Of a stretch of DNA of 41,522 nucleotides, positions 1 through 41,522 are shown one piece after another. The DNA comes from Deltaproteobacteria bacterium (GTDB lineage Bacteria; Desulfobacterota; Desulfuromonadia; Geobacterales; Pseudopelobacteraceae): the NCBI GenBank assembly GCA_021779135.1, contig JAJYBH010000013.1, positions 1 through 41,522 of the forward strand, given 5' to 3'. The stretch's first letter is position 1. Every line of letters starts with the position of its first letter. The position numbers and the translations under genes are program-made. Below the pieces are notes generated by a model, which saw only the letters and a list, made by a program, of their open reading frames with translations, had not been told where the DNA came from and ran no database searches.

Positions 1-1
1 C

Positions 2-1216
2 ATGGAAGATGGTTTTTATACAAAGATTTCAGAAATGGAACCAATGATGCCTACTGATCCTGCGGGAGAACTCGACGATTTGGCGATTGAGGTGATTCGT
101 AAATCTGCCGGCATCAGTGCTGCTGTTCATCCAGTTACACGTAGAGGAGTCGTGGAATTAGTAAGAAGAATGAACTGCTACTATTCCAATTTAATAGAAG
201 GGCACAACACCCATCCTGTAGACATTGATCGTGCTATGCGAGAAGACTTTTCCAAAGATCCTGCAAAAAGAGCAAAACAATTGGAAAGCAAAGCACACAT
301 AGAAGTACAGAAACACATTGAGGCCCACATCGAGGCTACTCCCGGGACAATCATTACAAGCAAGAGCTTTTTGTGCTGGATACATAAGGAATTTTATGAG
401 CGGATGCCGGAGGAGTATCTTGTCGTACAGCGAGCAGATGGAAAAACTGAAAAAGTGATCCCTGGTGAAACAAGGGAATTAGAGATTAAGGTCGGGAGGC
501 ATTTGCCGCCTAAATCAGAATACCTATGCACTTTTATGAAGAGATTCGAAGAAGCATACGACCCTCAAAAGCTAAAAGGTTTAAGTCAAGTTATCGCGGC
601 GGCGGCGTCTCATCATCGACTTGCATGGATTCATCCTTTTCTGGATGGTAATGGGCGAGTTACACGTCTTATGACTCATGCCTACCTGAAAAAGGCAAAA
701 ATAGATGGCCACGGGTTGTGGACGGTTTCCCGGGGTTTCGCAAGAAATCGAGAAGAGTATCTTGCTTTCTTGGCTGGGGCAGACCAACCTCGTAGAGGAG
801 ATCTGGATGGCCGGGGAAATTTGACACAAGCGGGGCTGTTGGGATTTTGTAAATTTTTCCTTAAAACGGCAATTGACCAGATTGACTTTATGTCAGGCCT
901 TTTGGATTTGGATGGAATGCAGAAAAGAATACAAGCGGTGGTTGATCGTCAAGTTTCTTTTGGTGAATTGAAACCTGAAGCTGGTCATTTACTGAGAGAT
1001 GTATTTTTACGCGGAGAAATACCTCGTGGAGAAATCCCGAATATCATCGGAATGCCCGAACGTTCGGCGCGCAGGGTCGTCAGTAGTTTATTGGAAAAAG
1101 ACTATTTAGTTTCTGATTCGGAAAAGGGACCTGTAAAGCTTGGTTTTCCTGCATCGTTGGTGGGGTATTATTTTCCTCGCCTTTATCCGGAGGGGGTTGA
1201 GGCGAGTCTTGATTAG
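2..1216 (+). CDS. Fic family protein (putative AMP-transferase)
   Basis: Fic enzymes usually transfer AMP from ATP to a hydroxyl side chain of a target protein. The full core motif HPFLDGNGRVTR is present, with catalytic His at residue 211. An N-terminal SNLIEG (Ser62, Glu66, Gly67) matches the (S/T)xxxE(G/N) inhibitory helix of class II Fic proteins, so the enzyme is probably self-inhibited through Glu66. The C-terminal third (about residues 320-390) looks like a winged helix, which is common in this class. The reading frame is open to the left edge, so the ATG at base 2 may be internal and the true start could lie outside the window. No antitoxin partner is visible; the next gene is convergent. 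The target is unknown. Confidence 0.9.
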   Translation: MEDGFYTKISEMEPMMPTDPAGELDDLAIEVIRKSAGISAAVHPVTRRGVVELVRRMNCYYSNLIEGHNTHPVDIDRAMREDFSKDPAKRAKQLESKAHIEVQKHIEAHIEATPGTIITSKSFLCWIHKEFYERMPEEYLVVQRADGKTEKVIPGETRELEIKVGRHLPPKSEYLCTFMKRFEEAYDPQKLKGLSQVIAAAASHHRLAWIHPFLDGNGRVTRLMTHAYLKKAKIDGHGLWTVSRGFARNREEYLAFLAGADQPRRGDLDGRGNLTQAGLLGFCKFFLKTAIDQIDFMSGLLDLDGMQKRIQAVVDRQVSFGELKPEAGHLLRDVFLRGEIPRGEIPNIIGMPERSARRVVSSLLEKDYLVSDSEKGPVKLGFPASLVGYYFPRLYPEGVEASLD

Positions 1217-1268
1217 CCAGTTTCTGTAACGAGGGTCCAACGCCGGCAGACGCACAGTCGCCAGCCAC

Positions 1269-1571
1269 TCAGATCGCTTCCAGATAAGGACGTATGGCCA
1301 TCCGGCAATCTTCCTTGCTCTCGGTCCTGGCAATGGAGCTGATCACCTCAACGATCTTTTCCACCGAATCGTCCGCCGCAATGATCTCGAGCTTCACCTT
1401 CTCAACGAGATTCACCAGGAACCTGGCGCCGCGAAAGATCATTACCTGCCCCTTCTGTTGGCTGTGAGTAATGACGTCACTTTCCATGAAATCATCAACT
1501 CCGATTTCATCGAGGGCATACCGCACCTCTTCCAGCTTGAGTCGATTTATGACGGCTTCTATCAGTTTCAT
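1269..1571 (-). CDS. P-II family (GlnB/GlnK-like) signalling protein
   Basis: About 100 residues, slightly shorter than classical P-II (112). It begins MKLIEAVINRLKLEEVRYAL, the typical first strand and helix of the P-II ferredoxin-like fold, and has the IFRGARF and LEIIAADDSVEKIVEVI segments of the core. The T-loop region is short and lacks the classical uridylylated Tyr context, so it may be a P-II-like sensor rather than a nitrogen regulator. The open frame extends upstream, but the ATG at 1571 is preceded by a good ribosome site (GGAGGTG), so this start is chosen. There is no amt or glnA neighbour. The ligand and partner cannot be told from sequence. Confidence 0.75.
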   Translation of the reverse strand: MKLIEAVINRLKLEEVRYALDEIGVDDFMESDVITHSQQKGQVMIFRGARFLVNLVEKVKLEIIAADDSVEKIVEVISSIARTESKEDCRMAIRPYLEAI

Positions 1572-1903
1572 GACCCACCTCCGTGTGCAGCATAGCCTGC
1601 CTGCACAATAATAATTCCGAAACATCATCGAAATCTTTTTACACGGTGTGTGCCAAGTCGGTACTTGTTTATTTCGCCTTGATTTCGGCTGGTTAGCAAT
1701 GGCCTGCTGTACCGGGTCAGGGAGCGTGCCGCAAATTTATGCAGGTCACCAGGGTCTGCCCGGGAAGTAGTCATGAATCAAATCTGAAATGAGCGATAGC
1801 TGGCGGGGAAAAATTACGAGGGAGAGTAGAGAGCAGGTTTCACCCTGACCCTTCAATTTTTTATCATATTTTTACGGTGGAAGGAAAGTCAGTCGCAAAT
1901 CAA

Positions 1904-2908
1904 CTACTCTCCATCACGACTTCCCGGCCTGATCTCAACGGTCGTGCCATTTGGCGCCAACCTGTCAATTTCCTCTATTTCTTCGTCGGTAACGGCAATG
2001 CACCCTTTCGTCCAGTCAACACCTGCGTGCATATCACCAACCCACGAATATCCGTTCTTGATGCCGTGGATCATGATGTCCCCGCCCGGTGAGACGCCGA
2101 GTTCCCTGGCCCGCTTTTTGTCTTTTTCGTTTGGATAGGAGATATGAAGGGATCGGTGATAACGGCTGTTCCTGTTCCTTGAATCGATAACGTAGGTCCC
2201 CTCAGGGGTTTTGTTATCGCCCTGCCTTTCTTTGGGACCATCCGGGTTTCCCCCCAGGGCGATCTGGTAGGTTTTGAGCACCTTGCCCCTTGAGAGCAAT
2301 GTCAAGCGCCGTTCTTTCTTTTCTATCAGAATCTTGTCTGCCGGCCCCTTCTGGAGTGCGAAGGCCTCGTTTTTCAGTTTTACTATCTCATTCTCTTTGC
2401 TCGCAAGATCGTGTTCAAGCGCTTCAATCTTGCTTTGTCGGGTAGCAATGTCATTGCTGTTGATTGTAAGCACGTGCCGAAGGGCATCGATCTGTGTTTG
2501 CTGCGCTGCAATCGTCCTGTCCTTGATGATGGTATTGTTGATATTAAATATCATCATCTCACTGTCCTTCTTGTAGCCACTCAGCGGAAATTCCTTGATA
2601 ATCTTCTGAAAACATTCCAGTGATTTCTGATAATCTTTTTGATCATTCCCGGGATACGCGTAAATAATGCCCATCTCGAAAAGAACCCTGTCACCTGTCG
2701 TGGGATATTTTCCCATGATCTGCTGATATGTGCCCAGAGATGCCTGGTAGCTTCCCTGGCTGAATTGATCGTTCGCCTCCTTGAAGGTTGCGGTGGCCCG
2801 GGAGCCTTCATTGATGTGACTGCATCCGCATATCAGCATCGGCATGATGATGAAGCAGACAAGAAATACGCTGAGATGCCGACCGATCCTGCTGTGTTTT
2901 TTACCCAT
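1904..2908 (-). CDS. L,D-transpeptidase lipoprotein (YkuD domain)
   Basis: Enzymes with a YkuD domain form 3-3 cross-links in peptidoglycan or attach lipoproteins to it. The N-terminus has a hydrophobic segment ending in a lipobox-like LICGC, so the protein should be lipidated. A TPR-like part follows (repeats around FKEANDQFSQGSYQASLG), then a coiled coil near residues 125-190. The C-terminal YkuD domain has His281 in MIHG and Cys303 in the TKGC motif, matching the H...(S/T)xGC active site. The open frame extends further upstream, but ATG 2908 has an AAGGTGG ribosome site and gives a sensible signal peptide. It is the last gene of the minus-strand group with the Lpp-like protein and a second L,D-transpeptidase. 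Confidence 0.85.
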   Translation of the reverse strand: MGKKHSRIGRHLSVFLVCFIIMPMLICGCSHINEGSRATATFKEANDQFSQGSYQASLGTYQQIMGKYPTTGDRVLFEMGIIYAYPGNDQKDYQKSLECFQKIIKEFPLSGYKKDSEMMIFNINNTIIKDRTIAAQQTQIDALRHVLTINSNDIATRQSKIEALEHDLASKENEIVKLKNEAFALQKGPADKILIEKKERRLTLLSRGKVLKTYQIALGGNPDGPKERQGDNKTPEGTYVIDSRNRNSRYHRSLHISYPNEKDKKRARELGVSPGGDIMIHGIKNGYSWVGDMHAGVDWTKGCIAVTDEEIEEIDRLAPNGTTVEIRPGSRDGE

Positions 2909-3023
2909 AACCACCTTCGTGTTCGTTGACAAGCGGACGATGATCGCAGAACCATTCCTCTTCCCGCCGCCCCGGATTGACACATGCTCGAAAGATCCGG
3001 AAAGACCTTGACGCAGGAAACAT

Positions 3024-3061
3024 AAGGAAGTGGCAGAGTATCACAACCCTGCCACTTCCTT
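3024..3061 (-). terminator. stem-loop between the Lpp-like gene and the downstream transpeptidase gene
   Basis: A 13-bp perfect stem (3024-3036 with 3049-3061) with a 12-nt loop lies in the 186-bp gap. On the minus strand it is followed by TTATGTTTCC, not a real T-run, so it may be a weak terminator or a 3'-end stabiliser that sets the Lpp-like message apart from the distal gene. Confidence 0.45.
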
Positions 3062-3094
3062 TCGGGAGCCTTATCAGCACCCACCGTGAATGAC

Positions 3095-3418
3095 TTACTT
3101 CTTCATTGATTTGCGGAAAATATCATCAGCCTTCTTCGCCTTTTCATCTGCGACCTTCGCCTTTTCATCTGCGATTTTTTCCCTTTCCTCTGCCATCTTC
3201 AGGGCATTTTCTGCCCGGGTTGCGGCTGCCTCTGCCTTTAACGTGGCCGCGTCAGCCGCCGCCTTGGCAGCCTGCGCATCCTGCGCCGCCTGGTCAGCTT
3301 TCGCACCAGTCATCATCTGCTGAGACTGAACTTTTTCGAGGTCGCCTCTTGTTGCACACCCCCCCACGGCAATAGCAAGTACAAGCATCGTTGAGGTCAT
3401 CAATAGACTCTTCTTCAT
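3095..3418 (-). CDS. alanine-zipper lipoprotein, Lpp/OprI-like
   Basis: 107 residues. The signal peptide ends in the lipobox VGGC, giving a lipidated Cys near residue 21. The rest is a nearly uninterrupted helix rich in Ala, Lys and Glu with a 3-4 spacing of small residues, as in Lpp and OprI alanine-zipper lipoproteins that trimerise in the periplasm. The protein ends SMKK. In Lpp the C-terminal Lys is the residue joined to peptidoglycan by L,D-transpeptidases, so an anchoring role is a reasonable inference. It lies 22 bp after one L,D-transpeptidase gene and upstream of another, which supports that idea. The sequence is low in complexity, so family assignment rests on architecture rather than on identity. 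Confidence 0.75.
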   Translation of the reverse strand: MKKSLLMTSTMLVLAIAVGGCATRGDLEKVQSQQMMTGAKADQAAQDAQAAKAAADAATLKAEAAATRAENALKMAEEREKIADEKAKVADEKAKKADDIFRKSMKK

Positions 3419-3439
3419 CGTTTCTCACCTCCTCTCTCT

Positions 3440-4762
3440 CTACAATTTCTTTTTGACAGGTTCAATCAGTCTGCCATCGAGTTCCAGATCTATTTTCAGG
3501 CGTTTGATTGCTTGCCTGGCCTCGGTGACATCATTGAAAGGCCCGGCGACAACGCGGTAGCCGGGGTTTCTTGCTATCACCCTGGCCGGGATTTGCGGTC
3601 CCTGATGGTTGATAATGGCGGCCAGCCTCACGGCATCGGTCTCGTCACGCAGGTCAGCAGCCAAAACAGACCACGCATCTGCTTTCAGTTCCGGAATTTC
3701 GGGGCTGCCGGACAATTTGCCGGGGTGCCTGACTTCCATGGGTTCCGCCACACCTTTTCCCGGTCCTGGCCTGGTTTCGAAGATGGGGACGGGGATCCCC
3801 CTGGCCTCGGCCAATACCTTCTTGACTTTACTCCAGTCGAGCGAGCGCCCTGATTCCTTTTCAACGGCTCTCAGCTTTGCATAGATCCTGTCCATCTCGG
3901 CAGCATCATAGCCTTCCGTGGTCGCATGAACCTCCATGTAAACCACGCCATTGTCCTGACCCACGAGATATGGCTGGTCAACCATGTTTACAGGCGTATT
4001 GGTCGGAGTGTTCTCATAGAGTCTTTTCACGTCTTCCGGATAGAGTCGTATGCAGCCATTGGTGGCCCTCAGCCCGATACTGGCAGGTTTGTTGGTGCCA
4101 TGGATCAGATAACTCGGCCTGCTCAGGTAGAGCGCACATTCTCCCAGGGGATTTAGAGGCCCGGGCGGAATCGAGGCGGGCAGGGGATCCCCTTTTTTCC
4201 GATGATCCTCGGCAATTGAGGCAGGCACATGCCAGGTCGGCCGGTTTACCTTGCGCAAGACATGCATCTGCCCCATGGGCGAGGGCCGCTCTTCGGTGCC
4301 GACACCGACCGGGAAGGTCAGCACTGTCTGTGAGCGGCTGTCTCCCTTGAATTCAAAAAGCCTCATTGCGGCCAGGTTGATCACGATCCCTTTTCTGGGA
4401 GCGTCCGGCAGGATAAAGCTCTGAGGCAGCAGAATGCGTTTTCCGGCCTCGGGCACCCATGTATCTACACCCGGATTGGCGGCGCTGACCCCGTCGATGC
4501 CCAGGCTGAAGTGTCGTGCAATGTCCGGCAGCGTATCCCCCTTTTCAAGACGGATGAAAGCCAACCGGCCGATGACATCATCTCCCTTTGCAACGGAAAA
4601 CTCATTGCGTACGACAGGTTCTTTCAACTGTACGGGATTGGGCTGGTATTCCCTATTTACGATTCTCGTTACCGCACAGCCATTGAGAGCTGAGATAACA
4701 ATAAAAAGGGCTATTAGTCGAAGCGCATTGGAGACGGGTATCAGCTTGACGATTCGGCACAT
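3440..4762 (-). CDS. L,D-transpeptidase with LysM and YkuD domains (ErfK/YbiS type)
   Basis: 440 residues, periplasmic. The N-terminal signal ends in the lipobox ALNGC, so it is a likely lipoprotein. A LysM-like cell-wall-binding segment follows (about residues 70-115, with LEKGDTLPDIARHFSLG). The YkuD catalytic domain spans about 123-262, with His221 in IHGTNKP and Cys237 in ATNGCIRLYP, the complete active site. The C-terminus (about 385-435, GYRVVAGPFNDVTEARQAI) resembles an SPOR domain, which binds denuded glycan. The family makes 3-3 cross-links or tethers Lpp to the wall. It is the first gene after the riboswitch at 4838-4950, so its expression is probably ligand controlled. An AAAGGA ribosome site lies rather far (about 14 nt) from ATG 4762, so the start is less certain than the identity. 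Confidence 0.88.
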   Translation of the reverse strand: MCRIVKLIPVSNALRLIALFIVISALNGCAVTRIVNREYQPNPVQLKEPVVRNEFSVAKGDDVIGRLAFIRLEKGDTLPDIARHFSLGIDGVSAANPGVDTWVPEAGKRILLPQSFILPDAPRKGIVINLAAMRLFEFKGDSRSQTVLTFPVGVGTEERPSPMGQMHVLRKVNRPTWHVPASIAEDHRKKGDPLPASIPPGPLNPLGECALYLSRPSYLIHGTNKPASIGLRATNGCIRLYPEDVKRLYENTPTNTPVNMVDQPYLVGQDNGVVYMEVHATTEGYDAAEMDRIYAKLRAVEKESGRSLDWSKVKKVLAEARGIPVPIFETRPGPGKGVAEPMEVRHPGKLSGSPEIPELKADAWSVLAADLRDETDAVRLAAIINHQGPQIPARVIARNPGYRVVAGPFNDVTEARQAIKRLKIDLELDGRLIEPVKKKL

Positions 4763-4837
4763 GGGTCTATGTAGGTCCTTTCAATGTTATATACTTCCCC
4801 TGGTCCAAGACACATGCGGTCGGGCAGGAACTGGCAC

Positions 4838-4886
4838 AAAAAAAGCCGGGTCGCCGAATATCTTTGGATATTTCGGCGACCCGGCT
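4838..4886 (-). terminator. riboswitch-controlled intrinsic terminator
   Basis: A 19-20-bp hairpin with one bulge (4844-4886; arm starts AGCCGGGTCGCCGAA) is followed on the minus strand by seven T residues (4838-4844). Its 5' arm overlaps the 3' strand of the GEMM aptamer, so aptamer folding and terminator folding exclude each other. Confidence 0.88.
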
Positions 4887-4950
4887 GTCTCTAGGAGACC
4901 CTGTAGGCTTTCCGTCCCATTCTCGCGAATGGTTTAGTATTATCGTTTTA
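4838..4950 (-). promoter_or_regulatory. GEMM-I riboswitch, predicted cAG-I (3',3'-cGAMP) subtype
   Basis: Read on the minus strand, 4950-4866 carries the GEMM-I core: AAACC, an AT-rich hairpin capped by a CGCGAG turn, then GGGACGGAAAGCC, a second hairpin (4887-4899) and AGCCGGGTCGCCG. Aligned without gaps to the Vc2 c-di-GMP aptamer over this core, position 47 (stacking A) falls at 4911 and is A. Position 20, which contacts the ligand, falls at 4938 and is A instead of the G of c-di-GMP aptamers. A20 is the known mark of the GEMM-Ib/cAG-I class found in Geobacter. The 3' part of the aptamer is also the 5' arm of the terminator, so ligand binding should prevent termination and turn on the L,D-transpeptidase operon. 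Subtype and ON logic are inferred. Confidence 0.9.
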
Positions 4951-4982
4951 CCACGGTATTGTATTGTGCTTTATAGGCGGAC

Positions 4983-5011
4983 ATTCTTGCCACAACGGGG
5001 ATGCTTGTCAA
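4983..5011 (-). promoter_or_regulatory. candidate sigma-70 promoter of the riboswitch-transpeptidase operon
   Basis: A perfect -35 TTGACA (5006-5011) is separated by 17 nt from AAGAAT (4983-4988), a 4/6 match to the -10 box. Transcription would begin a few bases further on, about 25-30 nt before the aptamer. The -10 is weak, so this is tentative. Confidence 0.5.
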
Positions 5012-5207
5012 GAAAAATTTAATAAAACTTAAAAGTTAGAGTAACTTAGAACCTATCCGTCAATAAAACTTCGGGTGATTCAGAAAAGAATTACCGCGAA
5101 TCTCCTGGCATCACACGTAATAATGATAATGATTATCTGTTGCAATAAAACAAGAAATCATCTATTTTAATTTCATGGAAGTTGATCGAAGGCGGAGGAT
5201 ATCTGCT

Positions 5208-5516
5208 ATGAGACAGATAATCAAAAGAGTGATTCTACTGGCAGCCGCGCTAATGATAGTGGCGATGCCGGCAGTTGCGGAAGAGGGCGCGGTGAACAGG
5301 ATGCCTGTCCAGGGACAGCAGAGCGGAAAGAATGAATGCCTGCTGGCTTCCAGAAACTGCGCAAATGAAGTGGATTCCATCCAGCAGAAAATAGATAGGA
5401 TCAAGGGCGAGATATCACGGGGAAGTGCCGTGTACTCTAATGACGAGCTCAGGAAGCTTAACATGAAGCTGAATGAAGCCGTCAAATCAATGGAAGAACT
5501 GACCGCTGGCGGCTGA
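5208..5516 (+). CDS. small exported protein of unknown function
   Basis: About 102 residues. The start at 5208 is preferred because GGAGG lies 9 nt upstream; an in-frame ATG at 5175 has no ribosome site. The N-terminus MRQIIKRVILLAAALMIVAM is a clear signal peptide with cleavage likely after AVA (residues 21-23). The mature part has a Cys pair (NECLLASRNC) and a helical, charged C-terminal half (DSIQQKIDRIKGEISRG) that could form a coiled coil. I do not recognise a family. It is divergent from the riboswitch operon and ends just before its own terminator, so it is a single-gene unit. Confidence 0.7.
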   Translation: MRQIIKRVILLAAALMIVAMPAVAEEGAVNRMPVQGQQSGKNECLLASRNCANEVDSIQQKIDRIKGEISRGSAVYSNDELRKLNMKLNEAVKSMEELTAGG

Positions 5517-5546
5517 TTCGGCGCTGCCGGCAGGTAACTTGTAATG

Positions 5547-5592
5547 ATAACATGGGTTGCATGACAGACGTTGTGCAACTCATGTTATTTTT
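5547..5592 (+). terminator. intrinsic terminator of the small exported protein gene
   Basis: A 15-bp stem (5547-5561 with 5574-5588, one G-T pair) followed by TTTTT (5588-5592) on the plus strand. Confidence 0.85.
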
Positions 5593-5633
5593 GCCACGCG
5601 GTGCCGTGAAATACCCGCCCTTCCCAGAGACAT

Positions 5634-6521
5634 TTACACTATAATCCGGGCAAACCCGGCGATTGTGCTGACCCTGACAGGGGCCTGGCCGATATAATCA
5701 CCGTCCACCTGAACTGCCCGGCCACCACCCACCTCAATCCGCCCGGCGCGCAGCCGCGTCACATCACCCGTACGGCAGGGGCGACCCGCCAGGACCGAAG
5801 CGATCATCCTCAGCCAGGACCAGCGGCCTTCGGCCTTGATGCAGAACAGGTCCAGGATCGGTGAGGAGATGTCCGCTTCCGGCATCAGGACCAAACTGCC
5901 GCCGTAGCGGGATCCGTTGCAGATGACCACCGAATGGCACTCAACGGCCTGTCCGTCCGCCAGCAGCGGAAAGGTGCCCCGCCGCCATCCCAGCAGGCAA
6001 CGCAGGGCCGAGAGCAGATAGGCCCACTTTTTGAGCAGTCGTTTCTCCCTGATCCGGACACCTCGCACAATATCGCCATCCAGACCGATACCGGACATCA
6101 GAATGAAGCGATGACTGCACCCGGTCGCGGACTCGATCGACCCCACCGCCAGCGGCCGGGTATTGCCCCTGGCGATACGGGAGACGCCGTCGGTCACGCT
6201 GCTGATTCCGAGCTCGAGGGCCAGGACATTGGCCGTTCCCAGGGGAAGGACCGCCAGCGTGGCTCGCCCCGGCGTGAGAGCATTGACCACGGCATTGACC
6301 GTGCCGTCTCCACCGGCCACGATCACCAGCGGGTTTTCGGAGACCGCTTCGATCCCGGCACAGGCCGCTCGGGCGTCGTCCTGACCGGTAACGGTCAGGA
6401 CGACGGGGAATATGGAGACTGAATTAAGCTGCGAGAGGAGCTCGTTGCAAAGAGCGGGGGAATATGATCCGGAGAGCGGATTTATGAGGAGGTAGCTGCC
6501 CATCGGGGGAGAGTCGGGCAC
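5634..6521 (-). CDS. diacylglycerol/lipid kinase family protein (YegS-like)
   Basis: About 295 residues, the usual length for the DAGK catalytic family. The nucleotide-binding signature VAGGDGTVNAVVNAL is present near residue 70, followed by LPLGTANVLALELG, the conserved Gly-Thr-Ala-Asn segment. The family phosphorylates diacylglycerol or related lipids at the inner membrane with ATP. The frame begins with GTG at 6521, immediately after the glmU stop, with AAGG just before it; an ATG at 6503 gives a protein starting MGSYLLINPLSG, which also fits the family's first strand. I keep the longer form but the start is uncertain. It is probably co-transcribed with glmU. The exact substrate cannot be read from sequence. 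Confidence 0.87.
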   Translation of the reverse strand: MPDSPPMGSYLLINPLSGSYSPALCNELLSQLNSVSIFPVVLTVTGQDDARAACAGIEAVSENPLVIVAGGDGTVNAVVNALTPGRATLAVLPLGTANVLALELGISSVTDGVSRIARGNTRPLAVGSIESATGCSHRFILMSGIGLDGDIVRGVRIREKRLLKKWAYLLSALRCLLGWRRGTFPLLADGQAVECHSVVICNGSRYGGSLVLMPEADISSPILDLFCIKAEGRWSWLRMIASVLAGRPCRTGDVTRLRAGRIEVGGGRAVQVDGDYIGQAPVRVSTIAGFARIIV

Positions 6522-6522
6522 C

Positions 6523-7899
6523 TTACTGTTTCTTCTTCAATCGCCAGCCTTCCTTGTTGACCTGCGGCACACGGGAGATGGCCAGCGAATCGGGCGGGAC
6601 GTCGACGGTGACCGTCGTGCCGGCCGCCACCAGTGAGTTGCGTCCCACACTGACCGGGGCCACCAGTTGCACGTCGCTGCCGATGAAGACATCGTCGCCG
6701 ATCACGGTGCGGTGCTTGTTGACCCCGTCGTAGTTGCAGGTGATGGTTCCACAGCCGATGTTGACATTGCCGCCGATCTCGGCATCCCCCAGGTAGGTCA
6801 GGTGCGAGGCCTTGGACCCCTCCCCCATGGTGATCTTCTTGGTCTCGACAAAATTGCCGATCTTGACGTGATCCTTCAGAACCGTACCGGGGCGCAGATG
6901 GGCCATGGGGCCGACGCTGACTGCGTCGTGCAGCACAGCACTTTCCAGCACCGAGCCGGCCTTGATGTGGCAGTCGTCTCCGATGGTGCAGCCGCTGATG
7001 GAGACGCCGTTCTCGATCGTGCAGCCGCTGCCGATGACCGTGGCGCCGCCGATCGTGCAGTTGGGCTGCACAAGCGTGTCGGAGCCGATCCGCACGCCGT
7101 GATCGATGTAGGTATGCTCGGGATCGACCAGGGATACGCCTGCGCTCATCAGCCCATGATTGATACGGCCACGCAGGACCCGTGCGGCCTCGGCCAGCTG
7201 GATGCGGTCGTTGACCCCCATAATCTCGTCGGCATCCTCCGTACGGCGGGCCAGACAGACGCGTCCCTGTTTGACGGCGAGGGAGACCAGGTCCGTCAGG
7301 TAGAATTCCTGCTGGGCGTTGTCACAGCCGATGGAATCGATATTGGCGAACAGAAAGCCGGCCTCCATACAGTAGATGCCGCTGTTGATCTCATTGATGG
7401 CCAGTTCTTCCGGGGTGGCATCCTTCTGCTCGACGATGCGCAGCACTTGGCCGTCGGCCGCGCGCAGCACCCGGCCATAACCATGGGGGTGATCCAGCAC
7501 AGCCGTCAGCACCGTCAGCGCAGCAGCGTTGTCCCGATGAAAGTCAATCAGGTCCCGCAGTGTCTCGGCCCGCAGAAGCGGCGTGTCGCCACACAGGATC
7601 AGGACCGTGCCGTTAAAGCCGGCCAATTCGTTGCGGGCGCAGGCCACGGCGTGCCCGGTTCCCCGTTGTTCCTCCTGCAGTGCGCAGCGGATATCGGCCG
7701 CACCAGGGAAGGCCGTGCGTACGGCGTCGGCCTGATGGCCCACCACCAGCACCACTGGAGCGGCCCCCGCGGAACGGGCGGCAGCCACCGCCCAGCTGAT
7801 CATCGGCAGTCCGGCCGCGGGATGGAGCACCTTGACCAGGCCTGACTTCATACGGGTTCCCTTGCCCGCGGCAAGTATGACGGCAGCAACTGTATTCAT
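6523..7899 (-). CDS. glmU: bifunctional N-acetylglucosamine-1-phosphate uridyltransferase / glucosamine-1-phosphate acetyltransferase
   Basis: GlmU makes UDP-GlcNAc for peptidoglycan and lipopolysaccharide in the cytoplasm, by acetylating glucosamine-1-P and then adding UMP. The 458 residues match the family length. The N-terminal pyrophosphorylase domain (about 1-230) has the signature LAAGKGTRMKSGLVKVLHP. The C-terminal left-handed beta-helix (about 250-450) shows hexapeptide repeats (IGSGCTIENGVSISGCTIG) and the acetyltransferase segment NYDGVNKHRTVIGDDVFIGS. It is followed two bases later by the lipid kinase gene and is divergent from the gene at 8082, with a 182-bp gap that must hold both promoters. 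Confidence 0.97.
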   Translation of the reverse strand: MNTVAAVILAAGKGTRMKSGLVKVLHPAAGLPMISWAVAAARSAGAAPVVLVVGHQADAVRTAFPGAADIRCALQEEQRGTGHAVACARNELAGFNGTVLILCGDTPLLRAETLRDLIDFHRDNAAALTVLTAVLDHPHGYGRVLRAADGQVLRIVEQKDATPEELAINEINSGIYCMEAGFLFANIDSIGCDNAQQEFYLTDLVSLAVKQGRVCLARRTEDADEIMGVNDRIQLAEAARVLRGRINHGLMSAGVSLVDPEHTYIDHGVRIGSDTLVQPNCTIGGATVIGSGCTIENGVSISGCTIGDDCHIKAGSVLESAVLHDAVSVGPMAHLRPGTVLKDHVKIGNFVETKKITMGEGSKASHLTYLGDAEIGGNVNIGCGTITCNYDGVNKHRTVIGDDVFIGSDVQLVAPVSVGRNSLVAAGTTVTVDVPPDSLAISRVPQVNKEGWRLKKKQ

Positions 7900-8081
7900 T
7901 TCAACCTCGGCCCATGCGGCATGTTGGTATTTTTTCAGTTAAACCGGGCGTGATTTTATTCGATGCCGGAAAGACCGTCAAGTCAATAGCGACTGAATAT
8001 GACTTTACATAACTGGTTCGCTTGGATATATTCGTTTTTCACCCGCTGACTGGCAAAAGGTAAGGAATTACAGGGGATATA

Positions 8082-8639
8082 ATGGCAATTGCCGAAGATC
8101 TGACCATACTCGAGAACCAGCTCAAAGAGCTGATCACTCGCTACGATCAATACTTCGTCGGTCTTGAAAAACGCGAGCCCCTGCCGCTCTTGAGCACGGT
8201 CGAGAAGATGGTGCGCCGTTACGCCAACACCCCGATCAATAACACCATGTACAAACATAAATATACGATGATGGTCGCGCGCCTCAATACCTACCGCGAG
8301 CACTGGAACCGTATCCTGCGCCTGATCGAAGAGGGTAAGTACTCTCGTGACCGTTTCATCCGGGACCTGCATCTTCGACAAAACAACAATAAACATGGCC
8401 ATCACGAAGAACATCACACGCCGACCCATGACCCGGAACTGGACCGGGTCTTCCTGGAACTGCGCGAGGCCCGTATGGCCTGTAACCTGCCGGTGGACAA
8501 ACTGAACATCGAGCTGGTGGCAGCCACAATTGAAAAAAACAAGGCGGCCCTGTCCGCCCGCCTGGGGACCGCCGATCTGGTCTTCCGGGTTGTGGTAGAG
8601 GACGGCAAGCCCAAGATCAAGGCGAGAAAACGTAAATGA
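8082..8639 (+). CDS. conserved hypothetical protein, MXAN_5187 C-terminal-domain-like
   Basis: 185 residues, soluble, highly charged, mainly helical. It has the pattern of a Deltaproteobacteria family I know as MXAN_5187 C-terminal domain proteins (conserved TPINNTMYKHKYTMMVARLNTY and REHWNRILR segments); I recall the family but cannot search it. A His-rich linker (HGHHEEHHTPTHD, about residues 107-119) separates the N-terminal helical part from a C-terminal part ending in a basic KIKARKRK tail that might touch nucleic acid. The ribosome site AGGGG precedes the ATG. It lies 28 bp before mfd on the same strand and is probably co-transcribed with it. Function is unknown. Confidence 0.75.
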   Translation: MAIAEDLTILENQLKELITRYDQYFVGLEKREPLPLLSTVEKMVRRYANTPINNTMYKHKYTMMVARLNTYREHWNRILRLIEEGKYSRDRFIRDLHLRQNNNKHGHHEEHHTPTHDPELDRVFLELREARMACNLPVDKLNIELVAATIEKNKAALSARLGTADLVFRVVVEDGKPKIKARKRK

Positions 8640-8667
8640 CGTTCAGCTGTATCCCCCCGGTTTACCC

Positions 8668-11600
8668 GTGAGCACTCAAATCACCCCCAACCTGCTGCCA
8701 CAATCGGTGGACATCCTGGCCGCGCTGCGCCGCGGCGACGGCTGTATCTCGCTCCCCGGCCTGAAAGGCTCCACAGCGGCCTTCGTCATCGCCGAGTTGC
8801 TGCGTTGCCAGCCGAAGAATCTGCTGGTCATCTCCGCCGACCAGGATGCCGCCGATGAATTCCGGCGCGAGTTGACGTTTTTTTCCAGCCCCGGCACTTC
8901 GCCACTTGTGTTTCCCGCCTGGGACAGCCAGCCCTGCTCTCCCGCCTCGCCCCACCCGGACATCTCGGGCGCCCGTCTCGATACGCTCTTTCGCCTGCAG
9001 AACGGCCTGGCCCGCGTCGTGGTCCTGCCGGTGGCGGCAGCCCTGCAGCGCGTCCTGCCGCGGCGGACCTTCAGTGAAGCATCCTGCTACCTTGTAGCCG
9101 GGGAGGATTTCGAGCGCGACGACCTGCTGGCCCGGTTGGTCAAGATGGGCTACGCCAGCGTCCCCCTGGTGGAAGATCGCGGCAGCTTTGCGGTACGAGG
9201 CGGCATCCTGGACATCTTCCCGCCCAACCTGGCGGCTCCGGTGAGGATCGAGTTCTTTGGCGACACGGTCGAGACCATCCGTTCCTTCGACCCGCTCACC
9301 CAGCGATCGCTGCAGCCGGTGGAGGAACTGGTCCTGCTCCCCTCGCGGGAGATCCTGCTGACCGATGACGTGCTGGCGGATATCGCCCCGCGCCTGAAAC
9401 AATGCTGCGACGACCTGGATATCGGGGCCGACAAGCGCCGCGATTGCCTGGCCGACCTGCAGAACTCGGTCTATTTCCGCGGGGTCGAATACCTCCAGCC
9501 GCTCTTGCATCCCGGCCTGGAAACGATCTTCGACTATGCACCCGGCAGCCTGCTGGTCATGCTCGATCCCGAGGCGGTCCGCGGCGCGATCGGGAGTTTC
9601 GCCGAGGAGATCGCGGCTGGCGCCGTCAAGGGAAGGGCCGCAGGCCTGCCCCATTCACCACCCGGGGAACTGTTTCTCGGCGAAGCGGCCTTCTACGCCA
9701 TCGTAGCGGCGCACAGCCGTCTGGAACTGTCCGGACTGACCCTGGATGGCGGGGCCGAAAAGACGACTATCTCCATACCCTGCCAGGCAAACAGCGATCT
9801 GCGGGTGACGGTCTCCAAGGAAACCACCCACGCCCTGACCCCGCTTTCCCGCAACCTGCGCGGATGGCTGGATGGCGGACAGCGGGTGCTGGTGGTCTGC
9901 CATCAGCGCCCCCAGGCCGAACGCCTCAGGGAACTGCTGGCTCCCTACGGAATCCCCTGCAACATCAGCGAGGCATCCTTCAGCGAGGCGCTGACCACCC
10001 CCAGCCACCACCTGAATCAGGAGGTTGCCATCACCCTGCTGCTGGGCGACATCTCCCACGGATTCCGCCTGCCGGATGCCCGCCTGGTACTGATCGCCGA
10101 GGAAGAACTTTTCGGCCGGCGCGTGCGGCGGCGGGGCGTCTCCGAAGTGCGCAAGAAGCAGATCCTGGCCTCCCTGGCGGAACTCAAGCCGGGCGATTTC
10201 ATGGTGCATATCGACCACGGCATCGGCCGCTACCACGGCCTGCAGCACATCAGCGTCGGAGGTGTCGCCGGCGACTTCCTGCTCTTGGAGTATGCCGGTG
10301 GGGACAAGCTCTACCTGCCGGTGGACCGCCTCGGACTGGTGCAGCGTTACATCGGGCCGGAGGGGAGCCTGCCCGGCCTGGACAAGCTGGGAGGCAGCGG
10401 CTGGGAGAAATCCAAGGGCAAAGCCCGCAAGAATATCGAGGAACTGGCCGGCGAACTGCTGGAGATCTATGCCAAACGGCAGGTTTGCGAAGGCTTCGCC
10501 TTCTCGCCGCCGGACGAGATGTACCGCGAATTCGAGGCCTCCTTCGCCTGGGAGGAGACCCCCGACCAGCTCTCCGCCATCCAGGATGTGCTGGCCGACA
10601 TGCAGCACTCGCGCCCCATGGACCGGCTGGTGTGCGGCGACGTGGGCTACGGCAAGACCGAGGTCGCCCTGCGCGGGGCCGTCAAGGCCGCCCTGGACGG
10701 CAAGCAGACCGGCGTGCTGGTCCCCACCACCATCCTGGCCCAGCAGCATTACGAAACCTTCCACGAGCGGCTGAAGGACTATCCGATCCAGGTCGAGGTG
10801 CTCTCGCGCTTCCGCACCCCCAAAGAGCAGAAGGCCATCCTGGAGCGGCTCGCCAAGGGTGATGTCGACATCGTCATCGGCACCCACCGCCTGCTTCAGA
10901 AGGACGTGGCCTTCAAGGACCTGGGACTCTTGATCATCGACGAGGAGCAGCGCTTCGGGGTCAAGGACAAGGAGCGCCTGAAGGCCTTCCGGGCCGTGGT
11001 GGATGTCATGACCCTGACCGCCACCCCCATACCGCGCACCCTCTACATGTCCATGATGGGCATCCGCGACCTGTCGATCATCGACACCCCGCCGGTGGAC
11101 CGGCTGGCGGTCAAGACCTTTGTCGCGCGCTTTTCCGAGGAGTTGATCCGCGAGGCGGTCATGCGCGAACTGCGCCGCGGCGGGCAGGTGTTCTTCGTTC
11201 ACAACCGGGTGCAGACCATCGCCAAGCGGGCCGAGCTGCTGGCCCAGCTGGTTCCGGAGGCCAGGATCGCCGTGGGGCACGGCCAGATGGACGAGCACGA
11301 GCTGGAGCGGGTCATGCTCGGTTTCATGCACGGCGAGACCAACCTGCTGCTCTGCACCACCATCATCGAGTCCGGACTGGACATCCCCAACGCCAACACC
11401 CTGATCGTCGATCATGCCGACAAGTTCGGCCTCTCCCAGCTCTACCAGCTGCGCGGGAGGGTCGGGCGCTCCACCCAGCGCGGCTACGCCTACCTGCTGA
11501 TCCCTGGTGAAAGCGTCATCAGCAGCGATGCCCGCGAGCGCCTGAGAATACTGCAGGACATCTCCGAGCTGGGGGCCGGTTTCCGCATCGCCACCCACGA

Positions 11601-12198
11601 CATGGAGATCCGCGGCGCCGGCGACATGCTCGGCAACCGCCAGTCCGGCACCGTGACCGAGATCGGCTTCGAGCTCTACAACCAGATGCTGGAGGAGACC
11701 ATCTGCCGCATGCGGGGCGAGGAGATGATCGAACGGGTCGAGCCGGAGATCAACCTCAGGGTGCCGGCCTTCATCCCCGAGGCCTACGTAAAGGACACCA
11801 ATCAGCGCCTGGTGATCTACAAGAAGCTGACCCAGGCCGAGAGCGCGGAGGATGTTCTGGATGTGCAGAACGAGGTCAGCGACCGCTTCGGCGCGTACCC
11901 GCTGGCCACGGCCTACCTGTTCGAGACCATGAAACTGAGGATACTGCTGAAAAGGCTGCTGGTGCGGCAGATCGATTTCGACGGGAAGAACGTGGTCATC
12001 TCCTTCCATCCGCGCACCCCGGCCCCGCCCGACCTGATCATCGCCATGATGCGGAACGAGCCCAAAAAATACCAGTTTACACCGGATTTCAAGCTGGTCT
12101 GTGCCTTGAAGGGCACCGGCTTCGAGGATATCCTGGAGCTGTCGAAGAGTGTCCTGCAGAGGCTTCTGCCAGCCGAGGCAGCGGGGAAACCATCATGA
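8668..12198 (+). CDS. mfd: transcription-repair coupling factor
   Basis: Mfd removes RNA polymerase stalled at DNA lesions and recruits UvrA for nucleotide excision repair. The 1176 residues fit the family. The UvrB-like N-terminal module is followed by the RNA-polymerase-interacting (CarD-like) domain around residues 505-570 (GDFMVHIDHGIGRYHGL). The helicase core has Walker A GDVGYGKTEVALRGA near residue 656 and the DEEQ box (LLIIDEEQRFG) near 758, then LTATPIPRTLYMSMMG. Motif V/VI (GLDIPNANTL and QLRGRVGRS) and the C-terminal TRCF domain complete it. The start is GTG at 8668; no long leader is visible upstream. The stop overlaps the next start by 4 bases. Confidence 0.97.
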   Translation: MSTQITPNLLPQSVDILAALRRGDGCISLPGLKGSTAAFVIAELLRCQPKNLLVISADQDAADEFRRELTFFSSPGTSPLVFPAWDSQPCSPASPHPDISGARLDTLFRLQNGLARVVVLPVAAALQRVLPRRTFSEASCYLVAGEDFERDDLLARLVKMGYASVPLVEDRGSFAVRGGILDIFPPNLAAPVRIEFFGDTVETIRSFDPLTQRSLQPVEELVLLPSREILLTDDVLADIAPRLKQCCDDLDIGADKRRDCLADLQNSVYFRGVEYLQPLLHPGLETIFDYAPGSLLVMLDPEAVRGAIGSFAEEIAAGAVKGRAAGLPHSPPGELFLGEAAFYAIVAAHSRLELSGLTLDGGAEKTTISIPCQANSDLRVTVSKETTHALTPLSRNLRGWLDGGQRVLVVCHQRPQAERLRELLAPYGIPCNISEASFSEALTTPSHHLNQEVAITLLLGDISHGFRLPDARLVLIAEEELFGRRVRRRGVSEVRKKQILASLAELKPGDFMVHIDHGIGRYHGLQHISVGGVAGDFLLLEYAGGDKLYLPVDRLGLVQRYIGPEGSLPGLDKLGGSGWEKSKGKARKNIEELAGELLEIYAKRQVCEGFAFSPPDEMYREFEASFAWEETPDQLSAIQDVLADMQHSRPMDRLVCGDVGYGKTEVALRGAVKAALDGKQTGVLVPTTILAQQHYETFHERLKDYPIQVEVLSRFRTPKEQKAILERLAKGDVDIVIGTHRLLQKDVAFKDLGLLIIDEEQRFGVKDKERLKAFRAVVDVMTLTATPIPRTLYMSMMGIRDLSIIDTPPVDRLAVKTFVARFSEELIREAVMRELRRGGQVFFVHNRVQTIAKRAELLAQLVPEARIAVGHGQMDEHELERVMLGFMHGETNLLLCTTIIESGLDIPNANTLIVDHADKFGLSQLYQLRGRVGRSTQRGYAYLLIPGESVISSDARERLRILQDISELGAGFRIATHDMEIRGAGDMLGNRQSGTVTEIGFELYNQMLEETICRMRGEEMIERVEPEINLRVPAFIPEAYVKDTNQRLVIYKKLTQAESAEDVLDVQNEVSDRFGAYPLATAYLFETMKLRILLKRLLVRQIDFDGKNVVISFHPRTPAPPDLIIAMMRNEPKKYQFTPDFKLVCALKGTGFEDILELSKSVLQRLLPAEAAGKPS

Positions 12199-12671
12199 TC
12201 CGGATAACCCAAACCATCATCATCGCACTGATTGCGACCTTGGCGACCCTGACAGCCCCGGTTGCGGCTGCCTGGAAATGCGCCCCCACCCCCCAGGACG
12301 AGATCGGCCCCTTCTACCGCCCCAATGCACCACAGCGCCCCAAGATCGGCAGCGGCTATGTCCTCGAGGGCACCGTCCGCTCAGCAGCCACCTGCCAACC
12401 GATCCCCGGCGCCCGCATCGAGTTCTGGCAGGCCGGTCCGGACGGAACGTATAGTGATTCCTACCGGGCAACCATCATTGCCGACCAGCGGGGACACTAC
12501 CGCCTGACGACCTCCTTTCCACCACCCTATGCGCGCCGCCCGTCCCACATCCACATCCTGGTGGACATGCGCGGCTACGCCGGCCTGATTACCCAGCACT
12601 ATCCCAAAGCCGGCCAGCGCCGGGCCACTTTTGACCTGGTCTTGGAGACTGAATCGGAATCAGTTCGCTAA
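12195..12671 (+). CDS. exported intradiol ring-cleavage dioxygenase-like protein
   Basis: 158 residues, starting in an ATGA overlap with the mfd stop. A signal peptide is seen (LIATLATLTAPVAAA). The mature protein carries the intradiol dioxygenase pattern: EIGPFYRPNAP near the start, a GTVRS...CQPIPGARIEFWQAGPDGTYSD block, and PPPYARRPSHIH. In the family Fe(III) is held by two Tyr and two His. Candidates here are the Tyr of DGTYSD or PPPYARRP and the His pair of SHIH. The family cleaves catechols between the hydroxyls, but this protein is shorter than the catabolic enzymes (over 200 residues) and exported, so the substrate is unknown. Coupling to mfd is probably transcriptional only. Confidence 0.8.
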   Translation: MIRITQTIIIALIATLATLTAPVAAAWKCAPTPQDEIGPFYRPNAPQRPKIGSGYVLEGTVRSAATCQPIPGARIEFWQAGPDGTYSDSYRATIIADQRGHYRLTTSFPPPYARRPSHIHILVDMRGYAGLITQHYPKAGQRRATFDLVLETESESVR

Positions 12672-12814
12672 TGGCTGATCCAGGCGGTTCCTGGAATGCC
12701 TTGCCGTCATCCAATTGCACCCCCATTTTCCCCCTCAATACACTAACAAAAATTTTCCAGTTATTAACACCGTAGAGACATCATGAGTGCCCAACATCAC
12801 TACGGAGGTTACAC

Positions 12815-12989
12815 GTGGAAAATCTACTCGACAAGTAAGTAGGTGGCTGAACAGCTCAATATTTCAGTTAAGACACTCGATCTCTGGGTTACACAACAGA
12901 TGGGCTCGAAGCCATAATAAGCCGGTAGATTGGTCAGATTCAGAAGTCAGCAATTTTCATTCAGAAACTATCGGGTGGAAGTAATCATG
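12815..12989 (+). pseudogene. decayed excisionase-like helix-turn-helix gene
   Basis: A GGAGG ribosome site (12804-12808) precedes GTG 12815, but the frame stops after seven codons (TAA 12836-12838). In the next frame, after a TAG at 12840-12842, the sequence reads VAEQLNISVKTLDLWV, the typical helix-turn-helix of AlpA/excisionase DNA-binding proteins (usual form VAEQLNISVKTLYKWV). It continues with two in-frame TAA codons and AGRLVRFR, the usual tail KIGRLVRF of such proteins. The gene has therefore lost its frame and has three or more stops. Together with the next remnant it suggests an old phage or plasmid insertion. Confidence 0.75.
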
Positions 12990-13493
12990 AGAAAATTATT
13001 GCTGGAAGTTTTGAGATAAGATTTCGGGTAGATCGCCCAGATCCGTGAGGACGGGAAAACCTGGCTTAAGGCCCAGGATCTGTGCAGAGTTCTTGATATT
13101 CAGAATACGAGTCTCGCTGTTAATGGAAATCCGCGCATCGGGTATTTCGGAGTGAACGGGGAAGACATTCTGAGAGTCGGTCCCACTAAAACCTCACAAC
13201 TGTATATTTCCAAAGCCGGATTATTCAAGCTGATCTTGAAGAGTAGAAAACCCGCACCTTACATGATTAAGTTGAAGTAGAGCGTCGAGGTTCTTCCGGC
13301 GATCATGCGTGATGGGTCGTTTGTTGAAAGGCAGGCGGACACTATCATGAAAATGTTTCATTGGAAGAAGCCAAACGTCGTATGCGAACAAAGAAATCGA
13401 GATGTAAGCAGAAGAGTTGTCCAACCATGGGCGGCTCTTTTTCTTTTCATGCCTTCATTGAGCCATTTATTAAAACTATATCGTAACGGTTGA
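12987..13493 (+). pseudogene. decayed Bro-N family phage antirepressor
   Basis: From 13038 the frame reads QIREDGKTWLKAQDLCRVLD, matching the start of Bro-N antirepressor domains (iDGepWFvakDvc..L), then VGPTKTSQLYISKAGLFKLI and KSRKPAPYMIKLK, a stop (TAG 13278-13280), and SVEVLPAIMRDGSFV. The last part is the typical Bro-N ending (W.seVLPaIRktGsY). The stop replaces the expected Trp, and the part before 13038 (FEIRFRVD from 13010) is in another frame, so at least one frameshift and one nonsense mutation are present. The tail after about 13350 is not recognisable. It is a remnant of a mobile element. Confidence 0.8.
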
Positions 13494-13611
13494 GTTAACC
13501 TTGCAAAAACACATTATTATAGTTGATTTTAATCTTTTCTGGTGATAGCTTCACGCGCAACTTATTGTATTTATACTGAAGCGTGAGTTGAGATTTTCCC
13601 ATGGAGGCACC

Positions 13612-14490
13612 GTGACCCTTCGAGCCATTCTTACATTATTGTTGTTCTGTTGCTTCTCATCACTTGGTTTAGCCTCAGAACAGGTGTTTTTCTATCACAC
13701 TGATCCAGCTGGAACACCGTTATCGATGACCGATTCCACAGGCACAGTCGTCTGGAAGGCCGACTATAAGCCATTTGGTGAAGAGTATGCTGTTACCGGC
13801 TCTGCGGCTAATGATAAGCGCTTTGTTGGCAAGGAGAAGGACGAAGAGACGGGGCTATCATATTTTGGTGCCCGATATGAAGATGCAAGGATTGGGAGAT
13901 TTACCGCTGTCGATCCTGTGAGGGCAGTAGACCCAGCTACGAGTAAGACCAATGAAAAGATACTGCTTAATCCTCAAAGGCTAAATGTCTATGCCTATGC
14001 CTTTAACAACCCGTATCGTTTTGTTGACCCTGATGGACGCGAGGCTGACGTGTTAGTCCGACCGCTAAAACAAGGAGGTTACAGCTTCAAGGCAACTGAC
14101 AACCTTGGGAGCAATCCTATAAGCGGAACCTTTAATACAGGTACATCTATAAATATCAACCAACTTCCTCAAGGGGATTATAATGTTACCCCAAGACCTC
14201 GTGTAGAAGAGCCTGGACTTCTTGGTCAGGTGAGGGATTATTTTATGGGAGACCGGAATAAAAATGCTGGCCGACCTACCTTATCAAATACTGATAATTG
14301 GAATCGAGTTCAATATCCAGATGGATCAATTCACGAAGGAGTCCAGATACATCCTGGACGAGAAGGCACAGCAGGCGGAAACTCCTTAGGATGTTTAGTA
14401 TGCACAAAAAGTACCTATGAACAGATGAATCGAATGTTTCAGAAGAACTATGATAATGGCGGCGTAAAATTACACGTGCTACCTAGATGA
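13612..14490 (+). CDS. secreted RHS-core protein with C-terminal L,D-transpeptidase-like toxin module
   Basis: 292 residues. GTG 13612 with GGAGG four bases upstream is preferred to the TTG at 13588. A signal peptide (LRAILTLLLFCCFSSLGLAS) is followed directly by an RHS-repeat-associated core: FFYHTDPAGTPLSMTDSTG, DYKPFGEEY, SYFGARYEDARIGRF and VNPYRFVDPDG-like end. The core is normally the last part of a large Rhs protein; here it begins a short one. The C-terminus (about 200-292) diverges as Rhs toxin tails do. It holds His247 (GVQIHPGREG) and Ser258-x-Gly260-Cys261 (GNSLGCLVCT), the spacing and order of the YkuD / L,D-transpeptidase active site. A peptidoglycan-targeting toxin is inferred. 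The gene at 14524 is a candidate immunity gene. Confidence 0.75.
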   Translation: MTLRAILTLLLFCCFSSLGLASEQVFFYHTDPAGTPLSMTDSTGTVVWKADYKPFGEEYAVTGSAANDKRFVGKEKDEETGLSYFGARYEDARIGRFTAVDPVRAVDPATSKTNEKILLNPQRLNVYAYAFNNPYRFVDPDGREADVLVRPLKQGGYSFKATDNLGSNPISGTFNTGTSININQLPQGDYNVTPRPRVEEPGLLGQVRDYFMGDRNKNAGRPTLSNTDNWNRVQYPDGSIHEGVQIHPGREGTAGGNSLGCLVCTKSTYEQMNRMFQKNYDNGGVKLHVLPR

Positions 14491-14523
14491 TCATCTATCC
14501 TATAACTACGAGGAAATATATAC

Positions 14524-14877
14524 ATGAAAAAAATCATAATATTTATCGGCTCTATTATTCTTATCAGTGGATTTTGTTTTGGAATGTATTGGAGAAATAT
14601 GAGTCAGGCAGAGCGATGGCTGTTTTTCAACAATAAAATAGCCTTACAGTATTCAATACAACTACTTACTTCTCAATCTGCTTTAAAAGTACCCAATGAA
14701 CTCATTGACATGCATATATCTAAAAAACCTGGGCTAATAACATTTGATTCAAATGACCAAGACCATTTTTTTGTTCTAGCATATTCGCCTTATGGTGTTC
14801 CAGAACCAATAATATCGTCTGGAAGGACAATAACATGGAAGGGCTTGAAAGATAACTGGTATGAGCTACTTCAATAA
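14524..14877 (+). CDS. small membrane-anchored protein, candidate immunity protein
   Basis: 117 residues. MKKIIIFIGSIILISGFCFG is a signal anchor or signal peptide, after which the remainder (MSQAERWLFFNNKIAL..., then a beta-rich end DHFFVLAYSPYGV) would face the periplasm. Ribosome site GAGGA lies before ATG 14524. It begins 34 bp after the toxin-like gene, the usual place for an immunity gene, and an exported location fits a toxin acting on peptidoglycan. No family is recognised, so immunity is inferred from position and topology only. AT-rich like its neighbours. Confidence 0.6.
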   Translation: MKKIIIFIGSIILISGFCFGMYWRNMSQAERWLFFNNKIALQYSIQLLTSQSALKVPNELIDMHISKKPGLITFDSNDQDHFFVLAYSPYGVPEPIISSGRTITWKGLKDNWYELLQ

Positions 14878-14895
14878 TAGAGTTATGTTAAAGTT

Positions 14896-14985
14896 ATGTT
14901 AAATAGCCTCTTTGAAATATTAATTCTTGTTTCCATCTCGTATTCAGCCTATCGACTTTTATTTGCTCCAGAGGCTCATAACTAA
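14896..14985 (+). CDS. possible 29-residue hydrophobic peptide
   Basis: ATG 14896 to TAA 14985 encodes MLNSLFEILILVSISYSAYR followed by nine more residues, with one hydrophobic segment. A similar ATGTTA occurs 11 bases earlier (ATG 14885) but stops after five codons. No Shine-Dalgarno sequence is visible. It may be chance in AT-rich DNA, or part of an eroded immunity gene. It is the only coding candidate in the 209-bp gap. Confidence 0.2.
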   Translation: MLNSLFEILILVSISYSAYRLLFAPEAHN

Positions 14986-15086
14986 CGGAATGGATATTTC
15001 ATCGTTTTTTGCAGCATTAATTACCATATTCGAAAAGCATCACTAAATGCAATTTGCAACAATTGAGATGAGTCTCGGGAGGGCAA

Positions 15087-18000
15087 ATGTCCAGCAGCTC
15101 GATTAATATTACTCGCACTACCATAATGTTGTACATAATCATAATGACGTTAACAGCAAACTGTGCTTTTGCTGATTTCGATACAGACCCCTTCTATGAT
15201 CGTCGTGGAAAGCTTGGCGCTCCTACATATGATGCCATTACTGAGCACATAGACCCATTTTCAGGCAACATGCTGATAGTCCATACCGACCTGAAACTTC
15301 CAGGCAAGGGAGGATTGGATGTAACCCTCAACCGCTCGTATAACAGCCTGATCTATGGCCGCAGGGATAATACGTCTTTTCCTGCATTTGTAGGAGGATA
15401 TGACAAAAGCCCACTCGGTCCTGGTTGGTCAATGCATATGGGGATTCTACGAAGTCCTCCAGCGATGTCTGATGTTAATTACCCGCTAACCATGACATGG
15501 GGGAACAACCCCGTGTTCGAACTACCTGATGGGACTAAGCAGATATTTTATCCGGCTCCATCCGACAACACACGTATGGTAAGCAAGGATTTCTGGAGAC
15601 TGAAGACTCTCAAAATTTACGATTATAACAATCATGGCGATTGGGAGATAACCGCACCTGATGGCACTGTCTATGTGGTTACAAATAACACAGCTGGGTA
15701 TCGAACATCTAATATCACTAACGTCAATCTAACAAATGTGGCTCAAGTCACTTCAATTACTAACGCAGCTCAAACCGCCAACATAGTAGTCACATATAAT
15801 AGAACCAGTTCTGACTCAACAATCAAAACCATAACCGACTCGCTGGGCCGTGTCGTTACGTTCACCTATGATCCAGCCACATTTATGCTCAAATCAATAT
15901 CCACCGGCACGGGAGTCGATTTAAGAACCATTTCATATGAATATCAGGCAGCAGGCGCATACAAGGCATTGAACAAGGTTGTGTTGCCGGTAGGAAATCC
16001 ATGGCAATATGATTATGACACGACATATGAATTGTCGGACATCACGTTTCCTGCTGGTGGAAAAATCAAATACACTTACGATGACAAATTTTTTAATGTT
16101 GGCGGTTGCAGTGTTGCATTCAGAGTTATCTGGAAGAAAGATACCCAAAGCATTAGAGGAGTGCTGGGCGGGAACTGGACCTACAGTTACAGCTCAGGCG
16201 GGGCATCAGGAGATGTAACGACTGTTACTGCACCGAATGGAGTTACTGAAACCTATAGCTATAACGGGTGGGGCAATACCACTAATGGCAATGTTTGGAA
16301 AGTTGGATTACCGACAACCCAAGTATTCAATTTTAATGGGGTTCCGCAGACGGATTCATTCAGTTGGGACAAACCGGCAACAGCCTTATCTAACATCAGT
16401 GTAAGCAACATGACCTGGGGATGCTTTGGGACTCCAATCACTGATTCAGCCGTATATCTGCCATTGCTCACATTAAAAGGCACGGTCCGTGATGGTAAAT
16501 CAGCATCGACTCCCTATAAAACCGGATTCAGTAATTTCAACAGTTATGGTGACCCACAGACTATTGTCGAAACAGGAGATGCAAGCCGAACAAAGATACT
16601 TACCTACTGCACGAACGTTACAAAAAACATTGTCAAAGGCAAACCTGCATCAGAATCGATCACCGGAACCGGAGGTTTTACTGGAACATCAACAGCCAGT
16701 TGGACGTATGGCACAAGTTCTCCGCCTGACTGCATCAACTTAACGAAAACAAGCATGAATGGAGTAACAACCGACTACGAATATTATCCAAAAGATGACA
16801 TCTATACCCCATACGGCCCAAATGGCGGCAATCTCAAAAAAGTTACTGACGCCAACGGTAACACGATGACATATGAATGGTCAAACGGGAGGATATCTAA
16901 AGAAACCAACAAGCTTCCGGCACCATTTTCAATCTTCCGTGAAATAAATGTTGATGGCACGGTTAAAAGCGAGACAAACGGCAGGGGCGTACAATACAAA
17001 ACAAGCTATTTGTATGACAAAAATCTACGTTTAACTAAAATCACGCCACCAATATCTGGTTCACCATCAAACATTACGGATATCGCGTATTCTCCGGATA
17101 ATTCCACAAAGACAGAGACTCGTGGCCAGTTCGTTACAACATATTACATCGACGGATTTGGCCGCCCAACTGGCAGCATTAATTCCAAAAACATTACTAC
17201 AACAGCAGCCTACAAGGCATATGGTGTTAAAGACTATACAGATTCCAACATTGGTGACAAGACCGAATACGATTTCTTTGGCAGACCGACTAAGGTTACT
17301 GACAAGGACACCTTCAGTGAGTCATACAATTATAATGTTGTCGGGAACGTTACAACAACAAAAGTAACAGACAAGAAAAACTTACCATATTACCTCACCT
17401 ATACCGCCTTTGGTGATCCTGTCGAGAAATACCTGATGGCTGTGAAGGATCAGAATTCCAAAATAACGAACTATTCCAGAAATATTCTCGGCAAGCTCAC
17501 CCAAACGAGTCAGACAATGTCAACCGGCACTGTGACTCGCAGCTATGTATACGGCCTGTATAAGAATCTTGTTTTAGACCTTGCTAAACCAGCTTTCCTT
17601 GTTTCAGAAACCAATCCGGAAACCGGCACTATCACGTATGTAAGGGATAATGTCGGCAACATGAAACAGAGAACGGATGCTTCTGGTACGGCCACTTACA
17701 CCTATGATGAAATCAATCGGCTTAAGAAAATCAGTAAAAACAATGAAATCATAGATTTTGATTATGACAATGCCAATAACAGGACATTGCTTTCAAACAG
17801 TACTGCGCGAATTGACTATACTTACGATGCAACAAATCGTCAGGAAACTAAAACTGAGAACATTGCAGGTAAAAGCTATTTAACCAAGTATGGGTATACA
17901 GGCAATGATGTTATAACTAAAATCACTTATCCGTCAGGCAGAATTGTTGACTACGGGATAAACACCAATAACCAAGTGACTTCAATCACTAACTTTGTAA

Positions 18001-19544
18001 ACAATGTTTCCTACTACACAACTGAGCTTTCAGGCATCCATGCCGGTCTTCCAAAATCTTACACATTCAATAACAACAATTTGGTAACCACTCCTACCTA
18101 CAATAACAGACAACTCATTACAGATATTGCTGCCGGTACATCTGGTTCTGCATTGACAGCCCATTATGAATATGATTCGCGTGGTAATACGAGAGTATTT
18201 ACCAGCAATGTTGGTAGCCGCCAGGACTTTGACTACGACGATTTAAGCCGTCTAACGACGTTTACTGGAGCGTGGGGAAGTGGATTATTTGAATATTACG
18301 ACGTAGGCAACCGTAAGACAAAAACGGTTGGCACTGCATCCACAACCTACAATTACAACGTCGGAAACAGTAATAACCGCCTTGATTCTACGACCAATGG
18401 CGAACCAGCATCATACACCTACAATGGCAATGGTTCCCTGCTTACCGGCATCTGGGGCGGAACCAGCTACACCCTCGGCTACAATGCCTATGACAACCTG
18501 ACCAGCGTTTCGAGTGGCGGAATAACGCTTGCCAATTATGGCTATGACGGCGACGGCATGCGTGTGACCAAGACGGTAAACGGAAAAACAACAGTATATC
18601 ATTTCGATCAAGGTGGAAACGTCATTAGCGAGACCGAGAGCAACGGGACACTGCTTACGGATTTCATATTACTGAACGGCAAGCTGGTTGCAAAAGTAGT
18701 CAACATACCTGTTATCTCTGTCACGCCGGTGTCCATCAGCTTCAATAATGTTTACGTGAACAAAATCTCCTCCAGTCAGACAATTACCATCAGGAATAAC
18801 GGTACAGGTAGTCTTGTTATTGGGACAATCGCGCTTACCGGCTTGAATCCAAGCGAATTTGCTATAACAACGGATGGTTGTTCTGGACAAACACTTGCGA
18901 CTTCAGCAAACTGTATTATTGAGGCGAAATTCAGTCCGACAACAACCGGAACAAAGAATGCCACAGTCTCCATTCCATCAAATGATCCAGTCACACCGTC
19001 ATTCTCGGTGTCTCTAAATGGAACAGGTATACTGCCGACTCTCACCATTAGTAATCCCGGCACTGGAACCGGCACGGTGACCAGTTTACCTGGAGGGATT
19101 TCCTGCGGAAGTGTCTGTTCGGCATCGTTCACAACAGATACTTCAGTAACATTGGATACGAGTCCTGACACCTATGCTTTATTTACCGGATGGGGCGGTG
19201 CTTGTAGCGGCACAAACCCGTCATGTATTGTTACCATGGACAGCGATAAGAATGTTTCTGCTAGTTTTAATAGAGACACCGACCATCATGTATATTTGCC
19301 GAATGGAACTCCACTTTATTACACAACCATTCAAGCGGCCTACAACAATGCTTCAACAGGTTCCACCATCATGACATGGGCAACCGATTATGCCGAATCC
19401 CTTAATCTCAACAGAGCAGTAAATGTAATTTTGAAAGGCGGCTTCGACAGTGGGTATACAAATCAAGTCGGGTCAACGGTTTTAATAGGTCCCCTCACCA
19501 TCAGCGACGGCACCTTGAGGGTAGACAAGCTAACCATTCAATGA
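15087..19544 (+). CDS. Rhs/YD-repeat trunk protein with Ig-like and beta-repeat C-terminus
   Basis: 1485 residues. GGGAGGG precedes ATG 15087, and a signal peptide ending FA/AD (about residue 30) gives export. The N-terminal part resembles the DUF6531/RHS start (DPFSGNMLIVHTDLKLPGKG). YD/RHS repeats run to about residue 1195, e.g. YTYDEINRLKK, YEYDSRGNTRVF and YGYDGDGMRVTKTVNGKT. They end at FILLNGKLVAKV, where an RHS core would normally begin. Instead there is a choice-of-anchor/ASH Ig-like domain (about 1209-1310), a divergent InlB-like repeat (about 1310-1395, LFTGWGGACSG), and a region like the start of a right-handed helix domain (YYTTIQAAYNN). So the protein has the shell but neither the autoproteolytic core nor a toxin. 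Those are encoded upstream at 13612. Confidence 0.85.
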   Translation: MSSSSINITRTTIMLYIIIMTLTANCAFADFDTDPFYDRRGKLGAPTYDAITEHIDPFSGNMLIVHTDLKLPGKGGLDVTLNRSYNSLIYGRRDNTSFPAFVGGYDKSPLGPGWSMHMGILRSPPAMSDVNYPLTMTWGNNPVFELPDGTKQIFYPAPSDNTRMVSKDFWRLKTLKIYDYNNHGDWEITAPDGTVYVVTNNTAGYRTSNITNVNLTNVAQVTSITNAAQTANIVVTYNRTSSDSTIKTITDSLGRVVTFTYDPATFMLKSISTGTGVDLRTISYEYQAAGAYKALNKVVLPVGNPWQYDYDTTYELSDITFPAGGKIKYTYDDKFFNVGGCSVAFRVIWKKDTQSIRGVLGGNWTYSYSSGGASGDVTTVTAPNGVTETYSYNGWGNTTNGNVWKVGLPTTQVFNFNGVPQTDSFSWDKPATALSNISVSNMTWGCFGTPITDSAVYLPLLTLKGTVRDGKSASTPYKTGFSNFNSYGDPQTIVETGDASRTKILTYCTNVTKNIVKGKPASESITGTGGFTGTSTASWTYGTSSPPDCINLTKTSMNGVTTDYEYYPKDDIYTPYGPNGGNLKKVTDANGNTMTYEWSNGRISKETNKLPAPFSIFREINVDGTVKSETNGRGVQYKTSYLYDKNLRLTKITPPISGSPSNITDIAYSPDNSTKTETRGQFVTTYYIDGFGRPTGSINSKNITTTAAYKAYGVKDYTDSNIGDKTEYDFFGRPTKVTDKDTFSESYNYNVVGNVTTTKVTDKKNLPYYLTYTAFGDPVEKYLMAVKDQNSKITNYSRNILGKLTQTSQTMSTGTVTRSYVYGLYKNLVLDLAKPAFLVSETNPETGTITYVRDNVGNMKQRTDASGTATYTYDEINRLKKISKNNEIIDFDYDNANNRTLLSNSTARIDYTYDATNRQETKTENIAGKSYLTKYGYTGNDVITKITYPSGRIVDYGINTNNQVTSITNFVNNVSYYTTELSGIHAGLPKSYTFNNNNLVTTPTYNNRQLITDIAAGTSGSALTAHYEYDSRGNTRVFTSNVGSRQDFDYDDLSRLTTFTGAWGSGLFEYYDVGNRKTKTVGTASTTYNYNVGNSNNRLDSTTNGEPASYTYNGNGSLLTGIWGGTSYTLGYNAYDNLTSVSSGGITLANYGYDGDGMRVTKTVNGKTTVYHFDQGGNVISETESNGTLLTDFILLNGKLVAKVVNIPVISVTPVSISFNNVYVNKISSSQTITIRNNGTGSLVIGTIALTGLNPSEFAITTDGCSGQTLATSANCIIEAKFSPTTTGTKNATVSIPSNDPVTPSFSVSLNGTGILPTLTISNPGTGTGTVTSLPGGISCGSVCSASFTTDTSVTLDTSPDTYALFTGWGGACSGTNPSCIVTMDSDKNVSASFNRDTDHHVYLPNGTPLYYTTIQAAYNNASTGSTIMTWATDYAESLNLNRAVNVILKGGFDSGYTNQVGSTVLIGPLTISDGTLRVDKLTIQ

Positions 19545-19567
19545 GGAACAACTCAAAGGGAGAATTT

Positions 19568-20338
19568 ATGGTGAAATGGTCTGTCATCAATAGCGGAAAA
19601 AGTCTGATAATTGCCATTGCAACCGTTGCCATTGGTATTGCTACCATGCCTCTTGCCGTTGCAGCTCAAACCGTGAAGTTAAATGTCAAAGATTCGGTTG
19701 GAACTGATAAATTTGTCGTAACTGACTCGGGATCTATTGGCATCGGGACTAGTGATCCCTTATCCCCAATTCAAGTCAATGTGTCCGGCAATAACGTGGC
19801 ATCGGCAGGGATGATGTTTCGTTTCACCAACACCGGTACGTTAAGTCCCATTAAAGCTCCCAACATTACCTTGCAAAGGAATAACGACCCCAACCTGTGG
19901 CCCGGTGGACTACCCCGGAAAAATGACATCATCGGCATATTTCAATTTGGAACGTTGATTGGTACCGCGGGCTATAACATGGCCAGTCTGTCGGTAAGAG
20001 CCGAAGAGGACGTGACCTCAACATTGTTCCCATCGTACATAGCTTTCAGCACCACTCATGACAATGACGGCGTAAGCCAATTGACTGAGAAAATGAGGTT
20101 AAGTTCTATTGGCAATGTGGGAATAGGCACTACCACTCCTTCGCAAAAGTTGGAAGTAAATGGCGGGGCACGGCTTAATACGACTACAACTCAGCCTCCT
20201 TGTGAAGCAAATTCTCGTGGTACATTTTGGGTTACGCAAAATATGACGGGACTTGACACTGTTGACATTTGTATAAGAGAGGCAACATCTCCAGACTCCT
20301 ACCACTGGTACCGTGTTGGTCTTACCAGATCTCCTTGA
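19568..20338 (+). CDS. exported tail-fibre-like protein with NVGIGT repeats
   Basis: 256 residues from ATG 19568, which has GGGAG 9 nt upstream; an earlier in-frame ATG overlaps the Rhs stop by 4 bases and cannot be excluded. A signal peptide (LIIAIATVAIGIATMPLAVAA) is followed by two copies of a motif common in phage tail fibres and surface adhesins: SGSIGIGTSDPLSPIQVNVSG and GNVGIGTTTPSQKLEVNGGA. Such repeats precede beta-helical trimerising shafts. The C-terminus (FWVTQNMTGLDTVDICIRE) is not recognised. It follows the Rhs trunk closely and may be co-transcribed with it. Confidence 0.6.
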   Translation: MVKWSVINSGKSLIIAIATVAIGIATMPLAVAAQTVKLNVKDSVGTDKFVVTDSGSIGIGTSDPLSPIQVNVSGNNVASAGMMFRFTNTGTLSPIKAPNITLQRNNDPNLWPGGLPRKNDIIGIFQFGTLIGTAGYNMASLSVRAEEDVTSTLFPSYIAFSTTHDNDGVSQLTEKMRLSSIGNVGIGTTTPSQKLEVNGGARLNTTTTQPPCEANSRGTFWVTQNMTGLDTVDICIREATSPDSYHWYRVGLTRSP

Positions 20339-20614
20339 TCTGACCTGACAACTCAAATTGCTTACACGGTCAGACAGTAGAGCTGAGAACCTGTTGGAAC
20401 GATATTCCGCTTCGCTTACTGAATTTTTCCTGATACGCAACCATCAGAAGTACCACCAACGCACCATATCCACTACGAAAACATAGCACAATCCAAGAGC
20501 TTCAATATACTGTAATTCAGCGAAAGATTACGGATGGTCCCGCATTCAGGCTTGCATTTGCAGACCTGTTCTGCTAATCTTTTTGCCCTTTTACAAACCT
20601 ATACAACGCACTGA

Positions 20615-21676
<1,062 letters not shown>

Positions 21677-21695
21677 GACTTCGAATCGCCACACG

Positions 21696-21820
21696 GACAC
21701 GGAGAAAATCAAACAGCAACGGACTGGTGATGCCAAACAAGATTCACTACATTGAACGTATGACATGTATTGCATCCATACCTTCACCGTGTTCGGGCTT
21801 GTTTGGCATTTCTCCGTGTC
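21696..21820. repeat. interrupted inverted repeat between mreB and the glycosyltransferase gene
   Basis: The right arm 21798-21820 is complementary to two left segments: 21696-21707 (GACACGGAGAAA, 12 bp perfect) and 21731-21741 (TGCCAAACAAG, 11 bp perfect). The left arm carries a 23-base insertion between them. A transcript would form a long hairpin with one large bulge. No T-run follows, so it is not a standard terminator. It may be a mobile or filler intergenic repeat, or an old perfect palindrome split by insertion. Confidence 0.6.
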
Positions 21821-21868
21821 TGGGTGAAGCCGTGCTAAAGATTCCACTACTCATTATTCCGCGCTGAC

Positions 21869-22939
21869 ATGCCCTCACCATCCGTCGACATAATCGTACC
21901 TGTATGGAACAATCCCTTTGAAACACGCGCCTGCCTGGCGGCTATCCTGGAACATTCCCCGGAAGCGCGCCTGATCGTCGTCGATAACGGCAGCAACCGG
22001 GAAACCGAGTTGATGCTGGAGGAGTTTTCCGAACCGCTCGGGGAACGCGGACTGTTTATGGCCACTGCGCGCAATGTGGGACTTGTCCCGGCCATCAACA
22101 GGGGACTGGCCAGTTCGGACGCCGATATCGCCGTAATTGTGCAGCCTCATGTGATTGTGTGCGGGGGGTGGCTGAAGGCCTTGCTGGATGCCGCCGGGAT
22201 GCCGCAGGTCGGCATCGTTTCGCCGCTTTTTTGCGGCAGCGGCGCGCCCGCGGTATCCCGTCCCGGGCCTGGATGTACGCTGATGGAAACCTTTTCACTG
22301 TCGTTCGCCACACTCCTGGTCAGGGGTGAGATGCGGAAGCAGCTGGGCGGTTTTGATGAAGGCCTGGATGGCGCCGAGTGGTGCCTGCAGGATTACGCAC
22401 GCCGGGCGGAGACGGGCGGCTATCACACCTGTGTGACTGCAAACCCGGAGTTGGTCTGCAACCGCGAGACCATTTTCGGGTCGCAGGAGAGGCGCCGGGA
22501 ACAGGCCCGCCTCAGCCGCGACATATACCTGGCGCGCTGGGGCGTCAACCGCCACTACTGCCTGTATTTCGGCCCGGAAACGGATGCCGCCGGCCTGTCC
22601 GATACGATCGACTCCATTGTAGCTTCCGCGCGACAGGGGCACCGTTTCACCCTGATGCTGCATCACCGGCAGTTCAAGGACTTCCGGCGCAGGGGCTGGT
22701 CCGGATTACATACCGCAATCGCTATCTGCAGGCTGCCGCTTTTTGGCGCGCTGCGCAGCCTTGCCCGTCAATATGCGGCATTACAGGCGGCCGACCCTGA
22801 GCTGATACCCGTGCGGGGTGCGGAAGACGTGGCCTTTCCCGGTGTTTCCGCGCCAATTGGTCTCCATGAAGTTGTACCTGCCCGCGTAACCGGCAACGCC
22901 CCCACCGTTCAACTGGACATCGCCCTGGAGGTCACATGA
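21869..22939 (+). CDS. family 2 glycosyltransferase
   Basis: 356 residues. The GT-A nucleotide-sugar fold start is clear: [20 protein letters not shown], then LIVVDNGSN and an [14 protein letters not shown] segment typical of GT2 rhamnosyl/glycosyl transferases. A variant of the DxD motif is not obvious (AVIVQPHVI sits at its place), so the metal site could be degenerate. The C-terminal 120 residues are less conserved. It overlaps gmhA by 4 bases (ATGA) and begins the heptose-synthesis operon, so a role in lipopolysaccharide core or another envelope glycan is inferred. No membrane segment is evident. Confidence 0.8.
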
Positions 22940-23505
22940 TCGACGAAATCAAGAAACAGCTGCTGGAACATCGGGCGCTGATCGATGTATTGGAACGGGA
23001 CATGGCCCCCCTGATCGCCGAGATGAGCAACCTGATAGCAGCCGCTCTCGGCAACGGCAACAAACTGCTGGTCATGGGCAATGGCGGATCGGCCGCCGAC
23101 AGCCAGCATTTCGTGGCCGAGATCGTCGGACGCTTCAAGCTGGAGCGCAAGGCGCTGCCGGCGGTCGCCCTTTCAACGGACACCTCCATCCTGACCGCGA
23201 TCGGCAACGATTATGGATTTGAAGCGATCTTCAGCCGCCAGGTGGAGGCGCTGGCCGCCCCCGGTGATATCGTCGTCGGTATCTCCACCAGCGGCAATTC
23301 CCCCAATGTGCTCAAGGCGCTGAAGGTGGCGCGGGAACGCGGCTGCCTGACCATCGGCCTGCTGGGCAAGGATGGCGGCAGCATCAGGCCGGCCTGCGAC
23401 CTGTCCCTGGTGGTGCCCACCACGGACACCCCCCGCATCCAGGAGGGGCATATCACCATCATCCATATCGTCTGCGATCTGGTGGAAAGGACGCTGTTCC
23501 CATGA
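22936..23505 (+). CDS. gmhA: sedoheptulose-7-phosphate isomerase
   Basis: 189 residues, the family length. GmhA converts sedoheptulose-7-P to glycero-manno-heptose-7-P, the first step of ADP-heptose synthesis for LPS core. The SIS fold is clear: [20 protein letters not shown] and [17 protein letters not shown], which bind the sugar phosphate, with [14 protein letters not shown] at the C-terminus (Glu and His of the active site). It overlaps the genes on both sides by 4 bases and precedes hldE, the next enzymes of the path. Confidence 0.95.
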
Positions 23506-24461
23506 AGATAGAACCCATCGATCTCTCTGGCGTCACTACCTACCCCATCGGCGGGCGCCGGAACAAGGTCTCCCTGTCCCGCGATTTCGCCGGTGACATC
23601 TCCGCCGGCATGAGCGTCTCCGCCCTGCTGGCGGCCATGCCCAACCAGTTGGGGGGCGAGAGCCTCAATGCCGTCATCAATGCCGTGGTCAAGGCCCGCG
23701 AAAAGGGCAAACCGGTGGTGATCGCCCTGGGCGGACATGTCATCAAGTGCGGCCTGCAACCGGTCTTGAAAAAACTGATTGATGCGGATGTCGTCACGGC
23801 CGTGGCCATGAATGGCTCGGCGACCATCCATGACTACGAGATCTCGCTGATCGGTGAAACCAGCGAGGATGTCGGAGCCGTGCTGCACTGCGGCACCTTC
23901 GGCATGGCCGAGGAGACCGGGCGCGACATCAACCGGGCGCTCAGGGATGGCGTCGCCGATGGCATCGGCTATGGCGAGGCGCTGGGGCGTTTCATTGTGC
24001 GGAACAACAACCCTCACCGCGCGTCCAGCCTGCTGGCGACCTGCTTCGACAAGGAGATCCCGGCCACGGTGCATGTGGCCGTGGGCACCGACATCATCCA
24101 CCAGCACCCCGACTGCGACGGCGCTGTGCTGGGCCAGGCCACCTTCACCGATTTCCGCCTCTTCACCTCGGTGGTCTCGACCCTGGGAGGAGGAGGCGTG
24201 TTCATCAACATCGGCAGCGCCGTGATCATGCCGGAGGTGTTCCTCAAGGCCCTTTCCATCGCCCAGAACATGGGCTTCCACGTGGACGCCTTCACCACCG
24301 CCAACTTTGACATGACCCAACACTACCGCCCCCTGCAGAACGTCGTCAAACGCCCCACGTCCGGAGACAGCCGGGGCCTGACCATCACCGGCCACCACGA
24401 GATCATGGTCCCGCTGCTGGCGGCGGGGATTCTGGACAGGATCGGACAGCGCCATGGATAG
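23502..24461 (+). CDS. conserved protein of unknown function, possibly deoxyhypusine-synthase-like
   Basis: 319 residues, soluble. Segments such as [40 protein letters not shown] and [19 protein letters not shown] resemble a Rossmann-like NAD-binding fold. The overall pattern (a Gly-rich strand, then [10 protein letters not shown]) reminds me of the deoxyhypusine-synthase-like family, but I cannot confirm it. The gene sits inside the heptose operon, overlapping gmhA by 4 and hldE by 8 bases, so it is translated with them. The reaction and substrate are unknown. A role in heptose supply or as a neighbour of convenience are both possible. Confidence 0.7.
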
Positions 24462-25920
24462 AAAGACCATCGAATCCCTCTTCAATCGTATCGGCAGCAT
24501 CCGCTGCCTGGTGATCGGCGACCTGATGCTGGACGAGTACCTGTGGGGCAAAGCCGAGCGCATCTCGCCCGAGGCACCGGTGCAGGTGGTGGATGTCGTC
24601 CGCGAGGAATTGCGCCTGGGCGGGGCCGGCAATGTCGTCAACAATCTGGTGGCCCTGGGGGCGCGGGTGGCGGTCTGTTCTGTGATCGGCGAGGATGCCA
24701 ACGGCCGGGCGCTGCTGGAGGATTTCACCCGGCGAGGTGTGGCTGGCGATGCGATTTTTCGCGATCCGTCCCGCCGTACCAGCCGCAAGACACGGGTCGT
24801 GGCCTCCCATCAGCAGATCGTGCGGATCGACCGCGAGTCCCGCGAACCGCTTTCAACCGGGATGGAGGAGCAGGTCTGCGCCTGGATCACCGCCCACGCG
24901 GCCGCGTTCAACGTGATCCTGCTCTCGGACTATCTCAAGGGAGTCCTCACCCGGCGGGTGATTGAAACTGTCGTCGCCGCGGCCGGCCCCACCGCGATAC
25001 CGGTGCTGGTGGACCCCAAGGGCACCGATTTTGCCCGCTATCGTGGCGTTACCATCCTGACGCCCAACCGCAAGGAGGCCGAGGCCGCTGCCGGCATTCC
25101 CATAGTGGACACCGAATCCCTTGGCCGGGCCGCCGCTCTGATCATGGACCGGGCCGGCCTGAGCAATCTCCTGGTCACCCGCAGCGAGGAAGGCATGTCG
25201 CTCTTCTCGCACGGCGATGAGGCCGTGCACATACCGACCGTGGCGCGGGAGGTATTCGATGTGTCCGGCGCCGGAGATACCGTGCTGGCATCCCTGGCAA
25301 TCGGCGTGGCCGCCGGACTGGGCATGGCCGAGGCCGCCCGCCTGGCCAACATCGCTGCCGGCATCGCCGTGGGCAAGCTGGGCACCTCCACCGTCTCGCC
25401 GGCCGAGATCATCAACGCCGTGGCGCTGACCCACAGCGACAGCGATTCCAAGATCAAGCACCTGGATGTGCTGGCTGCCATCATCACAGCCGAAAAGGCC
25501 CGCGGCAAACGGGTCGTTTTCACCAACGGCTGCTTCGATCTGCTGCATGCCGGTCATGTCAAGTACCTCCAGAAGGCCCGCGCCCTGGGCGATCTGCTGG
25601 TCATGGGACTCAACAGCGATGCCTCGGTACGCCGCCTCAAGGGTGACAAGCGGCCTCTGATCGGCGAGGAGGAGCGGGCCCATATTCTGGCGGCACTGGA
25701 TTGCATCGACTACGTGGTCATCTTCGAGGAAGACACCCCGCTGGAGTTGATCAAGACCCTCAAGCCACACATCCTGGCCAAGGGCGGAGATTACACCGCG
25801 GACGGGGTCGTGGGGAAAGACGTGGTAGAAGCCTATGGCGGGCGGGTGGAACTGGTGACGTTTGTGGACGGAAAATCCACTACCAACATCATCGAGCGGA
25901 TACTGGAGCGCTACGCATAA
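24454..25920 (+). CDS. hldE: bifunctional heptose-7-phosphate kinase / heptose-1-phosphate adenylyltransferase
   Basis: 488 residues, the length of fused HldE (RfaE). The N-terminal ribokinase domain (about 1-320) shows LVIGDLMLDEYLWGKAERIS and the catalytic DVSGAGDTVLASLA. The C-terminal nucleotidyltransferase (about 340-488) has VVFTNGCFDLLHAGHVKYLQ with the HxGH motif (HAGH, near residue 367) and EDTPLELIKTLKPHILAKGG. The two activities turn heptose-7-P into the 1,7-bisphosphate and later ADP-heptose; the phosphatase GmhB between them is not in the window. It is the last gene of the operon. Confidence 0.96.
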   Translation: MDRKTIESLFNRIGSIRCLVIGDLMLDEYLWGKAERISPEAPVQVVDVVREELRLGGAGNVVNNLVALGARVAVCSVIGEDANGRALLEDFTRRGVAGDAIFRDPSRRTSRKTRVVASHQQIVRIDRESREPLSTGMEEQVCAWITAHAAAFNVILLSDYLKGVLTRRVIETVVAAAGPTAIPVLVDPKGTDFARYRGVTILTPNRKEAEAAAGIPIVDTESLGRAAALIMDRAGLSNLLVTRSEEGMSLFSHGDEAVHIPTVAREVFDVSGAGDTVLASLAIGVAAGLGMAEAARLANIAAGIAVGKLGTSTVSPAEIINAVALTHSDSDSKIKHLDVLAAIITAEKARGKRVVFTNGCFDLLHAGHVKYLQKARALGDLLVMGLNSDASVRRLKGDKRPLIGEEERAHILAALDCIDYVVIFEEDTPLELIKTLKPHILAKGGDYTADGVVGKDVVEAYGGRVELVTFVDGKSTTNIIERILERYA

Positions 25921-26019
25921 TCTCAACGCTCGGATTCAGCACTGATTTGGGTGGTTTTTTGGCCGGAATTCTGCTATCAGAAACATTTGAAGGATGTTAA
26001 GTACGACAGGGGGAGGGGT

Positions 26020-26760
26020 ATGCCGGATAAAATGGCCTCCGGGCGTGAATTGTGGGTGCTGGGTATCAAGGCTGGCAAAGGGCGGGAAGAGCAGCTCTGT
26101 TCCTACCTGGCAGCCGGTGGGTATGACTGCCGCCTTGAGCATGTCGAGAACCTTGCCAGCGGCCGTCCCCTGGGAATCCTGCTGGATATTTCTCCCTTTT
26201 CGGAAGATGGCTGGGGCCTGCTGCTGAAAATAAAGAGCGATCCGGCTCTCCGGAATATTCCGGTGCTGCTGGTCTTTCTCAGTGAAATGGGCACGGTTGG
26301 CGGGGTCTTCCCGGTGGCCGGGTTCTTTACCCTGCCGGTGGATGAGCACTATCTGCTGGAGCGCCTGGCGGTCTATGGGCTGACCGAGGATGCCGAAACC
26401 TGGGACCTTCAGGCCTTGGTGGTGTCACGGCTGGGAGAAGAGGCCCTCTCCCGGGTGATCGAATCGGTGGGGTTTGAGGTTGTCAAGGCCTATACGGCAA
26501 AGGAGGCCAGGGCGCTGGTCTCCATCCATCCGGTTTACATGGCCTTTTCCAGCTTGATGCTTCCTGATATGTCAGCCTTTGAACTGCTCGAAAAACTCCG
26601 TCTGAGTCCCTACAGCAGCAACACACCGGTATTTGTATTGCTCAAGACTGAAATGAAGCAGGGAGAGAAGACCGCCATGAGCCGCGAAATCGCACATCTG
26701 GTCAGTAAAAAGCAGCTTTCCTGCGAGGAGTTTCTCGGTTTTCTGCGCCGCCGGGGGTAG
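26020..26760 (+). CDS. double pseudo-receiver (REC-like) protein
   Basis: 246 residues from ATG 26020, which follows a strong GGGGGAGGGG ribosome site; an upstream in-frame start has none. Two response-regulator-like domains are seen. The first (about 8-120) has LLDISPFSEDGWGLLLKIK, keeping the Asp but lacking the acidic pair and the Lys (FFTLPVD instead of a KP motif). The second (about 128-235) has FSSLMLPDMSAFELLEKL, where the phospho-acceptor Asp is replaced by Ser. Both are therefore degenerate receivers and probably act by binding partners, not by phosphorylation. No DNA-binding output domain is present. The gene is separate from hldE and convergent with the PpiC genes. Confidence 0.7.
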   Translation: MPDKMASGRELWVLGIKAGKGREEQLCSYLAAGGYDCRLEHVENLASGRPLGILLDISPFSEDGWGLLLKIKSDPALRNIPVLLVFLSEMGTVGGVFPVAGFFTLPVDEHYLLERLAVYGLTEDAETWDLQALVVSRLGEEALSRVIESVGFEVVKAYTAKEARALVSIHPVYMAFSSLMLPDMSAFELLEKLRLSPYSSNTPVFVLLKTEMKQGEKTAMSREIAHLVSKKQLSCEEFLGFLRRRG

Positions 26761-26786
26761 CAGCCACCATCCACCATCCGCACAAT

Positions 26787-26823
26787 AAAAAAAAGCCGCT
26801 CGCCTTCCGGTGAACGGCTTTTT
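26787..26823. terminator. bidirectional terminator between convergent genes
   Basis: A-run and stem AAAAAGCCG (26790-26798) pairs with CGGCTTTTT (26815-26823), with inner pairs TCGCC/GGTGA and a TTCC loop. T-runs exist on both strands, so it can stop both the REC-like gene and the PpiC operon. Confidence 0.85.
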
Positions 26824-26841
26824 GCATTCATTGAAACAAGC

Positions 26842-27936
26842 CTACAGCAGTCCGCTCAAATCCTTTATCTCGATACTGGCCTTGGCACGCAGGTCCTTGG
26901 CCCACTGGTTGAAGCGTTCCTCCGATTTCTTGCGGTAGATTGCTTCTTCAATCTCCGCCTTGACACTCTCGAAGGGCTTCATTTTGCCGGTGATCCGTTC
27001 CTCCAGCTTGATGATATGAAAACCGCTCGGGGTATAGATCAGTTCACTGACTTCACCAGGTTTCATGCCCACTATGGCCGTTTCCAGCTCCGGCATCATT
27101 TCGCCTTTCTTGAACGTGCCCAGATCACCGCCATCCTTGCGGGCGGCCGGGTCCTCGGAGTACGACCTTGCCAGCTCGGCAAAGTCCTTGCCGCTCTTGG
27201 CTTCGTCCAGCACCATGAGAGCCGTGGTCATGGTGCGCTTTATGTCTTCGGGAGCGGCTTTTTCATTGATGCGGAAGTAGATGTGCCGCGCCCGAAAGGT
27301 GTCTTCTATGGCGTATTGGGCCCGGTTTTTTTCATAATATTCCCGCATCTCCGTTTCACCGACCTGGATCTTTGCGCGGACCTCCATGCTTACCAGTTTG
27401 AGCTTTTCGAGCTGTTCCTGCAATTGGGCGCGATATTGCTCAAAAGTGAGCCCCTGACCGGCCAGAGCCGAAACCAGGGCTTCCTGGGATGCCATGTTAT
27501 TCTGCCGCTTGACATCGTCAATGGCTTGCGTGATCTCCTCAGCGGTCACCTTGATGTTCATCTCCTTGATCTTCTGGTCCAGCAGTAACTTATCGATCAG
27601 ATGTTCCAACGCGGTATGACGTATCTGGGAGCGGGCAGCTTCATCAAGGGCGGACTTCTTTTCGGCCTCGCGGATCAGCGGCTGCGACTCGCGGTCAACC
27701 TCGTAGAGCGTTATGATCTCACCATTGACGATGGCGGCAATGGCGTTGATCACCTTTCCCGATGAAGCAGGCGTGGCTGCCGTCGCATCGTGCCGCACAA
27801 CCTTGGGCTGAACGGCCTGTTGCGCAGATTCCAGCGGTTCTTTCGTCGCAACCGCGGTAGTATGTGAACAGCCTCCTGCCAACAACAGACTCAGACAGAC
27901 GATCAGGAAGCCAAAACTGGATTGATTCATTAGCAT
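26842..27936 (-). CDS. SurA-like peptidyl-prolyl isomerase lipoprotein
   Basis: About 364 residues from ATG 27936, chosen because AAGGA lies six bases upstream. The signal peptide ends in a lipobox (LLLAGGC), so it is lipidated. A SurA-type N-terminal part follows (VNGEIITLYEVDRESQPLIR, then helical LEHLIDKLLLDQKIKEMNIK and DVKRQNNMASQEALVSAL). A PpiC rotamase domain lies at about 210-305 (RARHIYFRIN, FAELARSYSEDPAARKDGGD, GFHIIKLEER). SurA helps outer-membrane proteins fold; as a lipoprotein with one PpiC domain this one probably acts at the periplasmic face. It is the second gene of a minus-strand pair with another PpiC lipoprotein. Confidence 0.9.
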   Translation of the reverse strand: MLMNQSSFGFLIVCLSLLLAGGCSHTTAVATKEPLESAQQAVQPKVVRHDATAATPASSGKVINAIAAIVNGEIITLYEVDRESQPLIREAEKKSALDEAARSQIRHTALEHLIDKLLLDQKIKEMNIKVTAEEITQAIDDVKRQNNMASQEALVSALAGQGLTFEQYRAQLQEQLEKLKLVSMEVRAKIQVGETEMREYYEKNRAQYAIEDTFRARHIYFRINEKAAPEDIKRTMTTALMVLDEAKSGKDFAELARSYSEDPAARKDGGDLGTFKKGEMMPELETAIVGMKPGEVSELIYTPSGFHIIKLEERITGKMKPFESVKAEIEEAIYRKKSEERFNQWAKDLRAKASIEIKDLSGLL

Positions 27937-28008
27937 GCTCATTCCTTGTTGTACGTTAGATGCATTTTTCCGCGCGCGACCGGTGTGGATCATATCTTCG
28001 TTAACGCA

Positions 28009-28037
28009 CGGAAGGGTGGGCAAAACCCACCCTTCCG
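28009..28037. repeat. perfect stem-loop between the two PpiC genes
   Basis: CGGAAGGGTGGG (28009-28020) and CCCACCCTTCCG (28026-28037) form a 12-bp perfect stem with a 5-nt loop. There is no T-run on the minus strand. It may be a processing or stability element that tunes the two cistrons, or a weak attenuator. Confidence 0.6.
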
Positions 28038-28084
28038 GTTAGTTGCAAATGCTCAGCGAAGTGTCACGGGGCGGAACACGGTAC

Positions 28085-29041
28085 CTATTTTTTCCCGGCT
28101 TCCGCGGGCTTGGCCGGCTCAGCCGGTTTTTCCCCTTCAGCTTTGTTCCCTTCTTCCTTCTTGCCGCCCATTTCCTTCAGGACGTCTTCCTTGATGGTGA
28201 TTTTGGCGTTTTTCTTGAGCTCTTCCTTGATCTTCTGGAAAATCTCCTGCTGTTTCTGGGGCATGATGGCGCCCTTGATCTGATCCTTGACTTCTTCCAG
28301 CGGACGTAAACCGGCAGCGCGCTTGCCGGTCAGCTTGATGATGTGATAGCCGAAGTCGGACTTGACAACATCTGAAACCTGCCCTTCCTTGAGTGCCATC
28401 GCGGCCTTCTCAAAGACCGGCACCATGGACCCCTTGCCGAACCAGCCCAGATCGCCACCTTTCGCGGCGGAAGAGTCAACCGAGTACTTTTTGGCAAGCT
28501 CCTCGAAATTTCCACCCGCCTTGATCTTGGCCAGAATGTCCTTGGCCTCTTTCTCGGTTTTTACCAGGATATGGCTGGCCCTGATCTGTTCGCCGGTCTT
28601 GAATTTCTCCTTGTTCTGATCGTAGAACTTTTGCAAATCCGCATCCGACACCTGGGACTCGGTCTCCACCTTCTTCTTTAGAAATGCTTCTACAATCAGG
28701 CGCTTTTTCAGATCCTTCAGCTTGTCCTCGAGATCGGCGCCCTTGTCCAGACCATCCTTGGTGGCCTGCTGCAGGATCAGTTCTCGAATGACCATGGTGT
28801 CCAGCATCTCTTTACGCCCTTCGGGGGTATCGGCCATTGCCTTCAGGTATTCGGGCAGATTTTTCAATTCACGGTTAAAATCAGCGGTTGTGATAGTGCC
28901 ACCATTGACCTCGGCCAGAACCTGGCCCTCCTTCTTGGCGTCCGCCTTGGTGTCGCCTGACGGAGTGCCGCCCTGGCAACCGAAGAGTACCGCTGCGCAT
29001 AAGGCGGCGGCAATAAATTTTGCAGTGTTCTTGGCGTTCAC
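28085..29041 (-). CDS. PpiC-type peptidyl-prolyl isomerase lipoprotein (PrsA-like)
   Basis: About 318 residues. GTG 29041 is chosen since AAGGAG lies six bases upstream; the ATG at 29062 would put that site inside the gene. The signal peptide ends AAVLFGC, a lipobox. The SurA N-like helical part has LAEVNGGTITTADFNRELK and is followed by a PpiC domain (about 155-250, IRASHILVKTEKEAKDILAKI, FEELAKKYSVDSSAAKGGDLGW, DFGYHIIKLTGKR). The C-terminal tail is rich in Lys, Glu, Ala and Pro (KPAEPAKPAEAGKK) and is probably unstructured. It is the first gene of the operon. The family catalyses proline isomerisation during folding of exported proteins. Confidence 0.92.
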   Translation of the reverse strand: MNAKNTAKFIAAALCAAVLFGCQGGTPSGDTKADAKKEGQVLAEVNGGTITTADFNRELKNLPEYLKAMADTPEGRKEMLDTMVIRELILQQATKDGLDKGADLEDKLKDLKKRLIVEAFLKKKVETESQVSDADLQKFYDQNKEKFKTGEQIRASHILVKTEKEAKDILAKIKAGGNFEELAKKYSVDSSAAKGGDLGWFGKGSMVPVFEKAAMALKEGQVSDVVKSDFGYHIIKLTGKRAAGLRPLEEVKDQIKGAIMPQKQQEIFQKIKEELKKNAKITIKEDVLKEMGGKKEEGNKAEGEKPAEPAKPAEAGKK

Positions 29042-29159
29042 AAAAATCTCCTTTTTCTGCATAATTAGATGTCTATAAAAACTTTAGAAAAATAACATGC
29101 CGGACGGCGCAAGCGCAACTGTTTTTGTCTTCGGCCCGACCCGTCCACCTCAATTCCGC

Positions 29160-29185
29160 CATGCCGGCCAAGTTTGCCCGGCATG
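29160..29185. repeat. 26-bp palindrome in the divergent ppiC/aldolase gap
   Basis: CATGCCGG(C)CAA at one side pairs with TTG(C)CCGGCATG on the other; the two C-C positions are mismatches and the centre is GT. It lies between two divergent transcription units and upstream of the candidate aldolase promoter, so it may be an operator or a hairpin. No factor is recognised. Confidence 0.45.
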
Positions 29186-29206
29186 GCGACTTTCCAGTTT
29201 CCGTAC

Positions 29207-29235
29207 TTGATTCAACGGTAGTTACGTGGTATTCA
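29207..29235 (+). promoter_or_regulatory. candidate sigma-70 promoter for the aldolase gene
   Basis: TTGATT (29207-29212) and TATTCA (29230-29235) are 17 nt apart. Both are 4-5/6 matches. Weak evidence. Confidence 0.35.
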
Positions 29236-29307
29236 TATACGCTGTTTACACTGTCAGACCGCTGATCGCGGGATTCCACGCCACAGGCGTTCCTGGAGGA
29301 GGGTACG

Positions 29308-30285
29308 ATGGAAAAGCAGAAGGTACACTACAGCGAGTTGGGGTTGGTCAATACGAATGAGATGTTCGCGAAGGCCATGGCGGGCAAGTACGCGATCCCG
29401 GCTTACAACTTCAACAACCTTGAGCAGCTCCAGGCCATCATAACCGCCTGCTCCGAGACAAATTCCCCGGTGATCATCCAGGTTTCCAAAGGCGCCCGCA
29501 GCTACGCCAACGAGACCATGCTGCGCTGCATGGCCATGGGCGCGGTGCAGATGGCCCGCGAAATGGGCTCCTCCATCCCGATCTGCCTGCATCTGGATCA
29601 CGGCGATTCCTACGAACTGTGCGTATCCTGTATCGACAGCGGTTTTTCATCGGTCATGATTGACGGTTCCCACCTGCCCTACGATGAGAACGTGGCCCTG
29701 ACCCGCAAGGTAGTAGAATACGCCCACCGCTTTGATGTGACCGTCGAAGGTGAACTGGGCGTTCTGGCGGGTATCGAGGACGAGGTCTCGGCCGAGCATT
29801 CAACCTACACAAAGCCGGAAGAGGTCGAGGACTTCGTGAAAAAGACCGGTGTCGATTCCCTGGCGATTTCCATCGGCACCAGCCACGGCGCTTACAAGTT
29901 CAAGGCCGGCCAGCCGGTGCCGCCGCTGCGTTTTGACATACTGGAAGAGTGCGAAAAGCGTATCCCCGGCTTTCCGATCGTCCTGCACGGCGCCTCGTCG
30001 GTCGTACAGGAATACGTGCAACTGATCAACACCTATGGCGGCAAGATGGAAGGCGCCGTGGGCATCCCCGAAGAGCAACTGCGCCAGGCAGCGGCCAGCG
30101 CCGTCTGCAAGATCAATATAGACTCCGACGGGCGCCTGGCGGTAACCGCCAAGGTGCGTGAATATTTTGCCAAGGATCCCAAGGAATTCGATCCGCGCAA
30201 ATACCTGGGCGCGGCCCGCAATGAGCTTGTCAAGCTGATCAAGCACAAGAATGAAACCGTGCTGGGTTCTGCCGGCAAAGCCTAA
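29308..30285 (+). CDS. fba: class II fructose-bisphosphate aldolase
   Basis: 325 residues. The class II (metal-dependent) enzyme splits or forms fructose-1,6-bisphosphate in glycolysis and gluconeogenesis. Seen: YAIPAYNFNNLEQLQAII at the start, the Zn ligand and catalytic segment CLHLDHGDSYELCVSCID, the EGELGVLAGIEDEV segment, SIGTSHGAYKF and VLHGASSV with another Zn His. The C-terminal NIDSDGRLAVTAKVREYF completes the fold. GGAGG precedes the ATG. A PilZ gene follows 47 bp later. The gene could be gluconeogenic in an acetate- or propionate-using bacterium (inference). Confidence 0.95.
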   Translation: MEKQKVHYSELGLVNTNEMFAKAMAGKYAIPAYNFNNLEQLQAIITACSETNSPVIIQVSKGARSYANETMLRCMAMGAVQMAREMGSSIPICLHLDHGDSYELCVSCIDSGFSSVMIDGSHLPYDENVALTRKVVEYAHRFDVTVEGELGVLAGIEDEVSAEHSTYTKPEEVEDFVKKTGVDSLAISIGTSHGAYKFKAGQPVPPLRFDILEECEKRIPGFPIVLHGASSVVQEYVQLINTYGGKMEGAVGIPEEQLRQAAASAVCKINIDSDGRLAVTAKVREYFAKDPKEFDPRKYLGAARNELVKLIKHKNETVLGSAGKA

Positions 30286-30332
30286 TTATCTCCTTTTATC
30301 AACACACTCTGTATGAGCCAGGGGTACCTCGC

Positions 30333-30707
30333 ATGAACGCCAGAAAGTTTTCTCGTGTCAACTTCCAGGTCGATGCAACAGTCAAGGCTGCCGGACACCA
30401 GTTTCACGGCCAGGTTGAAAACCTCAGCATGAGCGGCATGTTCATGATCTGCGATGAGCGGCTGCAACTGGGGGAACACGTGGACATGTCCATCATCCTC
30501 AGCGGAGTAGTCCCCGAAATAAACGTCACTATCAGCGGCAAAGTCAGCAGAATAGTTGAGAACGGCATCGGATTCATCTTTGAAAAAACCGACATCGACT
30601 CCTATACGCACCTGAAGAACATTGTCTCCTATAACTTCGAGGATGCCGACAAGATTATGGATGAGATTCACCACGCAATCGACGAGAAGATAGCCGCTGA
30701 AACATGA
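30333..30707 (+). CDS. PilZ domain protein (c-di-GMP binding)
   Basis: 124 residues, a stand-alone PilZ domain. The c-di-GMP binding motifs are partly visible: a basic N-terminal ARKFSRVNFQ matching RxxxR, and NLSMSGMFM matching (D/N)xSxxG, followed by the beta-barrel strands VDMSIILSG, INVTISGKVSRI and GIGFIFEK. The last 30 residues form a helix. It lies 18 bp before a chemoreceptor gene, so it may couple c-di-GMP to the motility or sensory output of that receptor. That link is inferred from position. Confidence 0.85.
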   Translation: MNARKFSRVNFQVDATVKAAGHQFHGQVENLSMSGMFMICDERLQLGEHVDMSIILSGVVPEINVTISGKVSRIVENGIGFIFEKTDIDSYTHLKNIVSYNFEDADKIMDEIHHAIDEKIAAET

Positions 30708-30725
30708 TCGGGGAGCTTTGACACT

Positions 30726-32702
30726 ATGGCAAAAAAATCTGCGAAATACTCCTTCTCCGGGTTCATGCTCGGCATCGGCGCGCCTATCGGCTGGACCACG
30801 ATCAGGTTACTGTTTTTCTATGACGACAGCCAGACCTTCCTGGGGCAGATCTTCAGCGACGTCATCCAGAATACCAAGCAGCTTTCCCTGTATACCTATA
30901 TGGGGATCGGAACGGCCTTTGTCCTTTCCACCCTGGGATACCTGATCGGGAAAAGCGGGGATGATCTGCATGAACGGGCAGTGGAGTTGGATATTCTCCA
31001 CCGTGAGGTAGCGACCCAGAAAGAGATCTTCGAAAACCGCTACAAAGTGCTGGACAGCAACATCAAAAACTTCCATCACATCAGCAGCAAGATGCAGACG
31101 TCCCTCAACCTTGAGGAAATCCTGCGGTTGTGCGCCGAAGGCCTGCATGAAGTGCTGGGTTACGAGCGGGTCAACGTCCTGATGGCTGACAACGGGAAAA
31201 ACCTTCGGTTCGCCGTTGCCGCCGGAACAGATGACTTCAACACAGCCGGAGTCAGGATGCCGCTTGATCCGAGCATCGGCGTGATTTATAAATGTTTTAT
31301 GGATAAGAAAGTCTATCTGATCAACGATATTTCCCAATACCCCGAGGATTATCACCTGCAACCTCCCCATAATGATCTGGAACCTCTCCGCTCAAAGAGC
31401 TTCATCCTCTGCCCGATCGTCGTCAAGGGGCAGACGGTCGGCGCCTTCGGCATTGACAACAAATCAAGCAAGCGGGCCCTCAACGATTCGGATGTGGACA
31501 CGATCATGCTGTTCGCGGATCAGATTTCATCGGCCATGACCCGCATCAACCTGCTGACCTCCATCGACACGCTGACCAGTGAAATGGAGAGTTCCTTCGC
31601 CTTCCTGCTAGGCAGCCGCGATCAATATTCCCGTAATATCATGACACTCAAGGAGAATGTCGATTCCGTCGCTGACGGCACCGCCATCATCTCATCCGCC
31701 TCGGAAGGGGTCATGGCCTCGGTGGACGAGACCAGCGCCGCTGTCAACCAGATCTCGGTCGCCATAGAACAGGTGGCCCGCAATCTGGACCATCTCTCCG
31801 GCATCGTGCAGCAATCGGCCACGGCCATGGAAGAGATCAACAGTACCATCAACAGTGTTGAGCAGAATGCGGCCATTTCCCACGAGGTATCCAGCCAGGT
31901 AAAATCCCAGGCAGACGAAAGCATTACCGTCGTAACGGAGACCATTAATTCCCTGGCGGAGATCCAATCCTCGGTCGGTCTCTCGTATGACGCCATCACA
32001 CGCCTCTCCGAGAACAGCAATCGTATCGAGAGCATTATCGGCGTCATTAACGACATCACCAAGCGCACCAATCTGTTGGCCCTGAATGCCTCCATCATCG
32101 CGGCTCAGGCCGGTGAATACGGCAAAAGCTTTGGCGTAGTGGCCGACGAGATCCGCAACCTGTCGCTCCAGACCGGCCATTCCACCGGCGAGATCACCAG
32201 CATCATCGAAGAAATCATGAGCGAGTCCAAAACAGCAGCCAGCAACATCACCGTGACAAAGAGCCTGGTTCAGCGGGGTGTCGATCTGGGCCATACCACC
32301 GGCGAATCCCTCAAGGCCATTTTCGACCGTTCCGTCTGTTCCATGGATATGACCCACCAGATCAAGCAGGCAACCGAGGAACAGGTTATCAGCGTGCAGA
32401 TGGTTTCAAAGTCCATAGATGACATCAGTTCCATGACCTCGCAGATATTTACCGCATCCACCGGCCAGTCCACGGCCACCAGAAGTATCGCCCGCTCCAT
32501 CGAGGCCATCAAGGACATGGCTCACGAGATGGTCAGTTCTACTGGCCGGCAGGTGGAAGATAGCCGCAGGATTCGGACCACGGTAGAATCGGTCAGTGAG
32601 ATGGTCACGGAAATGTTCGACAACATGGAGAAGCGCCGGCTCCAGAGTGCCGAGGTGATTAAGGAACTGGAGTCCATGAAAAACCGGACCGGCCAGATTT
32701 AG
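30726..32702 (+). CDS. GAF-domain methyl-accepting chemotaxis protein
   Basis: 658 residues. Two hydrophobic segments near the N-terminus (about 13-35 and 58-80) have only a short stretch between them, so there is no large periplasmic sensor. A cytoplasmic GAF domain follows at about 130-270 ([48 protein letters not shown]). The signalling domain (about 320-600) carries the receptor hairpin [20 protein letters not shown] and [18 protein letters not shown]. There is no C-terminal pentapeptide for CheR. HAMP is not seen. The sensor is likely the GAF domain, for an internal ligand. It lies in one unit with the PilZ gene. Confidence 0.9.
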
Positions 32703-32895
32703 TCACGTTTTTTTGTAGCTCCGGCTGGCTCTTTTGTTATAAGGTCACTCCGGCCACGACGGCTACCCTGTGCGGGGGTCGATCGGGCAGCAGGCCGGGC
32801 AGCAAAAGCAGACATACCGCACGGATTCGAGGAAGAACCGGGACGGAAGGGAATATCCCGCAGACAAAGCAGCAGTAGCTCATGTCTGTCCGTTC
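32703..32895 (+). other. unexplained intergenic stretch with no open gene
   Basis: The 353-bp gap between the chemoreceptor and panB holds no convincing gene. From 32736 to 32895 it is GC-rich, with several GGA triplets (around 32822, 32830, 32840 and 32846), and leads directly into the terminator at 32896. It could be a chemoreceptor 3' UTR or a small RNA; I recognise no RNA family. Confidence 0.3.
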
Positions 32896-32918
32896 ACGCG
32901 CCTTTTGGCGCGTTTTTT
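32896..32918 (+). terminator. intrinsic terminator
   Basis: Perfect 7-bp stem ACGCGCC / GGCGCGT with a TTTT loop, followed by a run of T (32913-32918). It ends plus-strand transcription coming from the chemoreceptor side or from any RNA in the gap. Confidence 0.85.
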
Positions 32919-32927
32919 AGTGCAGTA

Positions 32928-32952
32928 GAAATCAGTCCGTTAGACTGATTTC
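32928..32952. repeat. perfect stem-loop upstream of panB
   Basis: GAAATCAGTC (32928-32937) and GACTGATTTC (32943-32952) make a 10-bp perfect palindrome with a CGTTA loop. No T-run follows. It lies about 100 bp before panB and may be an operator or a hairpin in its leader. Confidence 0.55.
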
Positions 32953-33055
32953 GTGAGTGCACTTATCTGCGAAGCAGGCGGTGCAAACGATATCAATCTT
33001 GTTTTCTTCAGAATTTATTTCAATTACGTACTTATACGACTGAAGGCGGCTTCGC

Positions 33056-33856
33056 ATGAGAAAAAAAATCACCATACCGGACGTGCTGAACATGAAACCG
33101 GAGGGACACAGGATCAGCATGCTGACCTCCTACGACTACCCTTTCACCCGCATCATGGATGCTGCCGGGGTGGATGTCATCCTGGTGGGTGATTCGGTCG
33201 GTGTGGTCGTGGCCGGTCATGACACCACCCTGCCGGTGACCATGGACGAGATGCTCTACCATGTGAAGGCCGTGCGCCGGGCCGATCCGAAGGCGCTGGT
33301 GGTGGCGGACATGCCCTTCATGTCCTGCCAGGCCGGCGTTGAAGAGGCCTGCCGCAACTGCGGCCGCATGATCAAGGAAGGTGGCGCCGAGGCGGTCAAG
33401 ATCGAGGGAGGCATGAACATGGCCCACATCATCCGCGCCGTCAGCCAGATCGACATCCCGGTCATGGGCCACATCGGCTTGACGCCACAGTCGGTTCACC
33501 GCATGGGGGGCTACAAGGTGCAGGGTCGCAAGGAACAGGCCGAGCGTATTATGGAGGACGCCTATGCCGTCCAGAACTCCGGGGCCTTTGCCGTGGTGCT
33601 GGAGGGGATCCCGGCCAAGCTGGCGGCGGAGATCACGGCGGAGCTGAGCATCCCGACCATCGGCATCGGCGCCGGGCCGGGCTGCGACGGCCAGGTCCTG
33701 GTGATCCACGATATCCTCGGGCTGTGCGAAAAATATTCACCCAAGTTCGTCAAACGTTATACCGACCTGGGTCCGATCATCAGCGAAGCGGTCCAGCGCT
33801 ATGTGGCCGAAGTCAAAAGTGGAGAATTCCCGACCGGGGCACATTCCTTCTCATGA
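33056..33856 (+). CDS. panB: 3-methyl-2-oxobutanoate hydroxymethyltransferase
   Basis: 266 residues. PanB makes ketopantoate from alpha-ketoisovalerate and methylene-tetrahydrofolate, the first committed step of pantothenate synthesis. Conserved segments seen: [40 protein letters not shown] (metal and substrate site), [26 protein letters not shown] and [25 protein letters not shown] precedes the ATG. It overlaps panC by 4 bases. Confidence 0.97.
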
Positions 33857-34704
33857 AAATCATCACCTCCATCACCGATATGCAGCAGACCGCGCTTTCG
33901 CTCAAGCGTGCGGGCAAGCGCATCGCCTTTGTGCCGACCATGGGGTTCCTGCACGAGGGACACGCCTCGCTTCTGCGCGAGGGGCGGAAAAGGGGCGATT
34001 GCCTGCTGCTCTCGATCTTTGTCAATCCGATCCAGTTCGGCCCCGGCGAGGATCTGGACCGCTACCCGCGCAACCTGGAGGGCGACTGCGCTATTGCCCG
34101 GGAATGCGGCGTGGATTTCGTGTTTACGCCCACTGCCGCGGAGATGTATTCAACCGGCTTCCAGACCTCCATCAGGGTAAAGGATCTGGCCCGGCCATTG
34201 TGCGGGTCCAGCCGCCCTGGCCACTTCGACGGCGTCGCCACGGTGGTGGCCAAACTGTTCAACATCTGCCAGCCGGATGTGGCCCTCTTCGGCAAGAAAG
34301 ACTTTCAGCAACTGGCGATCATCCGTCGCATGACAACGGACCTGAGCCTGCCGGTGGAGATCGTCGGCATGCCGATCGTGCGCGAGGCGGACGGCCTGGC
34401 CATGAGTTCGCGAAATGCCTACCTGTCGCCGGAGCAGCGCCAAAGTGCCCTCTGCCTTTCGCGGGCCATCCACCTGGTACGAGAGCGCCATGCCGCCGGG
34501 GAGCGGAGTGCCGCACGACTGCTCGAAGCCGCGCGGGGATTGATCCTGGCGGAGCCTGCCGCAACCATCGACTACCTGGAACTGCGCGATGCAGACACAC
34601 TTGAAACCGTGCCGACGGCTTCAGACACCACCCTGATGGCCCTGGCGGTCAAGATCGGGACGACCCGGCTGATCGACAACACCGTGCTGGGCGACGAAAC
34701 ATGA
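33853..34704 (+). CDS. panC: pantothenate synthetase
   Basis: 283 residues from ATG 33853, which overlaps the panB stop (ATGA); the open frame extends further upstream but only this start gives a family-like N-terminus. PanC joins pantoate and beta-alanine with ATP. Motifs seen: [19 protein letters not shown] (nucleotidyl-transferase HxGH), [36 protein letters not shown] and [11 protein letters not shown], then [17 protein letters not shown] (the KMSKS-like loop). The gene is followed 13 bp later by the PLP-dependent decarboxylase that would supply beta-alanine. Confidence 0.97.
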
Positions 34705-34717
34705 AAGTGACCCCCTG

Positions 34718-36364
34718 ATGCCCAACAAGGCTCGCGCCAACCTGGAAAACCTGTACCGGATCTTCACCGTTCCCGAAGCACCCGATTCAACCCTGGGCGC
34801 CATCGATCAGGCGATTAGCGACGATGTCACCGGCTTTCTGCAGACCCATATCGTCGCCATCGAACGCAACCTGGAAGAGATCGAAGCTAATTTCTCCTCC
34901 TCCGCCATCCCCGAAGAACCAACCTACGTCTCCGAATATACCGAGTTCGTCAAAGAACACCTGGTCGCCCAGTCGGTCCATACCGCCGCCCCCGGCTTTG
35001 TCGGCCACATGACCTCGGCGCTCCCCTACTTCATGCTCCCCCTGGCACGCCTCATGACCGCCCTCAACCAGAACCTGGTCAAGGTGGAGACCTCCAAGGC
35101 CTTTACGCCGATGGAGCGGCAGGTCCTGGCCATGCTCCATCACCTGGTCTACCGCCGCGAGGACGCATTCTATCCCCCCTGGATCCACAACAGCCAGGCC
35201 GCCCTGGGGGCCTTCTGCTCCGGCGGCACCATCGCCAACGTCACCGCCCTGTGGGTGGCACGCAACCGTCTCTTTGCACCGGAGGGGGCCTTCCGCGGCA
35301 TCGCCCGGGAAGGGCTGGGACGGGCATTGAAACATCACGGCATTGACGGTGTCGCCGTCCTCGTATCCGAGCGCGGACACTACTCCTTCGGCAAGGCCGC
35401 CGACCTGCTCGGCATCGGCCAGGACCAGCTGATCAAGGTGCGGACCGACGCCAACAACCGCATTGACCTGAAGCTGCTGCGACAGGAATGCCGTCGCCTG
35501 CAGGATAAAAATATCCGGCCGCTGGCCCTGGTCGGCATCGCCGGGACAACCGAAACCGGCAACGTCGATCCGCTGGAGGCACTGGCCGATTTCGCCCTGG
35601 AGATCGGCTGCCACTTCCACGTGGATGCCGCTTGGGGCGGGCCAACCCTCTTTTCGGACCGCTATCGCCACCTGCTCAACGGTATAGAGCGGGCTGACTC
35701 GGTCACCATCGATGCGCACAAGCAGCTCTATGTGCCCATGGGAGCCGGGATGGTCGTCTTCAAGGACCCCACGGCCCTCTCGGCGATCGAACATCACGCC
35801 GCCTATATCCTGCGCCATGGCTCCAAGGATCTCGGCAGCCATACCCTGGAAGGGTCGCGGCCGGGGATGGCAATGCTGGTCCATGCCGGTCTCTCGATCA
35901 TCGGCCGCAAAGGGTACGAACTCCTCATCGACATGGGGATCGAGCGGGCGCGGACCTTTGCCGACATGATCCGGCAGCATCCCGATTTCGAGCTGACCAG
36001 CGTTCCGGAACTGAACATCCTCACCTACCGTTACTGCCCCCAGGCCATACAGCAGACCCTGGCCGGAGCAACGCCGGAGTTGACCGCCAGGATCAACGCC
36101 CTCCTGGACCAGGTCTGCCAGCTGCTGCAGAAACATCAGCGGGAAGCGGGCAAGACCTTTGTCTCCCGGACACGGCTGCGCACGACACGCTATGGCGAGG
36201 GAATCACCGTATTGCGCGTCGTTCTGGCCAATCCGCTGACAACCGATGAAATTCTGACATCGGTACTGGCTGAAGAGTGCCAGATCGTACAGCAGCCTGA
36301 GATTCAGGCCTTGCTGCAACAGGTTGCGGAAATGGGCACGGCTCCGGGCCTGACGACAGGGTAA
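34718..36364 (+). CDS. panP: PLP-dependent aspartate 1-decarboxylase, PanP-type
   Basis: 548 residues. A group II PLP-decarboxylase with the Schiff-base Lys335 in SVTIDAHKQLYVPMGAG and substrate/cofactor segments AAPGFVGHMTSALPYF, GAFCSGGTIANVTALW, VSERGHYSFGKAADLLG, and HVDAAWGGPTLFSD (PLP ring Asp). The length and the beginning match the PanP family, which decarboxylates aspartate to beta-alanine in place of the pyruvoyl enzyme PanD. No panD is seen here. Its place directly after panB and panC supports that role strongly; a glutamate-decarboxylase-like activity is the alternative. Probably co-transcribed with panBC. Confidence 0.88.
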   Translation: MPNKARANLENLYRIFTVPEAPDSTLGAIDQAISDDVTGFLQTHIVAIERNLEEIEANFSSSAIPEEPTYVSEYTEFVKEHLVAQSVHTAAPGFVGHMTSALPYFMLPLARLMTALNQNLVKVETSKAFTPMERQVLAMLHHLVYRREDAFYPPWIHNSQAALGAFCSGGTIANVTALWVARNRLFAPEGAFRGIAREGLGRALKHHGIDGVAVLVSERGHYSFGKAADLLGIGQDQLIKVRTDANNRIDLKLLRQECRRLQDKNIRPLALVGIAGTTETGNVDPLEALADFALEIGCHFHVDAAWGGPTLFSDRYRHLLNGIERADSVTIDAHKQLYVPMGAGMVVFKDPTALSAIEHHAAYILRHGSKDLGSHTLEGSRPGMAMLVHAGLSIIGRKGYELLIDMGIERARTFADMIRQHPDFELTSVPELNILTYRYCPQAIQQTLAGATPELTARINALLDQVCQLLQKHQREAGKTFVSRTRLRTTRYGEGITVLRVVLANPLTTDEILTSVLAEECQIVQQPEIQALLQQVAEMGTAPGLTTG

Positions 36365-36402
36365 CGGGCATCGGGACCGCCCGGTCACCGATTGAGTAAA
36401 CG

Positions 36403-36440
36403 CAGGCGGAACATCCCGGTTTTCCGCCTGTTCTGTTTGA
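36403..36440 (+). terminator. likely terminator of the panBC-panP operon
   Basis: Stem CAGGCGGAA (36403-36411) / TTCCGCCTG (36422-36430) with a 10-nt loop, followed by TTCTGTTT, a broken T-run. Confidence 0.6.
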
Positions 36441-36518
36441 TCTCTCAGGATAGGATTTGGATTTCCACTGATATGCGGTATCATATAGTGCACGATCAAG
36501 ATCCCGCGGAGGTTGACC

Positions 36519-37772
36519 ATGCCCGACTCCACCATCCATACAGCCGCCTGGCTGATCAATCCCGATGTCCCCCCGATTGCCGGCGGCGCGATTCTCGTGC
36601 GCAACGGCCTGATAGAGGCGACCGGAACCCTGGCGGAGCTGAAAAGCCGCTACACGGCACAGGTAGTCGACCACCATGACAGCGCCATCCTGCCCGGCTT
36701 CATCAACGCCCACACCCACCTGGAACTGACTCATTTCTCATCCTGGCGCCTGCGCACCCATATAGACTATAATCCGCGCCGTTTCTGCGACTGGATCATC
36801 CAGTTGATCAAGATCACTCGCGGCCTGCATGCTGAAGATTTCCGGGCCTCGCTGGGCGAAGGCATGCGCAAATGCCTGGAATCCGGCACAACCGCCGTCG
36901 GAGATATAGTATCCCGCTATGAACTGCTGCCGTACTACCATGCGCTGCCCATGCGTGGCCGCCTGTTTTTCGAGGTACTCGGGCACGACCCGTCCCGGTT
37001 CCAGGAACGTCTGGAAGAGGCCCTGACCTCAATGGACGGCCTGAATGGCGAAAACCTGCAGTCCGGCCTGTCCCCCCACACCCCCTACACGATCGGCGAG
37101 GCGAATCTGCCGCTGATCCGCGAGGCGGCGATTTCCCGAGGCAAGCCGCTGGCCATCCACATCTCGGAATCCCAGGCGGAAAGCGACTTTATCTACGATA
37201 CCAGCGGCCCGCTGGGCACCGAACTGTACCCTTTCGTCGGCTGGGAGCAGTATCTCATGCCTCCCCGCCACTGCACCTCTACCGATCTGCTGGACCGCCA
37301 TGGCCTGTTGACTTCGACAACCCTGGCCGTGCACTGCGTGCATCTGACCCTGGCTGATGTGCAGATCCTGAAACAGCGTGACGTAACGGTCTGCCTCTGC
37401 CCCCGCAGCAACGACCGCCTGGATGTTGGCCGCGCGCCTGTGGCCCTGTTCAAGAAACTCGCTATCCCGCTGGCGCTCGGCACCGACTCCCTGGCCAGCA
37501 ATGACTCCCTCTCCCTCTGGGACGAGATGCGCTTTACCCTGGACCAGTTTCCGGAAGTTCTCTCGCCGGCCGACGTATTCCGCATGGCCACCTCCGGCGG
37601 GGCTGCCGCCCTCGGTTTCAGCGACAGCCTCGGTACCCTGCAGGTCGGCAAACGCGCCGATTTCCAGGTAATCGCCCATGCCGGCAGCGAAGATAAAGGC
37701 CTGCTGGAGCGGGTCATCGGCCAGGGTAAAGTTGCCGGTGTCTACCTGGGCGGGCTTTCCGGCGCTGAGTGA
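36519..37772 (+). CDS. amidohydrolase family deaminase (TRZ/ATZ/aminodeoxyfutalosine deaminase-like)
   Basis: About 417 residues. ATG 36519 is preferred since GGAGG lies six bases before it; an in-frame TTG two codons earlier would sit in that gap. All amidohydrolase metal ligands are seen: HTHLEL (residues near 67), the His in LAIHISESQAE, the His in LAVHCVHL and the Asp in LGTDSLASND. These belong to the ATZ/TRZ chlorohydrolase/deaminase branch, which includes the menaquinone-pathway aminodeoxyfutalosine deaminase. The pattern fits that enzyme, but no other mqn gene is in the window, so the substrate is not settled. Confidence 0.8.
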   Translation: MPDSTIHTAAWLINPDVPPIAGGAILVRNGLIEATGTLAELKSRYTAQVVDHHDSAILPGFINAHTHLELTHFSSWRLRTHIDYNPRRFCDWIIQLIKITRGLHAEDFRASLGEGMRKCLESGTTAVGDIVSRYELLPYYHALPMRGRLFFEVLGHDPSRFQERLEEALTSMDGLNGENLQSGLSPHTPYTIGEANLPLIREAAISRGKPLAIHISESQAESDFIYDTSGPLGTELYPFVGWEQYLMPPRHCTSTDLLDRHGLLTSTTLAVHCVHLTLADVQILKQRDVTVCLCPRSNDRLDVGRAPVALFKKLAIPLALGTDSLASNDSLSLWDEMRFTLDQFPEVLSPADVFRMATSGGAAALGFSDSLGTLQVGKRADFQVIAHAGSEDKGLLERVIGQGKVAGVYLGGLSGAE

Positions 37773-37932
37773 CCATCCCGAAGCATTGATCCGAAGATGT
37801 TTCTACTTCAGATATGACCGGCAGCCTGTAACGTCTGTTATTTCGATTGCTGTAATCGACCGAGCTTCAGTGAAGCTGCAACGAGGGGATCTCATTGTAA
37901 TCCCGGGATTGCATGAAAAGAGCGAATGTTAC

Positions 37933-38008
37933 TTATATAGGTAGCCCACCAGATTACCTATATAGGTAACAAGCGCCTTATATAGGTAGCAAGTTCCTTA
38001 TATAGGGA
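37933..38008. repeat. four related TATATAGG near-palindromes before the first cassette gene
   Basis: Copies start at 37933, 37958, 37978 and 37998, spaced 25, 20 and 20 bp. The core is (C/T)TATATAGG(T/G)A. The second copy is a perfect 16-bp palindrome (TTACCTATATAGGTAA); the others are imperfect forms of it. The 20-bp spacing equals two helical turns, so bound dimers would lie on the same face. They look like operators for a gene starting 30 bp on, but an attI-like recombination site cannot be excluded. Confidence 0.75.
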
Positions 38009-38037
38009 AACCGTAGATTAACGAGTTGGAGGAATAA

Positions 38038-39006
38038 ATGAAAAATCATGATTTCAGACTGGCGAAAATATCGTTCAACTTGCAAAAGAGCATTAGCCCC
38101 TTGTTTTTGCTATTTGCTCTCGCAGTGTCTATCCCTGTAAATGCAGAAGAACAAAATACCAACAACAAGGTTGAATCTCGCTATTTGAAAGAATTGTATA
38201 AGAATGATTACAGTGAAGTAAAGACGCCGAAAACTGCCCCAATCTTCCGATGGGACTTTTCAAAAAAGAATGTTCGGGCGTATTCATACGATCAGGAAGT
38301 AATCAACAAAACAGAGTTGGGTGCTGAAACCGGGAGTGAAATAAGTGACCCTGAGCAAAGCATGTCTGCAAAAGGATCTTTGTTGATAAATAGCCAAGCA
38401 GACGGTACTGCCGAGCTTGTTCTTAAAGACATGAAAACAAGCATGCGAATTGCCTTCAACAAAACAGATGATCCAAAAATAATGGAACAAGAAATGCCGC
38501 CTTTTGTTGTGCAGGGTATGAAAGAAGATGGGACCGGACCATTTGGCGACAGTTCTCAAGATATGTTGTTAAAGTTGATATTTCCTTTGCCAACAAAAAC
38601 GTTAAAAATCGGTGAATCTGTCGATGTGCCCGCACAAATGCCCTTCAATGCTATGGGATCGCAATTACAGGTTAAAGGTCGCTCTCGCATTACTCTGACA
38701 AAATATGTGCTTATTGGAAATCATACGTGCGCTCAGTTCAATGTTGACATAGATATATCTGACCTCAAAGTGCCGTCAGCGCTTGAAGGGGAATATTTAT
38801 GTTCAACGAAAGGTTCCGCCGTTTTTTTCTTTGATATTAACAGTCGTACCTTTGTATCCGGCTCTACAGCCTTACTTATGCAATTCAGCATTGACGCGCC
38901 GATGCCGAAAATGAACATTCAAGGTGAGGCAACTCCAAATATTCCTGCAAGGTCAAAGATGTCGATGAAAAGTGACAATTTCATTAGCGTTTCTCTGCAA
39001 GAATGA
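38038..39006 (+). CDS. exported protein of unknown function (first cassette gene)
   Basis: 322 residues. GGAGG precedes ATG 38038. A signal peptide (SPLFLLFALAVSIPVNAEE, cut near residue 36) gives export. The mature protein is beta-rich and about 290 residues (segments ADGTAELVLKDMKTSM, TKTLKIGESVDVPAQMPFN, SAVFFFDINSRTFVSGSTAL), with no recognised domain. Base composition is AT-rich, unlike the GC-rich core genes. It ends two bases before the first attC-like site, and a GTTGGAG core-like sequence (38025-38031) lies just before its ATG, so it fits a mobile gene cassette. The operator-like repeats lie right upstream. Confidence 0.7.
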   Translation: MKNHDFRLAKISFNLQKSISPLFLLFALAVSIPVNAEEQNTNNKVESRYLKELYKNDYSEVKTPKTAPIFRWDFSKKNVRAYSYDQEVINKTELGAETGSEISDPEQSMSAKGSLLINSQADGTAELVLKDMKTSMRIAFNKTDDPKIMEQEMPPFVVQGMKEDGTGPFGDSSQDMLLKLIFPLPTKTLKIGESVDVPAQMPFNAMGSQLQVKGRSRITLTKYVLIGNHTCAQFNVDIDISDLKVPSALEGEYLCSTKGSAVFFFDINSRTFVSGSTALLMQFSIDAPMPKMNIQGEATPNIPARSKMSMKSDNFISVSLQE

Positions 39007-39007
39007 C

Positions 39008-39072
39008 ATTCAACCTCCAACCAGGAAGAAGCAGCGGCCTAAAACCGCCGCTGTTCTCCCACAGCGTTAGAA
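39008..39072 (+). other. attC-like recombination site 1
   Basis: Left core-like ATTCAAC / CTCCAAC (39008-39021), right core-like GTTAGAA (39066-39072). The inner arms 39024-39037 and 39048-39060 pair over 13 bp with one mismatch and one unpaired G at 39031, a feature of attC hairpins (extrahelical base). The loop is CCTAAAACCG. The right core departs from GTTRRRY at the last base. Confidence 0.8.
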
Positions 39073-39081
39073 GGATAAAGG

Positions 39082-39378
39082 ATGACACCAGAAATTCCAA
39101 AACCTGATGATCCTGTAACTCCGTGGTTATTGAAATGGATCTTCCTGCCGCTGTTCGGAGGCGCCCTTTTGATAGTTTTCGGCGGAGTCCAAATAAACCA
39201 ATGGAAATGCAGCAAAGAGGCGAAAAGACAAGGGTACCTGCAAGGCAGTTATGTTCCAGCAAATAGAGTAGGTGTGGGTGAAGCGTGTGTTTGTGAGAAA
39301 AAATTGAGACCCGACGGAACAGTCGATTCTTCGGCGAGATTAGTCATTGACCTTGAACATAGGAAATTATCCTGGTGA
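39082..39378 (+). CDS. small membrane protein, cassette gene
   Basis: 98 residues. A GGATAAAGG stretch precedes ATG 39082. One transmembrane segment (IFLPLFGGALLIVFGGVQI, about 19-38) is followed by a Lys/Arg-rich start (KCSKEAKRQG) and a C-terminal soluble domain with a Cys pair (GEACVCEKKL). No family is recognised. A paralogue with a nonsense codon lies at 39700. It overlaps the next gene by 4 bases and is probably co-translated. Confidence 0.6.
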   Translation: MTPEIPKPDDPVTPWLLKWIFLPLFGGALLIVFGGVQINQWKCSKEAKRQGYLQGSYVPANRVGVGEACVCEKKLRPDGTVDSSARLVIDLEHRKLSW

Positions 39379-39623
39379 TAGTGTCTGAGTTATTTATTGA
39401 AATCATCAAAATCATTTTCGGTGCAATTTTGCAGATGTTCCTTGTTGCGACCGGCGAAGCTGTTTTGATTGTTGTTACATTGGGGCAGCGAAAGCCAAGA
39501 TGGGATCTTTACACCAATGAAAATTTTGGGAGATTCTTTCTATTCACAGAACTGAGCGGATGGGTAGGAATCACCTTCTGGATTGCCACTATCGCCCTGA
39601 TTGTTAATCATGGAAGTAAATGA
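39375..39623 (+). CDS. small membrane protein of two segments, cassette gene
   Basis: 82 residues. It starts at GTG 39375 (or GTG 39381), overlapping the previous stop. Two hydrophobic segments are seen (IIKIIFGAILQMFLVATGEAV, and FTELSGWVGITFWIATIALI). Between them lies RKPRWDLYTNENFGRFF. No family is recognised. The stop is followed at once by attC-like site 2, so both genes belong to one cassette. Confidence 0.5.
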   Translation: MIVSELFIEIIKIIFGAILQMFLVATGEAVLIVVTLGQRKPRWDLYTNENFGRFFLFTELSGWVGITFWIATIALIVNHGSK

Positions 39624-39625
39624 AC

Positions 39626-39690
39626 TTCCAACAAGGCGGCGGCACACGGTCTCCGCTCCGCTCCGCCGGTGCGCCCCCAAGACGTTGGAA
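39626..39690 (+). other. attC-like recombination site 2
   Basis: TTCCAAC (39626-39632) mirrors GTTGGAA (39684-39690). The inner arms pair as GGCGGC-GCAC-CGG with extra bases G and A bulged on the left arm, as in attC structures. The loop is long and GC-rich (CTCCGCTCCGCTCC). Confidence 0.75.
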
Positions 39691-39699
39691 GGATAAGAA

Positions 39700-40002
39700 A
39701 TGACACCAGAAACTCCAGAGCCAGATCCAGATGACAGAGTGGCTCCGTAGTTGCTCAAATGGATCTTCTTGCCATTGTTCGGCGGAGCTCTGTTAATTGT
39801 TTTCGGCGGAGTCCAAATAAACCAACTGAAATGCAATAGAGAGGCGAAAAGACAAGGTTACCTACAAGGCAATTATATTCCATCTAACAGAGTAGGTATC
39901 GGTGAAGCGTACATTTGCGAGAAACAATTGAGACCAGATGGGACAGTGGATTCTTCAGCGAGATTAGTCATTGATCTTGAACACAGGAAACTATCTTGGT
40001 GA
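39700..40002 (+). pseudogene. nonsense-mutated paralogue of the 39082 gene
   Basis: Begins MTPETPEPDPDD with the same start context (GGATAAGAA before ATG) as the gene at 39082 and reads on to DLEHRKLSW, near identical over about 80 residues. Codon 17 is TAG (39748-39750) where the paralogue has TGG (Trp), a single-base change that cuts off the membrane segment and everything after. The frame after it is open, so a restart at TTG 39751 or readthrough is possible but not supported by a ribosome site. Confidence 0.8.
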
Positions 40003-40008
40003 ACAACC

Positions 40009-40311
40009 CTACGCTGCCATCAAAAATGGATGTACTTGTTGCACCCTCTGTACCATCGCTTTTTGAGCGGTTTTAAGGTCATAGCTGGTTTGCAAGTTCA
40101 TCCAGTAGGTAGGTGTCTGACCAAACACTTTGCCGAAAAGAACAGCCAGCTCTGCTGTAACAGGCCGCGAGCCCTTGATAACATGAGATATTCGCATGGG
40201 TGAAACGCCTATTGCATGAGCAAAAGCGTTCTGCGACATGCCAAGTTCTTCAAGAATTTCCTTCAGGAAGACCCCTGGATGTATGGGGGGAAGCCCGTTT
40301 TTGATAGCCAT
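40009..40311 (-). CDS. higA: HigA-type antitoxin (XRE helix-turn-helix)
   Basis: 100 residues. The XRE fold is clear (HPGVFLKEILEELGMSQNAF, VSPMRISHVIKGSRPVTAEL, FGQTPTYWMNLQTSYDL), the HigA/VapI pattern. It should neutralise the toxin gene upstream on the same strand and repress the operon. It lies on the opposite strand from the cassette genes around it, which is usual for toxin-antitoxin cassettes with their own promoter. Confidence 0.9.
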   Translation of the reverse strand: MAIKNGLPPIHPGVFLKEILEELGMSQNAFAHAIGVSPMRISHVIKGSRPVTAELAVLFGKVFGQTPTYWMNLQTSYDLKTAQKAMVQRVQQVHPFLMAA

Positions 40312-40398
40312 AAAGTTTCTCCTAGCCCAGATAAACTGGATAAGTGCGTTAACAAAATCCTTTTCTGTTTAAAAACACAGAAAAAGATTTCTAACTTA

Positions 40399-40680
40399 CT
40401 AATGGTAGTCGGTTATTTCGACATCGGTTGCTTCTCCGTTGACAAACCGAAAGCATATTCGCCACTGGTCATTAATCCTGACACTCCACTGCCCCGCCCT
40501 GTCGCCAGAGAGTGTTTCAAGGCGGTTTGACGGGGGTAAGAGCAAATCTGTAACCTCGGATGCACTGTCTAGTTGCGTCAAACGCATGATCGAACGGGTG
40601 ATGATTTCCGGAGGAAGTTTTTTGGACTTCCCCGTCGTAAAGAGTTTTTCAGTTTCTTTGTTCGCAAATGACGAAATCAT
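40399..40680 (-). CDS. higB: HigB/RelE-type toxin (mRNA interferase)
   Basis: About 93 residues from ATG 40680, the first start that gives a RelE-like N-terminus (MISSFANKETEKLFTTGKSK). The HigB-type toxin fold is seen (LQLDSASEVTDLLLP-like middle and the end QWSVRINDQWRICFRFVNGE, with the conserved Arg and NDQWRI). HigB cuts mRNA at the ribosome. The toxin gene comes first, then an 87-bp gap, then higA, the normal HigBA order. The upstream sequence holds attC-like site 3. Confidence 0.9.
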   Translation of the reverse strand: MISSFANKETEKLFTTGKSKKLPPEIITRSIMRLTQLDSASEVTDLLLPPSNRLETLSGDRAGQWSVRINDQWRICFRFVNGEATDVEITDYH

Positions 40681-40741
40681 GGACACAATATAAACAATTT
40701 GTTTACCCAGGTCAATTCCAAAAGAGCAGACAAAGCTAAAT

Positions 40742-40799
40742 TTCCAACAAGAAAGAAGCACCGGCCTAAAACCGCCGGTGTTCTCCCAAGCCGTTGAAC
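40742..40799 (+). other. attC-like recombination site 3
   Basis: TTCCAAC (40742-40748) and the canonical core GTTGAAC (40793-40799). The inner arms AGAA-G-CACCGGC and GCCGGTGTTCT pair with one extrahelical G; the loop CTAAAACC is shared with site 1. Nearly the same sequence as site 1. Confidence 0.85.
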
Positions 40800-40821
40800 A
40801 AACAGAATAAAGGAGATTGTA

Positions 40822-41424
40822 ATGCCTAGACAGGATACTCGATGGGAATCTGAAGGGGCTGAGTTTCTCACACTTGGGAATCTGCTACTTGAAAAAATAC
40901 CTGCATACAAAACCTATACAAACATGCCCGGATATGATCTGGTTGCCACAAATCCAGAACTGAACACGTCTGCAAAAATTCAGGTCAAAAGCCGATGGAA
41001 GACAAGAGCTAACGGGTTCATTATTAACAACTTCGGGTGCGACTTTGTTGTTATCGTCAAATTAAACAGAGGCTCTCAAGATGGCCGGATTTCACCCACG
41101 CCACCGGAGTTTTATGTAATACCGGTTGCGACGATTGCTTCGTTGCCACGAAGTGAAGGTTGGGGTAAAATCTCGTTTACAAGCATCACTGACATGGAGA
41201 CGTACAAAAATAATTGGAGTCAAATATCAAATTTCCTTATCAATTCTGCCAAATGGGAGATCATTTTAGATGTTGGCTGTGAAGGTGGCGGCTACAAAAT
41301 TGAGGGTACAATAACTTCTGATGCATGGCAATTCAGGCTAGTATCAAATTCAATGTGGTCTGGAGTTAGTGAAACTCCGATCGTTACCAGCTATGAAGGC
41401 TCTTCAACGTTTCAAGTGGGTTGA
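40822..41424 (+). CDS. PD-(D/E)XK nuclease-like protein, cassette gene
   Basis: 200 residues. Ribosome site AAGGAG precedes ATG 40822. A restriction-endonuclease-like core is seen: Glu14 in EGAEFLTLGNLLL, Asp39 in MPGYDLVATNP and Gln54-Val-Lys56 in AKIQVKSRW, matching the D...(E/Q)xK motif of the PD-(D/E)XK superfamily, especially the PDDEXK_5/group-I-intron endonuclease type. The rest (CDFVVIVKLNRG) continues the sheet. The C-terminal 80 residues are unknown. Possible nuclease, target unknown. The last 13 bases overlap the 3' end of a transposase gene, so the C-terminus may be shaped by an insertion. AT-rich like the other cassettes. Confidence 0.65.
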   Translation: MPRQDTRWESEGAEFLTLGNLLLEKIPAYKTYTNMPGYDLVATNPELNTSAKIQVKSRWKTRANGFIINNFGCDFVVIVKLNRGSQDGRISPTPPEFYVIPVATIASLPRSEGWGKISFTSITDMETYKNNWSQISNFLINSAKWEIILDVGCEGGGYKIEGTITSDAWQFRLVSNSMWSGVSETPIVTSYEGSSTFQVG

Positions 41425-41522
41425 GCATATAGCTTGTTGAATCTGAGCTTACCCGCAATGAGGTAGGCCATGGAAATCATGTTTCGAGGATTACGATAGC
41501 CACGTGCTCTTGCCTTGGCAGC
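41412..41522 (-). mobile_element. 3' end of a transposase gene (ISL3-like)
   Basis: The last 36 codons of a gene entering from the right edge: AKARARGYRNPRNMISMAYL then IAGKLRFNKLYAQPT and TGA (41412-41414). ARGYRNxxNxIxMxYLxAGKL is typical of the C-terminal end of ISL3 (IS204/IS1001/IS1096) transposases. Only the tail is in the window, so family and intactness are open. The insertion-sequence end should lie within a few tens of bases left of 41412, inside or near the end of the 40822 gene. Confidence 0.6.

Follow-up and report, generated by a model that had tools for sequence, protein, structure and literature searches.

A predicted 3',3'-cGAMP-type riboswitch precedes a putative lipoprotein-tethering operon in a member of the Geobacterales

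The window, i.e. the whole stretch of 41,522 nucleotides that was analysed (contig JAJYBH010000013.1, positions 1 to 41,522), comes from a deltaproteobacterial genome of the Pseudopelobacteraceae (Geobacterales). On its minus strand lies a riboswitch followed, in the 3' direction, by three genes in the order LDT1, Lpp-type lipoprotein and LDT2. LDT1 (3440-4762) is a lipoprotein (Cys29) with a YkuD domain (PF03734, 75.2 bits) and a SPOR domain (PF05036, 40.2 bits). The second gene (3095-3418) encodes an alanine-zipper lipoprotein of the Lpp/OprI family (NCBIfam NF040598, 59.9 bits, cut-off 43), with a VGGC lipobox and the C-terminus IFRKSMKK, which ends in KK. LDT2 (1904-2983), probably also a lipoprotein, combines BamD/TPR-like repeats with a DpaA-like YkuD domain (PF03734, 68.5 bits). 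A P-II-like small protein is encoded on the same strand at 1269-1628, 275 bases downstream of LDT2.

Rfam covariance searches of the window revealed a single match, to the c-di-GMP-I (GEMM-I) family RF01051, at 4948-4872 of the minus strand. The match scores 44.7 bits (E 1.1e-5; gathering score 35 bits) and covers the full length of the model (1-87), as expected from the initial annotation, which had placed a GEMM-I aptamer on this strand and proposed a search with the Rfam model as its check. The P2 stem is formed by 4932-4927 with 4922-4917 and P3 by GGGUCUC/GAGACAGCC. When the aptamer was mapped by hand onto Vc2, the equivalent of G20 was A4938 and that of A47 was A4911, the two assignments made at the outset. 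The G21-C46 pair of Vc2 is swapped to C4937-G4912, and the equivalent of C22 is a U (4936), paired with the equivalent of G45.

The ligand contacts named for the 3',3'-cGAMP riboswitch are G8, A9, A11, A12, A14, C15, G40, A41, A42 and C75 (PMC6274999). Hand mapping onto that numbering gave an identical base at all ten (G4944, A4943, A4941, A4940, A4938, C4937, G4912, A4911, A4910 and C4876, respectively), of which C4876 is the ligand-pairing C. Position 20 (A14 of the crystal structure), where an A in place of G marks GEMM-Ib aptamers, is A4938. On these residues the aptamer very probably belongs to the GEMM-Ib (3',3'-cGAMP) class, in line with the class first proposed for it.

A decayed aptamer that no longer switches, upstream of a constitutive operon, was also considered. 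There is one copy of the aptamer here and there are two in many relatives, and in the window's lineage the counterpart of the A-U73 pair of P3 is A-C, a mismatch at the base of P3 that counts against the cGAMP reading as well. Decay is known at one related locus: in a Deltaproteobacteria MAG (CSP1-8) the aptamer before LDT1 (L090:825-911, 30.3 bits) retains only its 3' half intact. The full-length Rfam match, the intact pocket and the near-identical aptamers in sister genomes argue against decay in the window, as does the perfect 14-bp terminator arm that overlaps the aptamer and is followed by U7, and we consider decay very improbable. Among 24 aptamers the pairs of P1a and P2 are kept at 99-100%, many with changes on both sides, and the 12-37 pair shows a clean swap between C-G and G-C (15:9); the covariation score was 0.487, compared with 0.198 after shuffling. 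A pattern of the aptamer-type core was found in 36 of 39 related genomes and in none of the reversed controls. Only 10 base pairs were captured by the first covariance model, which was retained because of its strong sequence signal.

Folding revealed an intrinsic terminator (4838-4885, minus strand), which a terminator-pattern scan had missed owing to a one-base bulge. Its stem (4885-4845) pairs 4885-4872 and 4870-4867 with 4862-4845 (14 pairs, the bulge and 4 pairs) and is followed by UUUUUUU (4844-4838). The 5' arm 4885-4872 lies within the aptamer, where it serves as the 3' strand of P3 and includes the ligand-pairing C4876, so that the overlap of terminator and aptamer described in the initial annotation was recovered. 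The two folds are mutually exclusive; the terminator alone is predicted at -33.8 kcal/mol and the whole aptamer at -20.3 kcal/mol. In a folding ladder the aptamer was the best structure for transcripts that ended before the terminator's 3' arm; once this arm emerged, the terminator was far ahead.

Upstream of the aptamer is a promoter-like site, TTGACA-17-AAGAAT (4983-5011, minus strand), with the -35 box at 5011-5006 and the -10 box at 4988-4983; position 5011, one end of the interval originally annotated, is the start of the -35 box. The site matches the consensus at 10 of 12 positions, a level that chance would produce about once in the region, making it weak evidence when taken alone. TTGACA also occurs upstream of the aptamers at two other loci (L060 and L061).

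The pilM (Gm0970) cGAMP riboswitch of Geobacter metallireducens has been measured to be an ON switch in which C75 is sequestered by a terminator (PMC9262584). The window riboswitch resembles it in the A20 pocket and in the sequestration of the ligand-pairing C, and the overlapping terminator together with this precedent leads us to predict a transcriptional ON switch. The two differ in their targets, which are pilus genes for pilM, and in that binding and switching were measured for pilM whereas the window riboswitch is known from sequence and folding. Without ligand, the leader RNA would adopt the terminator, the 3' strand of P3 and its ligand-pairing C would be taken from the aptamer, and transcription would end at 4838. 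With 3',3'-cGAMP bound, the aptamer would retain the contested strand and the polymerase would continue into LDT1-Lpp-LDT2.

The catalytic residues of LDT1, H221 and C237, and R239 at position Cys+2, are invariant in 18 relatives; Arg at Cys+2 is seen in many LD-transpeptidases (PMC10653827). In LDT2 the motif DWTKGCIAVT has, at Cys+2 from C328, an Ala (A330, in CIA) that corresponds to Ala145 of DpaA. The Lys in GPKERQGD is invariant and aligns with Lys83 of DpaA, whereas Tyr131 of DpaA has no kept equivalent. By sequence the nearest solved structure is 8IKR, which is DpaA. The NCBIfam DpaA equivalog scores 47.1 bits on LDT2, below its cut-off of 365, and all 28 members of the LDT2 family match the DpaA model far below this cut-off. 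In the AlphaFold model of LDT2 the catalytic loops are predicted with low confidence and the Foldseek matches are generic L,D-transpeptidases, not DpaA, so the fold neither supports nor excludes a DpaA-like reading. The Lys is also common to LD-carboxypeptidases and thus indicates the hydrolase branch, not DpaA specifically. LDT2 is probably a hydrolase-type member of the YkuD family (DpaA/LD-carboxypeptidase-like) rather than a second transpeptidase. The original assignment of the operon to L,D-transpeptidases and an Lpp-like lipoprotein stands for LDT1 and the lipoprotein and is revised for the third gene, whose Ala at Cys+2, invariant Lys and nearest structure (8IKR) point to a hydrolase-type YkuD protein.

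The C-terminal Lys is kept in every Lpp found adjoining LDT1. In E. coli, Lpp is bound to peptidoglycan through its C-terminal Lys. By analogy of residues, and with less certainty than for the riboswitch, LDT1 would attach the Lpp-like lipoprotein, through its C-terminal Lys, to peptidoglycan, and LDT2 would cut or trim the resulting links; a connection between the riboswitch and wall tethering is plausible. It is quite possible, even if we lean away from it, that the riboswitch is real and the operon acts in 3-3 cross-linking or in general repair of the wall instead of Lpp tethering. LDT1 scores nearly equally on the models of LdtE, a cross-linker, and of other E. coli Ldt proteins, all far below their cut-offs, and its SPOR domain suggests peptidoglycan. 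What speaks for tethering is the Lpp/OprI lipoprotein, with its kept C-terminal Lys, whose gene separates the two YkuD genes in every operon-type locus.

The E. coli set of Lpp, LdtA/B/C and DpaA, of which DpaA detaches Lpp, shares with the window a YkuD transpeptidase, an Lpp-like lipoprotein with a C-terminal Lys and a YkuD protein nearest DpaA (PMC10653827, PMC8263019). It differs in that the window genes lie in one riboswitch-controlled operon, a SPOR domain is present in LDT1, BamD/TPR-like repeats are present in LDT2, which has no equivalent of Tyr131, and both LDT1 and LDT2 are far below the cut-offs of the E. coli equivalogs. With LDT2 probably of the hydrolase type, the effect on tethering could go in either direction.

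A first search of 58 genomes of the order revealed full-length LDT1 (58-77% identity) in 23, the window's genome included, and a second search found it in many Geobacteraceae as well. All 42 operon-type LDT1 loci in the Geobacterales have one or two aptamers just upstream, whereas none was found at more distant or paralogous LDTs outside the operon (L062-L068 and L168-L173). The LDT1-Lpp-LDT2 operon also occurs in named genomes of the Nitrospirota, Desulfobacterales and, reordered, Syntrophales among the matches listed; covariance searches of these listed operons revealed no aptamer, and 14 of the loci were also negative with Rfam. Methylococcaceae homologues of LDT1, among the matches listed, have neither an aptamer nor the Lpp and LDT2 genes. 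The order LDT2-LDT1-Lpp is found in Syntrophales and related bacteria (L087, L092, L097, L101, L104, L109-L112 and L124), and the three genes thus travel together even when shuffled.

Among the matches listed, LDT1 of several Nitrospirota MAG loci (L069, L071, L073, L080 and others) is about 73-79% identical to that of the window, above most Geobacter copies, and these loci have no aptamer. Such aptamer-free operons close to the window's could reflect horizontal transfer or mis-binned MAG contigs. In the LDT1 tree the window groups with the copies from Nitrospirota, in a clade separate from the main one of the Geobacteraceae. Forcing all aptamer-bearing rows into one clade gave a tree that was 62.85 log units worse (p-AU 0.037), a result from one quick tree with a group named after the tree was seen; it is a hint that aptamer and operon were repeatedly paired or lost.

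An alternative concerns the ligand: the aptamer may not be strongly selective for cGAMP over c-di-GMP. Both ligands are bound by the same fold and Rfam family (RF01051), and position 20 is a selectivity factor and not a hard filter: the omcST riboswitch, which has A20, answers both cGAMP and c-di-GMP (PMC6456294). Three relatives have a G20 aptamer before LDT1. A20 is present, however, in 94 of 97 readable aptamers at the operon-type and named loci, the other three having G20 (some records occur in both sets), so that it is kept in nearly all aptamers before the operon while the window's genome retains four G20 aptamers elsewhere. All pocket residues are those of the cGAMP riboswitch, and characterised A20 aptamers of Geobacter are about 1200- to 1600-fold selective. 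Poor selectivity for cGAMP is on this evidence unlikely. The G20 (c-di-GMP-type) aptamers before LDT1 include L098:4833-4910 (the same as locus L162) and L159:4-80. The first of these is in tandem with an A20 aptamer, an arrangement that could constitute a two-signal gate.

The genome contains nine RF01051 aptamers, typed by hand as five A20 and four G20. A tandem A20 pair (G000:C65:429-645; L008 and L009) lies ahead of the gene for a PT-repeat protein that has a single CxxCH haem motif and calls PgcA to mind; this fits the known cytochrome targets of such aptamers.

Many canonical diguanylate cyclases are encoded in the genome, and the one Hypr candidate is of the Thr type, a further point in favour of c-di-GMP as the ligand. 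Among the 19 GGDEF matches in this 98%-complete draft no Ser-type Hypr GGDEF protein or Ser-type GacA was found. The candidate, G000:C91 (L188/L193), is a membrane GGDEF protein (GHLAGT...RYGGDEF) with Thr in place of Asp at the selectivity position and an intact GGDEF motif; Thr was present in 18 of the 18 orthologues found. Ser or Thr at this position is given as a Hypr variation (PMC9140294), and GSU1937, the second cGAMP synthase of Geobacter sulfurreducens, has likewise been described with an N-terminal transmembrane domain. The Thr-type proteins are a candidate, putatively Hypr-type, cyclase family. A SMODS (CD-NTase) match just above its cut-off (G000:C217:4102-4506, L211; 31.9 bits) marks a possible second maker of cyclic nucleotides and was considered as a putative further source of cGAMP.

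Although the initial annotation implied that the target of the riboswitch was new, the same type of operon has been reported under GEMM-Ib control. In G. sulfurreducens the 'lipoprotein transpeptidases' GSU0181-0183 form an operon downstream of a GEMM-Ib riboswitch, and their expression is down 16-fold when gacA, the gene of the cGAMP synthase GacA, is deleted (PMC6456294). GSU0182 is annotated as a murein lipoprotein (PMC11934962) and is so listed in two transcriptome papers. The riboswitch class, the lipoprotein-transpeptidase operon with a murein lipoprotein and the predicted positive control by cGAMP are common to both loci, and the order GEMM-Ib aptamer, YkuD lipoprotein, murein lipoprotein and YkuD protein is present in the window and its relatives; the putative homology to GSU0181-0183 rests on their published description. 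The window locus is a further instance, in a little-known relative, of the riboswitch-operon pairing published in 2019. The present analysis adds, all by sequence, a survey of conservation, the retention of the C-terminal Lys, a probable division of the YkuD proteins into transpeptidase and hydrolase types and the Thr-type Hypr candidate.

A more far-reaching proposal is that cGAMP controls a complete make-and-break tether module (transpeptidase, Lpp-like lipoprotein and DpaA-like hydrolase) and that such operons acquired cGAMP aptamers at least twice within the Geobacterales, in one case in an operon lineage that also occurs in the aptamer-free Nitrospirota. Taken as a whole, this proposal is tentative and we regard it as rather doubtful.

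The pairing of riboswitch and operon is conserved across the Geobacterales. In G. sulfurreducens it ranks with the strongest reported cGAMP-dependent responses, yet the product of GSU0181-0183 has so far been called only 'uncharacterized lipoprotein transpeptidases'. cGAMP had at first been connected with surface growth; the published phenotypes of G. sulfurreducens connect it with brief contacts between cells and Fe(III) particles and not with electrode biofilm growth (PMC6456294). In the window's organism, cGAMP would raise the capacity to build and remodel tethers between outer membrane and wall during contact with extracellular electron acceptors. If this is true, cGAMP would adjust the firmness of these ties on contact with metal oxides, and signalling from electron acceptors would be linked to the mechanics of the envelope.
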